Below, one piece after another: positions 1-48,705 of a stretch of 48,705 nucleotides of DNA. Under the pieces are notes generated by a model. That model did not search any database. It was not told the origin of the DNA and saw nothing but the letters and a program-made list of their open reading frames with translations. Positions within the stretch are counted from its first letter, which is position 1, and the number at the start of each line of letters is the position of its first letter. Both the position numbers and the translations under genes were made by a program. The stretch is from Myxococcales bacterium (GTDB taxonomy: Bacteria; Myxococcota_A; Polyangia; Nannocystales; Nannocystaceae), in NCBI GenBank assembly GCA_014240065.1, contig JAAZXR010000016.1:28229-76933 (forward strand), given 5' to 3'.

Positions 1-120
1 GGGAGCAACAGCGGCGACGGCGACGGCGACGGCGACCCCGGCACCTCCGGGAGCAACAGCGGCGACGGCGACGGCGACGGCGACCCCGGCACCTCCGGGA
101 GCACCAGCGGCGACGGCGAT
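1..120 (+). repeat. 48-bp in-frame minisatellite with embedded GGCGAC hexamers
   Basis: Two perfect 48-bp copies lie at 1-48 and 49-96, followed by a partial, diverged copy at 97-120. Each unit encodes 16 residues containing Gly-Asp runs. Both the 48-bp and the internal 6-bp periods are multiples of three, so a change in copy number would alter linker length without shifting the frame. The array may continue upstream of the window. Confidence 0.9.
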
Positions 121-828
121 CCGTGCTCCACATTCCTTGGGTGCCCAGATCTGGGCTCAACCCCCGATCCCTGCAATTTTTGGGCGCAAGACTGCCCGGC
201 CGGGGAAAAATGCACGCCGGTCGATCTCTACACGACGCCCGGGTACGAGGCCTACCTGTGTGTGGTGGCCGGAGATCAGGCACCTGGAGACTCTTGTGTC
301 GAGGCGAGTCCGAACGGAACCGACACATGCGACGAAACCAGCATATGCCTCAACATCGATCCGAACACGAACCTCGGTACGTGTCATGAATTCTGTGTCG
401 GCAGTCCCTCCAACGGGACATGTCCACAGACCTCCGCACACTGCATCGAGGAATTTGGCGGCATGCTCAACGTCTGTGTGGAGGAATGCTCTCCCCTGCT
501 GCCGGGGTCGTGCGGCGCCGGGCTAGGGTGCTATCCGGAGTATGACGGGAACGATGTGGTGTCCTTCTTTTGCTTCATGGGCGCCACGCAAGGCCTCCAA
601 GGCGACGAATGTGGCTGTACAAACTGCTGCGCCGACGGACTATTTTGCGCCGCCGACTCCGCCTACGGATCCGCCTGGTGCGCGGACGCTTATTGCTGCA
701 CGGTGCACTGCGACGTCTCCGATCCCTCAGACCCGTGCGTGGTTCCCGGGCAGCAGTGCGTGCCGCTCTTTAATCCTTCGGATCCGATCTACGGGGCCGT
801 GGGAGCCTGCCTGACCGCGTGGCCGTAA
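1..828 (+). CDS. Cys-rich secreted protein with Gly-Asp repeat linker (5' partial)
   Basis: The reading frame is open from the first base and ends with TAA at 826-828; the start lies before the window. The first 40 residues are a low-complexity linker made of two exact 16-residue units (GSNSGDGD...PGTS) plus a partial third. The rest, about 235 residues, is rich in cysteine (for example CGCTNCC and AYCCTVHC), which points to a disulfide-bonded extracytoplasmic domain. Gly-Asp linkers behind a lipoprotein signal are common in Nannocystaceae surface proteins, so the missing N-terminus is probably a lipobox; that part is inference. No enzyme motif is recognised and the function is unknown. The next gene starts 176 bases downstream on the same strand. 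Confidence 0.8.
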   Translation, partial: GSNSGDGDGDGDPGTSGSNSGDGDGDGDPGTSGSTSGDGDPCSTFLGCPDLGSTPDPCNFWAQDCPAGEKCTPVDLYTTPGYEAYLCVVAGDQAPGDSCVEASPNGTDTCDETSICLNIDPNTNLGTCHEFCVGSPSNGTCPQTSAHCIEEFGGMLNVCVEECSPLLPGSCGAGLGCYPEYDGNDVVSFFCFMGATQGLQGDECGCTNCCADGLFCAADSAYGSAWCADAYCCTVHCDVSDPSDPCVVPGQQCVPLFNPSDPIYGAVGACLTAWP

Positions 829-888
829 CGCTCGGTCCCCCCGCTATCCCCCCAGCGCTGCACCCTCTCCACAGCCCGCGGGATCTCA

Positions 889-936
889 CAGCATCCGAAC
901 CCCGGGGAGTCGCAGCATCCGAACCCCGGGGAGTCG
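889..936 (+). repeat. 24-bp tandem repeat, two perfect copies, intergenic
   Basis: The unit begins CAGCATCCGAACC and ends GGGGAGTCG. Copies are at 889-912 and 913-936, in the gap between the Cys-rich protein gene and the SprT-like gene. No protein or RNA gene was recognised across it. Confidence 0.85.
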
Positions 937-1004
937 CGCTGAATTCGGGGCGCGGTGCTCGACGGGGGATTTCGCGCGGACGCCCGCTCTTGTAGGCTCA
1001 GGTC

Positions 1005-2147
1005 GTGTCCGATGTCCACACCACCGCGGCGCTGTCCGCCGCGCTTGAAGCCGCGCTGCTGCGGCGGCTCGCCCTAGAGTGGGACAACCTCAACCTCGCG
1101 CTGTTTAAGGGGGCCATGCGGCGGCCCGTGCTGCGTCTCGGTGACACCGCCCGTCGCCTCGGTCAGTGGAACGGACCCGGCCGGACTCTTGAGCTCTCGC
1201 GTCGCTTGGTCCTCGACGAACCGTGGGGCCAGGTGATCGAGGTGCTCAAGCATGAGATGGCCCACCAGTTCGTGGACGAGTGTATCGACGTGAATGAGGC
1301 GCCCCACGGTCCGGCGTTTCGCGCTGTGTGCGAGCGGCTCGGCATCGACGGCAGCGCGATCGGGATGGCGCCGGCGCCCGCCACGACGCGACAAGAGCAT
1401 CCGCCCGAGGATCCCGCCCACGGCCGGCTGGTGGCGCGAGTTCGCAAGCTGCTCGCGCTCGCCCAGAGCGCGAACCAGCACGAGGCGGAGAACGCCGCGA
1501 GCGCCGCTCAAAAGCTCATGCTCCGCTACAACCTCGAGCGAGACGCCCTCACCGAGCGCTCCAACTTTGGGTTTGTGCACCTTGGCCACCCCTCCGGCCG
1601 AACCTTCGAGCACCAGCGACGGGTGTCGGTGATTCTGGCAGAGCACTTTTTTGTGGAGGCCATCTGGGTGCCCGTCTACCGCCCGCGCGAGGGCAAGCGC
1701 GGGAGCGTGCTCGAGATCTGCGGCGGCCGCCCCAACCTCGCGATGGCAGCGCACGTTCACGACTTCTTGCACGCCGCCGGCGAGCGCCTGTGGATCGCGC
1801 ACAAACGCGAGCGGAACATCCGGGCCAACAAGGACCGCCGTACGTTCTTGGCGGGAGTCATGGAGGGCTTCGAGGCCAAGCTCGACGCCCAACGCGTGCG
1901 GCTGCGCGAGGAGGGCCTGGTGTGGGTGCCCGGCGCCAACCTCCGCAGATACCTGCGCGCGCGTCATCCCCATGTGCGCCGCGTGTCGAACGCTGGCAAC
2001 ACGCGCAATGAGGCCTTCGCGGAGGGGCACCGCGTCGGGGGCAACCTCGTGCTCTCGCAGCCGCTCTCAAGTGGATCGACGAGCGGGTCGAGCGGCTCGA
2101 GCGGCTCGAGCGGGTCGCCGCCTCGACCGCTCAAGCCTTCATCCTGA
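1005..2147 (+). CDS. SprT-like zinc metalloprotease domain fused to DUF2786
   Basis: The 380-residue product opens with a SprT-like domain: a zincin HEMAH motif at residues 83-87 with a candidate third ligand His-101 (in HGPAF). Residues about 141-180 (VRKLLALAQS, HEAENAASAAQ, LMLRYNL) match the DUF2786 helical domain. A region of unknown function follows, and the C-terminus is a Gly-Ser linker built from 9-bp tandem repeats (about 2071-2117). SprT/Spartan proteases cut DNA-protein crosslinks and DUF2786 occurs in phage and bacterial proteins, so a DNA-associated protease is plausible but not shown. No signal peptide is seen, so it is probably cytoplasmic. The start is GTG at 1005 with only a weak purine stretch upstream. 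The 3' end faces the next gene at 17 bases. Confidence 0.88.
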   Translation: MSDVHTTAALSAALEAALLRRLALEWDNLNLALFKGAMRRPVLRLGDTARRLGQWNGPGRTLELSRRLVLDEPWGQVIEVLKHEMAHQFVDECIDVNEAPHGPAFRAVCERLGIDGSAIGMAPAPATTRQEHPPEDPAHGRLVARVRKLLALAQSANQHEAENAASAAQKLMLRYNLERDALTERSNFGFVHLGHPSGRTFEHQRRVSVILAEHFFVEAIWVPVYRPREGKRGSVLEICGGRPNLAMAAHVHDFLHAAGERLWIAHKRERNIRANKDRRTFLAGVMEGFEAKLDAQRVRLREEGLVWVPGANLRRYLRARHPHVRRVSNAGNTRNEAFAEGHRVGGNLVLSQPLSSGSTSGSSGSSGSSGSPPRPLKPSS

Positions 2148-2164
2148 GGCCCGTGGCCGTTCGG

Positions 2165-4429
2165 CTATCGACGGCGCGGTTCAGTGCCCGCCGTGGGGAT
2201 TCGCTTCACCGACCCTTTGGGGATGATCGCAGCCCCCGGTGCGTTGACGGGGGTCACGGGCCGAGACGTCGCCGCGCCGTCGGGCGCATCCGAGACGCCA
2301 CGGGGTGACGTGGCCTTGCGCTTCACTCTCCTCGACGTCGGGCGGGTCGCATTTTTCTGGGCCGCCTTGACCGCGCGGGACTGCTCGATCACCTGGTACA
2401 AAATGATGCCGCGAGAGCGACCGATCTCAAGAAGGTCGCCCCGACGCACACGTCGGTCATGACGGCGCCTCCCGCCCGTGCCGAGTTTATCGATCTCGAT
2501 AAGCAGGTAATCCGACACTTTCTTGTGGCGCGCCAAATAGATGCCCTCCCGAGAAGACACATGCGGCGCGAGGCGCTTCGAGGCGGTGACGACCGCGCCC
2601 GGTGGTATCCGCGCGATCACCTGCTCGAATCGAGCGTAGCGCCGCGCCTTCCCTGAACCGTAGCGATGCGACACCTCTTGAAAGCCCGCTCGGAAGTTCT
2701 TGTTGTCCCACACCCCACCAAACTTCCAGCAGCACAGCACGCTCGCCAGCATCATCGCGCCGACTAGACCCCCCATCAGCGCGTCGCCGCGAGCGCCAGC
2801 GATGACCAACCCCCGACGCGCACGAAGTCGCAGCAGCCCCTCCGGGATCAGCGCGAACAAGATCGGATAGATCACGGTGGAGTACTGGAAGTAGAGCGAA
2901 AATACCGGGCGACGACTCGCCAACAAGAGGAACGCCGCCCCGTACAGCAGCGCGATCCTCCACGTGCCCCCGAACAACGGGACAAACAACAGCGGCACCA
3001 ACAGCCCGAGCAAGTAGAGCGCCTTGGCCTCCTTGAACGCGATGCCCAGCGCGTGGCCGGGGTTGCTGATGAGTGAGGTCAACAACCCGGGGATGCCCGT
3101 GTCCTTGGGGATCAGGTGTCGGTAGTAGTAGGCGAACGAATACGCGTCATCACCGCTCATGACCATCTCCGAAGAGGACATGAACAGGGTCTTGACCATC
3201 ACGAAATACGCCATGCTCACGAGGATGGTGACAATTCCGAGGCGGACATGAACGCCGCGGCATGAGAACAACGACGCGCCCCCAACAAAACACAGCAGCA
3301 GCGCCGCGTCTTCGCGCACGAGCAGACACACCAACAACGCGGCGAAGTAACGCCACACGGCCCCTCGCGCGAGGAAGAACAGCAACCACATGAGCGGCAT
3401 CCCAAGCAGGCTGAGGGAATGAAATTCGTACATGTTCGCGCCCTGCATGGCGGGATAGAGCGCCGCGCAGCAGGCGAGCCCCACCCCGACCACGGCGCTC
3501 TTGCAGCGATGCCATGTCAGCAAATAGAGCGGTATGACGCACGCCCCGATCCAATAGGACTGCAGGATGAGAATCGTCTCGGCGCGCGGCCAGAGGCGGT
3601 GAATGGGCGAGAGCAGGATGATGATGGGATCGAAGTGCGCGGTGCCGTGATATTCGCCCTTGACCAGAGAGCACCCGAGCCAGTCGCCGTGCGAAGACCG
3701 AAAAAATAGGTTGTCGTAGATACCAAGATCGAAGGCGTGGGTCCTGAAGCTGCGGTGATGGTGGATCGCGAACTGTGAAAACCACGCCCCGTAGACCAGC
3801 CACACGGCGAGCACCGCGAGCAAGCCAAGCGCCCACGCGACCGCGCGTCGGTGGCGAGTGAAGACCAACGCGCGCCGTCCCGCTGCCCGCAGCGCGGAGA
3901 CGAGGCTGCCGCACACGGGGACCACCATCGCGGCCGCGGTGAGGATTAGTCCGTAGGTGAAGATCGGCCGTTTGCTCTCGATCCCCCGCGTGCGCAGCGC
4001 GATCAGCAAGGGTCCGACAGCCAGCGGCAGCGTACACTTGTTGACGAGGCGGTTCACCGATACGAGTCGCCACTCCCCGCTACGAATCCGCACCCCGAGC
4101 TGCGCGATCAGGTGCACGCACCAGAGGGCGAGCACACCCCACCACGCGGCCGCCATCGCGTCCGCCCGCACCGTTGAACGCTTGAGCCGGGAGAGCGCCC
4201 CCGGAGGCACCCCATCGTGCACCAGCCCCCACACCGCGACCCCCACGAGCATGCCGATCACGGTGGGAACCAGCACGCCCTCGGCGCCGATTCTCACCAA
4301 GCCGCGCGCGAGGTGATCAAATCGACCGAACCGGCGGTCGCGACCCCGCGAGCCGATCCGCGTCGGCGGCTCGGTGTCTTCTTGCCCCTGAGGAACGCCT
4401 CGCGTGGGGTCGTCGCCTCGATCCGTCAT
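2165..4429 (-). CDS. DUF2079 family polytopic membrane protein
   Basis: The 754-residue product has a hydrophilic Arg-rich N-terminus, many transmembrane segments, and a basic Thr/Arg-rich tail of about 100 residues. The stretch with HAFDLGIYDN, HFDPI, YPAMQG and EFHSLSL is characteristic of DUF2079, a family of glycosyltransferase-like (GT-C-resembling) membrane proteins whose substrate is unknown. The Asp in FDLGIYDN and the His residues in HFDP and EFHS probably lie at the periplasmic face, by analogy with GT-C loops; that is inference. Start ATG at 4429 has GGAG five bases upstream. The 3' end is convergent with the SprT-like gene. Role in envelope glycan assembly is possible but not proven. 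Confidence 0.88.
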   Translation of the reverse strand: MTDRGDDPTRGVPQGQEDTEPPTRIGSRGRDRRFGRFDHLARGLVRIGAEGVLVPTVIGMLVGVAVWGLVHDGVPPGALSRLKRSTVRADAMAAAWWGVLALWCVHLIAQLGVRIRSGEWRLVSVNRLVNKCTLPLAVGPLLIALRTRGIESKRPIFTYGLILTAAAMVVPVCGSLVSALRAAGRRALVFTRHRRAVAWALGLLAVLAVWLVYGAWFSQFAIHHHRSFRTHAFDLGIYDNLFFRSSHGDWLGCSLVKGEYHGTAHFDPIIILLSPIHRLWPRAETILILQSYWIGACVIPLYLLTWHRCKSAVVGVGLACCAALYPAMQGANMYEFHSLSLLGMPLMWLLFFLARGAVWRYFAALLVCLLVREDAALLLCFVGGASLFSCRGVHVRLGIVTILVSMAYFVMVKTLFMSSSEMVMSGDDAYSFAYYYRHLIPKDTGIPGLLTSLISNPGHALGIAFKEAKALYLLGLLVPLLFVPLFGGTWRIALLYGAAFLLLASRRPVFSLYFQYSTVIYPILFALIPEGLLRLRARRGLVIAGARGDALMGGLVGAMMLASVLCCWKFGGVWDNKNFRAGFQEVSHRYGSGKARRYARFEQVIARIPPGAVVTASKRLAPHVSSREGIYLARHKKVSDYLLIEIDKLGTGGRRRHDRRVRRGDLLEIGRSRGIILYQVIEQSRAVKAAQKNATRPTSRRVKRKATSPRGVSDAPDGAATSRPVTPVNAPGAAIIPKGSVKRIPTAGTEPRRR

Positions 4430-4647
4430 CGTGGCTCCGTCCTCGCATCCCTCGAGACATCAACGCCGCGGGTCGGTGGTGGCCCTCCCGAGCGGCGCTC
4501 GTCATCTCGATCTCGCCTCGTCCTCGTCAGAGTCCTCATGCGCCGCCATCTTGCGGCATAATCCCCCTCACTCGCAAGTGCTCGATGAACGGTCGCGGCG
4601 GCGGACAATTGAACCGCTCCGTCCGGAGGGAGGCCTTCGCACGCCCC

Positions 4648-5982
4648 CTAGGGTGGTCCGCCTCCCTCATCGCACCGCAGCGGCGCGAACGCGCACGCGC
4701 GCCCCCACTGGGCAGCCTCGGTCTCTTCGTCGCCGAGCACACGGTAGACTCCGGCCGCTGTTTCGTGCAGCTCGAACGACCTCCACGCGCCAGCGAGCGC
4801 CTCCTCGATCCACACCCGCGCAGTGAGAGGAGCCCCCACGCGCAGGCACGCGAGCGCGAGGCGCCGCTTCGCCGCCGGGTTCGGGCGCAGCGCATGATCA
4901 ACCACGGCGAGCTCGAGGGCCCGCGGCGCGGGGCCATACTCGAGAAAGTGCGCGATGGCGTGACCCAGGCCCGACTCGGGCGATGCCTCCATCGCCTCCT
5001 CATGCGCCGCTTCGGCGGCCTCGATCCAATCACGACGCGAGGCGTCGCCGTCCTCGGGATCGTACAGCCCCGCGATGGCGTCCATGAATTCGGGAGAGCC
5101 GGTGCGCGCGACCAGGTCGAGATAGACGCCGTATGCTTGGCCTCGCTTCCCCAGGAGCGCGAGCACCTCCGCGACATGCTCTTCGACCAGGAAGAACCCC
5201 GACAGGCGCCGGTTCGCCTCAAGATAGTGGGTGAGCGCGGCGTCGTACGCACCACGGTCTAGATCGAGCAACCCGCGCTGAAGCTCAAACCACGCGCGAG
5301 GATAGGCGTCGACGCCATGATACCGACTCGACGCGATCTCGTAGTGCGCATCCGCGCGCTCGAGGTCCCCGACGCGACGAAACCAGAGCGCGAGGCGAGC
5401 GGCCGAGTCACTCGTGGGATGCAAGGTCTCGGCGAGGACGAAGGCCGACCAAGCGTCGTCCATTTGTCCGCGCTGGAGGGCGATGTCTCCGCGCAGGCCC
5501 TCGATGTCCGCGCGGGTTGGGTCGTCGATCAAGATCGCGTGGGACGCGGTCTCAATGGCCACCTCCGCCTGCGCGAGCCGATGCAGGGTGAATTCTAGCC
5601 GCGCCAACGCGAGCCACGGGCCCGAGCCCTCGGGCGCCAACACGAAGGCCTCGCTGAGGCTCCGTTCCGCGGCGGCGTAGGCGTCTTGGCCGCCCACGAG
5701 CCGCGCCTTGCGAAGCTCATAGCCGGCTCGCTCCGCCAACGGTCTCCACGTCGTGGGGTTGCTCTCCGCGCGCTCCCTCGCGGCTTCGATCTGTGTCTGG
5801 ACCCGATCGAGCGCCTCACCGAGCGTCACCTCGCCCTCCTCAAACTCGTAGGGAACGGAGGATAATGGCGCGTCAGCCCCGACCTCACACGCGACCGCTC
5901 CCACCGCCAGCGCGCCGACGATGAACACCAACACACACTCCAGTGACCAACGCAGACCGGTCTTTGTTCTTTGAATTGTCAT
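4648..5982 (-). CDS. TPR-repeat lipoprotein or membrane-anchored protein
   Basis: The 444-residue product begins with a basic then hydrophobic segment ending in AVGAVAC, a loose lipobox, so it is probably exported and possibly lipidated. The body is a run of helical pairs with TPR spacing (for example GSGPWLALARLEF, AWFELQRGLLDLD, ALTHYLEANRRL). The frame is open further upstream to 6150, but ATG at 5982 has an AAGGAG site four bases upstream and gives a proper signal sequence, so it is chosen. It follows the split DUF4331 pair on the same strand with a 118-base gap, so co-transcription and a shared role are likely. No enzymatic domain is seen; TPRs suggest a protein-binding scaffold. Confidence 0.85.
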   Translation of the reverse strand: MTIQRTKTGLRWSLECVLVFIVGALAVGAVACEVGADAPLSSVPYEFEEGEVTLGEALDRVQTQIEAARERAESNPTTWRPLAERAGYELRKARLVGGQDAYAAAERSLSEAFVLAPEGSGPWLALARLEFTLHRLAQAEVAIETASHAILIDDPTRADIEGLRGDIALQRGQMDDAWSAFVLAETLHPTSDSAARLALWFRRVGDLERADAHYEIASSRYHGVDAYPRAWFELQRGLLDLDRGAYDAALTHYLEANRRLSGFFLVEEHVAEVLALLGKRGQAYGVYLDLVARTGSPEFMDAIAGLYDPEDGDASRRDWIEAAEAAHEEAMEASPESGLGHAIAHFLEYGPAPRALELAVVDHALRPNPAAKRRLALACLRVGAPLTARVWIEEALAGAWRSFELHETAAGVYRVLGDEETEAAQWGRACAFAPLRCDEGGGPP

Positions 5983-6100
5983 GAGGCTCCTTCCTTCAGG
6001 GCAGTGGGCGACGACGAGGTGCCCCGTGAAGAGCCACCCCGTCGTCATCCTGCCCCTGGTCCTGGTCCCTTGTGCTGCCGTCCTTTGGTCGAGATTCAGC

Positions 6101-6757
6101 TCAGTTCGCTGCCACGAGATATGGGAACGAGTCCGAGAAAGCGACGTCATTGGCCGTCGGGTTAACGCCCACCAGCGTCGTGGCGTCTTGGCCGGCGACC
6201 GTCAGATCCAAAAGCACCACCGCGAGGGTGACGTCCATGACCGGGTCTGTCAGTTTGCGCCCGTTGGGGAACCCCGGGTCCATGGAGAGATCTAGCTTCA
6301 ACGTGTCTGGGACCACGAGCGGAGCCGCCTGCGCCACACAATCGTCCACGGCGCAAGGCACGAGACCAAGCCCGGTCAGGTCGTCGTCGAGCGCCGAGTG
6401 AAGCGCGGTGAGGTTCTCCACGATCTCCGGGACGTAGGTCCCGGCTGCGTCACCGGCGGGGCTGTCGGCGTTGTAGGCGTCCTTGGAGGTGATCACGGCG
6501 GAGTTGATCGCGGGCATCCCGGTCCGATCAATCTGTGAATACTCCGACAGCGGGGCGTCATCAAAGATGAAATCTCCATCTCCATCCCCATCCCCATCTC
6601 CATCCCCATCTCCATCTCCGCTCGCGGAGCCGCTCGTATAACCGCTGTCGGTATCCATCATCGCGGCCTCGTCCCCTCCATCGCCATCACCATGACAGCC
6701 GGTGGGGGCCACGAAGCCGAAGAGAGCCAATACAAATAACTTGTTGTGGTTGCGCAT
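6101..6757 (-). CDS. DUF4331 C-terminal half, lipoprotein
   Basis: The 218-residue product starts with a lipoprotein signal ending APTGC (Cys-21), followed by a Gly-Asp linker encoded by hexamers at 6572-6618. The mature part carries the middle and C-terminal signatures of DUF4331: QIDRTGMPAINSAVI, then PNGRKLTDPVMDV and a terminal NDVAFSDSFPYL. The usual N-terminal block of that family (HREAP...DPAADxxDLYAF) is absent and is found instead in the next gene upstream. Start ATG at 6757 has a GGAAGGA site eight bases upstream. The gap to the upstream gene is only 15 bases. The family is secreted and of unknown function; here the two halves seem to be separate polypeptides. Confidence 0.88.
   Translation of the reverse strand: MRNHNKLFVLALFGFVAPTGCHGDGDGGDEAAMMDTDSGYTSGSASGDGDGDGDGDGDGDGDFIFDDAPLSEYSQIDRTGMPAINSAVITSKDAYNADSPAGDAAGTYVPEIVENLTALHSALDDDLTGLGLVPCAVDDCVAQAAPLVVPDTLKLDLSMDPGFPNGRKLTDPVMDVTLAVVLLDLTVAGQDATTLVGVNPTANDVAFSDSFPYLVAAN
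6572..6618 (-). repeat. Hexanucleotide coding repeat (Gly-Asp linker)
   Basis: Runs of TCCATC/CCCATC hexamers on the plus strand encode alternating Gly-Asp on the minus strand, just behind the lipoprotein signal of the DUF4331 C-terminal half. The codon choice differs from the GGCGAC hexamers at 1-120, so the linkers are not simple copies of each other. Confidence 0.85.
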
Positions 6758-6772
6758 TTATTTGTTCCTTCC

Positions 6773-7393
6773 TTAGTTCTTCCTCGAAGCGGTCGCCCAG
6801 ATTTGAATGGCGTCCGGCCCGCCCGTCAGCTCCTCGGTGTCGAATTCCACGACGACGGACGTCACGTTTGTCCCCGCCACGCTGTCTCGCGTACCGTCAA
6901 AAGACAACGTCCCGGTCGCCAAGGTGTCGCCGAACCCCTCAAAGTCGAAGAAAAATGGATCCTCTCGGAGTCCCGCGAAGAGCATCCCTCCGGCGCTCCC
7001 TTCGAGGTTCGACCCGACGGCCCCTTCGATTGCTCCAGCCTCACCAGGGAGCCCCATGGCTTGAACCCCCCAGTCTCCTTGATCATTTTGACCGAATCGC
7101 ACCCAGATGTCGTGGTCGGCCTCGTTGTCTCCGTCCGTGTCCACATGAACACCGTAGAGCGTCTGCGCGTCGTAGGTCGCGCCAACGCCCGCCTCTCCGA
7201 ACGGCGCGTATGTGAGGATCAACGTCAGCCGACCTTCCGCTGACTGCCATGCGTAGAGATCCGCGATATCGGCGGCCGGGTCATCCGATGCTCCGGGAGA
7301 ATCAGTGTGGTCGGCGGCGCTCGCCGCTAGATGGTGACCGGTCACAGCCAATACCGCTGCGCCGAGGATAATGCGAGTGTTTCTATACTTCAT
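6773..7393 (-). CDS. DUF4331 N-terminal half, secreted
   Basis: The 206-residue product has a Sec signal peptide (basic MKYRNTR, a hydrophobic core, then ASA before the mature ADHTDSP). The mature start, with DHTDSP, DPAADIADLYAW and LTYAPFG, matches the N-terminal block of DUF4331, and VHVDTDGDNEADHDIWVRF matches its DxDGDGxxD segment. The chain then stops at about half the usual family length. The rest of the family is encoded by the next gene, 15 bases downstream. Start ATG at 7393 has GGGAGAG five bases upstream. The Asp-rich DTDGDNEAD stretch could bind calcium; that is inference. Function unknown. Confidence 0.88.
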   Translation of the reverse strand: MKYRNTRIILGAAVLAVTGHHLAASAADHTDSPGASDDPAADIADLYAWQSAEGRLTLILTYAPFGEAGVGATYDAQTLYGVHVDTDGDNEADHDIWVRFGQNDQGDWGVQAMGLPGEAGAIEGAVGSNLEGSAGGMLFAGLREDPFFFDFEGFGDTLATGTLSFDGTRDSVAGTNVTSVVVEFDTEELTGGPDAIQIWATASRKN

Positions 7394-7405
7394 GGTGGCT
7401 CTCCC

Positions 7406-7436
7406 GACTCCTCCCGACGTGTCGACAGGAGGAGTC
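7406..7436 (-). promoter_or_regulatory. Leader hairpin before the DUF4331 start
   Basis: GACTCCTCC (7406-7414) and GGAGGAGTC (7428-7436) are perfect 9-bp complementary arms with a 13-base loop. On the transcript for the DUF4331 operon the 3' arm is itself a strong Shine-Dalgarno-like sequence, ending 13 bases before the ATG, and a second site (GGGAGAG) lies between hairpin and start. The fold could influence ribosome access; it could also be chance in GC-rich DNA. Confidence 0.5.
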
Positions 7437-7684
7437 CTTGATGTCTACGCCGGCGACCTCTCGTTGGATCACTACGAAGCCCTCACGCGTCGACGTACAC
7501 GTCGCAGACCCTGGGGCAAATCGCGCTGATACGTCCTCAGTTCCGCCTGCGCCACCCGCTCGCCGGGTCCGTGCCCCCTCGCGAAACTGCCCCCTAATGC
7601 TTCACGCGCCGGTCATTTCTCCACGAGAAACACGCGCAGCGAAGGCCGTCACGCGACGAACGTGGGCCTGGTAGCATCCCCGTG

Positions 7685-9925
7685 ATGTCCGAAGACATGG
7701 AACCTTCAACGAGCGCCGGGGCGGGGCCGTCATCCGCCGCCTCGTCGAGCGAGCCCGCCAAGACATCTAGCATCGCAGGAGAATTTTCGGGCGGTCTCGC
7801 GGCGACGATCGTCGCGCTCCCGTCGTGCATCGCCTACGGGCTCATCGCGTTCGCGCCGCTCGGGGAGCATTTCACCGACAAGGGCATTCAAGCCGGGCTC
7901 TTCGGTTTAATCATCGCGGGTCTGCTCGCCGCGATTCTTGGAGCACCCGCGGTGATCACGGAGCCTCGCGCTCCGCTCGCCCTGGTCCTCGCCGCGGTCA
8001 CCGCCCACCTCATGGGTGAGGAGCTGCCCCCCGATCAGATTCTTATCCTCGCCTTGCTGGTCGTGTTCATGGCGGGGGCGCTGCAGGTCATCTTCGCCAT
8101 GCTCAGGCTTGGCACCCTGGTCAAATTCATCTCCTACCCGGTCATCGCGGGCTTCTTGAACGGCGCCGCGGTCCTCATCGTCGGCACTCAGGTCTGGAAC
8201 CTCATGGGCGTGGCGCCCCACCCCGCCGACCTCTTCGGTGAATTACGTCCGCTCGCGACCGTCGTGGGGCTCACCACAGCCGTGGTGATGTGGAACGGGA
8301 AGAAAATCACCACCAAGCTTCACGGGAGCATCCTCGGGTTACTGGCGGGTTCGGCCGTGCACTACGCCCTGAGCTTCGGGCTCGGCGAGGCGTACGTGGG
8401 CGCCGTGGTCGGCGAGATCCCCTCTGGGCTCCCCACCCCACATTACGCCGCCGACATGCTGCGAGCCGAGGCCTTCTTCAGCTACGCCCCCTTCCTCTTC
8501 GTCGCTTCGTTCTCACTCGCGATCCTCGGATCTATCGAGTCGCTCATGACCTCGGTGGCGATGCAGAGCCAGACGGGAGCACGCGCCAACGCGAACCGCG
8601 AGCTCCTTGGCCAGGGCCTCGGCGGGATGGCGGCTTCGGCCTTCGGAGGCATGTCAGCCGCCGCGGCCATCGGTCCGAGCCAAGCCAACTACGGCGCTGG
8701 TGGGCGGGGGAAGCTCTCGGGGGTCTTCTCGAGCCTCATCATGCTCGCGGTCTACCTCGCGCTCGGCAGCTTCGTGGGATACCTCCCCAAGGCGGCGCTG
8801 TCTGGGATTCTGCTCGTCATCGCCGCCCACATGTTCGACGTCTGGTCGCTGCAGCTGTTCAAGCGGATGGCGACGCCGAGGAGCCTGCTGCAACAGCCCC
8901 AGCTTTGGCAGAGCGGCGTGGTGATCATCTTGGTCATGGTCGTCACCATCGTCAGCGGCCTGGTGGCCGCCGTCGCGGTCGGCGTGGGCGTCTCTATCCT
9001 CATGTTCGTCGTCACCATGAGCCGCTCCGTCATCCGGCGGCTCCATGACGCCACCCACGTGCACTCCAAGCGGCAGCGGAGCGAACGCCTCATGCAATTT
9101 CTGGAGGGCCACGGGGACAAAATCGCGATCCTCGAACTAGAGGGCGCGATGTTCTTTGGGAGCGCGGACCACCTCGCCAATGAGATCGGTCGGCTCGCCG
9201 ACGGCGGGGCGCGCTACGTGATCTTGGATATGAAGCGGGTGAAAGACCTCGATATCACCACCGCCCGTCTGCTCAAACAGACATGCATCACCCTGCAAGC
9301 GAGCGGCCGCATGCTCGGACTCAGCTACCTCGAGGTCGATGGCCCGCTGGCCCTCGCGATGCGGGAGGCGGGGCTGTTCGAGATCATGGACGATCAGCTC
9401 CTGTTCCCCGACACCGACATGGCGCTAGAGTTCTTCGAGGAGCGCGTGATCTCCGAATTTGGCGGTGAAGGTGCGGAGCACAAACGGGTGGAGCTGCGTG
9501 ACATTCCTATCTTACAGGGGCTGAGCGACGCGGAGCTCGCTGACTTCGAGGAGCGCGTGACACGGTCCGAGTTCGACCCCGGAGCGCCCCTGTTCGAAGA
9601 GGGCGACGACGACCGTGAGCTGTTCCTCATCACGGACGGATCGGCGGATGTGGTCATCACCCTTGAAGGCGGTCGCACCAAGCGCTTGATGACCTTCAGC
9701 GCAGGCACGGTGATCGGCGAGATGGCCTTGCTCGAAGGGCAGCCCCGTTCGGCGACAGTGCTCGCGCGAGACCGTGTGGAATGCTACCGGCTCTCGCTCG
9801 ACGTGTTTGAGGCGCTTCAGACCAACCGACCTCGCATCGCGGTCGTGCTGCTGAGTAACCTCGCGCGGCTGCTGTCGGGTCGCGTTCGGACGGCGAACTC
9901 GATGATTCGCGAGCTCGAGGGGTAG
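7685..9925 (+). CDS. SulP-family anion transporter fused to STAS and cyclic-nucleotide-binding domains
   Basis: The 746-residue protein has three parts. Residues about 30-440 form the SLC26/SulP transmembrane core (start FSGGLAATIVALPSCIAYG, later GFLNGAAVLI and the MAASAFGGMSAAAAIGPS segment). Residues about 465-590 are a STAS domain (VILDMKRVKDLDITTARLL). Residues about 600-720 are a cyclic-nucleotide-binding domain whose phosphate cassette GEMALLEGQPRSATV keeps the Glu and Arg that contact cAMP or cGMP. SulP proteins move sulfate, bicarbonate or other anions; the substrate cannot be told here. The CNBD suggests gating by a cyclic nucleotide. A GTG at 7682 directly precedes the ATG chosen at 7685. 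It stands alone, divergent from the DUF4331 operon. Confidence 0.92.
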   Translation: MSEDMEPSTSAGAGPSSAASSSEPAKTSSIAGEFSGGLAATIVALPSCIAYGLIAFAPLGEHFTDKGIQAGLFGLIIAGLLAAILGAPAVITEPRAPLALVLAAVTAHLMGEELPPDQILILALLVVFMAGALQVIFAMLRLGTLVKFISYPVIAGFLNGAAVLIVGTQVWNLMGVAPHPADLFGELRPLATVVGLTTAVVMWNGKKITTKLHGSILGLLAGSAVHYALSFGLGEAYVGAVVGEIPSGLPTPHYAADMLRAEAFFSYAPFLFVASFSLAILGSIESLMTSVAMQSQTGARANANRELLGQGLGGMAASAFGGMSAAAAIGPSQANYGAGGRGKLSGVFSSLIMLAVYLALGSFVGYLPKAALSGILLVIAAHMFDVWSLQLFKRMATPRSLLQQPQLWQSGVVIILVMVVTIVSGLVAAVAVGVGVSILMFVVTMSRSVIRRLHDATHVHSKRQRSERLMQFLEGHGDKIAILELEGAMFFGSADHLANEIGRLADGGARYVILDMKRVKDLDITTARLLKQTCITLQASGRMLGLSYLEVDGPLALAMREAGLFEIMDDQLLFPDTDMALEFFEERVISEFGGEGAEHKRVELRDIPILQGLSDAELADFEERVTRSEFDPGAPLFEEGDDDRELFLITDGSADVVITLEGGRTKRLMTFSAGTVIGEMALLEGQPRSATVLARDRVECYRLSLDVFEALQTNRPRIAVVLLSNLARLLSGRVRTANSMIRELEG

Positions 9926-10309
9926 GTGGCGCTCCCCGCTCGCGTCCCGTAGTGATCCAGGCGACGGCGGCGCGCGTACCTACTGCCGCCATGAGCGCCC
10001 GACCTCTCCCAATGTACCCCCACCGCCTCGCACATCCAAACGCAGGCGACCCGGAGAGGAATCAGCCGAGACCTCGAGCCCGGAGATTGCTCGCACCTCA
10101 CCCCCCTCCCATCCGCTGCGGGTGTCGCTGGCTACCTCGAGGCTGCGCAGTGTCCGATCCCATCATGCGCAGGTCAGGTTGCGTTCGAGTGTTGATCTCG
10201 TAGGACACGGTCATGGAACGGAGAGTCCGAAGTCGGCGCGGACCAAGTCGATGGCAGGAGCGCTGTGGGTGCGCTCCGCGATCCTCGACGAGCCCCCACG
10301 GAGCCGGCG
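9926..10309. other. Intergenic stretch, nothing recognised
   Basis: These 384 bases lie between the 3' ends of the SulP gene and the convergent pseudo-trypsin gene. Short open frames in it have no domain, signal or ribosome site worth calling, and no strong hairpin with a T-tract or RNA gene was seen. Confidence 0.6.
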
Positions 10310-11578
10310 TTAGAAACTCACGGTCACCAAGAGCCAGTGCAATGATCGGGAGGGATCCGGGAGCGCGACACCCGAGCGGTAGCTCAAGCGCACCCCCGCC
10401 AGGCTCTTGAGGGGTCCCTTGCCCAGCGCCGCGATGTCCATCCCCAACATCACCATGCCGCCGTAGCGCTGCCAGTAGGTCGTCGACTGGTCGACCTTGA
10501 TGTTACACGGCTGTCCGACGACGCACTCGGGATCGAGCGTGAGCGTGGTGCGCTTGGTACGATTGAGCTCGATGTCGAGGGCGCCCCCAGCCACCACCCC
10601 CACGCGCATCAGGCTCGCCCGCGGCCCGAACAGGTGGCCTACCGTCAAGGCCAGCGGGAACCTGCGGCGGCGATTGCGGGTCTCGAGGTACGTGGGGTCG
10701 TCTTTCAGGCTGGAGTCGCGGAAGGTCTGCCAAAACCCCTCGAGGGCGAGGTCCCAGCGACGATCGATGATGAGGTCGAGCCTCCCCGTGATCGGGGACA
10801 AAAACTCCAAATCGTTGTCCATGACGCGACCAAAGCCGACGCCAACGGACCATCGAACCTCTGGGCGGGCCTCCTCCTGTTCTTGGACGCGCACGGAGCT
10901 GATGATCGCCTCCGGTGACACCAGCCGGGCCGCCCCCGGCCCGGTCACGTTGATCACAAAGCCGAGACAGCGCCCGTCATCATCCACCGCCATGGCGCCC
11001 TCGAATCGGCGCGGGAGCGGCGTCGTCACCACCGCGCCCTTCTCGCTGCTCTGCACGAGGGACACCGGGATCTCCAAGATCTGGGTGCTGCCGAGGAAGC
11101 TGTCCACCCCCACCATCGTCGCTGAGGACATGGTCCCACCCTCCATCCCCTCGCAGGGGCGGTAGTCCTCGATGGGCTCGGCGAGGTCGATCACCGCGAC
11201 CGAGGAATCGTCGGGGACCAGCACGAGCTTGCCGGTGTACGCCACTCCCGACGAGCTAAAGATCTTCCAACGCTGCTGAAGCGCCGAGGAGGTCAGCTTC
11301 TTCGCGAGCCTTGTCGGCGCGGTCACGTCGCCCGAGGTGACCGCCAGCGCGATAGACAGCCCCCGGGTAGAGACGACGACTCGCGTGGGCGAGATGGCCA
11401 TCCCCGTCGCGATCTTGACCCCGTCCACGACCTCCGAGTGGCTCCCCTCCGACGTCAAGAGGACCATCGGGGAGCGAAAATCTCCCGACGACGCGAGCTC
11501 CGCCGCGGGGCCCTTCGGCTTCGCGTCGCCCCGAGCGACGGTGAGCGCGAGCAGAACGGCGGATACGAGCGACGGCAT
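10310..11578 (-). CDS. Secreted protein: degenerate trypsin-like domain plus C-terminal barrel-like region
   Basis: The 422-residue product has a short signal peptide (cleavage near ARGDA). Residues about 35-230 follow the layout of trypsin/HtrA proteases, but the three catalytic positions are replaced: the His site reads RVVVSTRGLS, the Asp-site strand reads DSSVAVIDLAEP, and the GNSGGP site reads FEGAMAVDDDGRCLGF. So it should be a non-catalytic pseudo-protease. From about residue 240 the sequence alternates polar and hydrophobic residues in beta-strand style (VRWSVGVGFGRV, RLDLIIDRRWDLALEGFW) and ends LLVTVSF, with the terminal Phe typical of outer-membrane barrels. A GTG at 11579-11581 directly precedes the chosen ATG. 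The start region sits next to a 21-bp inverted repeat. Function unknown. Confidence 0.75.
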   Translation of the reverse strand: MPSLVSAVLLALTVARGDAKPKGPAAELASSGDFRSPMVLLTSEGSHSEVVDGVKIATGMAISPTRVVVSTRGLSIALAVTSGDVTAPTRLAKKLTSSALQQRWKIFSSSGVAYTGKLVLVPDDSSVAVIDLAEPIEDYRPCEGMEGGTMSSATMVGVDSFLGSTQILEIPVSLVQSSEKGAVVTTPLPRRFEGAMAVDDDGRCLGFVINVTGPGAARLVSPEAIISSVRVQEQEEARPEVRWSVGVGFGRVMDNDLEFLSPITGRLDLIIDRRWDLALEGFWQTFRDSSLKDDPTYLETRNRRRRFPLALTVGHLFGPRASLMRVGVVAGGALDIELNRTKRTTLTLDPECVVGQPCNIKVDQSTTYWQRYGGMVMLGMDIAALGKGPLKSLAGVRLSYRSGVALPDPSRSLHWLLVTVSF

Positions 11579-11584
11579 CACGGA

Positions 11585-11630
11585 CAGCCTACCATCGAAT
11601 GCATGCGCCCATGCATTCGATGGTAGGCTG
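11585..11630 (-). repeat. Perfect 21-bp inverted repeat with 4-base loop
   Basis: The arms are 11585-11605 and 11610-11630 (outer ends CAGCCTACC / GGTAGGCTG), separated by CGCC. The outer end is seven bases from the ATG at 11578 and would place the ribosome-binding region inside or beside a very stable RNA hairpin. It also lies 52 bases beyond the stop of the upstream sulfatase-like gene, so it may act as a terminator or attenuator, although no T-tract follows. Confidence 0.9.
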
Positions 11631-11633
11631 ATA

Positions 11634-11648
11634 GTGTCACTGTGACAC
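11634..11648. promoter_or_regulatory. Palindrome GTGTCAC-T-GTGACAC, operator-like
   Basis: A perfect 7+1+7 palindrome lies 55-70 bases upstream of the pseudo-trypsin gene start, directly beyond the 21-bp inverted repeat. Its size and symmetry fit a dimeric regulator site. No regulator gene sits next to it, so this is a suggestion only. Confidence 0.45.
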
Positions 11649-11681
11649 GCGGTCCCCCTCGGCCTCTTCCGTTCGCCGGAC

Positions 11682-13871
11682 TCAGGGCCGATAGGACCAC
11701 GATGTCATGAGGGGGCCCGCGCGCAAATACTCCTGGACCGCGTCAACATATCGACGGAGTTCGACGCCCTGGGCCGCTTCTTCTGAACTGCGCTCCGGGT
11801 GTGCATAGTCTGTCATCACAACCACGTTGTCTCTTCGACTGTGCACAAACTTGGCGGTGGCATCGAAGGCCCCCACCAACTCCATAGCCAGACTCCCATC
11901 GTAGTTGTAGCGCCATGCATCGCTAAATAACATCCTCGCGTCGCCGAGGTCCGTCAGCAACGACCGGCCATCAAGATAGTCCGGCATCGGCGTCTGCGTC
12001 AGTGCTAAGACGGTCGGGACGATGTCCACGGTACTCACGGGTGCAGCAACCCGCGTCGCCGGTATTCCCTCGCCCCCCACGATAAGGGGGACATGGATCT
12101 CGTCGTCGCTGAGGCTAAATCCGTGCATGCGGTTGTTCGCAAACAAGCTCTCACCATGATCCGCGGTTACGATATAGGCAGCGCCGGGGGCTCGCGCCAA
12201 CGCGCCCTCAAGCAGCCGGTCAATCTGTTCATCCACGAAGTGGATCTCGTGGTCGTACTCTGCCACCAGCCCCTCGCCGAAGCTTGGAGTGTTTGGGTGC
12301 TTCGTCGACGGGACATGGGGACCAAACAAATGAACCCACATGAACCACGGCGACCCCTGCGGAAGCTCCGACAACGTCGCTAGCGCGAGATCAACCACGG
12401 CATCGTCCGAGTCATCCGTCCCCTCGATCTGGTCGCCCTCCACGAACACATCAAAACCTGCGGCCACCCCCGTCGCACGGTCAAGAATTTCCGAGAAGTG
12501 GTCATCTACAACCGCCGCCGTGCTCATCCCCCTCCGTTGAAGCCACCACGAGATGGGAGGTGGATTGACTTTCGTTGGCAGCATGTGCACTTGGATGGCT
12601 CGCTCTCCTGCTTTTCGAGTCACTCGCCCAGTTGTACCAAGCTCTCGCCATTTCCCCTTCGGCGGACTGCGCCTTGACGTCGCGTTGGGAGTCATCGGTG
12701 CGAGACTGACCCCCTGATCGGTCGTCGTCTCCAAGTATCGCTCCCATCGCAAGCGGCGCGCGAAAACCCCTCGCAGGAGCGCCGGGATCGCGATGCTCGT
12801 CGAGCTCCCCGCCGTATAGGCGCGCTCAAACACCATGCCCTTCGAAGCTCTCTCGTCTAGCGCCGGGCTCGTCCGCTTCGAGTATCCGTAGAGGCTAAGG
12901 TGGTCGGCGCGCAACGTCTCCACCGTGATGAGCAACACGCTCCGCGGCGCCGGCACGCTGGCGAGAGGGACGCGCGCTGGGTCGACCACTCGGGGGATCA
13001 AATCCTCGCCCGTACAGTCCTGGTCAACACCATCACCCGGTATCTCCTTCGCGCCCGGAACACGCTCTCCATCCCACGGGGCGCAGTCACCTCCCCAGAG
13101 CGCACCTGAGACGCCATCTCCATCCACATCCGTCAGGCCACGCAACGAGGCCACTACCTGCGAGACCATCGGAGTGGCGAACAACGTCGGAGCCCAATGT
13201 GCAGGCGCGCCACGCATGATCCCGAAGGGCAGCAGTGAAGCGAGACCCACAACGACAAACGCGAGCGTGTCTAGGCGCGGACGTCGGCGTCCGGAGAACA
13301 ACGAGGAGAAGAAGAACCCGCACGCCGACAGACTGTATGCACGACATGTCGCGTGCGCAGCAGCGTGCTCGCGCGGAAAAAATGACCGATCCACCAACAC
13401 GGCCGCGACCGCACCCACCATCAGCACCCACCACACCCACCGCGCGTGAGGTTTTTCCTCAGACGCTGAAGGACCATCACCCGCTGCGGGACGCCGGCCA
13501 AAGGTCCACATGAGGCCGAAGAAACCCACTCCCGCGGCCATGCTCGCGGCGAGCCCGAGCAACGCGAGATCGTGATGTCGAGAGCCCAGTTTCGCGAAGA
13601 CTCCCAGGTCGGAAGCCAACCATCCCGCGTATCCCAAGGACATGAAGAACCAACACCACCCCACGCGCCGTATCCTCATCAGCGACGGTCCCTGGAGCAG
13701 CGCGATCCACGTGACCGCCAGCAACACCCCACCAGCGCAACCCAGTCCGACGACTGCGGACCACGCCTGCCACGGCCCCCCTCCACTGAGCAGGAAGTCG
13801 GTTAAGCAACACACCAGTCCTGCTCCCCCAAACGCCGTCACGAACCCGGCTGCATCACGCTCCTGGCTCAT
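11682..13871 (-). CDS. Membrane sulfatase/phosphotransferase-fold enzyme with MopE-like calcium segment
   Basis: The 729-residue protein has about six transmembrane segments (to residue 218), then a MopE-like segment at 248-291 (DVDGDG, GGDCAPWDG, PGAKEIPGDGVDQDC) that probably binds calcium, then an alkaline-phosphatase-superfamily domain from about 308. That domain shows LLITVETLRADHLSLYGY (metal-binding start) and IVTADHGESL. The nucleophile region reads GSSTSIAIPALLRG: the usual sulfatase C/S-x-P-x-R signature is missing and Thr-358 takes the nucleophile position, as in LTA synthase and phosphoethanolamine transferases. So a phosphotransferase acting outside the inner membrane is at least as likely as a sulfatase. 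Start ATG at 13871 has GGAAGAA just upstream. It reads on the same strand as the ECF sigma pair further upstream. Confidence 0.82.
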   Translation of the reverse strand: MSQERDAAGFVTAFGGAGLVCCLTDFLLSGGGPWQAWSAVVGLGCAGGVLLAVTWIALLQGPSLMRIRRVGWCWFFMSLGYAGWLASDLGVFAKLGSRHHDLALLGLAASMAAGVGFFGLMWTFGRRPAAGDGPSASEEKPHARWVWWVLMVGAVAAVLVDRSFFPREHAAAHATCRAYSLSACGFFFSSLFSGRRRPRLDTLAFVVVGLASLLPFGIMRGAPAHWAPTLFATPMVSQVVASLRGLTDVDGDGVSGALWGGDCAPWDGERVPGAKEIPGDGVDQDCTGEDLIPRVVDPARVPLASVPAPRSVLLITVETLRADHLSLYGYSKRTSPALDERASKGMVFERAYTAGSSTSIAIPALLRGVFARRLRWERYLETTTDQGVSLAPMTPNATSRRSPPKGKWRELGTTGRVTRKAGERAIQVHMLPTKVNPPPISWWLQRRGMSTAAVVDDHFSEILDRATGVAAGFDVFVEGDQIEGTDDSDDAVVDLALATLSELPQGSPWFMWVHLFGPHVPSTKHPNTPSFGEGLVAEYDHEIHFVDEQIDRLLEGALARAPGAAYIVTADHGESLFANNRMHGFSLSDDEIHVPLIVGGEGIPATRVAAPVSTVDIVPTVLALTQTPMPDYLDGRSLLTDLGDARMLFSDAWRYNYDGSLAMELVGAFDATAKFVHSRRDNVVVMTDYAHPERSSEEAAQGVELRRYVDAVQEYLRAGPLMTSWSYRP

Positions 13872-13973
13872 GAGTTCTTCCGAGTTTCTAGTGCGGAGAT
13901 CGCCACCTCGAGAGCCTACACGATATCATTGGGATCCGCATGTGATGCTATTGAGGGGAGGTGACATAGGGAT

Positions 13974-13994
13974 CCTCTTGCAGCGCTCAAGAGG
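13974..13994 (-). terminator. Hairpin downstream of the sigma-linked membrane gene
   Basis: CCTCTTG (13974-13980) and CAAGAGG (13988-13994) form a 7-bp stem with a 7-base loop, 57 bases beyond the stop of the gene ending at 14051. There is no T-tract, so factor-independent termination is uncertain. Confidence 0.3.
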
Positions 13995-14050
13995 CTCGAC
14001 TCTCATGTTCGAGTTCCGCTCGAGTACGGCTGCCGCCGTCATCGCCGACG

Positions 14051-15259
14051 CTACAGAAGGTTGAAGAGCGCGACACGGAGGGACAACACCACCACCGCCA
14101 CCTGGGCTGCCCGCGCGAAGAAACGCTCCGCTCGTGGGCGTGGGATCACTCGACCTCGGATCACCGCCGCGATCACCGGCACCGGTAAGAACAGCTGAAT
14201 GACGGAGGTGAAGGTGAGGAGCAGCACTCCCCAGCCCACGTCCATGACCTCGTACAAGCACCCGAGCATCACCGCCCAGTTCATGGCCACCGTGGCGAAC
14301 AACGCCCACGACTTCAGTCTCAACAACCCCCGCACGCACACGACCATCCCTGCACACGCCGACAGCGGCAGCGCTATGTGTGTGAGCACATGACCTGCCG
14401 CCCGCCAAGAATACCGCCCGATCCAACTACCATCGATACGGCCGTGGTAGCTGACAGGGATGTGGTCCAGCGCCTCTATCGCGGAGACCCCAAGCACGAG
14501 CGCGTCACCCACCGCCATCATCATGCTCGCGAGCAGGACGTTTCGAAAGGCGTTCGGTCGAAATATACTGTGTGGCGAGGCTGCATCCCGCCCCTGGGCC
14601 CCGGGTCCGAGCCAGAGAATGCTCCCCCCGAGCACGAGCGCCATGAGTCCGAATATCATCCCCCCGGCCACGCCATTGGTGAATTCCGTGAGGTACCCGT
14701 TGATCGTCAGCATGGCAAGCATCACCCAGGCGACCGCCCGGGCGAAGAGCTGGTGTGCGAGGCTCCGTTTCCAGAGCGACCAAGCCGCGACGTAAAAACA
14801 CAGTCCAAACACCATGACGAAACCGGCATAGAGGTCTACCGACGAAAAGGTATCGGACAAGAACGAGTCTAACCACCCTCCCTCGGAACGAGAACCAAAC
14901 CCAAACGTTCGGCCGAAAAAACCGTCAGAGCCGAAGAGACGACATTGAAGTTCTCTGATCCACGACTCGTCGATTTTCTTACGAGTGCACCTACGCAAGC
15001 CCGACCAGACCCACATCGAGCCTCGCACCGAAGAGAGGGTGAGCATCCCCAGACACAACGTCCCGATCGCAGCGAACACCATCGACGTCACCATGGTCCG
15101 CGTGCGGTCGCGCCGGAGCTCCCTCCAGATCCTCGTGATCCCCGATCGTCGCTCGGCGGAGGTCTGCGCCTCGAGCCCATCAAGGTCCGCGCGCGCGTCG
15201 CTCATCCACTCTTCAAAGGCCACGTCGGCGTGAAATTCCCTGAGTTCCTGATCTGTCAT
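14051..15259 (-). CDS. Polytopic membrane protein coupled to an ECF sigma factor (possible anti-sigma)
   Basis: The 402-residue protein has a hydrophilic acidic N-terminus of about 50 residues (MTDQELREFH, EEWMSDARADLDGLE) followed by roughly eight hydrophobic segments. Its ATG overlaps the sigma factor stop by four bases (ATGA), so the two should be translated together. Genes in this position usually encode anti-sigma factors, with the N-terminal part binding the sigma factor. No HxxxCxxC zinc anti-sigma motif is present, so if it is an anti-sigma it is not of the common zinc-binding type. No other domain is recognised. The role is inferred from position only. Confidence 0.78.
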   Translation of the reverse strand: MTDQELREFHADVAFEEWMSDARADLDGLEAQTSAERRSGITRIWRELRRDRTRTMVTSMVFAAIGTLCLGMLTLSSVRGSMWVWSGLRRCTRKKIDESWIRELQCRLFGSDGFFGRTFGFGSRSEGGWLDSFLSDTFSSVDLYAGFVMVFGLCFYVAAWSLWKRSLAHQLFARAVAWVMLAMLTINGYLTEFTNGVAGGMIFGLMALVLGGSILWLGPGAQGRDAASPHSIFRPNAFRNVLLASMMMAVGDALVLGVSAIEALDHIPVSYHGRIDGSWIGRYSWRAAGHVLTHIALPLSACAGMVVCVRGLLRLKSWALFATVAMNWAVMLGCLYEVMDVGWGVLLLTFTSVIQLFLPVPVIAAVIRGRVIPRPRAERFFARAAQVAVVVLSLRVALFNLL

Positions 15260-15954
15260 GGTTTCTCTCCTCCTCGCACCGCGAGACGGAGCGTCGTCTC
15301 GGCCTTCTTCACTCTTGCGCTCGCGGTCGAAACGGCGACCCCTTGCAGCGCCGCGATCTCCGTGAACGAGTGGTCGTTGAACTTGTGCAGCACAAACGCT
15401 TGGTGGAGCTCTTCTGGGAGGTCCCGGAGCCGCTCGTGGAGCCGCTGAAATGCTTGACGTTGGACCTGCGATGACTCTGGATTCGTAGGTCCACCTTCTT
15501 GCGGCAACGCTCCATGCTGGGGATTCGCCCCCAGCAGCTGCTCACGACGCGAGAGCGTGCTGCGCCAGTTTCGTCCCAGGTTGTGGGCGATGCCGTGCAG
15601 CCACGTCGACTCGGTCGCGTCCCCTCGAAAACCGTCAAACGTCTTGATGGCGACCACGAAGGTGTCATGGAGCAGGTCGTCCACCGGCGCTCCGAGCCCA
15701 AACATCCCGATGAGGTAGCGGCGCAAACGCGGGGCGTAGTCGAGATAGAGCGCCTCCACAACGCGCTTGTCGACGCCACGCGCTGCACGCCAGCGCTTGT
15801 CCACGCGCTTGTGTGGCCGCGCGACCGCCTCTCCAGTCTTGTCCTCGGGCGAGTCGGCGGGGGCGAGAGCGACGCGCATCGCCACGGAGAAGCTGTCAGA
15901 GCTCATGGTGTCTGTAGGTGTGACGGCGCCCGGCGTTTTTGCGTCCTCACTCAA
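15256..15954 (-). CDS. ECF-type RNA polymerase sigma factor
   Basis: The 232-residue protein has sigma region 2 at about 66-135 (YLDYAPRLRRYLIGMFG, DDLLHDTFVVAIKTFDGFRG, TWLHGIAHNLGRNWRS) and region 4 at about 175-225 (LPEELHQAFVLHKFNDHSFTEIA, then GVAVSTASARVKKAE). No region 1 or 3 is seen, as expected for ECF factors. A Pro/Asp/Lys-rich N-terminal extension of about 60 residues is longer than usual. The start is TTG at 15954, chosen because GGGGGAG lies five bases upstream; the first ATG (15906) has no such site. It is followed with ATGA overlap by a membrane protein that may control it. Confidence 0.93.
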   Translation of the reverse strand: MSEDAKTPGAVTPTDTMSSDSFSVAMRVALAPADSPEDKTGEAVARPHKRVDKRWRAARGVDKRVVEALYLDYAPRLRRYLIGMFGLGAPVDDLLHDTFVVAIKTFDGFRGDATESTWLHGIAHNLGRNWRSTLSRREQLLGANPQHGALPQEGGPTNPESSQVQRQAFQRLHERLRDLPEELHQAFVLHKFNDHSFTEIAALQGVAVSTASARVKKAETTLRLAVRGGEKP

Positions 15955-16069
15955 ATAAAACTCCCCCGCCCGCGCGAACGCCGCCTGCCCTCCCGGCTCG
16001 CGTGCCCTCCGTGCGCTGAATCCAGCAGCGAACGTCGTCCCCGCTCCCGCGCTCCACCGCTCCCAACGC

Positions 16070-16882
16070 TCATGTCGAGGACGATGCGGGACTCGCCCAC
16101 GCCGCCATGGCCAGGAGCCCGCTCGCGATGGCCAGATTCGCCTCGGGTGGGAGCCCAGGTCCCAAGAGCTGCGATTGACCCGCGCGACGCATGAGCCGGT
16201 CGTCGAACGACGCCTGGGGAGCCGCCGAGCGGAGCGTGTCGAGCAGCACCTTCATATTCAAGATCCGCGACTTTTCGAGCGCGTCGCCGAGGCCACGAAA
16301 GTCGAGGTTGAACTCCGAGAACAGCAGCGGCGGTCCCTTGGTTGCATACACGTGCACAAATCCCGACATGGAATCGGAGACGCTCTTGACCATCTTGCTC
16401 TTGTTGGTGCGCATCATGAGACCGCCGGTCGCCACCGCGAGGGCCGGGTTAAATTTCTTCGCGGTCACGGTCTTCTCCTGCACCTCCGTGGCGGTCTGGG
16501 TCCCTCTCAAGATGAGTCGAACCGTGTCGAAGGGCACCTGTACACCCGCGCCTTGTCGGGGCGACGCGCTCAAACGATCCTCGTGGAGCTCGAAGCTGCG
16601 GACCTGCAGTTGGCGTTTCACGAACGGAGATTCCACCGGGTCGAACGCCAGGGCGTGAAATCCCGCGGCCTTCAGTCGCCCCACGATCTCGGCGGCCCCC
16701 TCCGCTGTGGGCGCCCGCGCGACGATGGACGGCGTCGCCACCAGGCGCTGGCGCCCCTCCACGACCGAGCACGAGAGCGCGGCTGCGAGGGCCTGAGCGC
16801 GCTCGGGCAGCGGGCCCTCTCCATGAACGACTGCGACGAGGTGAACCACGAACTTGGTTGAGCGTACCACCTTCCCACGCAT
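16070..16882 (-). CDS. Conserved-looking hypothetical protein
   Basis: The 270-residue product is not recognised. The N-terminal 85 residues look like a small alpha/beta domain (FVVHLVAVVHGEG, AAEIVGRLKAAGFHALAFDP). A middle segment (SFELHEDRLSA, VPFDTVRLILRGTQ) has the rhythm of a PH/GRAM-like beta domain, and a strand-rich part with FVHVYATKGPPLLFSEFNLDF follows. No signal peptide is evident. The C-terminus (LAIASGLLAMAAWASPASSS) is weakly hydrophobic. Start ATG at 16882. It is divergent from the glycosylation operon with a gap of about 80 bases, so the two may share a control region. Confidence 0.65.
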   Translation of the reverse strand: MRGKVVRSTKFVVHLVAVVHGEGPLPERAQALAAALSCSVVEGRQRLVATPSIVARAPTAEGAAEIVGRLKAAGFHALAFDPVESPFVKRQLQVRSFELHEDRLSASPRQGAGVQVPFDTVRLILRGTQTATEVQEKTVTAKKFNPALAVATGGLMMRTNKSKMVKSVSDSMSGFVHVYATKGPPLLFSEFNLDFRGLGDALEKSRILNMKVLLDTLRSAAPQASFDDRLMRRAGQSQLLGPGLPPEANLAIASGLLAMAAWASPASSST

Positions 16883-16961
16883 GAGCCCACGGGCCCCCGA
16901 GAGCCCCTACCCCGCGCGCCTCGTCGGACCCGAGAAAATGCTAGGATCTTCGCTGGCATTC

Positions 16962-17951
16962 ATGGCCTCTGCTCTGGAACAACCGCGTCGATCCCCATCG
17001 CGCGCCCTGCGGGCGCTCCAAGTCGTGGTCGCAGTCGCCGCGCTCAGTTACCTCGCGCAGCTCCTGGAGTGGACCCAGGTTCGCGCGGCGGTGCAGCGCG
17101 CGGAGGGGAGCTGGCTGCTGCTGGCCTTCGCGCTGCAGTTCCCGCTGCTCGCCGCCCTCACCCTGCGCTGGTCGGTGATCCTGCGGGCGCTCGGTCACCG
17201 TCTCCCCCGCGCAACCTTGGCCCGCTGGTACCTCTCTTTTTTTCTCTACAGCTGCGTCTTGCCCGGCACCCTCGGTGGTGACGTCGTCCGTGGAGGTGCG
17301 TGCAGCCGACACACCGGGCCGATGCACGCGGCCACATCCATTCTCACAGAGCGAGTGTGCGGCATGATGAGCGTGTTGCTGTGGGGGCCCGTTGGTGTGC
17401 TCTTGCTGAGCATCGAGGACCGGCGCGTCTTCGGTGAGGAGCTGCTGATGGTGCTGTTGGCGGTGGGGGTGGCGACCCTCCTTGGTGGCCTCGGTGTCTT
17501 GTTCGTTCGAACCTTGCACCTGCCCCTCCCCACGATGCCAGCGCGATGGGGACGTCTTCGTCGGGTGTGGTCGGGGCTCGAGGAGGTCATGCGCCTGCAA
17601 ACATCAACGCTCACGCGCGCCCTCGGCTGGAGCGCGGCCGCCCAGTTCGCCGATATGCTCGCCATGTACGCGCTCGCGATCGGACTCGGCGTGCCGCTTC
17701 ATCTCGCGGTGCTGGTGGTGCTCGTCCCGGTCACCTACGTGGTCACCCTCGTCCCGATCTCCCTGGGTGGGCTCGGCATCCGAGAGGGCGTGACGGTCTT
17801 CTTCCTCGCAAACGCCGGTGTGTCGCCGTCCGACGCGACGCTGCTGGCGCTCTTGGTCTTCACCACCAAAGCCTTCTTGGGTATGCTCGGGGCGATGACA
17901 CAGTTTGCGAGACCATCCACGCGCTCCGAGGACGCCTTCGACCCGCAGTGA
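16962..17951 (+). CDS. Flippase-like membrane protein, LPG_synthase_TM/UPF0104 family
   Basis: The 329-residue protein has seven to eight transmembrane segments. The sequence GTLGGDVVRGGACSRH with the later TERVCGMMSVLLWG, and the C-terminal VPISLGGLGIREGVTVFFL, are typical of the lysylphosphatidylglycerol-synthase transmembrane family (also called UPF0104 or flippase-like). Stand-alone members next to glycosyltransferases are thought to move lipid-linked sugars. The frame is open upstream to 16854, which would overlap the divergent gene; ATG at 16962 is chosen, with ATG at 16938 as alternative. The stop overlaps the next gene's GTG by four bases (GTGA), so translational coupling is likely. 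It is the first gene of a four-gene operon. Confidence 0.88.
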   Translation: MASALEQPRRSPSRALRALQVVVAVAALSYLAQLLEWTQVRAAVQRAEGSWLLLAFALQFPLLAALTLRWSVILRALGHRLPRATLARWYLSFFLYSCVLPGTLGGDVVRGGACSRHTGPMHAATSILTERVCGMMSVLLWGPVGVLLLSIEDRRVFGEELLMVLLAVGVATLLGGLGVLFVRTLHLPLPTMPARWGRLRRVWSGLEEVMRLQTSTLTRALGWSAAAQFADMLAMYALAIGLGVPLHLAVLVVLVPVTYVVTLVPISLGGLGIREGVTVFFLANAGVSPSDATLLALLVFTTKAFLGMLGAMTQFARPSTRSEDAFDPQ

Positions 17952-19591
17952 GTAAGACTCCCCTTCATCGGGTTCCGAGTGTTGCATGGCTCCTCGTCAT
18001 CCTCGCCGTGTACAGCGTTGTCTACGCCCCGGTTCGCGGCTTCGATCTCGTCTGGGACGATCTCGGCGCCCTGCGCGACAACCCGCTGTTCGCAGGAGGG
18101 TACTGGGACGGCATTTTCGCCTCCCAGCACGACCACCTCGACCCTCAATTTGGCGACCTGCGAGGCGCGACGCCAGCACACGACAGCTATCGTCCACTCC
18201 TGTATCTCTCGTTTCGAACGGACGTCGCTCTGTTCGGCATGTCCGCCGCCGCGTTGCATCTGCACAACCTGCTCTGGGGCGCCCTCGCCATCGTCGCCAT
18301 GTTCGCGGCATCGCGAGCGCTGCTGAGGGACACCGCGGGAGCGACCGCCGCGACGGCGCTCTTCGCGTTGCATCCGATGCAGGTGGAGACTGTCGCCTAT
18401 GTCTCGACCCGTGGAGACCTGATGGCGGGCACAATGGCGCTCGCCGCCTCCTGGCTCGTCCTCAAGGAACCCGGAGGACAACGCGCCACGACACACCCGC
18501 TCGAGGTCGTGGGAGCGACCGCGCTGTTTCTCGCGTCGCTGCTCTGTAAGGAGTCCTCGATCGCGCTCCCGTTGTGCCTCATGTTTCTGCTCCTCGCCCA
18601 GGGTCGGTGGAGCGAGCGAATCGCGGGCCCGATCGGGATGCTCTTGGTCCTGCCCCCCTACCTATTACTGCGCGCATCGATGGCCCAGATGACTGGGACC
18701 GAGCCGCTCTATGTCAGCGCGCTGCACATCCCTGGGGTCTTCACCCACTATCTAGGGTTATTCTTCGTCCCGAGCGAGTTGTCCATCGACCGCCCCTACT
18801 CGACGAAGCTGATCGCGGTGGGGTGGGTCCTGCTCTCTGCGTTCGCGCTCGCGGCGGTTCAACTCCTCCGTCGCGGCGCTGACAACTCCTCTGCGGCGCG
18901 CCGCCGCGAGCTTGCCCTCATCGCCCTCGCGGGGCTTGGCTGGTGCGCGCTGCTCCTCGCGCCCGCTTCCATCGTCGTTCGCATCCACAACACCTTGTCC
19001 GATCGTTACGCCTACGTCCCATTCGCAGGAATTGCCTGGTCATGTGGCGCCCTCGTTGTCTTGGCACGACGCGCCCTCGCTCATCATTCCGCGCTCCTCG
19101 CCTCGCTGGCGGCCGCATGGATCGCGACGTTGGCCATCGTGAGCGCCCGCCAAGTCTATGCGTGGGAAAACCCCCTCTCGTTGTACACGCACGCGGTGCT
19201 CACCACACCACAGGTGGCGAACGCCCATTTCCGCCTCGGGACCTACGCGCTCAAGACTGGCCATTACGCCGCCGCAGTCTCCATTCTCTCCAAGGCGATG
19301 GAGCTCGATTCCTCCCATGTGAAAGCGCGCGCGAACTACGGGGCCTGCTTGCTGCGCTTGGGCCGTTTTGACGAGGCGAGGACCTCTCTAGAGACGCTCG
19401 TCCGCGATTTCCCGCGTCATCGCACCGGTTGGTACAATCTCGGGGTGGCCTACCGGCAACTCGGACGAACCGCCGACGCGTGCGGCGCATTCGGACGCGC
19501 CCTCGAGCTCGACCACCGATACCTCAAGGCAGCGCTGGCCCTCCAACAAGGCTGCGGCGAGGGCTCCCGAGACGATGGGTCTGTCCAATGA
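17948..19591 (+). CDS. TMTC-like GT-C glycosyltransferase with C-terminal TPRs
   Basis: The 547-residue protein starts at a GTG overlapping the previous stop. Residues about 11-410 are polytopic. The first lumenal loop carries WDD (36-38), the acidic motif of GT-C enzymes, followed by YRPLLYLSFR (81-90) and ALHLHNLLWG, which match the TMTC/bacterial O-mannosyltransferase-like family. Further loop motifs are HPMQVETVAYVSTRGDL and CKESSIALPL. Residues about 416-530 form three TPR units (VANAHFRLGTYALKTGHY; HVKARANYGACLLRLGRF; GWYNLGVAYRQLGRT). Family members use polyprenyl-phosphate-sugar donors to glycosylate exported proteins; the donor and target here are unknown. The stop overlaps the next ATG by four bases. 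Confidence 0.9.
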   Translation: MSKTPLHRVPSVAWLLVILAVYSVVYAPVRGFDLVWDDLGALRDNPLFAGGYWDGIFASQHDHLDPQFGDLRGATPAHDSYRPLLYLSFRTDVALFGMSAAALHLHNLLWGALAIVAMFAASRALLRDTAGATAATALFALHPMQVETVAYVSTRGDLMAGTMALAASWLVLKEPGGQRATTHPLEVVGATALFLASLLCKESSIALPLCLMFLLLAQGRWSERIAGPIGMLLVLPPYLLLRASMAQMTGTEPLYVSALHIPGVFTHYLGLFFVPSELSIDRPYSTKLIAVGWVLLSAFALAAVQLLRRGADNSSAARRRELALIALAGLGWCALLLAPASIVVRIHNTLSDRYAYVPFAGIAWSCGALVVLARRALAHHSALLASLAAAWIATLAIVSARQVYAWENPLSLYTHAVLTTPQVANAHFRLGTYALKTGHYAAAVSILSKAMELDSSHVKARANYGACLLRLGRFDEARTSLETLVRDFPRHRTGWYNLGVAYRQLGRTADACGAFGRALELDHRYLKAALALQQGCGEGSRDDGSVQ

Positions 19592-20403
19592 GCGGCTCGA
19601 CTCCCGAACTGAGCGTGGTGCTGCCGTCGTTTCGTGGCGCGATGTCTGCCAAGGCGGAACTCCCCGTGTTAATCGATTTTTTGCGGTCGCTGCGACGCTC
19701 CTATGAGGTGATCGTCGTCGACGACGGCAGCCTCGACGACGGGGCCACCGCGCGGGTGGCCGCGGAGTTCGGATGCCGATTCTTGGAGAACCCGACCAAC
19801 CTGGGGAAAGGCGCTTCCGTACGGCGGGGGATGCTGGCGGCCAAGGGGCGGCTGCGGATGTTCACCGACATCGACGTCCCCTACGAGGCCGAATCCATGG
19901 CCCGCACCCTCTATTATCTCGACGCGCGGGGGTTTCATATGGTCGCTGGCGATCGCCGACTGCCGAGCTCAAGTTACTTCACGCGAGTCTCTGCGCTTCG
20001 TCGGTTCTCTAGCATCGTCTACTCCAATATCGTCGGCCGGCTCGTCGCCGGCGGATGGTACGACACGCAATGCGGGCTAAAAGGCTTTCGCGGCGATGTC
20101 GCGGACGACCTCTTCTCGGTGGGGATCGTGGATCGTTTTGCGTTCGACGTGGAGCTGTTTTACGTGGCGCTCAAGCGCAACTACGACATCAAGCGGATCC
20201 CGGTGCGACTGAGAAAGAACGACTCCTCCACCGTCCATGTCCTGCGAGACGGGATCGCGATGGTTCGCGATCTCGGGCGAGTGCTCGCCCACCAAGCCCT
20301 TGGCAGGTACAAGGGTCCACACCAGCAGATCCTTGAAGACCACGACGGCGCCGCTGTCCAAGCCTGGCGAGTGAGGAACGAGGAGACCCATGACGACGGA
20401 TGA
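19588..20403 (+). CDS. Family 2 glycosyltransferase, polyprenyl-phosphate-sugar synthase type
   Basis: The 271-residue protein begins at an ATG overlapping the TMTC-like gene stop (ATGA). It has a GT-A fold: LSVVLPSFRG, VIVVDDGSLDDG, NLGKGASVRRGM, the metal site TDIDVPYE (a DxD motif), then DTQCGLKGF and FDVELFYVA, which are typical of dolichyl-phosphate-mannose/glucose synthase-like enzymes. No transmembrane tail is seen. It probably loads a hexose from a nucleotide sugar onto polyprenyl phosphate, supplying the neighbouring GT-C enzyme; the sugar is not predictable. It overlaps the next gene by 14 bases. Confidence 0.9.
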   Translation: MSGSTPELSVVLPSFRGAMSAKAELPVLIDFLRSLRRSYEVIVVDDGSLDDGATARVAAEFGCRFLENPTNLGKGASVRRGMLAAKGRLRMFTDIDVPYEAESMARTLYYLDARGFHMVAGDRRLPSSSYFTRVSALRRFSSIVYSNIVGRLVAGGWYDTQCGLKGFRGDVADDLFSVGIVDRFAFDVELFYVALKRNYDIKRIPVRLRKNDSSTVHVLRDGIAMVRDLGRVLAHQALGRYKGPHQQILEDHDGAAVQAWRVRNEETHDDG

Positions 20404-21157
20404 CTCGCGGAGGACCGGCGACACTGTTCAGGTGCCCGGCGACTACCAATACCGCGTGAGCCGCGAGGGCCTCGCCCCGCAGCGATTTTGGCACAAAAAG
20501 CGCTTCGCAGCCTGTGAGGCCATGCTCGCCCCCGATCCTGGTGATCGCATCCTGGATATCGGGTGTGGGAGCGGTGTGTTCGCCGACCTGATCGCAAGCC
20601 AACCGGAGGTCCGCGTCGTGGGAGTCGATGGGAACCTGGAGGCCATCGCTTTTGCGCGATCGCAGTACGGCCGGCCAGACCTCCAATTCGAGCACGGGTT
20701 GCTCGACGAACTTGAATTCGAGGACGAGAGTTTTCACCGCATCTCTCTGCTCGAAGTCATCGAGCACATCTACCCCGCCCAAGCCCGCCTGCTCTTGGGC
20801 TCGTGCCTCGCGCTGCTTAAGCCCGGCGGACGTCTCGTCATCTCCACCCCAAATCGACGATCGCTGTGGCCCCTGCTCGAGTGGACGGTCGACCGTTTGC
20901 GATTGGTGCCTACCATGGACGGCGAACAGCACGTCGCCGACTACGACGCCGCCATGCTGCGAGACCTGGGCGAGAGCGCCGGGCTCACCCTGGTCGAAAC
21001 CCGACGCCTGTTTACGGCGTCTCCGTGGCTGACACCGTTGAGTTGGAGACTGGGCGAGCGCGTCCACTCCCTTGAACAACGCCTCGGAGGGCCGCTCGGG
21101 GCCCTGCTGGTGCAGTCGTTTGACAAGCCAATGGGCGGCCCTCGTCCCGGCCCATGA
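20390..21157 (+). CDS. Class I SAM-dependent methyltransferase
   Basis: The 255-residue protein shows motif I ILDIGCGSGVFADLI (about residues 48-62), the acidic VGVDGNLEAI and the post-I segment ISLLEVIEHIYPA, with LKPGGRLVISTPN following; this is the UbiE/Methyltransf_11 pattern. Start ATG at 20390 has AGGAG five bases upstream, inside the preceding gene. It closes the glycosylation operon, so the substrate may be a sugar or lipid-linked glycan; that is inference from position. The 3' end faces the L,D-transpeptidase gene across 67 bases. Confidence 0.9.
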   Translation: MTTDDSRRTGDTVQVPGDYQYRVSREGLAPQRFWHKKRFAACEAMLAPDPGDRILDIGCGSGVFADLIASQPEVRVVGVDGNLEAIAFARSQYGRPDLQFEHGLLDELEFEDESFHRISLLEVIEHIYPAQARLLLGSCLALLKPGGRLVISTPNRRSLWPLLEWTVDRLRLVPTMDGEQHVADYDAAMLRDLGESAGLTLVETRRLFTASPWLTPLSWRLGERVHSLEQRLGGPLGALLVQSFDKPMGGPRPGP

Positions 21158-21224
21158 CCGACGGATCGCGGCGACGCGTTGACTTCATGCGCGCCCTCGC
21201 GCGGGGAGCGACGGCCGCACGAAT

Positions 21225-22877
21225 TCAGGGCGTCGGACCGGGGTCGACGAGGCCCGCTGGTGAGACTGGCGCCACGGGGCCCGCGCGCTGCGCCTCGTCT
21301 TCGCTCGCCTCCCGCTGACGCGTGGCGCTGCGGAGCACGATGGTGGTCCCTCGGCCCCGCTCACTCTCTCGCAGGAACCGCCAATTCCAACCTGCGGGGA
21401 CCTCGGGGGTCGTCCACGCGAACAGGCGAGCGGCGTCCTTGAGCGACATGTTCACGCACCCGTGGCTCCCCTTCTTCCCGAACTTGTTGTGCCAGTATGT
21501 CGAGTGCAGCGCGAACCCCTCGTGGAAGAACTGAATCCACGGCACGTCTCCAACAAAGTACGGTCGTCGTACTCCCTGCCTGCTCTTCATGTCCCCGATC
21601 CCTTTCTTTCGGCCGATCTCATACGTCCCGACCGGCGTCCTCGACTCTCCGCCTCTCCCCGTCGTGACCAACGTGACGAAGACAGGATCCGCCCCTTCGT
21701 ACATGGTGAGGATCTGTTCATCGAGGTCGACGTCGATCCACTTTTGAGAGGCGGTCATCCCCTCCGGTGGAGACACCCGCTCCCAGCGCCGCACTTCGTC
21801 CGCCCGAATCCAACCATCTTCAAGGCGGAGCCACGACCGCCCCGCGACGACCTCAGGTGGCCCCGCCGGGACTAAAATCGAGGCGTGTTTCCTCAGCTCC
21901 CGCAACTTCCGGGCCCAACGCCCGTTGTCGCGATAGACAAAGGTCTCGGGCTCGAAGGTCCACGCCAAGGTCTGCCCGTCAGGGACGCCTGCCGCCGTGA
22001 CCTGCGCAGGCACCACCCCCTCGAAATTGGATGGAGAGAAGCGCCGAAAGTCCTGGTTACGCACTGTGCGCCCCTCGATATCGGTAAACACTCCGCGCTT
22101 GAGCCTAACAAAACCATACGTCCCGTACCCCGCGAGATAGTCCTCGACCTCGTCGCGCTCCATCCTCCAGCGCGAGTGATAGCGAGGAAATACGGGCTCC
22201 TCCTCCCCGTCTCTTGTGCGCCGGGCCCGAACGAAGAAAAGCGGGGAGAACTTATTTTTTCGCATACTCGGGAATGTCTTCGGCCGCTGCGTTGCGGATC
22301 GCGATCCCCGAAGACAGGTGTACCCGCCAAGCTCTACCTGATGCCACATGCCCCCTCGGCAGCCCTCGCCTTCGAACGGCGCGCCGATCACCGCGAACGA
22401 GACATCCTCGGGGATCACGCCAAATATGGTCGCGTCCGCGCTCGGCCGCTCGCGGACATACGCCCGCGATGAGGCCCGAAGGAAGGAGATCACCCCCCCC
22501 GCCGAATCAGCATCTCGACTTCCGGGGAACGCGACGACGTCAACGGACACCACGTAGGGTGTGGGGATCTGGCTCGCGCCTACATGAAATATGTACGGGG
22601 ATCCCATGGGCACGCGCCCTTCTTTGTGGAGCTCCTCGCCCGGCACCAGCGAATCCGCGTCCGCTGGAGGTGGACTCGTCACAGTCGTCGGTTCCTTCGT
22701 GGAGGCGGGGCGCCGGCTCTCCCCCTGCTCGATCTCGGTCGTATTGCCGGCCTCACGCGCCGACGGTTCCTCATCGCCACCCTCGCTGGGGTCGAGGCGC
22801 GCCCCCTCACTGAAGGCCTGTGACGCCCCCGCGGTGAGCATGACAACCACCGCCAGCACACTCAGCACGCCGAGCAT
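21225..22877 (-). CDS. L,D-transpeptidase (YkuD) with SH3-like region
   Basis: With the start at ATG 22877 the product has 550 residues and an N-terminal hydrophobic signal (MLGVLSVLAVVVMLTAGAS). A disordered acidic region follows, then an SH3-like region at about 130-190 (RASSRAYVRERPSADATIFG, VELGGYTCL), and a YkuD domain at about 380-515. That domain has ALHSTYWHNKFG and the catalytic SHGCVNM with Cys-474. Such enzymes form 3-3 crosslinks in peptidoglycan or attach proteins to it. The frame is open upstream to a GTG at 23036, but that adds a basic stretch ahead of the signal, so it is less likely. A C-terminal Pro-rich tail follows the enzyme domain. It reads on the same strand as two other cell-wall genes. 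Confidence 0.9.
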   Translation of the reverse strand: MLGVLSVLAVVVMLTAGASQAFSEGARLDPSEGGDEEPSAREAGNTTEIEQGESRRPASTKEPTTVTSPPPADADSLVPGEELHKEGRVPMGSPYIFHVGASQIPTPYVVSVDVVAFPGSRDADSAGGVISFLRASSRAYVRERPSADATIFGVIPEDVSFAVIGAPFEGEGCRGGMWHQVELGGYTCLRGSRSATQRPKTFPSMRKNKFSPLFFVRARRTRDGEEEPVFPRYHSRWRMERDEVEDYLAGYGTYGFVRLKRGVFTDIEGRTVRNQDFRRFSPSNFEGVVPAQVTAAGVPDGQTLAWTFEPETFVYRDNGRWARKLRELRKHASILVPAGPPEVVAGRSWLRLEDGWIRADEVRRWERVSPPEGMTASQKWIDVDLDEQILTMYEGADPVFVTLVTTGRGGESRTPVGTYEIGRKKGIGDMKSRQGVRRPYFVGDVPWIQFFHEGFALHSTYWHNKFGKKGSHGCVNMSLKDAARLFAWTTPEVPAGWNWRFLRESERGRGTTIVLRSATRQREASEDEAQRAGPVAPVSPAGLVDPGPTP

Positions 22878-23086
22878 GCCGGGGCCGCGACCCCGCAAGG
22901 CGACGCCCCCCTCCCGGCTGCGTGACGAACCCCGCCACCGCGCCCCGACCGCCGGCTTCCGCGGAACCCCGGCCGCGACAGCGCACGCTCCTCCGCGCCC
23001 GCGGTCTCCCCCGCAACGACTCCCATCAACGAACACCGCCAGAGTCTACCAGCGATGCGCTCACCACCGAACGTTTTTACGCGCGC

Positions 23087-24451
23087 TCACCTATCGCCAT
23101 TCAGTCGTGGAGTGGGTCCATCACGATCGAGGAGCTCTCGCGCAGCCGCGGCGCCGATGGCCGCCAATAACGGGCGCCCCTCCTCATCGTAGGCGTACTC
23201 GTCATCATTGATGACCCCGTTGGGGTTGACGTACATCCCGACGGTGAGCGCGACGGCGTCTCCCGTCTGGTCATCTCGTAGGAAGGTGTTGTCGATGAGG
23301 AACCCGTACGCGTTCCCCGCCTTGTTCGCACACGAGATCCGTTCCCCTCCCTCCATCAGTGACACCCCACGACATGTGGGCTTGAACCGCCCCCACGACT
23401 CCCGATGACGTGTGTAGCGCGGATTGGGAGACAGATGCGGGAGCGTCGTCATGGCGTCTGTCAAGAACGCGAGCAGGTCCGACTCCAATCGCAGCTTCTC
23501 GTTGGGCCGCGACGCCGGCGCATGAATCGCGAGGATGAGCCGATGCAGGTCTCCAATCGATACAAAGTTCTTGTGCGCAAAGTCCATCGGCGTATCGATC
23601 CACCGGCCCCCCCTCGAACGATGGGCGTTCCCCACGAGGAGTCCGCTCGCGGGGGTCGCCGGGAGAGCGAGCACGCTCTCACGTCGTGGGATCTCCACGA
23701 TGACTCCGGTCCGAGTGCGCAATTCAAAGCGCGGCGTCGTCCTCTGCGCGGCGGCATCTCCCCTCGAGAACATCCGATGATGCACGCGCAGGGAGGAGTA
23801 ACCGAGCGCCCAGAATCGCTCGTGAATCTCTCTGTGTCCCACGAGATCGTAGAGGGTATTAAACGCCTTGTTGTCCGAGACGAGGTGCATCTTGCGAACC
23901 ACGTGACCGAGCGTCAACGTCTCGCCTTGGCGATTGGACGCCTCCGCAATTACCTCGCATGGGCCCGCTCGATCTGGACACGCCAAGATCTCGGAGTCGA
24001 GTCCTAGAGAGGGCACCTCCCTCCGCTGCTCTTGAAGCCAAAGCAACATCCCGACGGACGCGAAGATCTTGATGGCGCTCGCTGGATACAGATACTCCGC
24101 GTCACCTCGGAAGCTGCTCGTGACAGCCGCCCCCGTCGCGGGGAGGTGCGTGAAGGCGGCTTGGAGCCGATACGAGGTCGGCGCGAGGACCATCTCTCGC
24201 TGGTGACCTCGCAGCGCCCCAAACGTCCGCGCGATGATGTCCTGGGCGAGCGCGTCAGCCTCGCGGGGGCGCTCGGCCTCCTGCGGCACGACCGGCGCCG
24301 GTGAGGCCGGCGCCCCCCTCAAAGGAGGCGGCTCCAGCTCCGCCTGGGCGACCCTCTGCGCGCGCGACTCGACCGCGGTCGACGGGCAGCCAGTGGTCGC
24401 GGTCGCCAGCAGGGAGAATGAAAACGTGAGGGGCCAGCGACTCGCCCTCAC
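23087..24451 (-). CDS. Class-A-beta-lactamase-fold serine hydrolase lipoprotein
   Basis: The 454-residue product has a lipoprotein signal ending TATTGC (Cys-22) and a Pro-rich linker. The catalytic domain (about 85-445) has the three penicillin-recognising motifs: SAIK with Ser-125 and Lys-128, SDN at 192-194, and KAG at 377-379 in the KTG position. An inserted region of about 100 residues lies between SDN and KAG. It could be a periplasmic D,D-peptidase or beta-lactamase-like enzyme; resistance activity should not be assumed, since an Omega-loop ExxxN motif was not identified. The start is GTG at 24451, overlapping the upstream stop (GTGA), so it is coupled to the LIC_10091-like gene. Confidence 0.88.
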   Translation of the reverse strand: MRASRWPLTFSFSLLATATTGCPSTAVESRAQRVAQAELEPPPLRGAPASPAPVVPQEAERPREADALAQDIIARTFGALRGHQREMVLAPTSYRLQAAFTHLPATGAAVTSSFRGDAEYLYPASAIKIFASVGMLLWLQEQRREVPSLGLDSEILACPDRAGPCEVIAEASNRQGETLTLGHVVRKMHLVSDNKAFNTLYDLVGHREIHERFWALGYSSLRVHHRMFSRGDAAAQRTTPRFELRTRTGVIVEIPRRESVLALPATPASGLLVGNAHRSRGGRWIDTPMDFAHKNFVSIGDLHRLILAIHAPASRPNEKLRLESDLLAFLTDAMTTLPHLSPNPRYTRHRESWGRFKPTCRGVSLMEGGERISCANKAGNAYGFLIDNTFLRDDQTGDAVALTVGMYVNPNGVINDDEYAYDEEGRPLLAAIGAAAARELLDRDGPTPRLNGDR

Positions 24452-25608
24452 TTCAGCGACTCCAATTGCACATCACCGAGGGTCGATAATCCCGGGATGT
24501 CGGTGCCCCGCTTCTCCCTCAGCATGCGCGACGAGGACGTGAGCTTGCCGGCCTCAAGGTATCTGACCAGGCTCGACCCTGTCTGCACGTTGTAGTGATA
24601 CTGCTCTCCGTCCGCGAATCCATGACGCAGGTGAGACAGGGTGCGAAGCACCCGTGATTCGTCGTCAAGCCCCAAGGCGGCGATGTTCTGTTTGAACGCC
24701 TCCGTGTACTTGAAGTACTGCTCCGCGTTGGACAAATAGACCACACGCGGGCTCATGCCGAACTCGCGGAGCACCTCCCCGATCCCTTGGACCGCGGTCG
24801 GGCCGACGAGGTTCGCCCGGACCAAGAACACGCGGTTTGATCGGTACAGCGCTCTGATGCGGGCGAATTGTTCCGGATCGGTCACGAAGCTCCCCATCCC
24901 ATCTCCACCGTACTGCCGCTTCAACCGTGAGAGCCGAAGCCGAACAAGCTTCGCAGATTTGTTGAACGCCTCCAGCGTGAGGTCGCGGAGCGCCTCGTCT
25001 TCAACAGACTCCTTGAGCAACACCATCGCGTCATCCTGATTCTCCGGATGCCACCACGCCACAAACTCCTCAGGATCCTTCGACGCCAAAAAGAACGCGC
25101 GGTAGGCTCGATGGAGGGCGACCACGTAACGATCAAAATCCATTAAGACCAGCGACTCGGCCCCCTGCCAACCGGCCAACAGATAGCATTGATCCGTCCC
25201 CACTCCCATGAACAGACCACCTGCCTTTGCGATGAACGGATGAAAGAGCCCCTGTGAGAGTTCGTTCGAGACCCAGTAGTGCGTCCCGCGGATGATCTTG
25301 TCGGGGATCGGGTCTCCCGGGATGCGCTCAAGCCGACCATGAAGCCTCGCGAGCTTCGCGTCCATCGCGGCCGCAGCGCTCTCACCCTGCGAGCTGCCCA
25401 CGTCTTGGCCCAGGCCGCCGGGTTCACTGGCGCTCCCCTCGGTCGCCGACTCCGCCTGCCTGCCTTCCTCTGCGGCCCCCGAGTTCGGCGTCGCGCAGGC
25501 CACCGACGCCATCAGCGGTAGCCACAATCCGCATCGCGCTACCACCGAGAGTGAACGCCAGCCCGTCGCCGCCGCAGAAGCTCGATCTTGCCAACCTAGA
25601 TTCGCCAT
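24448..25608 (-). CDS. LIC_10091-like lipoprotein
   Basis: The 386-residue product has a signal ending MASVAC (Cys-38) and a low-complexity Gly/Ser/Glu linker. The domain begins YWVSNELSQGLFHPFI, GGLFMGVGTDQCYLLAG, LVLMDFDRYVVALHRAYRAFF, and later has VVYLSNAEQYFKYTEAFKQN. These match LIC_10091-type proteins, which have a methyltransferase-like Rossmann fold but unproven activity. The usual GVGxEQN is GVGTDQC here. Start ATG at 25608 has AAGGGCG about six bases upstream. It overlaps the serine hydrolase gene by four bases. Localisation on a membrane facing the periplasm is predicted. Function unknown. Confidence 0.78.
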   Translation of the reverse strand: MANLGWQDRASAAATGWRSLSVVARCGLWLPLMASVACATPNSGAAEEGRQAESATEGSASEPGGLGQDVGSSQGESAAAAMDAKLARLHGRLERIPGDPIPDKIIRGTHYWVSNELSQGLFHPFIAKAGGLFMGVGTDQCYLLAGWQGAESLVLMDFDRYVVALHRAYRAFFLASKDPEEFVAWWHPENQDDAMVLLKESVEDEALRDLTLEAFNKSAKLVRLRLSRLKRQYGGDGMGSFVTDPEQFARIRALYRSNRVFLVRANLVGPTAVQGIGEVLREFGMSPRVVYLSNAEQYFKYTEAFKQNIAALGLDDESRVLRTLSHLRHGFADGEQYHYNVQTGSSLVRYLEAGKLTSSSRMLREKRGTDIPGLSTLGDVQLESLK

Positions 25609-26207
25609 CGGTGCGCCCTTAGTTTCTCACAGCGCGCGCTAGATCCCAACTTACGACGACACCAGCGCCGCCCCGGTTTTCTTCGCGCGCTGCCATATGG
25701 AACGCTGTGATATGGCGCGCTGCGCTCCGCGCCCACGAAAGAGCGACGCCGCGCGACCGGGCCTGGTGCGGCGAAACTGCGTCTCGCCCGCACGCCCACA
25801 CAGCGGCGGCCAGCCGCGTTCCCGCGGCCGTCGCGAGCCGAAGAACAATGTGGCGCGCGGCGGGTGCCTGCGCCGGGCGCGGGGTCCAGGCGATCTGTGC
25901 TACAAGCGCTGCCTGATCCGAGAAAGACCGCGCGGGGTTATGTGCTCTAGGCGCGCGAGCCGGCCACCGCGCTGACGGCGTACCCGTCACCACCGCGCGG
26001 CCAGGCCGCAGTTGACGAGAGCGTCCCACGCGCCGCGGCACGCCCTCGCATTTGTCCAGTACGATGACGGCGCGCGATTTTCGAGGCTTATTTCGATTCA
26101 CACAAGCACCACCCCTACAATCGCCGACACGCTCGAGTGACGACAATACGCGACCTGCGACCAGCCTTGAGCGCTCGCGATGCGCACGAGCGACGACCCC
26201 TGCTTCC
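25609..26207. other. Divergent intergenic region, no gene recognised
   Basis: About 600 bases separate the LIC_10091-like gene from the APC permease. The permease frame is open from 26052 but shows no family sequence before about 26270. An imperfect inverted pair (GCGCGCTGCCATAT / ATATGGCGCGCTGC) lies near 25686-25725. No tRNA, riboswitch or convincing promoter was seen. Confidence 0.5.
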
Positions 26208-27656
26208 ATGACCCCGCCCAGCTCCAGCGCATGCGCCGCCGAACTCCCCACCGCCGGAGATCTTGAGACTCACACCGCGCAACGGCGAGTCCTCGGCCCG
26301 ATCGTGTGCACCGCCATCGTCGTCGGCAACGTGGTCGGGATCGGTGTGTTTTTGACGCCCGCGGAGGTCGCACGAGCCTCGGCCACCAACGCGCAGTTCT
26401 TCGGGTACTGGATCCTCGGCGCCCTCGTGGCGCTCGCTGGCGCGCTCGTGACCGCTGAACTTGGGACCCTGTTTCCACGGGCAGGAGGCGACTACGTGTT
26501 CTTGCGGAAGGCCTACGGCCGCTCCATCGCTGGAGCATGGGGAACGCTGTCTTGGTTCGCTACGTTCTCCGGATCGGCGGCCGCGCTGGCCGTGGGTGCC
26601 ATGGAGGTCATCGCGGAGACTGGCGCCGTGAGTCCCATGCGGCAGGTCGTGTTCGACGCGGCCCTACCGCACACGTCCCTCGGATTCCAAGTGACCTACG
26701 CGAGCCTCGGCGCGCTCTCGCTCATCTTCATCGCGACGCTCGCGAATATTCTCAGCGTCTCCTTCGCCGGTCGGGCGCAGCTCGTCTTGACCTGGCTGCC
26801 GATCTCATTTTTGTTCGGCTTGAGCATCTATTCGCTCGCCACCTCGGACCTCCTCGTCGCGGCGGGCGGACCCCAAGGGGCCACACCCGCGATCCCGCTC
26901 ACGCTTGAGGAGGCGACGTTCTCATCCGCCTTCGCGAGCGTGTTCTTCACCTACACCGGCTGGAACGTCCTCACCTATATGGGCGGGGATATCCGCAGCC
27001 CCAAGAACTCTCTGCCGCGCGCGATCCTCTGGGGCCTGGGGATTACGCTGCTGCTCTATATGCTGTTGAACGTCAGCTTCTTGCGCGCGTTGACGCTCGA
27101 GGGGCTGGCCACCGAGCGCAGCCCGGGAACGTTCATCGCCCGCTCCCTGCTCGGCGACGCGGGCGCGACAGTCTTCGCGATGCTCATGCTGCTGCTGATC
27201 ATCGGCGGCTTGAACGTGACCATTATGGCGGGGTCCCGCGTCGGCCTCGCCATGGGGCGCCAAGGGCTCATCTCGAAGCGGTTCGGCGACGAGAGCGAGT
27301 CGCGTGGCACGCCGGTCGTTGTGCTCGTCGTGCAGGGGATCTGGTGCTCCATGCTCGTCCTCACGAACAGCTTCAGCTTCCTGGTCATGTCGACGGGGTC
27401 GGTCATGCTGTTGCTGAGCATGTTCACCGTAGGGAGCATCTTCATCTTCCGGCGGCGGGGGCTCCGCGCCCCGTACCGCACCCCAGGCTATCCGTGGGTG
27501 CCATTATTTTATGTGGTCGTGGGAGGCGTGATCCTCATGCTCGGGATCATGGACGGCGCGGCATCCCTGATCTCAGGGATGATCGTGTTCGGCGTCATCG
27601 CGCTGCGTCTGCACCTCGGAGCCCGCCGCGCTGAACGTGTCGCCATGGCAGAGTGA
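26208..27656 (+). CDS. APC-family amino acid permease
   Basis: The 482-residue protein has about 12 transmembrane segments. The first carries IVVGNVVGIGVFLTPAEVA, the unwound GxGIF substrate and sodium/proton site of the APC fold. ELGTLFPRAGGDYVFLRKAYG matches the conserved second-helix and loop signature, and FTYTGWNVLTYMGGDIRSPKNSLPRAI matches helix 6 onward. Such proteins import amino acids or exchange them across the inner membrane; the substrate is not predictable. The frame is open to 26052, giving a Ser/Arg-rich extension; ATG at 26208 is chosen but no strong ribosome site supports either. It is convergent with the PI-PLC-like gene. Confidence 0.88.
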   Translation: MTPPSSSACAAELPTAGDLETHTAQRRVLGPIVCTAIVVGNVVGIGVFLTPAEVARASATNAQFFGYWILGALVALAGALVTAELGTLFPRAGGDYVFLRKAYGRSIAGAWGTLSWFATFSGSAAALAVGAMEVIAETGAVSPMRQVVFDAALPHTSLGFQVTYASLGALSLIFIATLANILSVSFAGRAQLVLTWLPISFLFGLSIYSLATSDLLVAAGGPQGATPAIPLTLEEATFSSAFASVFFTYTGWNVLTYMGGDIRSPKNSLPRAILWGLGITLLLYMLLNVSFLRALTLEGLATERSPGTFIARSLLGDAGATVFAMLMLLLIIGGLNVTIMAGSRVGLAMGRQGLISKRFGDESESRGTPVVVLVVQGIWCSMLVLTNSFSFLVMSTGSVMLLLSMFTVGSIFIFRRRGLRAPYRTPGYPWVPLFYVVVGGVILMLGIMDGAASLISGMIVFGVIALRLHLGARRAERVAMAE

Positions 27657-27702
27657 GCGGTGTGACTCCAGACTGTGCGTCGCGATCGCCGGACACGCCC
27701 CC

Positions 27703-27717
27703 CCACCGCTACGGTGG
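27703..27717 (-). terminator. Short hairpin over the PI-PLC-like stop codon
   Basis: CCACCG (27703-27708) and CGGTGG (27712-27717) form a 6-bp stem; the three-base loop is the stop codon of the minus-strand gene. It sits in the convergent gap after the permease gene, so it might help terminate both, but there is no T-tract. Confidence 0.3.
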
Positions 27718-28701
27718 ATAGTCGAGGTTCAACAGCTCTACGGTCGCTGTGAGGTCACCGTGGTCATAGAAATCTACGACCAGGAAATTGGGGAGCCGGT
27801 CCCACATATCTCGGCACGCGAGGACCCGCTGAAGCAGCACCTCTTGGGTGTTCGCGGCCATCGCTCCATCCTCGGACGGGAGCCCGAGAGAGGTGCCAAC
27901 CCAGTGGTTGATCTGAAACAGATCATTGTCTGTGCTGCCTCGATTCAGCACGCAGCTAAACTCGTCAACGCTCGCGAACGAGTACGGGGTGTCCCACGCG
28001 TGCTCCCACACGTAGTGATGCCAGGCGGGCGGAGGGCCGGAGCTCTCCGCGGTCACCAGCAGGCGCGTCCCGTCCGCGATCATCTGTCCCAGCGTCGGCC
28101 ACGGCGCCGAGGGATCGCGCGTAAACACCATGTCGATGGCGCCTGTCGCCTCAAAGTCCACCGCCAGATCCTCGGGACTCACCCCGTCTTGGTAGACGAT
28201 GGAGATGACCTCCGTGGGGTGCAGTTCCATAAAGTCAACGAGCTCTTCGAGGACGGTCGCGTGGGGGATGCTCCCGAGGGTGCACGGCCCGTGGCAGAGC
28301 ACGACCCCCTCATCTCCGTAGTACGTGTCCATCAGCAAGACCCGCATGCCATCCAACAGCTGCGTCGTGACGGTCTCGTTCTGGTTCGCGTTGAAGGCGG
28401 AGAACCCGTACGCGAAGGAGGCGTGGGCGTTGTGGGTCCCTGGGAAGACGACCTCGTCGAACGGGCGGTCGCAAAGCTCCTCCAGGCCATTGCAAAGCTC
28501 GCCGTCCCCGTCCCCGTCTCCGTCGCCATCCCCGTCTCCGTCTCCATCCCCGCTCTCCTCGTTCCCGGAGTCAGCACCACCGGAGGTCTGAACGTCGTCA
28601 GCTCCGTCGCCTCCTGGTTCGCCACCACAAGCCGCGAGGCCCACAGCCGCGACCACGCACCAACGTAGCGCCCTCGCGCCAGCTCGATCCCTGCGCCTCA
28701 T
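27709..28701 (-). CDS. PI-PLC X-domain-like phosphodiesterase lipoprotein
   Basis: The 330-residue product has a lipoprotein signal ending GLAAC (Cys-25), then a Gly-Asp linker encoded by hexamers at 28499-28556. The domain has VVFPGTHNAHASFAYGF with His-90, NQNETVTTQLLDGMRVLLMDTYY and VVLCHGPC with His-137. These are the two catalytic histidines and surrounding motifs of the PI-PLC/GDPD-like TIM barrel found in bacterial secreted phospholipases. So it probably cleaves a phosphodiester in a lipid head group outside the cell; the substrate is unknown. ATG at 28701 is chosen; another ATG is 15 bases upstream. It lies 70 bases downstream of murI on the same strand. Confidence 0.88.
   Translation of the reverse strand: MRRRDRAGARALRWCVVAAVGLAACGGEPGGDGADDVQTSGGADSGNEESGDGDGDGDGDGDGDGDGELCNGLEELCDRPFDEVVFPGTHNAHASFAYGFSAFNANQNETVTTQLLDGMRVLLMDTYYGDEGVVLCHGPCTLGSIPHATVLEELVDFMELHPTEVISIVYQDGVSPEDLAVDFEATGAIDMVFTRDPSAPWPTLGQMIADGTRLLVTAESSGPPPAWHHYVWEHAWDTPYSFASVDEFSCVLNRGSTDNDLFQINHWVGTSLGLPSEDGAMAANTQEVLLQRVLACRDMWDRLPNFLVVDFYDHGDLTATVELLNLDYPP
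28499..28556 (-). repeat. Hexanucleotide coding repeat (Gly-Asp linker)
   Basis: Plus-strand hexamers of the form TCCCCG, TCTCCG and TCCATC encode an alternating Gly-Asp linker on the minus strand, between the lipobox and the PI-PLC-like domain. This is the third such linker in the window. Confidence 0.85.
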
Positions 28702-28771
28702 GAGACTCACCACCATACCGCTACGCTACCACACGCGCTTGGTGAAACCGCTGCACCACCCGGGCGGGCGC

Positions 28772-29602
28772 TCAAACGGGGAGCGTCTCCACCTCCACGA
28801 TGCGGACCCCAAACGCCGCGAGTCCGGCGCCGCGAAGCGCGTCGGGATCGCCGCTGGTCAAGAATCGTTCGGTGGGTTGGAGGTCATCATCAGCGATCTC
28901 CGAGTCTCTCACCGACACTCGACCCGCCGTAATCAAGGCGGTTGTCGCGAGCTCCGCCGGCTCCACCCAGTCACGAAGATCAGGGAGCATCGCCTCGATT
29001 TGAGGGCGGATGGCGGCGTAGTGGGTGCACGCGCTGACGAGCACGGATACATCGCTCAAGGGGGCGACAATGCCCATAATTTCGCGCTCCAATTCTGGCC
29101 CCTCAAGGACCCCCGCTTCGACGAGCGCGGACAGCGGCTGCGCCACGCGGGCGCGGACTTTTGTCGCGCACCCCAACGCAGCCAACGCCTGTTCGTACGC
29201 CTGGCTCTCCACGGTCCGCCGGCCCCCCAACAAGCCGACCTCCGCACACCCCTGCCTCGCCACGTAGTCGGCCGTACACGCGATCATCCCCACGATCGGG
29301 ACGTCCCCAACGTCGAGGCGAGCGCGCACCGTGCTCGCTGCGTTGCAGGCGAGGATGACGAGCCCGCAGCCCTCCTCGACCATCCAGTCGCATACGCGTT
29401 GAACACGGTCGTTGAGCACCTCCGGGTCCATACGACCGTAGGGCGTCGCGCCGCTGTCCGACACGTAGACAACCGAGTCGCTCACGCCACGTCGGCGAAG
29501 ACTCGCGACCACCCCCAACCCGCCGACGCCCCAATCGAGCACCCCGATCGTAGGCGCCGTGGACCTCCCTCGATTTGCGTTGGCGTGCGCGTGCTTCGAC
29601 AT
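28772..29602 (-). CDS. murI: Glutamate racemase family protein
   Basis: The 276-residue protein has the Asp/Glu racemase layout: GVLDWGVGGLGV (20-31), DSGATPYG (49-56), the first catalytic cysteine in LACNAAST (Cys-86) and the second in SACTHY (Cys-192). Glutamate racemase makes D-glutamate for peptidoglycan in the cytoplasm. Two positions are unusual: Ser after the catalytic-pocket Asp is Trp-24 (usual DSGVGGL), and the Gly-Gly before CTHY is Ser-Ala. Activity or substrate may therefore differ, or this is a second racemase. It is 39 bases downstream of the methyltransferase fusion gene and probably co-transcribed with it. Confidence 0.82.
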   Translation of the reverse strand: MSKHAHANANRGRSTAPTIGVLDWGVGGLGVVASLRRRGVSDSVVYVSDSGATPYGRMDPEVLNDRVQRVCDWMVEEGCGLVILACNAASTVRARLDVGDVPIVGMIACTADYVARQGCAEVGLLGGRRTVESQAYEQALAALGCATKVRARVAQPLSALVEAGVLEGPELEREIMGIVAPLSDVSVLVSACTHYAAIRPQIEAMLPDLRDWVEPAELATTALITAGRVSVRDSEIADDDLQPTERFLTSGDPDALRGAGLAAFGVRIVEVETLPV

Positions 29603-29641
29603 AGGGTTCGGGGATTCCCGGGGTCTCCGGTTACCGGCGGG

Positions 29642-30982
29642 TCATGGATACTGCAGGGGCTGCAATGAAGCCCTCGACATCGCGCCACAATCATACGCCA
29701 TGACGCGCGCGCGACGACCGAGCGAGAGGGTCTTCACCTTCACCTCTGGAAAACGACTCCGAAAGAACCACTCATACTCGTGCAAGGCCCGCATCGGGTT
29801 GTGGGCGACCAGACGTCGCCACGGGGAGGAGCGAACCATCTCACTCCTCGCGCGGCGAAAATCTCGGGCGCGAAACGCCGCGGCGGTCTCGCGGAGACGA
29901 TCCCTCAACAGTCGCGGAAGCTCCCAGCTGCGCGCCGGTTTCTCCACCATGTCCACCACCCACAAGGTCCCTTCGGGGGTCAGCACCCGCGATATTTCCT
30001 CGAGCATCGGCCCCCAGTCTAGATAACGCCACGACAGCATGGACACCACGCAGTCAACGCTGCCGTCCGGCGCCGGCAGTGACGGCCCTTTGATCTGCGC
30101 CACGCGAAGGTGGGGATGGCGGGCCACCCGCCGCCGCGCGTATTCGATCATCGACGCCGAGGCGTCCACACCGATCCCGGCCGCTATCACGGGCGCGAGT
30201 CGATCGAGCAGCGCACCATTCCCGCACCCGATCTCCAAAATTCGCGGCGCCCTCTGCGTCTGCTTGATCCGCGCCTCGATCCACCCGACCTCCGCCGCGC
30301 GCACGCCGATGTCCGCGAACGTCTGGTCGTAGGCCGCCGCCACCGCGTCGTAGCTCTCCGCCCCCCCCGTGCTGTTTGGAGCGAAGGCGCACATGCGCTC
30401 CGGCGCGCCCCCAAACAGGTGCTTGTGCGCGCTGGCGAGCCAGCCGTGACTCGTCTTCCCCGGACAGCCGAACAAATACAGCGGCGCGTCGCTGGAGGCC
30501 CTCCACGGGTGCACGAAGCGGTCCGGCTGCGCCGAGAAGGTCGTGTACCAGTGGTTCCCCCAGCACGTCACGCCCCACGTTCGCGCGAGGAATGGCGCGA
30601 ACCATCTCGCCGACCTGCACGTGTGAATGAAGACCTGCGCGTCCTCGGCGAGCCTCACTGGACCCAATCCAGATTCTGGGCTCAAGAGGCTTCGCCACTC
30701 GTGGGGACTCAGCTGCTCCGGCCACGAAGTGGTGCCCATCATCGGCCCGTACATTCCCGCGTGCCCGACGAAGTGCAGCTCACGCAGCGGCGACGTGCGG
30801 CTGTGGGAGACCATCGCGTTCATCCACTCACGCTTCGAGTCCACCCGCACGACGTTGAAATCCCCCGGGACAGTCCCCTCCATCGCGGCGAGTCGGAGAC
30901 GTTCGTCGCCCAGCGCGCGCGCGACTCGCTCGAAGCTCGCGCCTCCCTCGCGGTACGCGGTCGTAAAGCAGATGAGAATCAC
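29642..30982 (-). CDS. Caspase-like (His/Cys) domain fused to SAM methyltransferase
   Basis: The 446-residue protein has two parts. Residues 1-200 are not a known methyltransferase extension: ELHFVGHAGMYGPMMG (His-74) and QVFIHTCRSARWFAPF (Cys-122), then WGVTCWGNHWYTTFS, follow the strand-HG and strand-C arrangement of caspase/CHAT/gingipain-like (clan CD) folds. Residues about 205-340 are a class I methyltransferase with YDAVAAAYDQTF, motif I ILEIGCGNGALLD (248-260), VDASASMIEYARRR and RVLTPEGTLWVVDMV. The start is GTG at 30982 with GAGAGG about eight bases upstream. No signal peptide. The clan CD assignment is from motif pattern only and needs structural support. It heads a likely operon with murI. 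Confidence 0.8.
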   Translation of the reverse strand: MILICFTTAYREGGASFERVARALGDERLRLAAMEGTVPGDFNVVRVDSKREWMNAMVSHSRTSPLRELHFVGHAGMYGPMMGTTSWPEQLSPHEWRSLLSPESGLGPVRLAEDAQVFIHTCRSARWFAPFLARTWGVTCWGNHWYTTFSAQPDRFVHPWRASSDAPLYLFGCPGKTSHGWLASAHKHLFGGAPERMCAFAPNSTGGAESYDAVAAAYDQTFADIGVRAAEVGWIEARIKQTQRAPRILEIGCGNGALLDRLAPVIAAGIGVDASASMIEYARRRVARHPHLRVAQIKGPSLPAPDGSVDCVVSMLSWRYLDWGPMLEEISRVLTPEGTLWVVDMVEKPARSWELPRLLRDRLRETAAAFRARDFRRARSEMVRSSPWRRLVAHNPMRALHEYEWFFRSRFPEVKVKTLSLGRRARVMAYDCGAMSRASLQPLQYP

Positions 30983-31211
30983 GGTTCGGCCTCTCGACTA
31001 TAGACGCATGTCGACGCCATCTCTATTCCATCTACCTCGGGGTCGCGCCCAGCGCCTGCCTGCGACGATGTTCGTCAGCGCCGAAATCACCTGTTGACCA
31101 ACATTCGATGCCCAACGCGAGGTGCCCCCGCGTGCCAACCTGCCAGCATCCCCTCCGCGGGCCCTCTCGGGCGGCGGAAGACGTGGTACCGTGTCCGGGG
31201 AATCTGTGGGG

Positions 31212-34058
31212 ATGGTGGACCAAGAAGACCGCGACGGTGAGAACGGCTCCTCGCCCGCGGGAGCGGAGCGCGCTAGGTCCGAGACCACGCTCGTGCTCGA
31301 GCGGACCCTCGAAGACAGCGGGCTCACATCGGGGCCGGTCGAGCCGCTCAAAGAAGCCCAGCAAATCGGCCGATTCATCATTCAACAGTTGATCGGCGCC
31401 GGCGCGACCGGGCACGTCTACAAAGCATGGGATCCCGAGCTCCACCGCAGCGTCGCGCTGAAGCTGCTCGTCTCCCAATTGTTCTCCCCGCTGGAGGGGA
31501 CGAGCGAGCACACGACCCGCCTCCGTCTGGAGGCCCAGGCCCTCGCGCGCCTCAATCACCCGCACGTGGTGACGGTGCACGAGGTGGGCACGCACTCCGG
31601 CGCGGTATTTGTCGCCATGGAGTTCGTGGAGGGCGCCACCCTCCGCGAGTGGCTCCGTCAAACGAGACGCTCTGTGTCTGAGATCCTGTCCGTCATGCTC
31701 GACGCAGCGTCGGGCCTCGCCGCGGCGCACGACGCGGGCATCATCCACCGTGATTTTAAGCCCGACAACGTGATGGTCCCCGCCTCCGGAGGACTCAAGA
31801 TCGTTGATTTTGGCTTGGCCAGACCGCACAGCGGCGAGGACGACCGAGTGGAGCGCGGCGCGCAAGTCATCACGCCTCCGGTCCGGGCGCGGGAGGCGCT
31901 GCGGCACGCGAAGGCGCGCCCGCAGGTCACGACGACAGGCGCGCTCGTAGGTACGCCGGCCTATATGGCGCCCGATGTTCTCGACGGCGCTGCCGCTTCG
32001 CCCGCCTCCGATCAGTACGCGTTCGCCGTCACGCTCTACGAGGCGCTGTTTGAGGAGCGCCCCTACCGAGGCATGAATATTGAGGTCCTGACCACTCCGG
32101 AAGGCTTCGCGAAGCTCAAGCCCGATGGTGCTCCCAGCGGCGCCTTGCGGTTCGTTCCCGCGCTAGGGCGCATGCTCTCCCCGGATCCGCGGCTTCGATT
32201 TCCGTCCGTCCGCGCGGCCCGAGACGCGCTCGTTCGCGAGGAGCGGCGCGCGGAGCGACGCCGGCGAGTCATCGGATGGAGCGCCGCAGCGATCATCGGC
32301 GGCGCCTTGATAGGAGGGCTCATCACCCTCCCTGATCGGGGTTCGACATTGTGCGAAGCGCGGATGAGCGACCTCGAGCGCAGCTGGAGCGGACACCGTG
32401 ACGCGCTCGTCGCGAAGGGCCGCGATCTGACGGGATCGGAGCGAGCCGTATGGGATCGCACGGTGACCGCGCTGTCAGAGTACGCCGATCGACTCCGAGT
32501 CACGCGAGTCACTCTCTGTGATGACGACCGCGACCCCTCGTACTCCGAGGTTGAGCTCGTCCTGCGTCAGTCCTGCCTCGACCGCCGCACCGCCACCTTG
32601 AACGACCTCGCCGACGCGTTCACGACCCTCTCCCGCGAGCGACTCTTGCAGGCCGCCACCGCTTCGCTCGAAGTCCCCGCGCCCGAGAGCTGTCTTGGAC
32701 GCGCCGGCATGGTCGAGGAGGCGAACGATGCGCCGTCGCGACAGCTTCGAGCGGAGGTTGAGCGTGGGCGCTCCATGATCCTCACTCGAGACACTGAGGG
32801 CGCGATCGAACACCTGGAGTCCATCCGGGACCGCGTCGAAGGGGCCCAATATCCCCACCTTCACGCTGAATATCTCACGACGCTCGGGCACGCCTACTAC
32901 GCGAGAGGTGTGCGAGACCGGATCGTCGAATCGAACTCCCGCGCGTTCGAAGCGGCGCGTCAGCTGGAGCGTTCGGATCTGGCGTTCGAGGCCTCCGTTC
33001 GACTCGCGGCGTATATGGGCGAGCGGCGTGAATCGGCGCGCGCCCGCGACTGGATGCTCCACGCGTGGGTATCTGCGCGGCAAGAGGGCTCGGACGACGT
33101 TAAGGTTCGAGCCCTCCTCGCCGAGGGGATCCTCGACGTACGAGATGGCACACCAGACGCCGCCCATGAGAAATTGGACGAGGCCATCGCGATCCAGCGC
33201 GCGTCCACCGGAGGGGAGGCCGACCTCACAGTCGCCGAGGCGATCCGCCAAAAGGGCTACGCCTACAAGGAGCAGGCCCTGCTCTCCGAAGCCACCGAAG
33301 CCCACGAGCGAGCCCTGGAGATCTTTGAGCGCGTCCTCGGTCCAGAGCACCCGCTCCTCGCCCGGAGCCTCGAACAAATCGGTTCGCTGCTCGCGGAACG
33401 AGGGCTCCCCGAGCAAGGCGTGGTCTTCATCGAACGCTCCGTGCCGCTGCTGACCACCATGTACGGGCGCGACAGCACTCGGCTCATCCCCGCGCTCGGT
33501 AACCTCGGGCTGACCTACAACGAGCTCCACCGGCCAGAGGACGCTCGGGCGCGCTTTGAAGAGATCTTGCGGATCCTCGATCATAAATACGGCGACACCC
33601 CGTCGCCCCAGGAGCGCGCGAGCTACTTGCGGGTCTACATCGCGTTGGCGCAGACGGAGATTGAGCTGGAGCGACTCGAGGGCGCGCGGCAGACAATAGA
33701 AAAGGCCCTCGAGATCGAGCGCGACATCGGCGACGTGCAGATGGCCCCGTCGATCCACGGGGACATCTGGACCACCAAGGCCATGGTGGAGGAGGCCGAC
33801 GGAAATCGTCCGCAGGCCGTCTTAGATCTGCAGCGCGCCGTCGACACCCACGTGAAGCGACTCGGCGAGGACCACCTCTACGCGGCGGTCACGCGGGCCA
33901 GACTCGCGAACCTCCGCATCGAGGCTGGGGCTGACCCCAAGACTCCGGAGATTCGGCGGCTCCTGCAGCGCGCCGCCGTCGTGGTCGACAACGACGACTT
34001 CCCCGCCTCCATGCGAGACCCGCTCCGAGCGAATCTGCAGGCCGCCGGAATCCCGTAG
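31212..34058 (+). CDS. Transmembrane Ser/Thr protein kinase with C-terminal TPR domain
   Basis: With the start at ATG 31212 the product has 948 residues. The Hanks-type kinase domain (about 53-340) has the glycine loop IGAGATGHVYKAW, Lys-84 in VALKLL, HRDFKPDN (179-186), DFG (199-201) and GTPAYMAPD in place of the usual APE. The segment between DFG and GTPAYMAP is about 45 residues, longer than normal and rich in Arg. One transmembrane helix follows at about 354-373, then a long helical region with TPR-like units typical of myxobacterial kinases. So the kinase is cytoplasmic with an outward TPR sensor. The frame is open to 31122; ATG 31212 removes a Pro-rich run with no kinase features. Substrates are unknown. 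Confidence 0.9.
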   Translation: MVDQEDRDGENGSSPAGAERARSETTLVLERTLEDSGLTSGPVEPLKEAQQIGRFIIQQLIGAGATGHVYKAWDPELHRSVALKLLVSQLFSPLEGTSEHTTRLRLEAQALARLNHPHVVTVHEVGTHSGAVFVAMEFVEGATLREWLRQTRRSVSEILSVMLDAASGLAAAHDAGIIHRDFKPDNVMVPASGGLKIVDFGLARPHSGEDDRVERGAQVITPPVRAREALRHAKARPQVTTTGALVGTPAYMAPDVLDGAAASPASDQYAFAVTLYEALFEERPYRGMNIEVLTTPEGFAKLKPDGAPSGALRFVPALGRMLSPDPRLRFPSVRAARDALVREERRAERRRRVIGWSAAAIIGGALIGGLITLPDRGSTLCEARMSDLERSWSGHRDALVAKGRDLTGSERAVWDRTVTALSEYADRLRVTRVTLCDDDRDPSYSEVELVLRQSCLDRRTATLNDLADAFTTLSRERLLQAATASLEVPAPESCLGRAGMVEEANDAPSRQLRAEVERGRSMILTRDTEGAIEHLESIRDRVEGAQYPHLHAEYLTTLGHAYYARGVRDRIVESNSRAFEAARQLERSDLAFEASVRLAAYMGERRESARARDWMLHAWVSARQEGSDDVKVRALLAEGILDVRDGTPDAAHEKLDEAIAIQRASTGGEADLTVAEAIRQKGYAYKEQALLSEATEAHERALEIFERVLGPEHPLLARSLEQIGSLLAERGLPEQGVVFIERSVPLLTTMYGRDSTRLIPALGNLGLTYNELHRPEDARARFEEILRILDHKYGDTPSPQERASYLRVYIALAQTEIELERLEGARQTIEKALEIERDIGDVQMAPSIHGDIWTTKAMVEEADGNRPQAVLDLQRAVDTHVKRLGEDHLYAAVTRARLANLRIEAGADPKTPEIRRLLQRAAVVVDNDDFPASMRDPLRANLQAAGIP

Positions 34059-34170
34059 GCCGAGATCTCGACGGGTCGCGCCTCGCGGCCGCCGCTGCCC
34101 GACGCCAGCGCCCCGCGAGTCACGGCGCCGCGCCGCGGAATGGATCGGCGGCGCCGAGCGTCCTTCCATC

Positions 34171-34917
34171 ATGCGCGCGCTTGTCTCGTCGTCGATGTTG
34201 TTTCTTTGGACCGGAGTGGCGGCGCCACATGCCGCACCGCCGGACACTCGCTCGCCTCCCCCACCCTCTCCGGGCGTCTCAGACGAGTCCACCTCGACGC
34301 GCGCGACCGGCGTCGAGGATGACGCCCGCGACCTGCTGCGGGCGCTCGGGGCCCGCTCCGTGGAGCCCACAAGCGCCGCGCGAACCTCCTGGGACGACTT
34401 CGAGATCGAGGCATTCTTGGCCCAGGACTTCGACATGGACGGTCGCCGCGACCTCGCGCTCATCCTGCTCCAGCGAGGTGACGGTGAGGAGGAACCGTCC
34501 TCGCGGGACCGGGTCGTGGTCATGGGGCTGCGCGACGCCGCCGGGTTTCACGCGGTCCAGCGGTCGGGCTGCTTAAGCCTCGCGACCGACGAGGGGGGAA
34601 TGATGGGCGACCCAGGCGGACATATGACCGCGAACGGTCGAGGTGGTGTGGTGTTCGGGAATGACGGGGGCTCCGCGTGGCGGTGGAGTCTCGCCTACAC
34701 CGTGGCGTGGCGTCACGCCGCGTTCCGAGTCGTCGGCGTAGACACCCACGCCTTCTACATCCATGAGCCGGGGAGCGAAGAGGATGTCTCCGTCAATCTC
34801 CTCACCGGTGAATATCTGCGGAACCGCCGCGGTCCGCCCCGGACCCACCGGCACACCGCCCCACTCATTGGCGACTGCGGCGCCCTCGAGGCCCTTCAAT
34901 CCCGCACCTGGCCCTGA
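34171..34917 (+). CDS. Secreted hypothetical protein
   Basis: The 248-residue product has a short signal peptide (MRALVSSSMLFLWTGVAAPHAA) and a Pro/Ser-rich linker. The mature part has FDMDGRRDLALILLQ, similar in pattern to FG-GAP/VCBS calcium loops (DxDGxxDL), and beta-rich sequence after it. No enzyme motif is recognised. The distance from the kinase gene is 112 bases and it reads on the same strand, so it may be its partner or simply downstream. The 3' end is convergent with cydB. Confidence 0.7.
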   Translation: MRALVSSSMLFLWTGVAAPHAAPPDTRSPPPPSPGVSDESTSTRATGVEDDARDLLRALGARSVEPTSAARTSWDDFEIEAFLAQDFDMDGRRDLALILLQRGDGEEEPSSRDRVVVMGLRDAAGFHAVQRSGCLSLATDEGGMMGDPGGHMTANGRGGVVFGNDGGSAWRWSLAYTVAWRHAAFRVVGVDTHAFYIHEPGSEEDVSVNLLTGEYLRNRRGPPRTHRHTAPLIGDCGALEALQSRTWP

Positions 34918-34924
34918 GGATTCC

Positions 34925-34948
34925 GCGCCGCGCCCCGCGACACGGCGC
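34925..34948. terminator. Hairpin in the convergent gap
   Basis: GCGCCG (34925-34930) and CGGCGC (34943-34948) form a 6-bp GC stem with a 12-base loop, in the gap between the secreted protein gene and the cydB stop. No T-tract, so low confidence. Confidence 0.25.
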
Positions 34949-34977
34949 AGGTGCCCGCGATGGTTTGGGGGGGCGAC

Positions 34978-35973
34978 TCAGCCCTCGGACTTGTACACCC
35001 GCATCAAGTAGACGACCCCAGGTCCGATCAGCACCGCGCCCGTACCCAAGGCCATGAGGAGCAGCCGGAGCGTCGTCGCCGGAGCGGCCGCGTCCACATA
35101 GGTGATCGACTCCCCCGCTTGAAAGGCCACGAGCACCGGCAGCTGCGCCACACCAAATCCAGCGACGATGGTCGCGACCTGTGCGGCCACAGCGAGTCGA
35201 AGCCAGAGCACAGCGCCGCGACCAAAGCTCCATGCCACCACAGGAATCAACGCCGTCGCGATCCCCATGCAGCCGAGGGCGACGGGCGAATCGAGAAAAC
35301 GATGGGCGAAGGCCACGTGGGAATGCCACGCCACCGCGAACACGAGCCCGCCAAGTGAGATCGCGGCGAGGTGCGCTCCGCGAGCCACCCTCAGATACGG
35401 GAGCTGCCCCCCTGCTCGAGGGCCGCGCTCGGCGGCGAGCAGACTCGCCGCGAGGAACACACACAGCGCGCAGGTGAACAGGCCTACAGCCGCGGCCAGC
35501 GGGCTCAGCCACGGGCTCACAAACACCGAGAGGAACCCCTCCTCGAGGCGCTCGTGCATTCGCCCCTCCGCGATCCCTGCGAACACGACACCCAAAAAGA
35601 AAGGCGTCAAGACGCTGCTCGCCTTAAACACCCTCGTGTACCAACGGCGCGTCGAGGGCGGCGCGGGGTCGTAGTGGCGAAACGTGAACGCGACCCCTCG
35701 CGCCACGATCCCCAGCAACGCGAGCGACAGCGGTACGTGCAGATAGGTGCTCACGGCGACGTAGGCCGCGGGGAAGCCGACGAAGGTCAAAACGACCGCC
35801 AGGATCAGCCACACATGATTCGTCTCCCACACAGGCGACAACGCTCGATCTACATACGGTTGCGCCCTCGGTCCCACCACCAGCTCCAAAATTCCCGCGC
35901 CGAAGTCTGCGCCTCCAAAGAGGAGATAGAGCAGCAGCGACGCGCCGATTGCCGCGATCAGTGTTTCAGCCAT
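34978..35973 (-). CDS. cydB: Cytochrome bd-type ubiquinol oxidase subunit II
   Basis: The 331-residue protein has eight to nine transmembrane segments. The opening LLYLLFGGADFGAGILELV resembles the GFDLGxGxL start of CydB, and SPVWETNHVWLILAVVLTFVGFPAAY matches the conserved PVWDGNETWLV region; the usual GNE is TNH here. It forms the inner-membrane heterodimer with CydA that reduces oxygen to water using quinol. The ATG at 35973 overlaps the cydA stop by eight bases with a GGAGAG site upstream, so the pair is co-translated. No CydX-like small ORF was seen downstream before the convergent gene. Confidence 0.88.
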   Translation of the reverse strand: MAETLIAAIGASLLLYLLFGGADFGAGILELVVGPRAQPYVDRALSPVWETNHVWLILAVVLTFVGFPAAYVAVSTYLHVPLSLALLGIVARGVAFTFRHYDPAPPSTRRWYTRVFKASSVLTPFFLGVVFAGIAEGRMHERLEEGFLSVFVSPWLSPLAAAVGLFTCALCVFLAASLLAAERGPRAGGQLPYLRVARGAHLAAISLGGLVFAVAWHSHVAFAHRFLDSPVALGCMGIATALIPVVAWSFGRGAVLWLRLAVAAQVATIVAGFGVAQLPVLVAFQAGESITYVDAAAPATTLRLLLMALGTGAVLIGPGVVYLMRVYKSEG

Positions 35974-37279
35974 GGTCGGGCTCTCCCTCCTCCACCGCGC
36001 GCACTTGCCGGCGAAAGACGGCGAGCGCCAACGCAGACAGGGTGACGTAGACGGTGAGGGAGATGGCGAGGGGGATCCACAGACCAGGCATGGGCGTGAG
36101 CGCCTCTTCGGTGCGCATGACCCCGTAGATAATCCACGGCTGCCGCCCGACCTCGGTGACCACCCAGCCCGCCTCTACGGCGATAAAGCCCATGGGCGTC
36201 GCCGCGACCACCACCGCGAGAAATCGCGGATGCTCAACCCAGCTCGGTTTTTTCCAGCGCAAGCCGAGAAACAGCACCCCGACGCCAGCCATCCCCACCC
36301 CCATCATCACCATCAGTTGAAAGGCCAGGTGGCAGACCAGCACCGGCGGCCATTCGTCCTCAGGGAAGTCCGCCAATCCACGAACCTCCGCGTGCGGGTC
36401 TGCGTAGGCGAGGAAGCTCAGCGCATAGGGAATCTGCACCCCGTAATTCACCGTGCGTTCTTTCATGTCGGGGATCCCTCCGACCCACAACCCCGCGCCA
36501 GACTCCGTGACGAAATGGGACTCCATGGCCGCGAGCTTGAGCGGCTGGCGCTCCGCGACCGACTTGGCCGACAAGTCGCCGCTCAAGGGCTGCAGCAAGG
36601 CCGCCACCACGCCAAACATCAGGGCGATGCGCATCCCCACGGCGTGCAGCCGCAGCTGGGGGCGCGCCCGCAGACGCATCGCGTGGACGCCGGCGGCCGC
36701 GAAGCCCGTGCTCGCCAGCGCGGCCAGCACCATGTGCAACGCCTCCACCCCCCACGCGTCGTTCAGCATCGCCGCCACAGGATCGATATCGGTGAACCCC
36801 TCGGGGCCGACCGTGAATCCCGACGGGCTGTTCATCCACCCGTTCGCCGCGATCACCAAAATTCCCGACGCCATCCCGGCGACCCCGACCATGACACCGC
36901 AGGCCAGATGGACCCGCGGCCGCAGGCGGTCTCGTCCGTACAAGAACAGACCGAGCGCGATGGCCTCGACGAAGAACGCGGTGCCCTCGAGGGAGAATGG
37001 CATCCCGATGACCGGCCCGGCGTGGAGCATGAACCCCGGCCAGAGCAGGCCCAGTTGAAACGACAAGACCGTCCCGGACACGGCGCCAACCGCGAAGAAA
37101 ATGGCGACCCCCTTGGACCACGCCTCCGACAAGCGAGCGTAGATGGGATCGCCCGTGACCAGCTCTCGCCAGCGAGCGACGACCATGAACCACGGCAGGG
37201 ACATGCCGACGCACGCGAACACAATATGAAACGCGAGCGTGCTCGCCATCATCGTCCGCGCCGCGAACAAGTCGTCCAC
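35966..37279 (-). CDS. cydA: Cytochrome bd-type ubiquinol oxidase subunit I, short Q-loop type
   Basis: With GTG 37279 as start the product has 437 residues. The first helix has STLAFHIVFACVGMSLPWFMV, whose His is the expected heme b595 ligand; VEALHMVLAAL carries the second conserved His, and a Met in HLAFQLMVMMG fits the b558 ligand. GRQPWIIYGVMRT is the conserved GRQPW block. The loop between LAAMESHF and that region is short, as in the cyanide-insensitive (CIO) subgroup rather than E. coli CydA. The frame is open to a TTG at 37330, but that adds a non-conserved stretch. Expected role is terminal oxidase in the inner membrane. Confidence 0.9.
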   Translation of the reverse strand: MDDLFAARTMMASTLAFHIVFACVGMSLPWFMVVARWRELVTGDPIYARLSEAWSKGVAIFFAVGAVSGTVLSFQLGLLWPGFMLHAGPVIGMPFSLEGTAFFVEAIALGLFLYGRDRLRPRVHLACGVMVGVAGMASGILVIAANGWMNSPSGFTVGPEGFTDIDPVAAMLNDAWGVEALHMVLAALASTGFAAAGVHAMRLRARPQLRLHAVGMRIALMFGVVAALLQPLSGDLSAKSVAERQPLKLAAMESHFVTESGAGLWVGGIPDMKERTVNYGVQIPYALSFLAYADPHAEVRGLADFPEDEWPPVLVCHLAFQLMVMMGVGMAGVGVLFLGLRWKKPSWVEHPRFLAVVVAATPMGFIAVEAGWVVTEVGRQPWIIYGVMRTEEALTPMPGLWIPLAISLTVYVTLSALALAVFRRQVRAVEEGEPDHG

Positions 37280-37454
37280 ATCGCCATCATGGCCCGTCGC
37301 CCGCGCCCCGGCAAGCCGGCAAGTCGGCAAGCCGTAAAACCTAGGGACTCCGCGCCGAGATCAAGCCCAGCGCCACCAAAAGCCGCTCGCCAGGGCGGTC
37401 GTCGCACCCGCCGCTTGGCCGCAGACAGCTACGGCGACAGCTGCGATCCCGCGG

Positions 37455-38288
37455 TCATTGAACCGGCAGTCTCGCGGCTTGTTCGAGCTTCATCGGGTTG
37501 AAGAGGTTGGCGCGCTTGTGATGATTGGCGTGGTAGTACAGGCCAAAGCAGACGCGGTTCCCCAACCAGAACAGCCCGGAGTCGAGGTTCACGGGCTTGA
37601 ACTCTCCATCGGCGTTCTTCGCGTCATGCGTCGCCCAGTTGAAGTGCGCCACGTGCACGATCCCGGTGAGGGCAGAGGGCAAAAACACCGCGAAGAAGAT
37701 AGGCCCTCCGAGCGCGGTGTACCAAGCGTAGAAAAGCACGACCATCGTCCCGAAGCTCACGACCGACCGCAGCTGCTCGCGGCGGACATTTTGTGGGGTC
37801 TTCCCACCCCACAGCTCAAAGAACTGCTGCTGAAGATTTCGCTCGAGATTGATGAGCATGGTCTCCATGAGGAACTTGAAGAAGCTCGGACCGACGTAGT
37901 GCGGATCGTTCTCCTGATCGTCCGGGTACTTGTGATGCCGGCGGTGCAGAATCTCCCAGCTCGCGTAGCGGGTCATCACGATGACCCCGCAGATCTCACC
38001 GACGAGGCGGTTGACGGCGCGGGGCCAGTTGCTGTGGGTGCAATTATGGATGAACACGCCCGACAGGACCTGGATGTAGCAAGCTCCGAGGAGAATCGGG
38101 ACAAGGTGCCAACCCCAGCCCACGTCAAACCCTGACCACCCGACCGCGCGCATCAACGCGATGAGCCCCGCGAGCAGCACCAGCCACGCGCTGTCGTACA
38201 TGAAGTAAAAGCTCCGATTCCGACGAAACATCACGGATGGCTGGGTCACCATCACGGCGTCGTAGATCTTCTTTGGCGCGGACCCCAT
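37455..38288 (-). CDS. Fatty-acid desaturase-type membrane protein
   Basis: The 277-residue protein has the three His boxes of the membrane desaturase/hydroxylase family: HNCTH, HRRHHKYPDDQENDPHY (HxxHH) and YYHANHH (HxxHH). Four to five hydrophobic segments separate them. Such enzymes use a di-iron centre and oxygen to introduce double bonds or hydroxyls in acyl chains or sterols. ATG at 38288 is chosen; the frame is open to 38390 with an Arg-rich extension. Purine-rich AGGAGG lies 16 bases upstream, further than usual. It is downstream of RluA's divergent start and 175 bases from cydA on the same strand. Confidence 0.88.
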   Translation of the reverse strand: MGSAPKKIYDAVMVTQPSVMFRRNRSFYFMYDSAWLVLLAGLIALMRAVGWSGFDVGWGWHLVPILLGACYIQVLSGVFIHNCTHSNWPRAVNRLVGEICGVIVMTRYASWEILHRRHHKYPDDQENDPHYVGPSFFKFLMETMLINLERNLQQQFFELWGGKTPQNVRREQLRSVVSFGTMVVLFYAWYTALGGPIFFAVFLPSALTGIVHVAHFNWATHDAKNADGEFKPVNLDSGLFWLGNRVCFGLYYHANHHKRANLFNPMKLEQAARLPVQ

Positions 38289-38383
38289 CGCGAGACTTGT
38301 ACCACCTCCTCTGGCCAGGTTCGAGATTCGAGGGGTAAATGACCGTGAGCGCGCGGCCGGGTGACGCGCGGAGGTCCAGCGAC

Positions 38384-38436
38384 CCAGCATGCTGGAAAAC
38401 TCACAGACATGAAGCGCCGTGATTCATGCGTTTTCC
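38384..38436. promoter_or_regulatory. Nested inverted repeats between divergent genes
   Basis: CCAGCATGCTGG is a 12-bp perfect palindrome (38384-38395). Overlapping it, GGAAAAC (38394-38400) pairs with GTTTTCC (38430-38436), and within that CATGAA (38408-38413) pairs with TTCATG (38423-38428). The structure lies in the gap between the desaturase and the pseudouridine synthase, so it could be an operator for either. No regulator is linked. Confidence 0.4.
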
Positions 38437-38520
38437 GGCCCGCAAAGGCCCCCTGCGCCCCGCCGATTGCCAACTTCGCGCGCGTCAGACACCATCGCGC
38501 GGCGAGCCCCCACGCGACCA

Positions 38521-39951
38521 ATGTTCATCCAGTTTAGCCGCGATCCCGACCCCGGCCGCCTGCCAGAGGTGGTCTTGAGCCCCTTCGGCGCCGGCCGCCC
38601 ACACCCGGTGGCCGAGCAGGCGGCGAAAGAGACGCAGGCGTGGCTGGAATGCCACGAGATCTTCGCGCCGGCCCGTTGGCAAGGGCCCCTCGGTGGCAAG
38701 ATGATGGGCGTGCTGGTGGTTCGAGACGTCGAGGGTCGCGTCGGCTATCTCCGCGGATTCGCCGGCACTGTGGGACGTCGGTGGCTCGTGGATGGCTTCG
38801 TCCCTCCCGTGTTCGACACCCGTGCATTCCACGCCATCTGGGACGGCGGAGGGGAGGAGGTCACGCGCCTCGACGCCGCCACGCGCGCGCGACGTGAAGA
38901 CGCGCGAGGTGGGTCCGACCGCGACCACAAAGACTCACTCGAACACGCAGCGAAGGCCGCTCGAGAACGCCAGCGCGAATTCTCTCGCGCGATTCACGGC
39001 CAGATCGAGGCGCTCTACCGCTTCCCCAACGCCCGAGGCGAATCCGCCGGGCTCCGCGAGCTGTTCGCCCCCCACTCTCCACCGGGGGGATCGGGTGACT
39101 GCGCCGCCCCCAAACTCTTGAGCTACGCCTTCCAACATGACCTCACGCCGCTCGCGCTCGCGGAGTTTTGGTGGGGAGGCATCCCGCGCGCGGGCGGTCG
39201 CCACCACGGCCTGTTTTATCCCTCATGCAGGGGTCGGTGCGGCACCATCCTCCCGTTCATGCTCGAAGGGCTGGTCTACGAGCCTGCGCCGGATGTCGGC
39301 CTGCGACCCATGGCAGCCCACGCGCCGGAGCGCATCTTTGAAGACGACGCCATGATCGTGGTGTGCAAGCCGAGCGGGATGTTGTCGGTGCCTGGGCGTG
39401 GACCCAGCCGCCAAGACTGCGTAGAGCGCCGCATGCAAGCGCGGTGCGGACTCGAAGACCCCACCTGGCCCCGCATGGTGCACAGGCTCGACCTGGCCAC
39501 CTCGGGGCTCTTGATCGCGCCGAAACACCGCGAGGCCTACGTCCATATCCAACGGCAATTTGCCGCGCGGACCATTCAAAAACAGTATGTCGCGCTGGTC
39601 CACGGCGCGGTCCAAGGAGACCGTGGTGTGATCGACCTCCCCATCGGTCGCGACCTCGCGGATCGTCCGCGACAGCAGCACGATCCTCAGCGGGGAAAAC
39701 CTTCGCTCACCCATTGGCAGGTGTTGGAGCGCGGCTCGGACCACACGCGCGTCGCCTTCACCCCAAAGACGGGCCGAACCCACCAGCTGCGGGTCCACGC
39801 GGCCCATCCCGACGGCCTGAACGCGCCGATCGTCGGCGACCGCCTGTACGGCCTCGGCGGGGACCGACTGATGCTGCACGCCGAGCGCCTCGGCTTTGTC
39901 CACCCCACCACCGGCGACGCGGTCGAGTTCATCGCGCCCGCGCCCTTTTGA
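38521..39951 (+). CDS. RluA-family pseudouridine synthase with long N-terminal extension
   Basis: The 476-residue protein has a catalytic domain from about residue 270: IFEDDAMIVVCKPSGMLSVPG, then HRLDLATSGLLI with the catalytic Asp, and PKTGRTHQLRVHAAH. The first 270 residues are an extra domain containing AWLECHEIFAP, then a charged helix, then FPNARGESAGLRELF; this is longer than RluA/C/D of E. coli but occurs in a subgroup of RluA-like proteins. The enzyme converts uridine to pseudouridine in rRNA or tRNA; the target cannot be told. The frame opens at 38419, but ATG 38521 starts the folded region. No S4 domain was recognised. Confidence 0.9.
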   Translation: MFIQFSRDPDPGRLPEVVLSPFGAGRPHPVAEQAAKETQAWLECHEIFAPARWQGPLGGKMMGVLVVRDVEGRVGYLRGFAGTVGRRWLVDGFVPPVFDTRAFHAIWDGGGEEVTRLDAATRARREDARGGSDRDHKDSLEHAAKAARERQREFSRAIHGQIEALYRFPNARGESAGLRELFAPHSPPGGSGDCAAPKLLSYAFQHDLTPLALAEFWWGGIPRAGGRHHGLFYPSCRGRCGTILPFMLEGLVYEPAPDVGLRPMAAHAPERIFEDDAMIVVCKPSGMLSVPGRGPSRQDCVERRMQARCGLEDPTWPRMVHRLDLATSGLLIAPKHREAYVHIQRQFAARTIQKQYVALVHGAVQGDRGVIDLPIGRDLADRPRQQHDPQRGKPSLTHWQVLERGSDHTRVAFTPKTGRTHQLRVHAAHPDGLNAPIVGDRLYGLGGDRLMLHAERLGFVHPTTGDAVEFIAPAPF

Positions 39952-39986
39952 GGCCCACGAACCGAGCGTGGCGTCCCTCGCCTAGC

Positions 39987-41315
39987 CTAGCCTCGGATCG
40001 TCACGGGCGTCGGACGCCCACGGCCGATCCCGTAGTACTCAAATCCCTCCGCCTCGCAGCGCTCGGGTGAGAGGACGTTGCGCCCGTCGAACAACAGACG
40101 CCCGCGCATGCGCGAGGTGACCTCGTCCCAGTCGAGCTGCCTGAACTGGCTCCACTCCGTCACGATGACCAAGGCGTCCGCGCCATCGAGCGCGTCGTAT
40201 TGATATTCCACGAGCGCCACCGTGTCCTTGAGTTCACGGCGCGCGTTGGCCATGGCCTCCGGATCGAAGGCGCGCACTGTCGCGCCCGCGGCCAAGAACT
40301 TCTCGATCAAGGTGAGCGCCGGCGCCTCGCGGATGTCGTCGGTGTTGGGCTTAAAGGCGATGCCCCAGATCGCGATGGTCTTCCCGGTGAGGTCGTCTCC
40401 CAAGCGGTCCGTGAGCTTGTGAAACATCACCTCTTTTTGCTTGCGATTCACCGCGTTGGTCGCGGCGAGCAACTGAAGATCCATGCCTAGTTTCTTGGCG
40501 GTGTACGCGAGCCCGTCCACGTCCTTCGGGAAACATGAGCCGCCGTACCCCACCCCGGGGAACAAAAACGAGGGGCCGATGCGGGTGTCGCATCCCATCC
40601 CCAGCCTCACTTGGGCGATGTCGGCGCCGGCGCGGTCTGCGAAATTTGCCAGCTCGTTCATGAAGCTAATTCGCGTCGCTAAGAGCGCGTTCGAGCCGTA
40701 TTTCGTGAGTTCTGCGCTCGTATTGTCCATGACCAAAATCCGGTCACGTTTGCGCATGAACGGGCTGTACAGCTCCCGGATGGAGGCCGCGGCCTCCTCG
40801 CTGCGCGCCCCGATCACCACCCGGTCAGGCTTTTGAAAATCTTGAACGGCGGCGCCCTCCTTGAGGAACTCGGGGTTGGAGATCACCTCGAAGGGCACGG
40901 AGGTCAGCGCCTCCATCCTCGCCCGCACCTCACTCGCCGTCCCCACCGGCACGGTCGACTTCATCACGACCGTCTTCGGGGTCTGCATCGTCTGCGCGAT
41001 GTCCTCCACGGCCTTCAACACGTAGCTCATGTCCGGTCCACCATCGGCGGCCGGTGGTGTCCCCACGCAGACAAAGATCGCCTCCGCGTCGGCGATCGCG
41101 GCCGCCGCGTCGAGCGTGAATGTCAAGCGACCAGCGCGAACCCCCCGGCGAACCAGCTCCTCCAAGCCAGGCTCGTAAATCGGGATCTGCCCGTCGTTGA
41201 GTCGCTGGACCTTGTCTTCATCGATGTCCACGCACGCGACGTGGTTGCCGCTGTCGGCGAAGCACGTGCCGGTCACGAGGCCGACATATCCGGTTCCGAT
41301 CACTGCAATCTTCAT
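39987..41315 (-). CDS. ugd: UDP-glucose 6-dehydrogenase
   Basis: The 442-residue protein begins with the NAD-binding MKIAVIGTGYVGLVTGTCFA, continues with PIYEPGLEELV and the active-site GYGGSCFPKDVDGL containing the catalytic Cys, and has WGIAFKPNTDDIREAPAL in the C-terminal UDP-binding domain. It oxidises UDP-glucose twice to UDP-glucuronate in the cytoplasm; the close relatives acting on UDP-ManNAc are less likely but not excluded by motif alone. Start ATG at 41315 has AGAGGAG five bases upstream. It is divergent from the nonulosonic acid operon across about 540 bases. Confidence 0.93.
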   Translation of the reverse strand: MKIAVIGTGYVGLVTGTCFADSGNHVACVDIDEDKVQRLNDGQIPIYEPGLEELVRRGVRAGRLTFTLDAAAAIADAEAIFVCVGTPPAADGGPDMSYVLKAVEDIAQTMQTPKTVVMKSTVPVGTASEVRARMEALTSVPFEVISNPEFLKEGAAVQDFQKPDRVVIGARSEEAAASIRELYSPFMRKRDRILVMDNTSAELTKYGSNALLATRISFMNELANFADRAGADIAQVRLGMGCDTRIGPSFLFPGVGYGGSCFPKDVDGLAYTAKKLGMDLQLLAATNAVNRKQKEVMFHKLTDRLGDDLTGKTIAIWGIAFKPNTDDIREAPALTLIEKFLAAGATVRAFDPEAMANARRELKDTVALVEYQYDALDGADALVIVTEWSQFRQLDWDEVTSRMRGRLLFDGRNVLSPERCEAEGFEYYGIGRGRPTPVTIRG

Positions 41316-41854
41316 TGGTCTCCTCTTTTCGCTGGCCCACGGAGCTGGACGTCATCCGCTCGTCGATGCACGTGGGCGCGCCGGACACGACCGGGCCCCC
41401 TATGCCTGGCTTATGCCTCGGATCGTCCCTGGACGCCACCGATGGGGCTCGGCGTTCCGCGGCTATCGACCGCGCCGGAATGCCGTATCTGACGCGAAGC
41501 CCGCCAAACGCCGGGCTCTTCACAACCCGCGCTCAGACGCCTCCGCGTCGGGAAGCCATGCCAACCGCGCCGATGACGCGCTCCACGGGTCCTCAGTCCA
41601 AGTCCCCAAGGCGGTCCTCCAGTCTGGGCGCGGGCGCCCCGCCGAGCCTCGCTCCTCCGTGTTGGGATTCCAACTCCCGCCCACGCCAACCGCCAAAATA
41701 TAGACTTCAATTCACCGCGCAGGAGTCGTTTCGTACCTCCTGATGCCCCATTGAGGACACCTCGACGCAGCTCCGGGACTAAATCCAACAAATTCGGCCG
41801 TTGTGGACGCAGTGGTACGATCTTTGCTGTTCTTTAGACGGCACGGCTGCGCCT
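41316..41854. other. Divergent gap between ugd and the nonulosonic acid operon
   Basis: About 540 bases with no family-matching frame. The aminotransferase frame is open from 41801 but its first conserved residues come after 41855. A lower-GC patch at about 41695-41830 (for example AAAATATAGACTTCAATT, and TACGAT near 41816) is where promoters might lie, but no clear -35/-10 pair was found. Confidence 0.45.
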
Positions 41855-43024
41855 ATGTCTTCTGACTTCACCCAGGTGGTTTCCGACCTCCGCTCCCTGT
41901 TCCCGAGCGCGAGCGCGGGGGTCATTCCCTTGCACGCGCCCGCCTTTCGCGGCAACGAGCGCGAGTACCTCATGGCGTGCGTGGACAGCACCTTCGTGTC
42001 GAGCGTCGGCGCGTTCGTGGACCGAGCGGAGCAGCTCCTCGCGGCCCAGACGGGCGCCGGGTACGCCGTGGCGTGTGTCAACGGCACCAGCGCCCTGCAC
42101 CTCTCGTTGGTCGCCGCCGGGGTCACGCGCGGCGACCTCGTCTTGACCCAGGCGTTCTCGTTTGTGGCCACCGCCAACGCCATCGCATACACCGGCGCGA
42201 CCCCAGCGTTCTTGGACATCGACCGAGTGACGCTCGGGCTCTCGCCAACCGCCGTCGAGGAATTCATGACAACGGAGTGCGAGCGCGACGCGAACGGCGA
42301 CTGGATCCACCGCGCGTCCAAGCGGCGCGTCTCCGCCTGCGTGCCCATGCACAGCTTCGGGTTTGTCGCGGAGATCGATAGACTCGCCGAGGTCTGTCGT
42401 GAGTTCGACCTGGCGCTCATCGAAGACGCCGCCGAGTCGCTCGGTTCCACCTACAAGGACGTCCACAGCGGCACGGTGGGCGTGATGGGGGCGCTGAGCT
42501 TCAACGGCAACAAGATCGTCACGGCGGGTGGTGGCGGGATGATCCTGACGAGTGATGAGGCCCTGGCCAAGCGGCTCAAGCATCTGAGCACCCAAGCCAA
42601 AATGCCCCACAAGTGGGAATATCGGCACGACAGCGTCGGCTACAACTACCGGATGCCCAACCTCAACGCCGCGCTCCTCTGCGCCCAGATGGAGCAGCTG
42701 CCCGGCTACCTCGCGAGGAAGCGAGCGCTCGCGAGCCAGTACGGCGCGCTCCTCAAAGACACCCCCCTCTCCTTCCTCGACGCGCCGCCCGGACAATCGC
42801 CGAATTTTTGGTTGTGCTGCGCGCTGCTCGAAAATCGAGAAATCCGAGACTCATTCCTGGCCGCCGCGAACGCCGCGAAGCTCATTTGTCGCCCCGCGTG
42901 GGAGCTGTTGAGCGACCTGCCAATCTTCGACCACGCGATCCAGCATGGAGCGCTCCCGATCTCCCGCGACATTCAATCTCGCATCGTCAACCTCCCGTCG
43001 AGCCCGCACCACTTTGATGACTGA
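41855..43024 (+). CDS. LegC-type DegT/DnrJ/EryC1 aminotransferase
   Basis: The 389-residue protein matches LegC-family PLP aminotransferases along its length: IPLHAPAFRGNEREYL, DSTFVSSVGAFVDR, CVNGTSALHLSL, VPMHSFGF, IEDAAESLGS, and ALSFNGNKIVTAGGGGM with the PLP-lysine in GNK. LegC adds the 4-amino group to a 4-keto nucleotide sugar in legionaminic acid synthesis. ATG 41855 is chosen because the earlier frame has no family sequence. The stop lies eight bases inside the next gene's start, so the operon is tightly packed. It is the first gene of the six-gene nonulosonic acid operon. Confidence 0.92.
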   Translation: MSSDFTQVVSDLRSLFPSASAGVIPLHAPAFRGNEREYLMACVDSTFVSSVGAFVDRAEQLLAAQTGAGYAVACVNGTSALHLSLVAAGVTRGDLVLTQAFSFVATANAIAYTGATPAFLDIDRVTLGLSPTAVEEFMTTECERDANGDWIHRASKRRVSACVPMHSFGFVAEIDRLAEVCREFDLALIEDAAESLGSTYKDVHSGTVGVMGALSFNGNKIVTAGGGGMILTSDEALAKRLKHLSTQAKMPHKWEYRHDSVGYNYRMPNLNAALLCAQMEQLPGYLARKRALASQYGALLKDTPLSFLDAPPGQSPNFWLCCALLENREIRDSFLAAANAAKLICRPAWELLSDLPIFDHAIQHGALPISRDIQSRIVNLPSSPHHFDD

Positions 43025-43688
43025 GCCCACCACCCTGTCCTCTGCTGAGGACCTGTCCGAATCCATCGTGCTCGTGGGCGGTGGCGGACACGCCTGCGCC
43101 CTCCTCGACGTCCTCCGGAGGCTCGACCGCTGGGAGGTTATCGGGCTCCTCGACCCGGCGCTCGAGCCCGCCACTGACCGATACGGTGTCCCCGTCCTCG
43201 GAGGGGACGACGCCCTCCGACCACTCGTCGAGCGCGGATGCAGCGTCGCAATTGGCGTCGGCCAGACGACGACAACAAGCCCCCGGCACGCGCTGTTTCA
43301 ACGCCTGCGCGAGATGGGGGCGAGCCTCCCCGCCATCGTCTCCACGCGCGCCTACGTCAGCCCTCGAGCCCGCCTGGGCCCCGCGGCCCAGGTCCTTCAC
43401 GGCGCCATCGTCAACGCCGACGCCTCGATCGGCGCCAACACCATCATCAATTCCAGGGCGCTCGTGGAACACGAGGCGGTCATCGGCGCCGACTGCCATA
43501 TCGCCACGGGCGCCATCGTCAATGGCCGATCGTCCGTGGGCCCCCGAAGCTTCATCGGGAGCGGCGCCGTCGTGCTGCACTCCCTCCAGCTCTCGAGCGA
43601 CGTCGCCGTCGGCGCTGGCGCTGTCGTCACCGCTTCCCTCCCTGCTCCGGGCACCTACGTAGGTGTGCCGGCGAAAGCCCTCCCATGA
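43017..43688 (+). CDS. NeuD/PglD-like sugar O- or N-acyltransferase
   Basis: The 223-residue protein has a PglD-type N-terminal Rossmann-like part (ESIVLVGGGGHACALLDVL) and a left-handed beta-helix of hexapeptide repeats (GAIVNADASIGANTIINSRALVEHEAVIG), with the catalytic His probably in LVEHE. Neighbouring families (NeuD, PglD, LegH candidates) acetylate amino or hydroxyl groups of nucleotide sugars or sialic acids. In this operon it is the likely acetylation step; whether it acts on the 4-amino group or on the finished sugar is unclear. Start ATG 43017 overlaps the previous gene and its stop overlaps the next ATG (ATGA). Confidence 0.9.
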   Translation: MTEPTTLSSAEDLSESIVLVGGGGHACALLDVLRRLDRWEVIGLLDPALEPATDRYGVPVLGGDDALRPLVERGCSVAIGVGQTTTTSPRHALFQRLREMGASLPAIVSTRAYVSPRARLGPAAQVLHGAIVNADASIGANTIINSRALVEHEAVIGADCHIATGAIVNGRSSVGPRSFIGSGAVVLHSLQLSSDVAVGAGAVVTASLPAPGTYVGVPAKALP

Positions 43689-44758
43689 CCGCGCAGACCC
43701 CTCACCCCAAAACCCCCGCGCGGCCGCACACCTTCGTGATCGCCGAGGCGGGCGTGAACCACAACGGCGATCTCTCGCTCGCCGAAAAGCTCGTGGACGC
43801 GGCGGCCGACGCTGGGGCCGACGCCGTGAAATTCCAGACCTTCAAGGCCGCGAAGCTCGTGACCGCCGCGGCGAAGAAGGCCGAATACCAGGTCACCAAC
43901 ACCAAGGTCGCCGGGACCCAGTACGAGATGTTGAAGGCGCTCGAACTGAGCGCGGAACATCATCATCACCTGCGGCGATATGCGACCGAGCGAGGCATCA
44001 TGTTCTTGAGCTCGCCGTTCGATCTCGACAGCATGGCGCTGTTGCGGTCGTTGGACGTGAAGATCGGCAAGATTCCGTCGGGCGAGCTGACCAACCTCCG
44101 CTTCCTCCAGGCGATGACACGCCACTTCCCGGAGCTGATCATGAGCACAGGCATGGCCTCGCTGACGGAGGTCCTCGCCGCACTTCGGGTCCTCACCGAC
44201 GCCGGCGCGAGCCGTGACAGCATCACCGTTTTGCACTGCAACACGGAGTATCCGACCCCCATGAGAGACGTGAACCTGCGGGCGATGCAGACCCTCCGGG
44301 ACGCCACCGGATGTCGCGTGGGGTACAGCGACCACTCGCTCGGCATCGAGGTCCCCATCGCCGCGACGGCGCTCGGGGCCGTCGTCGTCGAGAAACACAT
44401 CACCCTCGACCGGGAGCTCCCTGGCCCCGACCACCGCTGCTCTCTCGAACCCGACGAGCTCGTGCGTATGGTGCGCGGCATCCGGAATATCGAAGAGGCG
44501 ATGGGGAGCCGCCTCAAGGAGCCCAGCCCCTCCGAGGCCAAAAATATTGAAATCGCGCGACGGAGTCTTCACGCCGCGACCGCGCTCCCTGCGGGCCACC
44601 TCCTCCGCGAGGAAGACCTCATCGCGCGCCGACCCGCGACCGGGCTCTCTCCCATGGCCCTCGATCAGATCATCGGACGACCACTGAAGCGAGCACTCGA
44701 GGAACACCAACCCCTCACCGACGAGCACGTCAGCGTCGACACGAGCGAGGCCACATGA
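43685..44758 (+). CDS. NeuB/LegI-type nonulosonic acid synthase
   Basis: The 357-residue protein has the NeuB barrel: FVIAEAGVNHNGDLSLA, AVKFQTFK, FLSSPFDLDS, IGKIPSGELTNLRFL, LHCNTEYPTP, GYSDHSLGIEVPIAA and VVEKHITLDRELPGPDH, with the NHNG and metal-binding His positions intact. The C-terminal part (AGHLLREEDLIARRP) is an antifreeze-like SAF domain. The enzyme condenses a 6-carbon aminosugar with phosphoenolpyruvate to give a nine-carbon 2-keto-3-deoxy sugar. Whether it is N-acetylneuraminate or legionaminate cannot be decided from motifs; the LegC neighbour favours legionaminate. It overlaps both neighbours by four bases. Confidence 0.93.
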   Translation: MTAQTPHPKTPARPHTFVIAEAGVNHNGDLSLAEKLVDAAADAGADAVKFQTFKAAKLVTAAAKKAEYQVTNTKVAGTQYEMLKALELSAEHHHHLRRYATERGIMFLSSPFDLDSMALLRSLDVKIGKIPSGELTNLRFLQAMTRHFPELIMSTGMASLTEVLAALRVLTDAGASRDSITVLHCNTEYPTPMRDVNLRAMQTLRDATGCRVGYSDHSLGIEVPIAATALGAVVVEKHITLDRELPGPDHRCSLEPDELVRMVRGIRNIEEAMGSRLKEPSPSEAKNIEIARRSLHAATALPAGHLLREEDLIARRPATGLSPMALDQIIGRPLKRALEEHQPLTDEHVSVDTSEAT

Positions 44759-45897
44759 CCCGACGCATCGGTGTCCTCACGAGCTCGCGCGCCGACTTTG
44801 GGATCTACACTCCCCTGCTGCGCGCGCTGCAAGAGACGCCCGCGTGGGACACAGAGCTCATCGTGTTTGGCACGCACCTCTCCCGAGAGCACGGCGCTAC
44901 CGTAGCGCACATTGAACGTGAGGGGTTTGAGGCGGCACACAAACTCCCCGAGTGTTTCGCCACCGATGACTCGCCCCAAGGCGTGAGCGAGGCCATGGCG
45001 AGGACACAAAGCGCCTTCGCTCAATTCTACGCCGAGAACAGCTTTGACCTGTTCTTCTGTCTCGGCGATCGGTACGAGATGTTCGCGGCCGTCGCCGCCG
45101 CGAAACCATTCGCGTTGAACTTCGCGCACCTGTATGGCGGCGAACAAACCCTCGGCGCCATCGACGACGCCTTCCGGCACGGGATCACGCACCTTTGCGA
45201 TTGGCACTTCGCCGGCAGCGCCCGCTACGCCGAGCGCGTCAGAGAGCTCACCAGGGCACCGGAGAGGGTCTTCGATGTGGGCTACCTCAGCCTCGACACG
45301 CTCTCGACGATGACGTTCATGACGCCAGAGGAGCTCCTCCCGCGTTGTGGCCTGGACCTCTCGCGACCCACGCTCCTGTGTACGTTTCACCCGGAGACCG
45401 TCGCGCACCAACGGAACCAGGCGTACGCAGACGAGCTCCACTACGCTTTCTCGGCCCTCTCCAACTGGCAGATCCTCATCACCATGCCCAACGCGGACAC
45501 GCGAAGCCGACCCCTCCGGTCGATGTGCTCTCGCCTCGCAGCCGCCCACCCGAACATCTCTGCGGTCGAGAGCCTCGGTACGCGCGGCTATCTCTCCGCC
45601 ATGAAACACTGCGCCGCGATGGTCGGGAACACCTCGAGCGGCTACGTGGAAGCGTCCTACTTCCCCAAACGCGTCATCGATCTTGGCGACCGTCAACGCG
45701 GTCGCATTCGCACATCGAATATCACCCATATCCCGGTCGAGCGCGCCCAAATCATCGACGCGGTCGGGCGAGTCGCCCCCATCGACAGCCCCAGCGAATG
45801 CCACGTCTATGGGGATGGGAACGCGGCCGCGAAAATCTGCGACATCCTTCATCACCGAGTATTGACCCCTCCAACGGAGACGACGACATGGTCTTGA
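44755..45897 (+). CDS. NeuC/LegG-type hydrolysing nucleotide-sugar 2-epimerase
   Basis: The 380-residue protein resembles NeuC/LegG: RRIGVLTSSRADFGIYTPLL, FGTHLSREHG, FCLGDRYEMFA, HLYGGEQTLGAIDDAFRHGITHLCDWHFAGS, CTFHPETV and GNTSSGYVEA. These enzymes release the nucleotide while inverting C2, giving the mannose-configured free sugar for NeuB/LegI. The ATG overlaps the previous stop by four bases, and the stop overlaps the next start by ten bases. The NDP base (UDP or GDP) cannot be told from the sequence, though the next gene makes a GDP route plausible. Confidence 0.92.
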   Translation: MTRRIGVLTSSRADFGIYTPLLRALQETPAWDTELIVFGTHLSREHGATVAHIEREGFEAAHKLPECFATDDSPQGVSEAMARTQSAFAQFYAENSFDLFFCLGDRYEMFAAVAAAKPFALNFAHLYGGEQTLGAIDDAFRHGITHLCDWHFAGSARYAERVRELTRAPERVFDVGYLSLDTLSTMTFMTPEELLPRCGLDLSRPTLLCTFHPETVAHQRNQAYADELHYAFSALSNWQILITMPNADTRSRPLRSMCSRLAAAHPNISAVESLGTRGYLSAMKHCAAMVGNTSSGYVEASYFPKRVIDLGDRQRGRIRTSNITHIPVERAQIIDAVGRVAPIDSPSECHVYGDGNAAAKICDILHHRVLTPPTETTTWS

Positions 45898-46946
45898 GCG
45901 ACGAAATACAGCGAAACATAGTGTTCGAAACGGACTCCATCGCTACCGCCCTCCGGAAAATCGGAGCGCCAAATCACTGGAGGACCTTGTTCGTCCTCGA
46001 CGCCCAACAACGCGTCGTCGGGAGCATCTCCGACGGCGATATCCGGCGCGGACTGCTTCGGGGACTCAGCCCCGAGAATGACTGCGGCGCCTTCGCCCAC
46101 CGCGACTTCACCGCGCTCCGACGCCCCAAGGTATCCATGCAGGAAATTAATCAACTCCGACAACGTCAACTGTATATTTTCCCGCTGCTCGACGCCGAAG
46201 ATCATATCGAGCGCATCATCAATCTTCATCAACTCAAGAGCCTCCTCCCCGTCACCGCCGTCGTGATGGCTGGCGGCAAGGGTCGGCGGCTGCGGCCGCT
46301 CACGAAGGAGACGCCGAAGCCGATGCTGCCCGTGGGCGACGCGCCGATCCTCGAAATCAACATCCGTCGGCTCGTGTCCTACGGCGTTGAGGACGTCTAC
46401 ATCTGCGTCAACTACCTCAAAGACCAAATCGTTGACCACTTCGGGGATGGGTCGCGGTTCGGGTGTCGCATCCAATACATCACCGAAGACCGTCCGCTCG
46501 GGACGATGGGCGCCCTCTCCAAGCTCCCCCAGGTGCTTGAGCATCCAGACATTCTGTTGTTCAACGCAGACCTCCTCAGCGACATCGATCTGGAGGCGTT
46601 CTTTATGGAGCACGACGAATCGAAGCGCGCGCTCACAGTGGCGAGCATCCCCCACAAGGTCAATATTCCCTACGCGATCTTGGAGCAGTCAGAGGGGCGT
46701 ATCGAGAACTTCAACGAGAAGCCGACCTACACCTACTGGGCGAACGCGGGCTTCTATCTGTTCAAGTCATCCTTGCTCGAGCTCGTCCCCCCGCAGACAT
46801 TTTATGACGCGACCGACTTCATGGACGCGGTCCTTGAGAAAGACTATGACGTCGGGTCTTTCCCCATCCATGGCTATTGGAATGACGTCGGGTCCCTCAA
46901 CGACTACCGAAAAGCACAAGAGGACATCCTCACGCTACGGCTCTAG
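45888..46946 (+). CDS. CBS-domain sugar-1-phosphate nucleotidyltransferase (PtmE-like)
   Basis: The 352-residue protein has a CBS pair at about 1-120 (SIATALRKIG, TLFVLDAQQRVVGSISDGDIRRGLL) and a nucleotidyltransferase from about 124 (AVVMAGGKGRRLRPLTKETPKPMLPV). FNADLLSDID is the metal-binding site region. This layout matches PtmE/GlmE-type enzymes that make GDP-glucosamine in the Campylobacter legionaminic acid route. Here it probably supplies the first activated sugar of the pathway; the base is inferred. ATG 45888 has GGAG seven bases upstream. The next gene begins one base after the stop. Confidence 0.9.
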   Translation: MVLSDEIQRNIVFETDSIATALRKIGAPNHWRTLFVLDAQQRVVGSISDGDIRRGLLRGLSPENDCGAFAHRDFTALRRPKVSMQEINQLRQRQLYIFPLLDAEDHIERIINLHQLKSLLPVTAVVMAGGKGRRLRPLTKETPKPMLPVGDAPILEINIRRLVSYGVEDVYICVNYLKDQIVDHFGDGSRFGCRIQYITEDRPLGTMGALSKLPQVLEHPDILLFNADLLSDIDLEAFFMEHDESKRALTVASIPHKVNIPYAILEQSEGRIENFNEKPTYTYWANAGFYLFKSSLLELVPPQTFYDATDFMDAVLEKDYDVGSFPIHGYWNDVGSLNDYRKAQEDILTLRL

Positions 46947-46947
46947 T

Positions 46948-47661
46948 ATGTGCGCTCAACCACTCGCCATTATCACGGCACGGCGGGGCTCCAAGGGGAT
47001 CCCCGGTAAGAACTGGCGCCACCTCGGCGGCGAACCGCTCGTGTCCCATAGCATCCGCCAAGCGCTCTCTGTCGCGAGTCCGGAGCATATCTGCGTGACA
47101 ACTGACTCGCCCCAAGTCCTGGAGATCGCGGCGCAGCACGGCGTCAGCCCGGGGTTCGTGCGGCCTCCAAATTTGAGCGACGACAAGGCGGATTCTCGCG
47201 CCGTCATGCTGCACGCCCTGGAGCAGATGCAAACCCTCCGCGGGAACAGCTACGACCGGGTGTTGCTGCTGCAGCCGACGTCGCCGTTCCGCTCACGCGA
47301 AGACATGCTCATGGCCCTCGAGATGTACGACGACAGCGTCGACATGGTGGTCTCGGCGGTGGAGACGCACGCGAACCCCTACTTCGCGGTCTTCCTCTCA
47401 GATTCCATGGGTATGTTGCGGAAAGCGATCGCATCGGACATGACCCGGAGGCAGGACTGTCCGAAGGCCTTCATGCTGAACGGCGCGGTCTACGTCTTCA
47501 ACGTCCAGTCGCTCCGCGAGGGCCCCGTAAGTCGGTTTGAGCGCATTCGATGTTATCAGATGCCGGCCAGCAGCAACGTTGACCTCGACACGGAGCTCGA
47601 CTGGAAGTGGGCGGAATTCCTCCTCGCCGAGGGCGTCGTGAGCCTCCCTTCGCGAGGATGA
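46948..47661 (+). CDS. Acylneuraminate/legionaminate cytidylyltransferase
   Basis: The 237-residue protein has PLAIITARRGSKGIPGKN at the N-terminus, the CTP-binding signature of CMP-nonulosonate synthetases, then HICVTTDSPQVLEIAA, VLLLQPTSPFRSREDM, NGAVYVFNVQSL and SNVDLDTELDWKWAE. It activates the nine-carbon acid as CMP-sugar for a transferase; PtmB/LegF and NeuA are the close families. It starts at ATG 46948, one base after the previous stop. It is the last gene of the operon. No transferase using the product is present in the window. Confidence 0.93.
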   Translation: MCAQPLAIITARRGSKGIPGKNWRHLGGEPLVSHSIRQALSVASPEHICVTTDSPQVLEIAAQHGVSPGFVRPPNLSDDKADSRAVMLHALEQMQTLRGNSYDRVLLLQPTSPFRSREDMLMALEMYDDSVDMVVSAVETHANPYFAVFLSDSMGMLRKAIASDMTRRQDCPKAFMLNGAVYVFNVQSLREGPVSRFERIRCYQMPASSNVDLDTELDWKWAEFLLAEGVVSLPSRG

Positions 47662-47675
47662 TCGCTCGCCCCGCG

Positions 47676-48705
47676 CTAGGGACCCTCGCAGCGATAGACG
47701 CGAAACCCGAGGTCAAGCGATGGAGGATCATCTCCCCCGGCGTAGACGTCCTCGAGCGCGCCGCAAGCGGCCGCCAGCCGAGCGCAGGTGAGGTCGGCGA
47801 TATTTCGCTGCTCGGCAGCGGCGCCGTCCTCGTTTTGAATCAACACGAAGCTCCGCGTGGCGCCTTGCTCCGCGTTCAACTGTAGCAGCGCCTCTCCTGT
47901 GGTCCCCGACCCCGCGAACAGGTCTGCGATACGCGCGTCGGGCGGACTCAACGCGCACAGGCGCCGCATCAACGCGAGCGGCTTCGGGGTGTCAAACTCT
48001 CCGACCCCCCGCGCCTTCAGCTCTCGCGCCGCCGCGTCCGTCGACCCGATGTCTCTCGACAACCACACGGACGTCAGTTTCTTCGTGCGCCCCGCGTGGT
48101 TGTAGTCTCTTTGAAACACATCCCACCGGCGCCCGGTCTTCCCTCGAACCTCTCGACCGAAGAGGCGTTCGCGCTCCTGCTCCACCTTGCCGCGGCTCCA
48201 TCGCCAGACCGCAGGCGCCCCGGTACCGAACACGGGCGTGACCTTGATGCACCCCGCACCCCCGACGACATCGACCGCCCCATTTTCGCGGTCGATAAAG
48301 AGTGGATAGGCCAGGTTGGGGCGAGTCTCGGGGTTGAACTTCTTGTTGGTGTTCCGCAGGGGCAACAGACGGTAGCGGCCGCCGCCGTCTTCCAATGGGA
48401 AGTCGTCGGGGTTCACCGCCTCTGGAAGCCCCGACCGAATCACGCAGCGGTCAAGGTCTCGGGCGTAGATCAACACGTACTCGTGGGCGGAGGCGAAGTG
48501 TGGCGCGAGCTGCCTGCCCTTCGCGTTCATGGAGACGACAATGGTCGCGATACGATTGGACGCTCCAAAGATCTCGTCCAGCATCGTTCGCACGGTGTGA
48601 ACCTCGTTGTCGTCGATACTCACACATAAAAAACCGCTCTGTTTCAAGAGCTCGCGGGTCACGAGATGAACGATGACGAGCTCAACAGGGACGATGAGAC
48701 AGCGC
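47676..48705 (-). CDS. Type III-like DNA methyltransferase (5' part beyond window)
   Basis: The visible frame reads from the window edge, with no stop, to TGA or its equivalent at 47676. It contains GFLCVSIDDNEVHTVRTMLDEIFG, TNKKFNPETRPNLAYP, WRWSRGKVEQE, KKLTSVW, FDTPKPLALMRRL and the SAM-binding DLFAGSGTTGEALLQLN. These are the central and C-terminal blocks of type III/beta-class N6-adenine or N4-cytosine methyltransferases. The catalytic DPPY motif of beta-class enzymes precedes motif I and would lie outside the window. A GTG at 48662 is not taken as the start because it would remove the catalytic part. The nearby upstream codons (48663-48705) do not resemble the expected family sequence well. 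A type III restriction partner is not visible. Confidence 0.82.
   Translation of the reverse strand, partial: RCLIVPVELVIVHLVTRELLKQSGFLCVSIDDNEVHTVRTMLDEIFGASNRIATIVVSMNAKGRQLAPHFASAHEYVLIYARDLDRCVIRSGLPEAVNPDDFPLEDGGGRYRLLPLRNTNKKFNPETRPNLAYPLFIDRENGAVDVVGGAGCIKVTPVFGTGAPAVWRWSRGKVEQERERLFGREVRGKTGRRWDVFQRDYNHAGRTKKLTSVWLSRDIGSTDAAARELKARGVGEFDTPKPLALMRRLCALSPPDARIADLFAGSGTTGEALLQLNAEQGATRSFVLIQNEDGAAAEQRNIADLTCARLAAACGALEDVYAGGDDPPSLDLGFRVYRCEGP

Follow-up and report, generated by a model that had tools for sequence, protein, structure and literature searches.

The six-gene operon at positions 41855–47661 of the window (the whole stretch of 48,705 nucleotides that was analyzed) is real and complete, and its reading as a nonulosonate pathway is well supported, with GDP as the predicted nucleotide. 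The pathway's missing first enzyme, LegB, would be replaced in trans by a non-dehydratase, namely a nucleotide-sugar SDR encoded on another contig (C164) of the same genome. We put the probability of this reading, in which the catalytic steps, the GDP nucleotide and the product of the 5,7-diamino-nonulosonate pathway are all predicted, at roughly one in two.

Composition of the Operon

The genes for LegC, NeuD, NeuB, NeuC, a PtmE-like enzyme and NeuA are all intact, lie on the same strand and overlap or abut one another (Table 1): neuD shares 8 bases with legC and is joined to neuB by an ATGA overlap. Together with the family profile matches, this arrangement bears out the original prediction that the six genes constitute a single pathway. 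RNA family, promoter and terminator signals were looked for, and none was found above chance.

Table 1. Location and assignment of the operon genes and of the SDR encoded in trans.
Gene	Position	Strand	Assignment	Support
legC	41855–43024	+	PLP-dependent 4-aminotransferase, DegT family	TIGR04181, 486 bits (cut-off 420)
neuD/legH	43017–43688	+	NeuD/PglD-type N-acetyltransferase	TIGR03570, 191 bits (cut-off 161)
neuB/legI	43685–44758	+	Nonulosonate synthase, NeuB and SAF domains	TIGR03569, 451 bits (cut-off 400); PF03102, PF08666
neuC/legG	44755–45897	+	Hydrolyzing NDP-sugar 2-epimerase	TIGR03568, 344 bits (cut-off 236)
ptmE-like	45888–46946 (ATG start)	+	CBS and sugar-1-phosphate nucleotidyltransferase	PF00571, weak, 20.6 bits; PF00483, 148 bits
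neuA/legF-like	46948–47661	+	CMP-nonulosonate synthetase	PF02348, 74 bits
SDR	C164:20603–21586		Nucleotide-sugar SDR, candidate entry enzyme	Active-site motif STCSNYG

LegC is 88% identical to its counterpart in a genome of the same genus and groups with the loci L048–L053 in the LegC tree (support 99). The best solved relative of NeuC is the GDP/UDP-diacetylbacillosamine 2-epimerase 5xvs/5zlr (206 bits), and that of NeuA is the CMP-Neu5Ac synthetase 1eyr (103 bits). No curated family scores above its cut-off for NeuA, the best being the PseF-like model with 127 bits under a cut-off of 206. The PtmE-like enzyme, which is 52–56% identical to PtmE from LegB-bearing operons, combines a weakly matching CBS domain with an NTP_transferase domain and fits the GDP route that had been proposed for it; it is probably a guanylyltransferase. 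Compared with the GDP route to CMP-legionaminic acid in Campylobacter jejuni (PtmE, LegB, LegC, LegH, LegG, LegI, LegF), the window holds homologues of all enzymes but LegB in one operon. LegB is found neither in the window nor in the contig nor in the assembled genome, and the SDR is encoded in trans.

The SDR as Candidate Entry Enzyme

The SDR on C164 is the only candidate that was found for the first step, and it is likely to be the entry enzyme that replaces LegB. Within the order, a close-identity STCSNYG SDR occurs only in the two operon-carrying genomes: the sister species has it at 98% identity, and the runner-up in the order reaches 40%. The gene is syntenic between the two genomes, and its dN/dS of 0.035 indicates strong purifying selection. 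A search of viral contigs for the SDR returned nothing. The gene lies outside the operon, in the neighborhood of GT/Wzx and sulfatase genes, and may therefore act on a different glycan.

At the acid/base positions, DE, DK, SE or CE is found in known dehydratases and none of these in GalE (PMC8987622 Table 1). In our motif scan every LegB reads STSE[VI]YG and every class-3 SDR reads STCSNYG; the C164 SDR is devoid of the DE, DK, SE or CE residues after the catalytic Thr/Ser. UDP-sulfoquinovose synthase also lacks canonical acid/base residues (PMC8987622), so their absence is no proof of a non-dehydratase. The best PDB match is Cj1427 from C. jejuni (PDB 6vo6/6vo8; 165 bits), which like the SDR is an extended SDR without the dehydratase acid/base pair. 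Cj1427 is a GDP-heptose C4-dehydrogenase that is oxidized by α-ketoglutarate and works beside a C4,6-dehydratase, with 6-hydroxy and 6-deoxy products, respectively (PMC10680097). Because the SDR is without the dehydratase acid/base residues and has Cj1427 as its nearest solved relative, we predict oxidation at C4 with retention of the 6-hydroxyl. Cj1427 differs from the role proposed for the SDR in that its substrate is GDP-heptose and it feeds epimerases and reductases instead of an aminotransferase. The identity between the two proteins is only about 35%, a point against the C4-dehydrogenase assignment. In a Foldseek comparison of the 64%-identical homologue from locus L107, Cj1427 ranks best (34–36% identity), whereas VIA-align Z scores of about 28–30 leave epimerases and dehydratases tied. 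This tie makes the fold uninformative on dehydrogenase versus dehydratase, and of the fold comparisons only that by Foldseek favors Cj1427, its ranking drawing on sequence as well.

The SDR could alternatively replace LegB and yet be a 4,6-dehydratase that employs Cys/Ser for the acid/base pair, with ordinary legionaminic acid as the product; we consider this unlikely but of real weight. The SDR occupies the slot of LegB in otherwise LegB-type operons. The window's LegC and NeuC cluster with enzymes linked to LegB and thus speak for 6-deoxy substrates, and in TunA the catalytic acid is a Cys (PMC8987622 Table 1). TunA, however, keeps a Glu base, whereas the STCS motif provides neither canonical acid nor canonical base; moreover, the nearest characterized relative is a C4-dehydrogenase, and the wider SDR family pairs with aminotransferases outside the known 6-deoxy pathways. 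A DegT-type aminotransferase gene is adjacent to three of four distant plasmid homologues of the SDR and nearby in the fourth.

Exchange of the First Gene in Related Operons

The LegC operons of Bacteroidota comprise the same gene set and encode close relatives of the window's proteins. There, the STCSNYG variant is a neighbor of legC, whereas the window's genus has the SDR gene at a separate place from the operon. The SDRs adjoining legC are 59–64% identical to the C164 SDR; the gene is immediately upstream of legC in L089, L102, L107 and L121 and one gene away in L101. LegB is absent from all genomes with such neighbors (7/7); that of L089, which has a complete operon, also lacks PF02719, and the stretches examined at L102 and L107 contain no NeuB. 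Across 80 Bacteroidota loci, LegB accounts for 44, a PglF-like enzyme for 23 and the STCSNYG SDR for seven. The operons L065/L059, a Pontibacter/Cesiribacter pair, match gene for gene with 68–88% identity and similar flanks and differ only in gene 1: Pontibacter diazotrophicus carries the SDR, Cesiribacter sp. SM1 carries LegB. Genes for a formyltransferase and a PIG-L protein are present in each of the two operons, so N-acyl groups other than acetyl may occur on their products. A third, recurrent type of entry enzyme in LegC pathways, namely a C4-dehydrogenase that takes the place of LegB or PglF-like enzymes in one slot and redirects synthesis toward CMP-7-acetamido-7-deoxy-Neu5Ac, is a tentative generalization whose chances we place just short of even. 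The Sps pathway of Bacillus subtilis, also of the legionaminate type, likewise starts without LegB; it follows the UDP route and begins with SpsM, a PglF-like UDP-GlcNAc 4,6-dehydratase (PMC7439481), whereas our genome has no real PF02719 member.

Searches for a Known-Type Dehydratase

As had been noted, the window encodes no 4,6-dehydratase; its last base is also the last base of the contig, 1044 bases past neuA. A LegB gene just beyond the window was ruled out because the contig goes no further and its final gene, which follows neuA, is encoded on the other strand. The genome check for LegB/PglF-type dehydratases that had been suggested was run over the whole assembled genome with the profiles of LegB (TIGR04180), PF02719 and PF16363, and it gave no dehydratase-grade match. 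With TIGR04180 the best match reached 83 bits versus a cut-off of 475, while the same search returned 489–498 bits in seven LegB genomes. At 1e-40, neither G000 nor G006 gave a PF02719 match, the best generic SDR of the genome scoring 46 bits versus 336–410 bits for full-length members elsewhere, and an RmlB-type 4,6-dehydratase is likewise absent from the 97.7%-complete assembly. The remaining SDRs of the genome were rejected as dehydratases since their sequences and weak scores do not fit; LegC-like matches in other genomes of the order belong to other DegT families and fall below the cut-off. The original prediction had offered a distant dehydratase or a different product: a dehydratase of known type is not encoded in the assembled genome, whereas a product other than legionaminate is favored, given that the best candidate for the first step, the SDR, lacks the residues of a dehydratase.

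LegB might have been lost to an assembly gap or an unbinned contig, in which case legionaminic acid would be the product and the C164 SDR would serve another glycan. The source genome is a MAG of 235 contigs with a completeness of 97.67%, which leaves room for a missing LegB contig; the operon's contig ends shortly after neuA, and the closest LegC relatives have legB downstream of neuA. Against this stand the strand switch after neuA and the small chance that a single gene falls within the missing ~2%. Furthermore, the same-genus sister genome, which is only 54% complete, has the same arrangement, shares the ugd/legC junction as well as the SDR, and likewise gave no LegB in the TIGR04180 search. 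Overall, we regard this loss as quite improbable.

Very improbable is the loss of the entry enzyme altogether, with the operon either decaying or making N-acetylneuraminic acid by NeuC, NeuB and NeuA alone: these three could in principle use UDP-GlcNAc, and NeuB scores above the NeuB_NnaB cut-off, but LegC, NeuD and PtmE remain intact, a dN/dS of 0.10 shows that purifying selection acts on LegC, and NeuC resembles diacetylbacillosamine epimerases. The neuraminate placement that had been named as a possible refutation was examined with Escherichia coli K1 as the one reference organism. In the NeuC tree, its neuraminate enzyme lies across a split with a support of 100, and the window's NeuC groups with LegB-linked relatives; in the NeuB tree, K1 NeuB has a long branch whose placement is uncertain.

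Predicted Pathway and Product

With the SDR as a C4-dehydrogenase, PtmE would supply GDP-GlcNAc, which the SDR would oxidize at C4 only, keeping the 6-hydroxyl and recycling NADH by α-ketoglutarate as in Cj1427. LegC would aminate the resulting 4-ketone with glutamate, thereby regenerating α-ketoglutarate, and NeuD would acetylate the amine. Hydrolysis and epimerization by NeuC would yield 2,4-diacetamido-2,4-dideoxymannose, which NeuB would condense with PEP and NeuA would activate as CMP-7-acetamido-7-deoxy-Neu5Ac, the 9-hydroxy analogue of legionaminic acid. That 7-acetamido-7-deoxy-Neu5Ac rather than legionaminate is the product has, in our estimate, about an even chance. In the literature, we encountered this compound solely as a product of chemical synthesis, an analogue of sialic acid, and our search for nonulosonates with a C4-dehydrogenase, in myxobacteria or on Myxococcota flagellin retrieved no paper.

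If the prediction is true, a single gene swap determines whether bacteria produce legionaminate, which is 9-deoxy, or the 9-hydroxy relative, whose chemistry is nearer to that of host sialic acid, and LegC plus NeuB would be insufficient for the annotation "legionaminic acid". Synthetic Neu5Ac7NAc reportedly withstands two bacterial sialidases, and human IgG recognizes it poorly but does recognize legionaminate (PMC11356810); a natural source would bear on the origin of microbial sialic acid mimics. The named isolates with SDR or LegB make the prediction directly testable.

Candidate Transferase

The original prediction noted that a CMP-sugar transferase is missing; this holds for the window, but the genome encodes a candidate elsewhere. 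A search for GT42/CST-I transferases had no match, but its control was equally silent, which makes the result uninformative. Outside the window, a Maf-type transferase (PF01973 core, 128 bits) is followed by four complete flagellin ORFs and preceded by flgK and flgI on the same strand. This position among flagellin genes suggests that the nonulosonate probably decorates flagella, and Maf would be the candidate CMP-sugar transferase that places it on flagellin. The Leg pathway of C. jejuni likewise has Maf beside flagellins, and Maf4 has been reported as a putative Leg transferase (PMC9298399).

The Operon and the Absence of a Known Dehydratase

The six genes of the legionaminic acid-like nonulosonate operon recognized in the original prediction were all found intact and in one direction (41855-47661), with neighbouring genes either overlapping by 4 to 10 bases at their start and stop or lying one base apart; both the operon and the pathway class are firm. 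The legionaminate route usually begins with the 4,6-dehydratase LegB. Genome-wide searches with TIGR04180 (LegB), PF02719 (PglF/FlaA1/PseB/WbpM) and PF16363 (RmlB/GMD) revealed no 4,6-dehydratase of a known type in the 97.67%-complete genome (4.7 Mb, 235 contigs): The top scores of 83, 46 and 98 bits, respectively, all belong to one protein on another contig, C164, while seven genomes that carry LegB scored 489-498 bits with TIGR04180, and an eighth scored 453, as positive control. LegB was likewise not found with TIGR04180 in another genome of the genus (sister genome, 54% complete), in which the ugd/legC junction is the same and LegC is 88% identical.

Features of the operon, its flanks and the candidate genes on other contigs
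Feature	Location	Strand	Description
ugd	39987-41315	-	UDP-glucose dehydrogenase gene; divergent from operon
LegC			curated model 486 bits (cut-off 420)
NeuD			curated model 191 bits (cut-off 161)
NeuB			curated model 451 bits (cut-off 400)
NeuC			curated model 344 bits (cut-off 236)
PtmE (fifth gene)	start placed at 45888		CBS plus nucleotidyltransferase protein
NeuA (sixth gene)	start placed at 46948		CMP-sugar synthetase; PseF match under cut-off
N6/N4 DNA methylase (PF01555)	47676-48704	-	last gene, opposite to operon; cut by contig end
C164 SDR	C164:20603-21586		extended nucleotide-sugar SDR; 328 aa from internal ATG
Maf-like PF01973 protein	contig C110	same as flagellins	628 aa; directly before four complete flagellin genes, after flgK-/flgI-like genes

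The contig ends with the window, and the methylase is possibly part of a restriction-modification system whose remainder lies on a missing contig. Elsewhere in the window (31122-34058), TPR repeats are fused to a Ser/Thr protein kinase.

A Candidate Entry Enzyme

The STCSNYG-motif SDR on C164 is probably the entry enzyme of the pathway. Within the order, close homologues occur only in the two operon-owning genomes (98% identity between them, at most 40% elsewhere), in which the locus is syntenic, and the protein is strongly conserved (dN/dS 0.035). Adjoining the SDR (C164:10204-19611) are glycosyltransferases, a methyltransferase, a Wzx-like flippase and two sulfatase-family proteins; the glycosyltransferase/Wzx part is missing from the sister contig, a short one of 5.7 kb.

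Searching GTDB genomes with the window LegC yielded 80 loci, nearly all from Bacteroidota, which were sorted by the SDR accompanying legC: LegB (44 loci, for three of which it is encoded elsewhere in the genome), a PglF-like SDR (23) or a C164-type SDR (7), with six loci, some of them truncated, placed in no class. Identity to the C164 SDR is 59-64% in five of the seven and 39-44% in the other two. None of these seven genomes contains LegB, and the LegB genomes checked hold a single, partial SDR match (45%). The SDR-bearing locus L089 is a complete SDR-legC-neuD-neuB-neuC-ptmE-neuA operon; its genome also gave no PF02719 member at a threshold of 1e-40, and it does hold an RmlB-like gene with an RmlA-like gene nearby. 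The SDR partner occurs in at least four separate places of the LegC tree, a quick tree with several unsettled forks.

In Pontibacter diazotrophicus (L065), each further gene of the operon has its counterpart in that of Cesiribacter sp. SM1 (L059), at identities of 68-88%, and the flanks on both sides are similar as well. The two operons differ solely in their first gene, which encodes an STCSNYG SDR in L065 and LegB in L059; judged by this comparison, the pair appears to be a natural swap of the first enzyme. Between neuC and ptmE both carry formyltransferase and PIG-L deacetylase genes (L059:13949-15504 and the L065 equivalent), which suggests an N-acyl exchange from acetyl to formyl on the nonulosonate.

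Predicted Chemistry and Product

All scanned LegB proteins share the motif STSE[VI]YG...YSA[ST]K and the PglF-like SDRs STDK...MGASK, whereas all C164-type SDRs have STCSNYG. According to a review of nucleotide-sugar dehydratases, characterised 4,6-dehydratases invariably carry Asp, Glu or Lys as one or both of the two residues that follow the catalytic Ser/Thr (motifs DE, DK or SE); the 5,6-dehydratase TunA has CE there and GalE has none (PMC8987622). With Cys-Ser at these positions, the C164-type SDRs are without the dehydratase-type acid/base pair. Among solved structures, Cj1427 of Campylobacter jejuni comes nearest. This enzyme oxidises GDP-heptose at C4 and regenerates NAD with alpha-ketoglutarate; working alongside a C4,6-dehydratase, it opens the route to 6-hydroxy heptoses, as opposed to the 6-deoxy ones (PMC10680097).

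Distant, plasmid-borne homologues (37-42%) from archaea and bacteria adjoin DegT aminotransferases in Haloterrigena (L183) and Klebsiella (L184), are flanked by a nucleotidyltransferase and a LegC-like aminotransferase in Cupriavidus (L185), and lie three genes from a DegT gene in Pseudomonas (L186). This gene order suggests a widespread dehydrogenase-transaminase module, whose pairing may represent cofactor economy, the alpha-ketoglutarate made by the transaminase being used by the dehydrogenase. The P. aeruginosa plasmid cluster (L186) further contains GH65, MFS and class-III aminotransferase genes.

Given an entry role, the SDR is likely to oxidise C4 rather than dehydrate its substrate; to the entry role and C4 oxidation taken together we assign a probability of about one half. 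Oxidation at C4 with retention of the 6-hydroxyl would lead, through the downstream enzymes, to 2,4-diacetamido-2,4-dideoxymannose and from it to 7-acetamido-7-deoxy-Neu5Ac, which two papers present as a stable analogue of 7-O-acetyl sialic acid made by synthesis (PMC10795189, PMC11356810); we found no report of its natural occurrence in the open-licence literature, which is no proof of absence.

The main argument against a 9-hydroxy product comes from the trees: the window's LegC and NeuC fall together with relatives of the L049/L053 type, whose legB is located downstream of neuA and which presumably act on 6-deoxy sugars. However, in the L065/L059 pair, LegC, NeuC and NeuB enzymes that are closely related serve either kind of first enzyme. 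The window NeuB is closest to that of the SDR-bearing L089 (support 92), and the operon thus appears mosaic in origin.

A Candidate Transferase in the Flagellin Locus

No transferase using the CMP-sugar had been visible to the original prediction, which holds for the window; the genome does offer a candidate, since one of its two PF01973 proteins, on contig C110, is Maf-like and sits among flagellins. The surrounding flagellar cluster (C110:17000-31000), in which a fifth flagellin gene is cut by the end of the stretch retrieved, makes it probable that the lineage is flagellated. The sister genome encodes a Maf-like protein of 85% identity, again together with a flagellin, and Maf flagellin nonulosonate transferases such as Maf4 of C. 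jejuni share this family and gene place (PMC9298399). We consider the C110 protein a likely transferase of the pathway. Maf-flagellin pairs of 34-42% identity recur in seven further genomes of the family (L175, L176, L178-L182), none of which has a LegC above cut-off. The second PF01973 protein (C158:24581-25090, 471-aa ORF) lies outside flagellar genes and has a counterpart in the sister genome.
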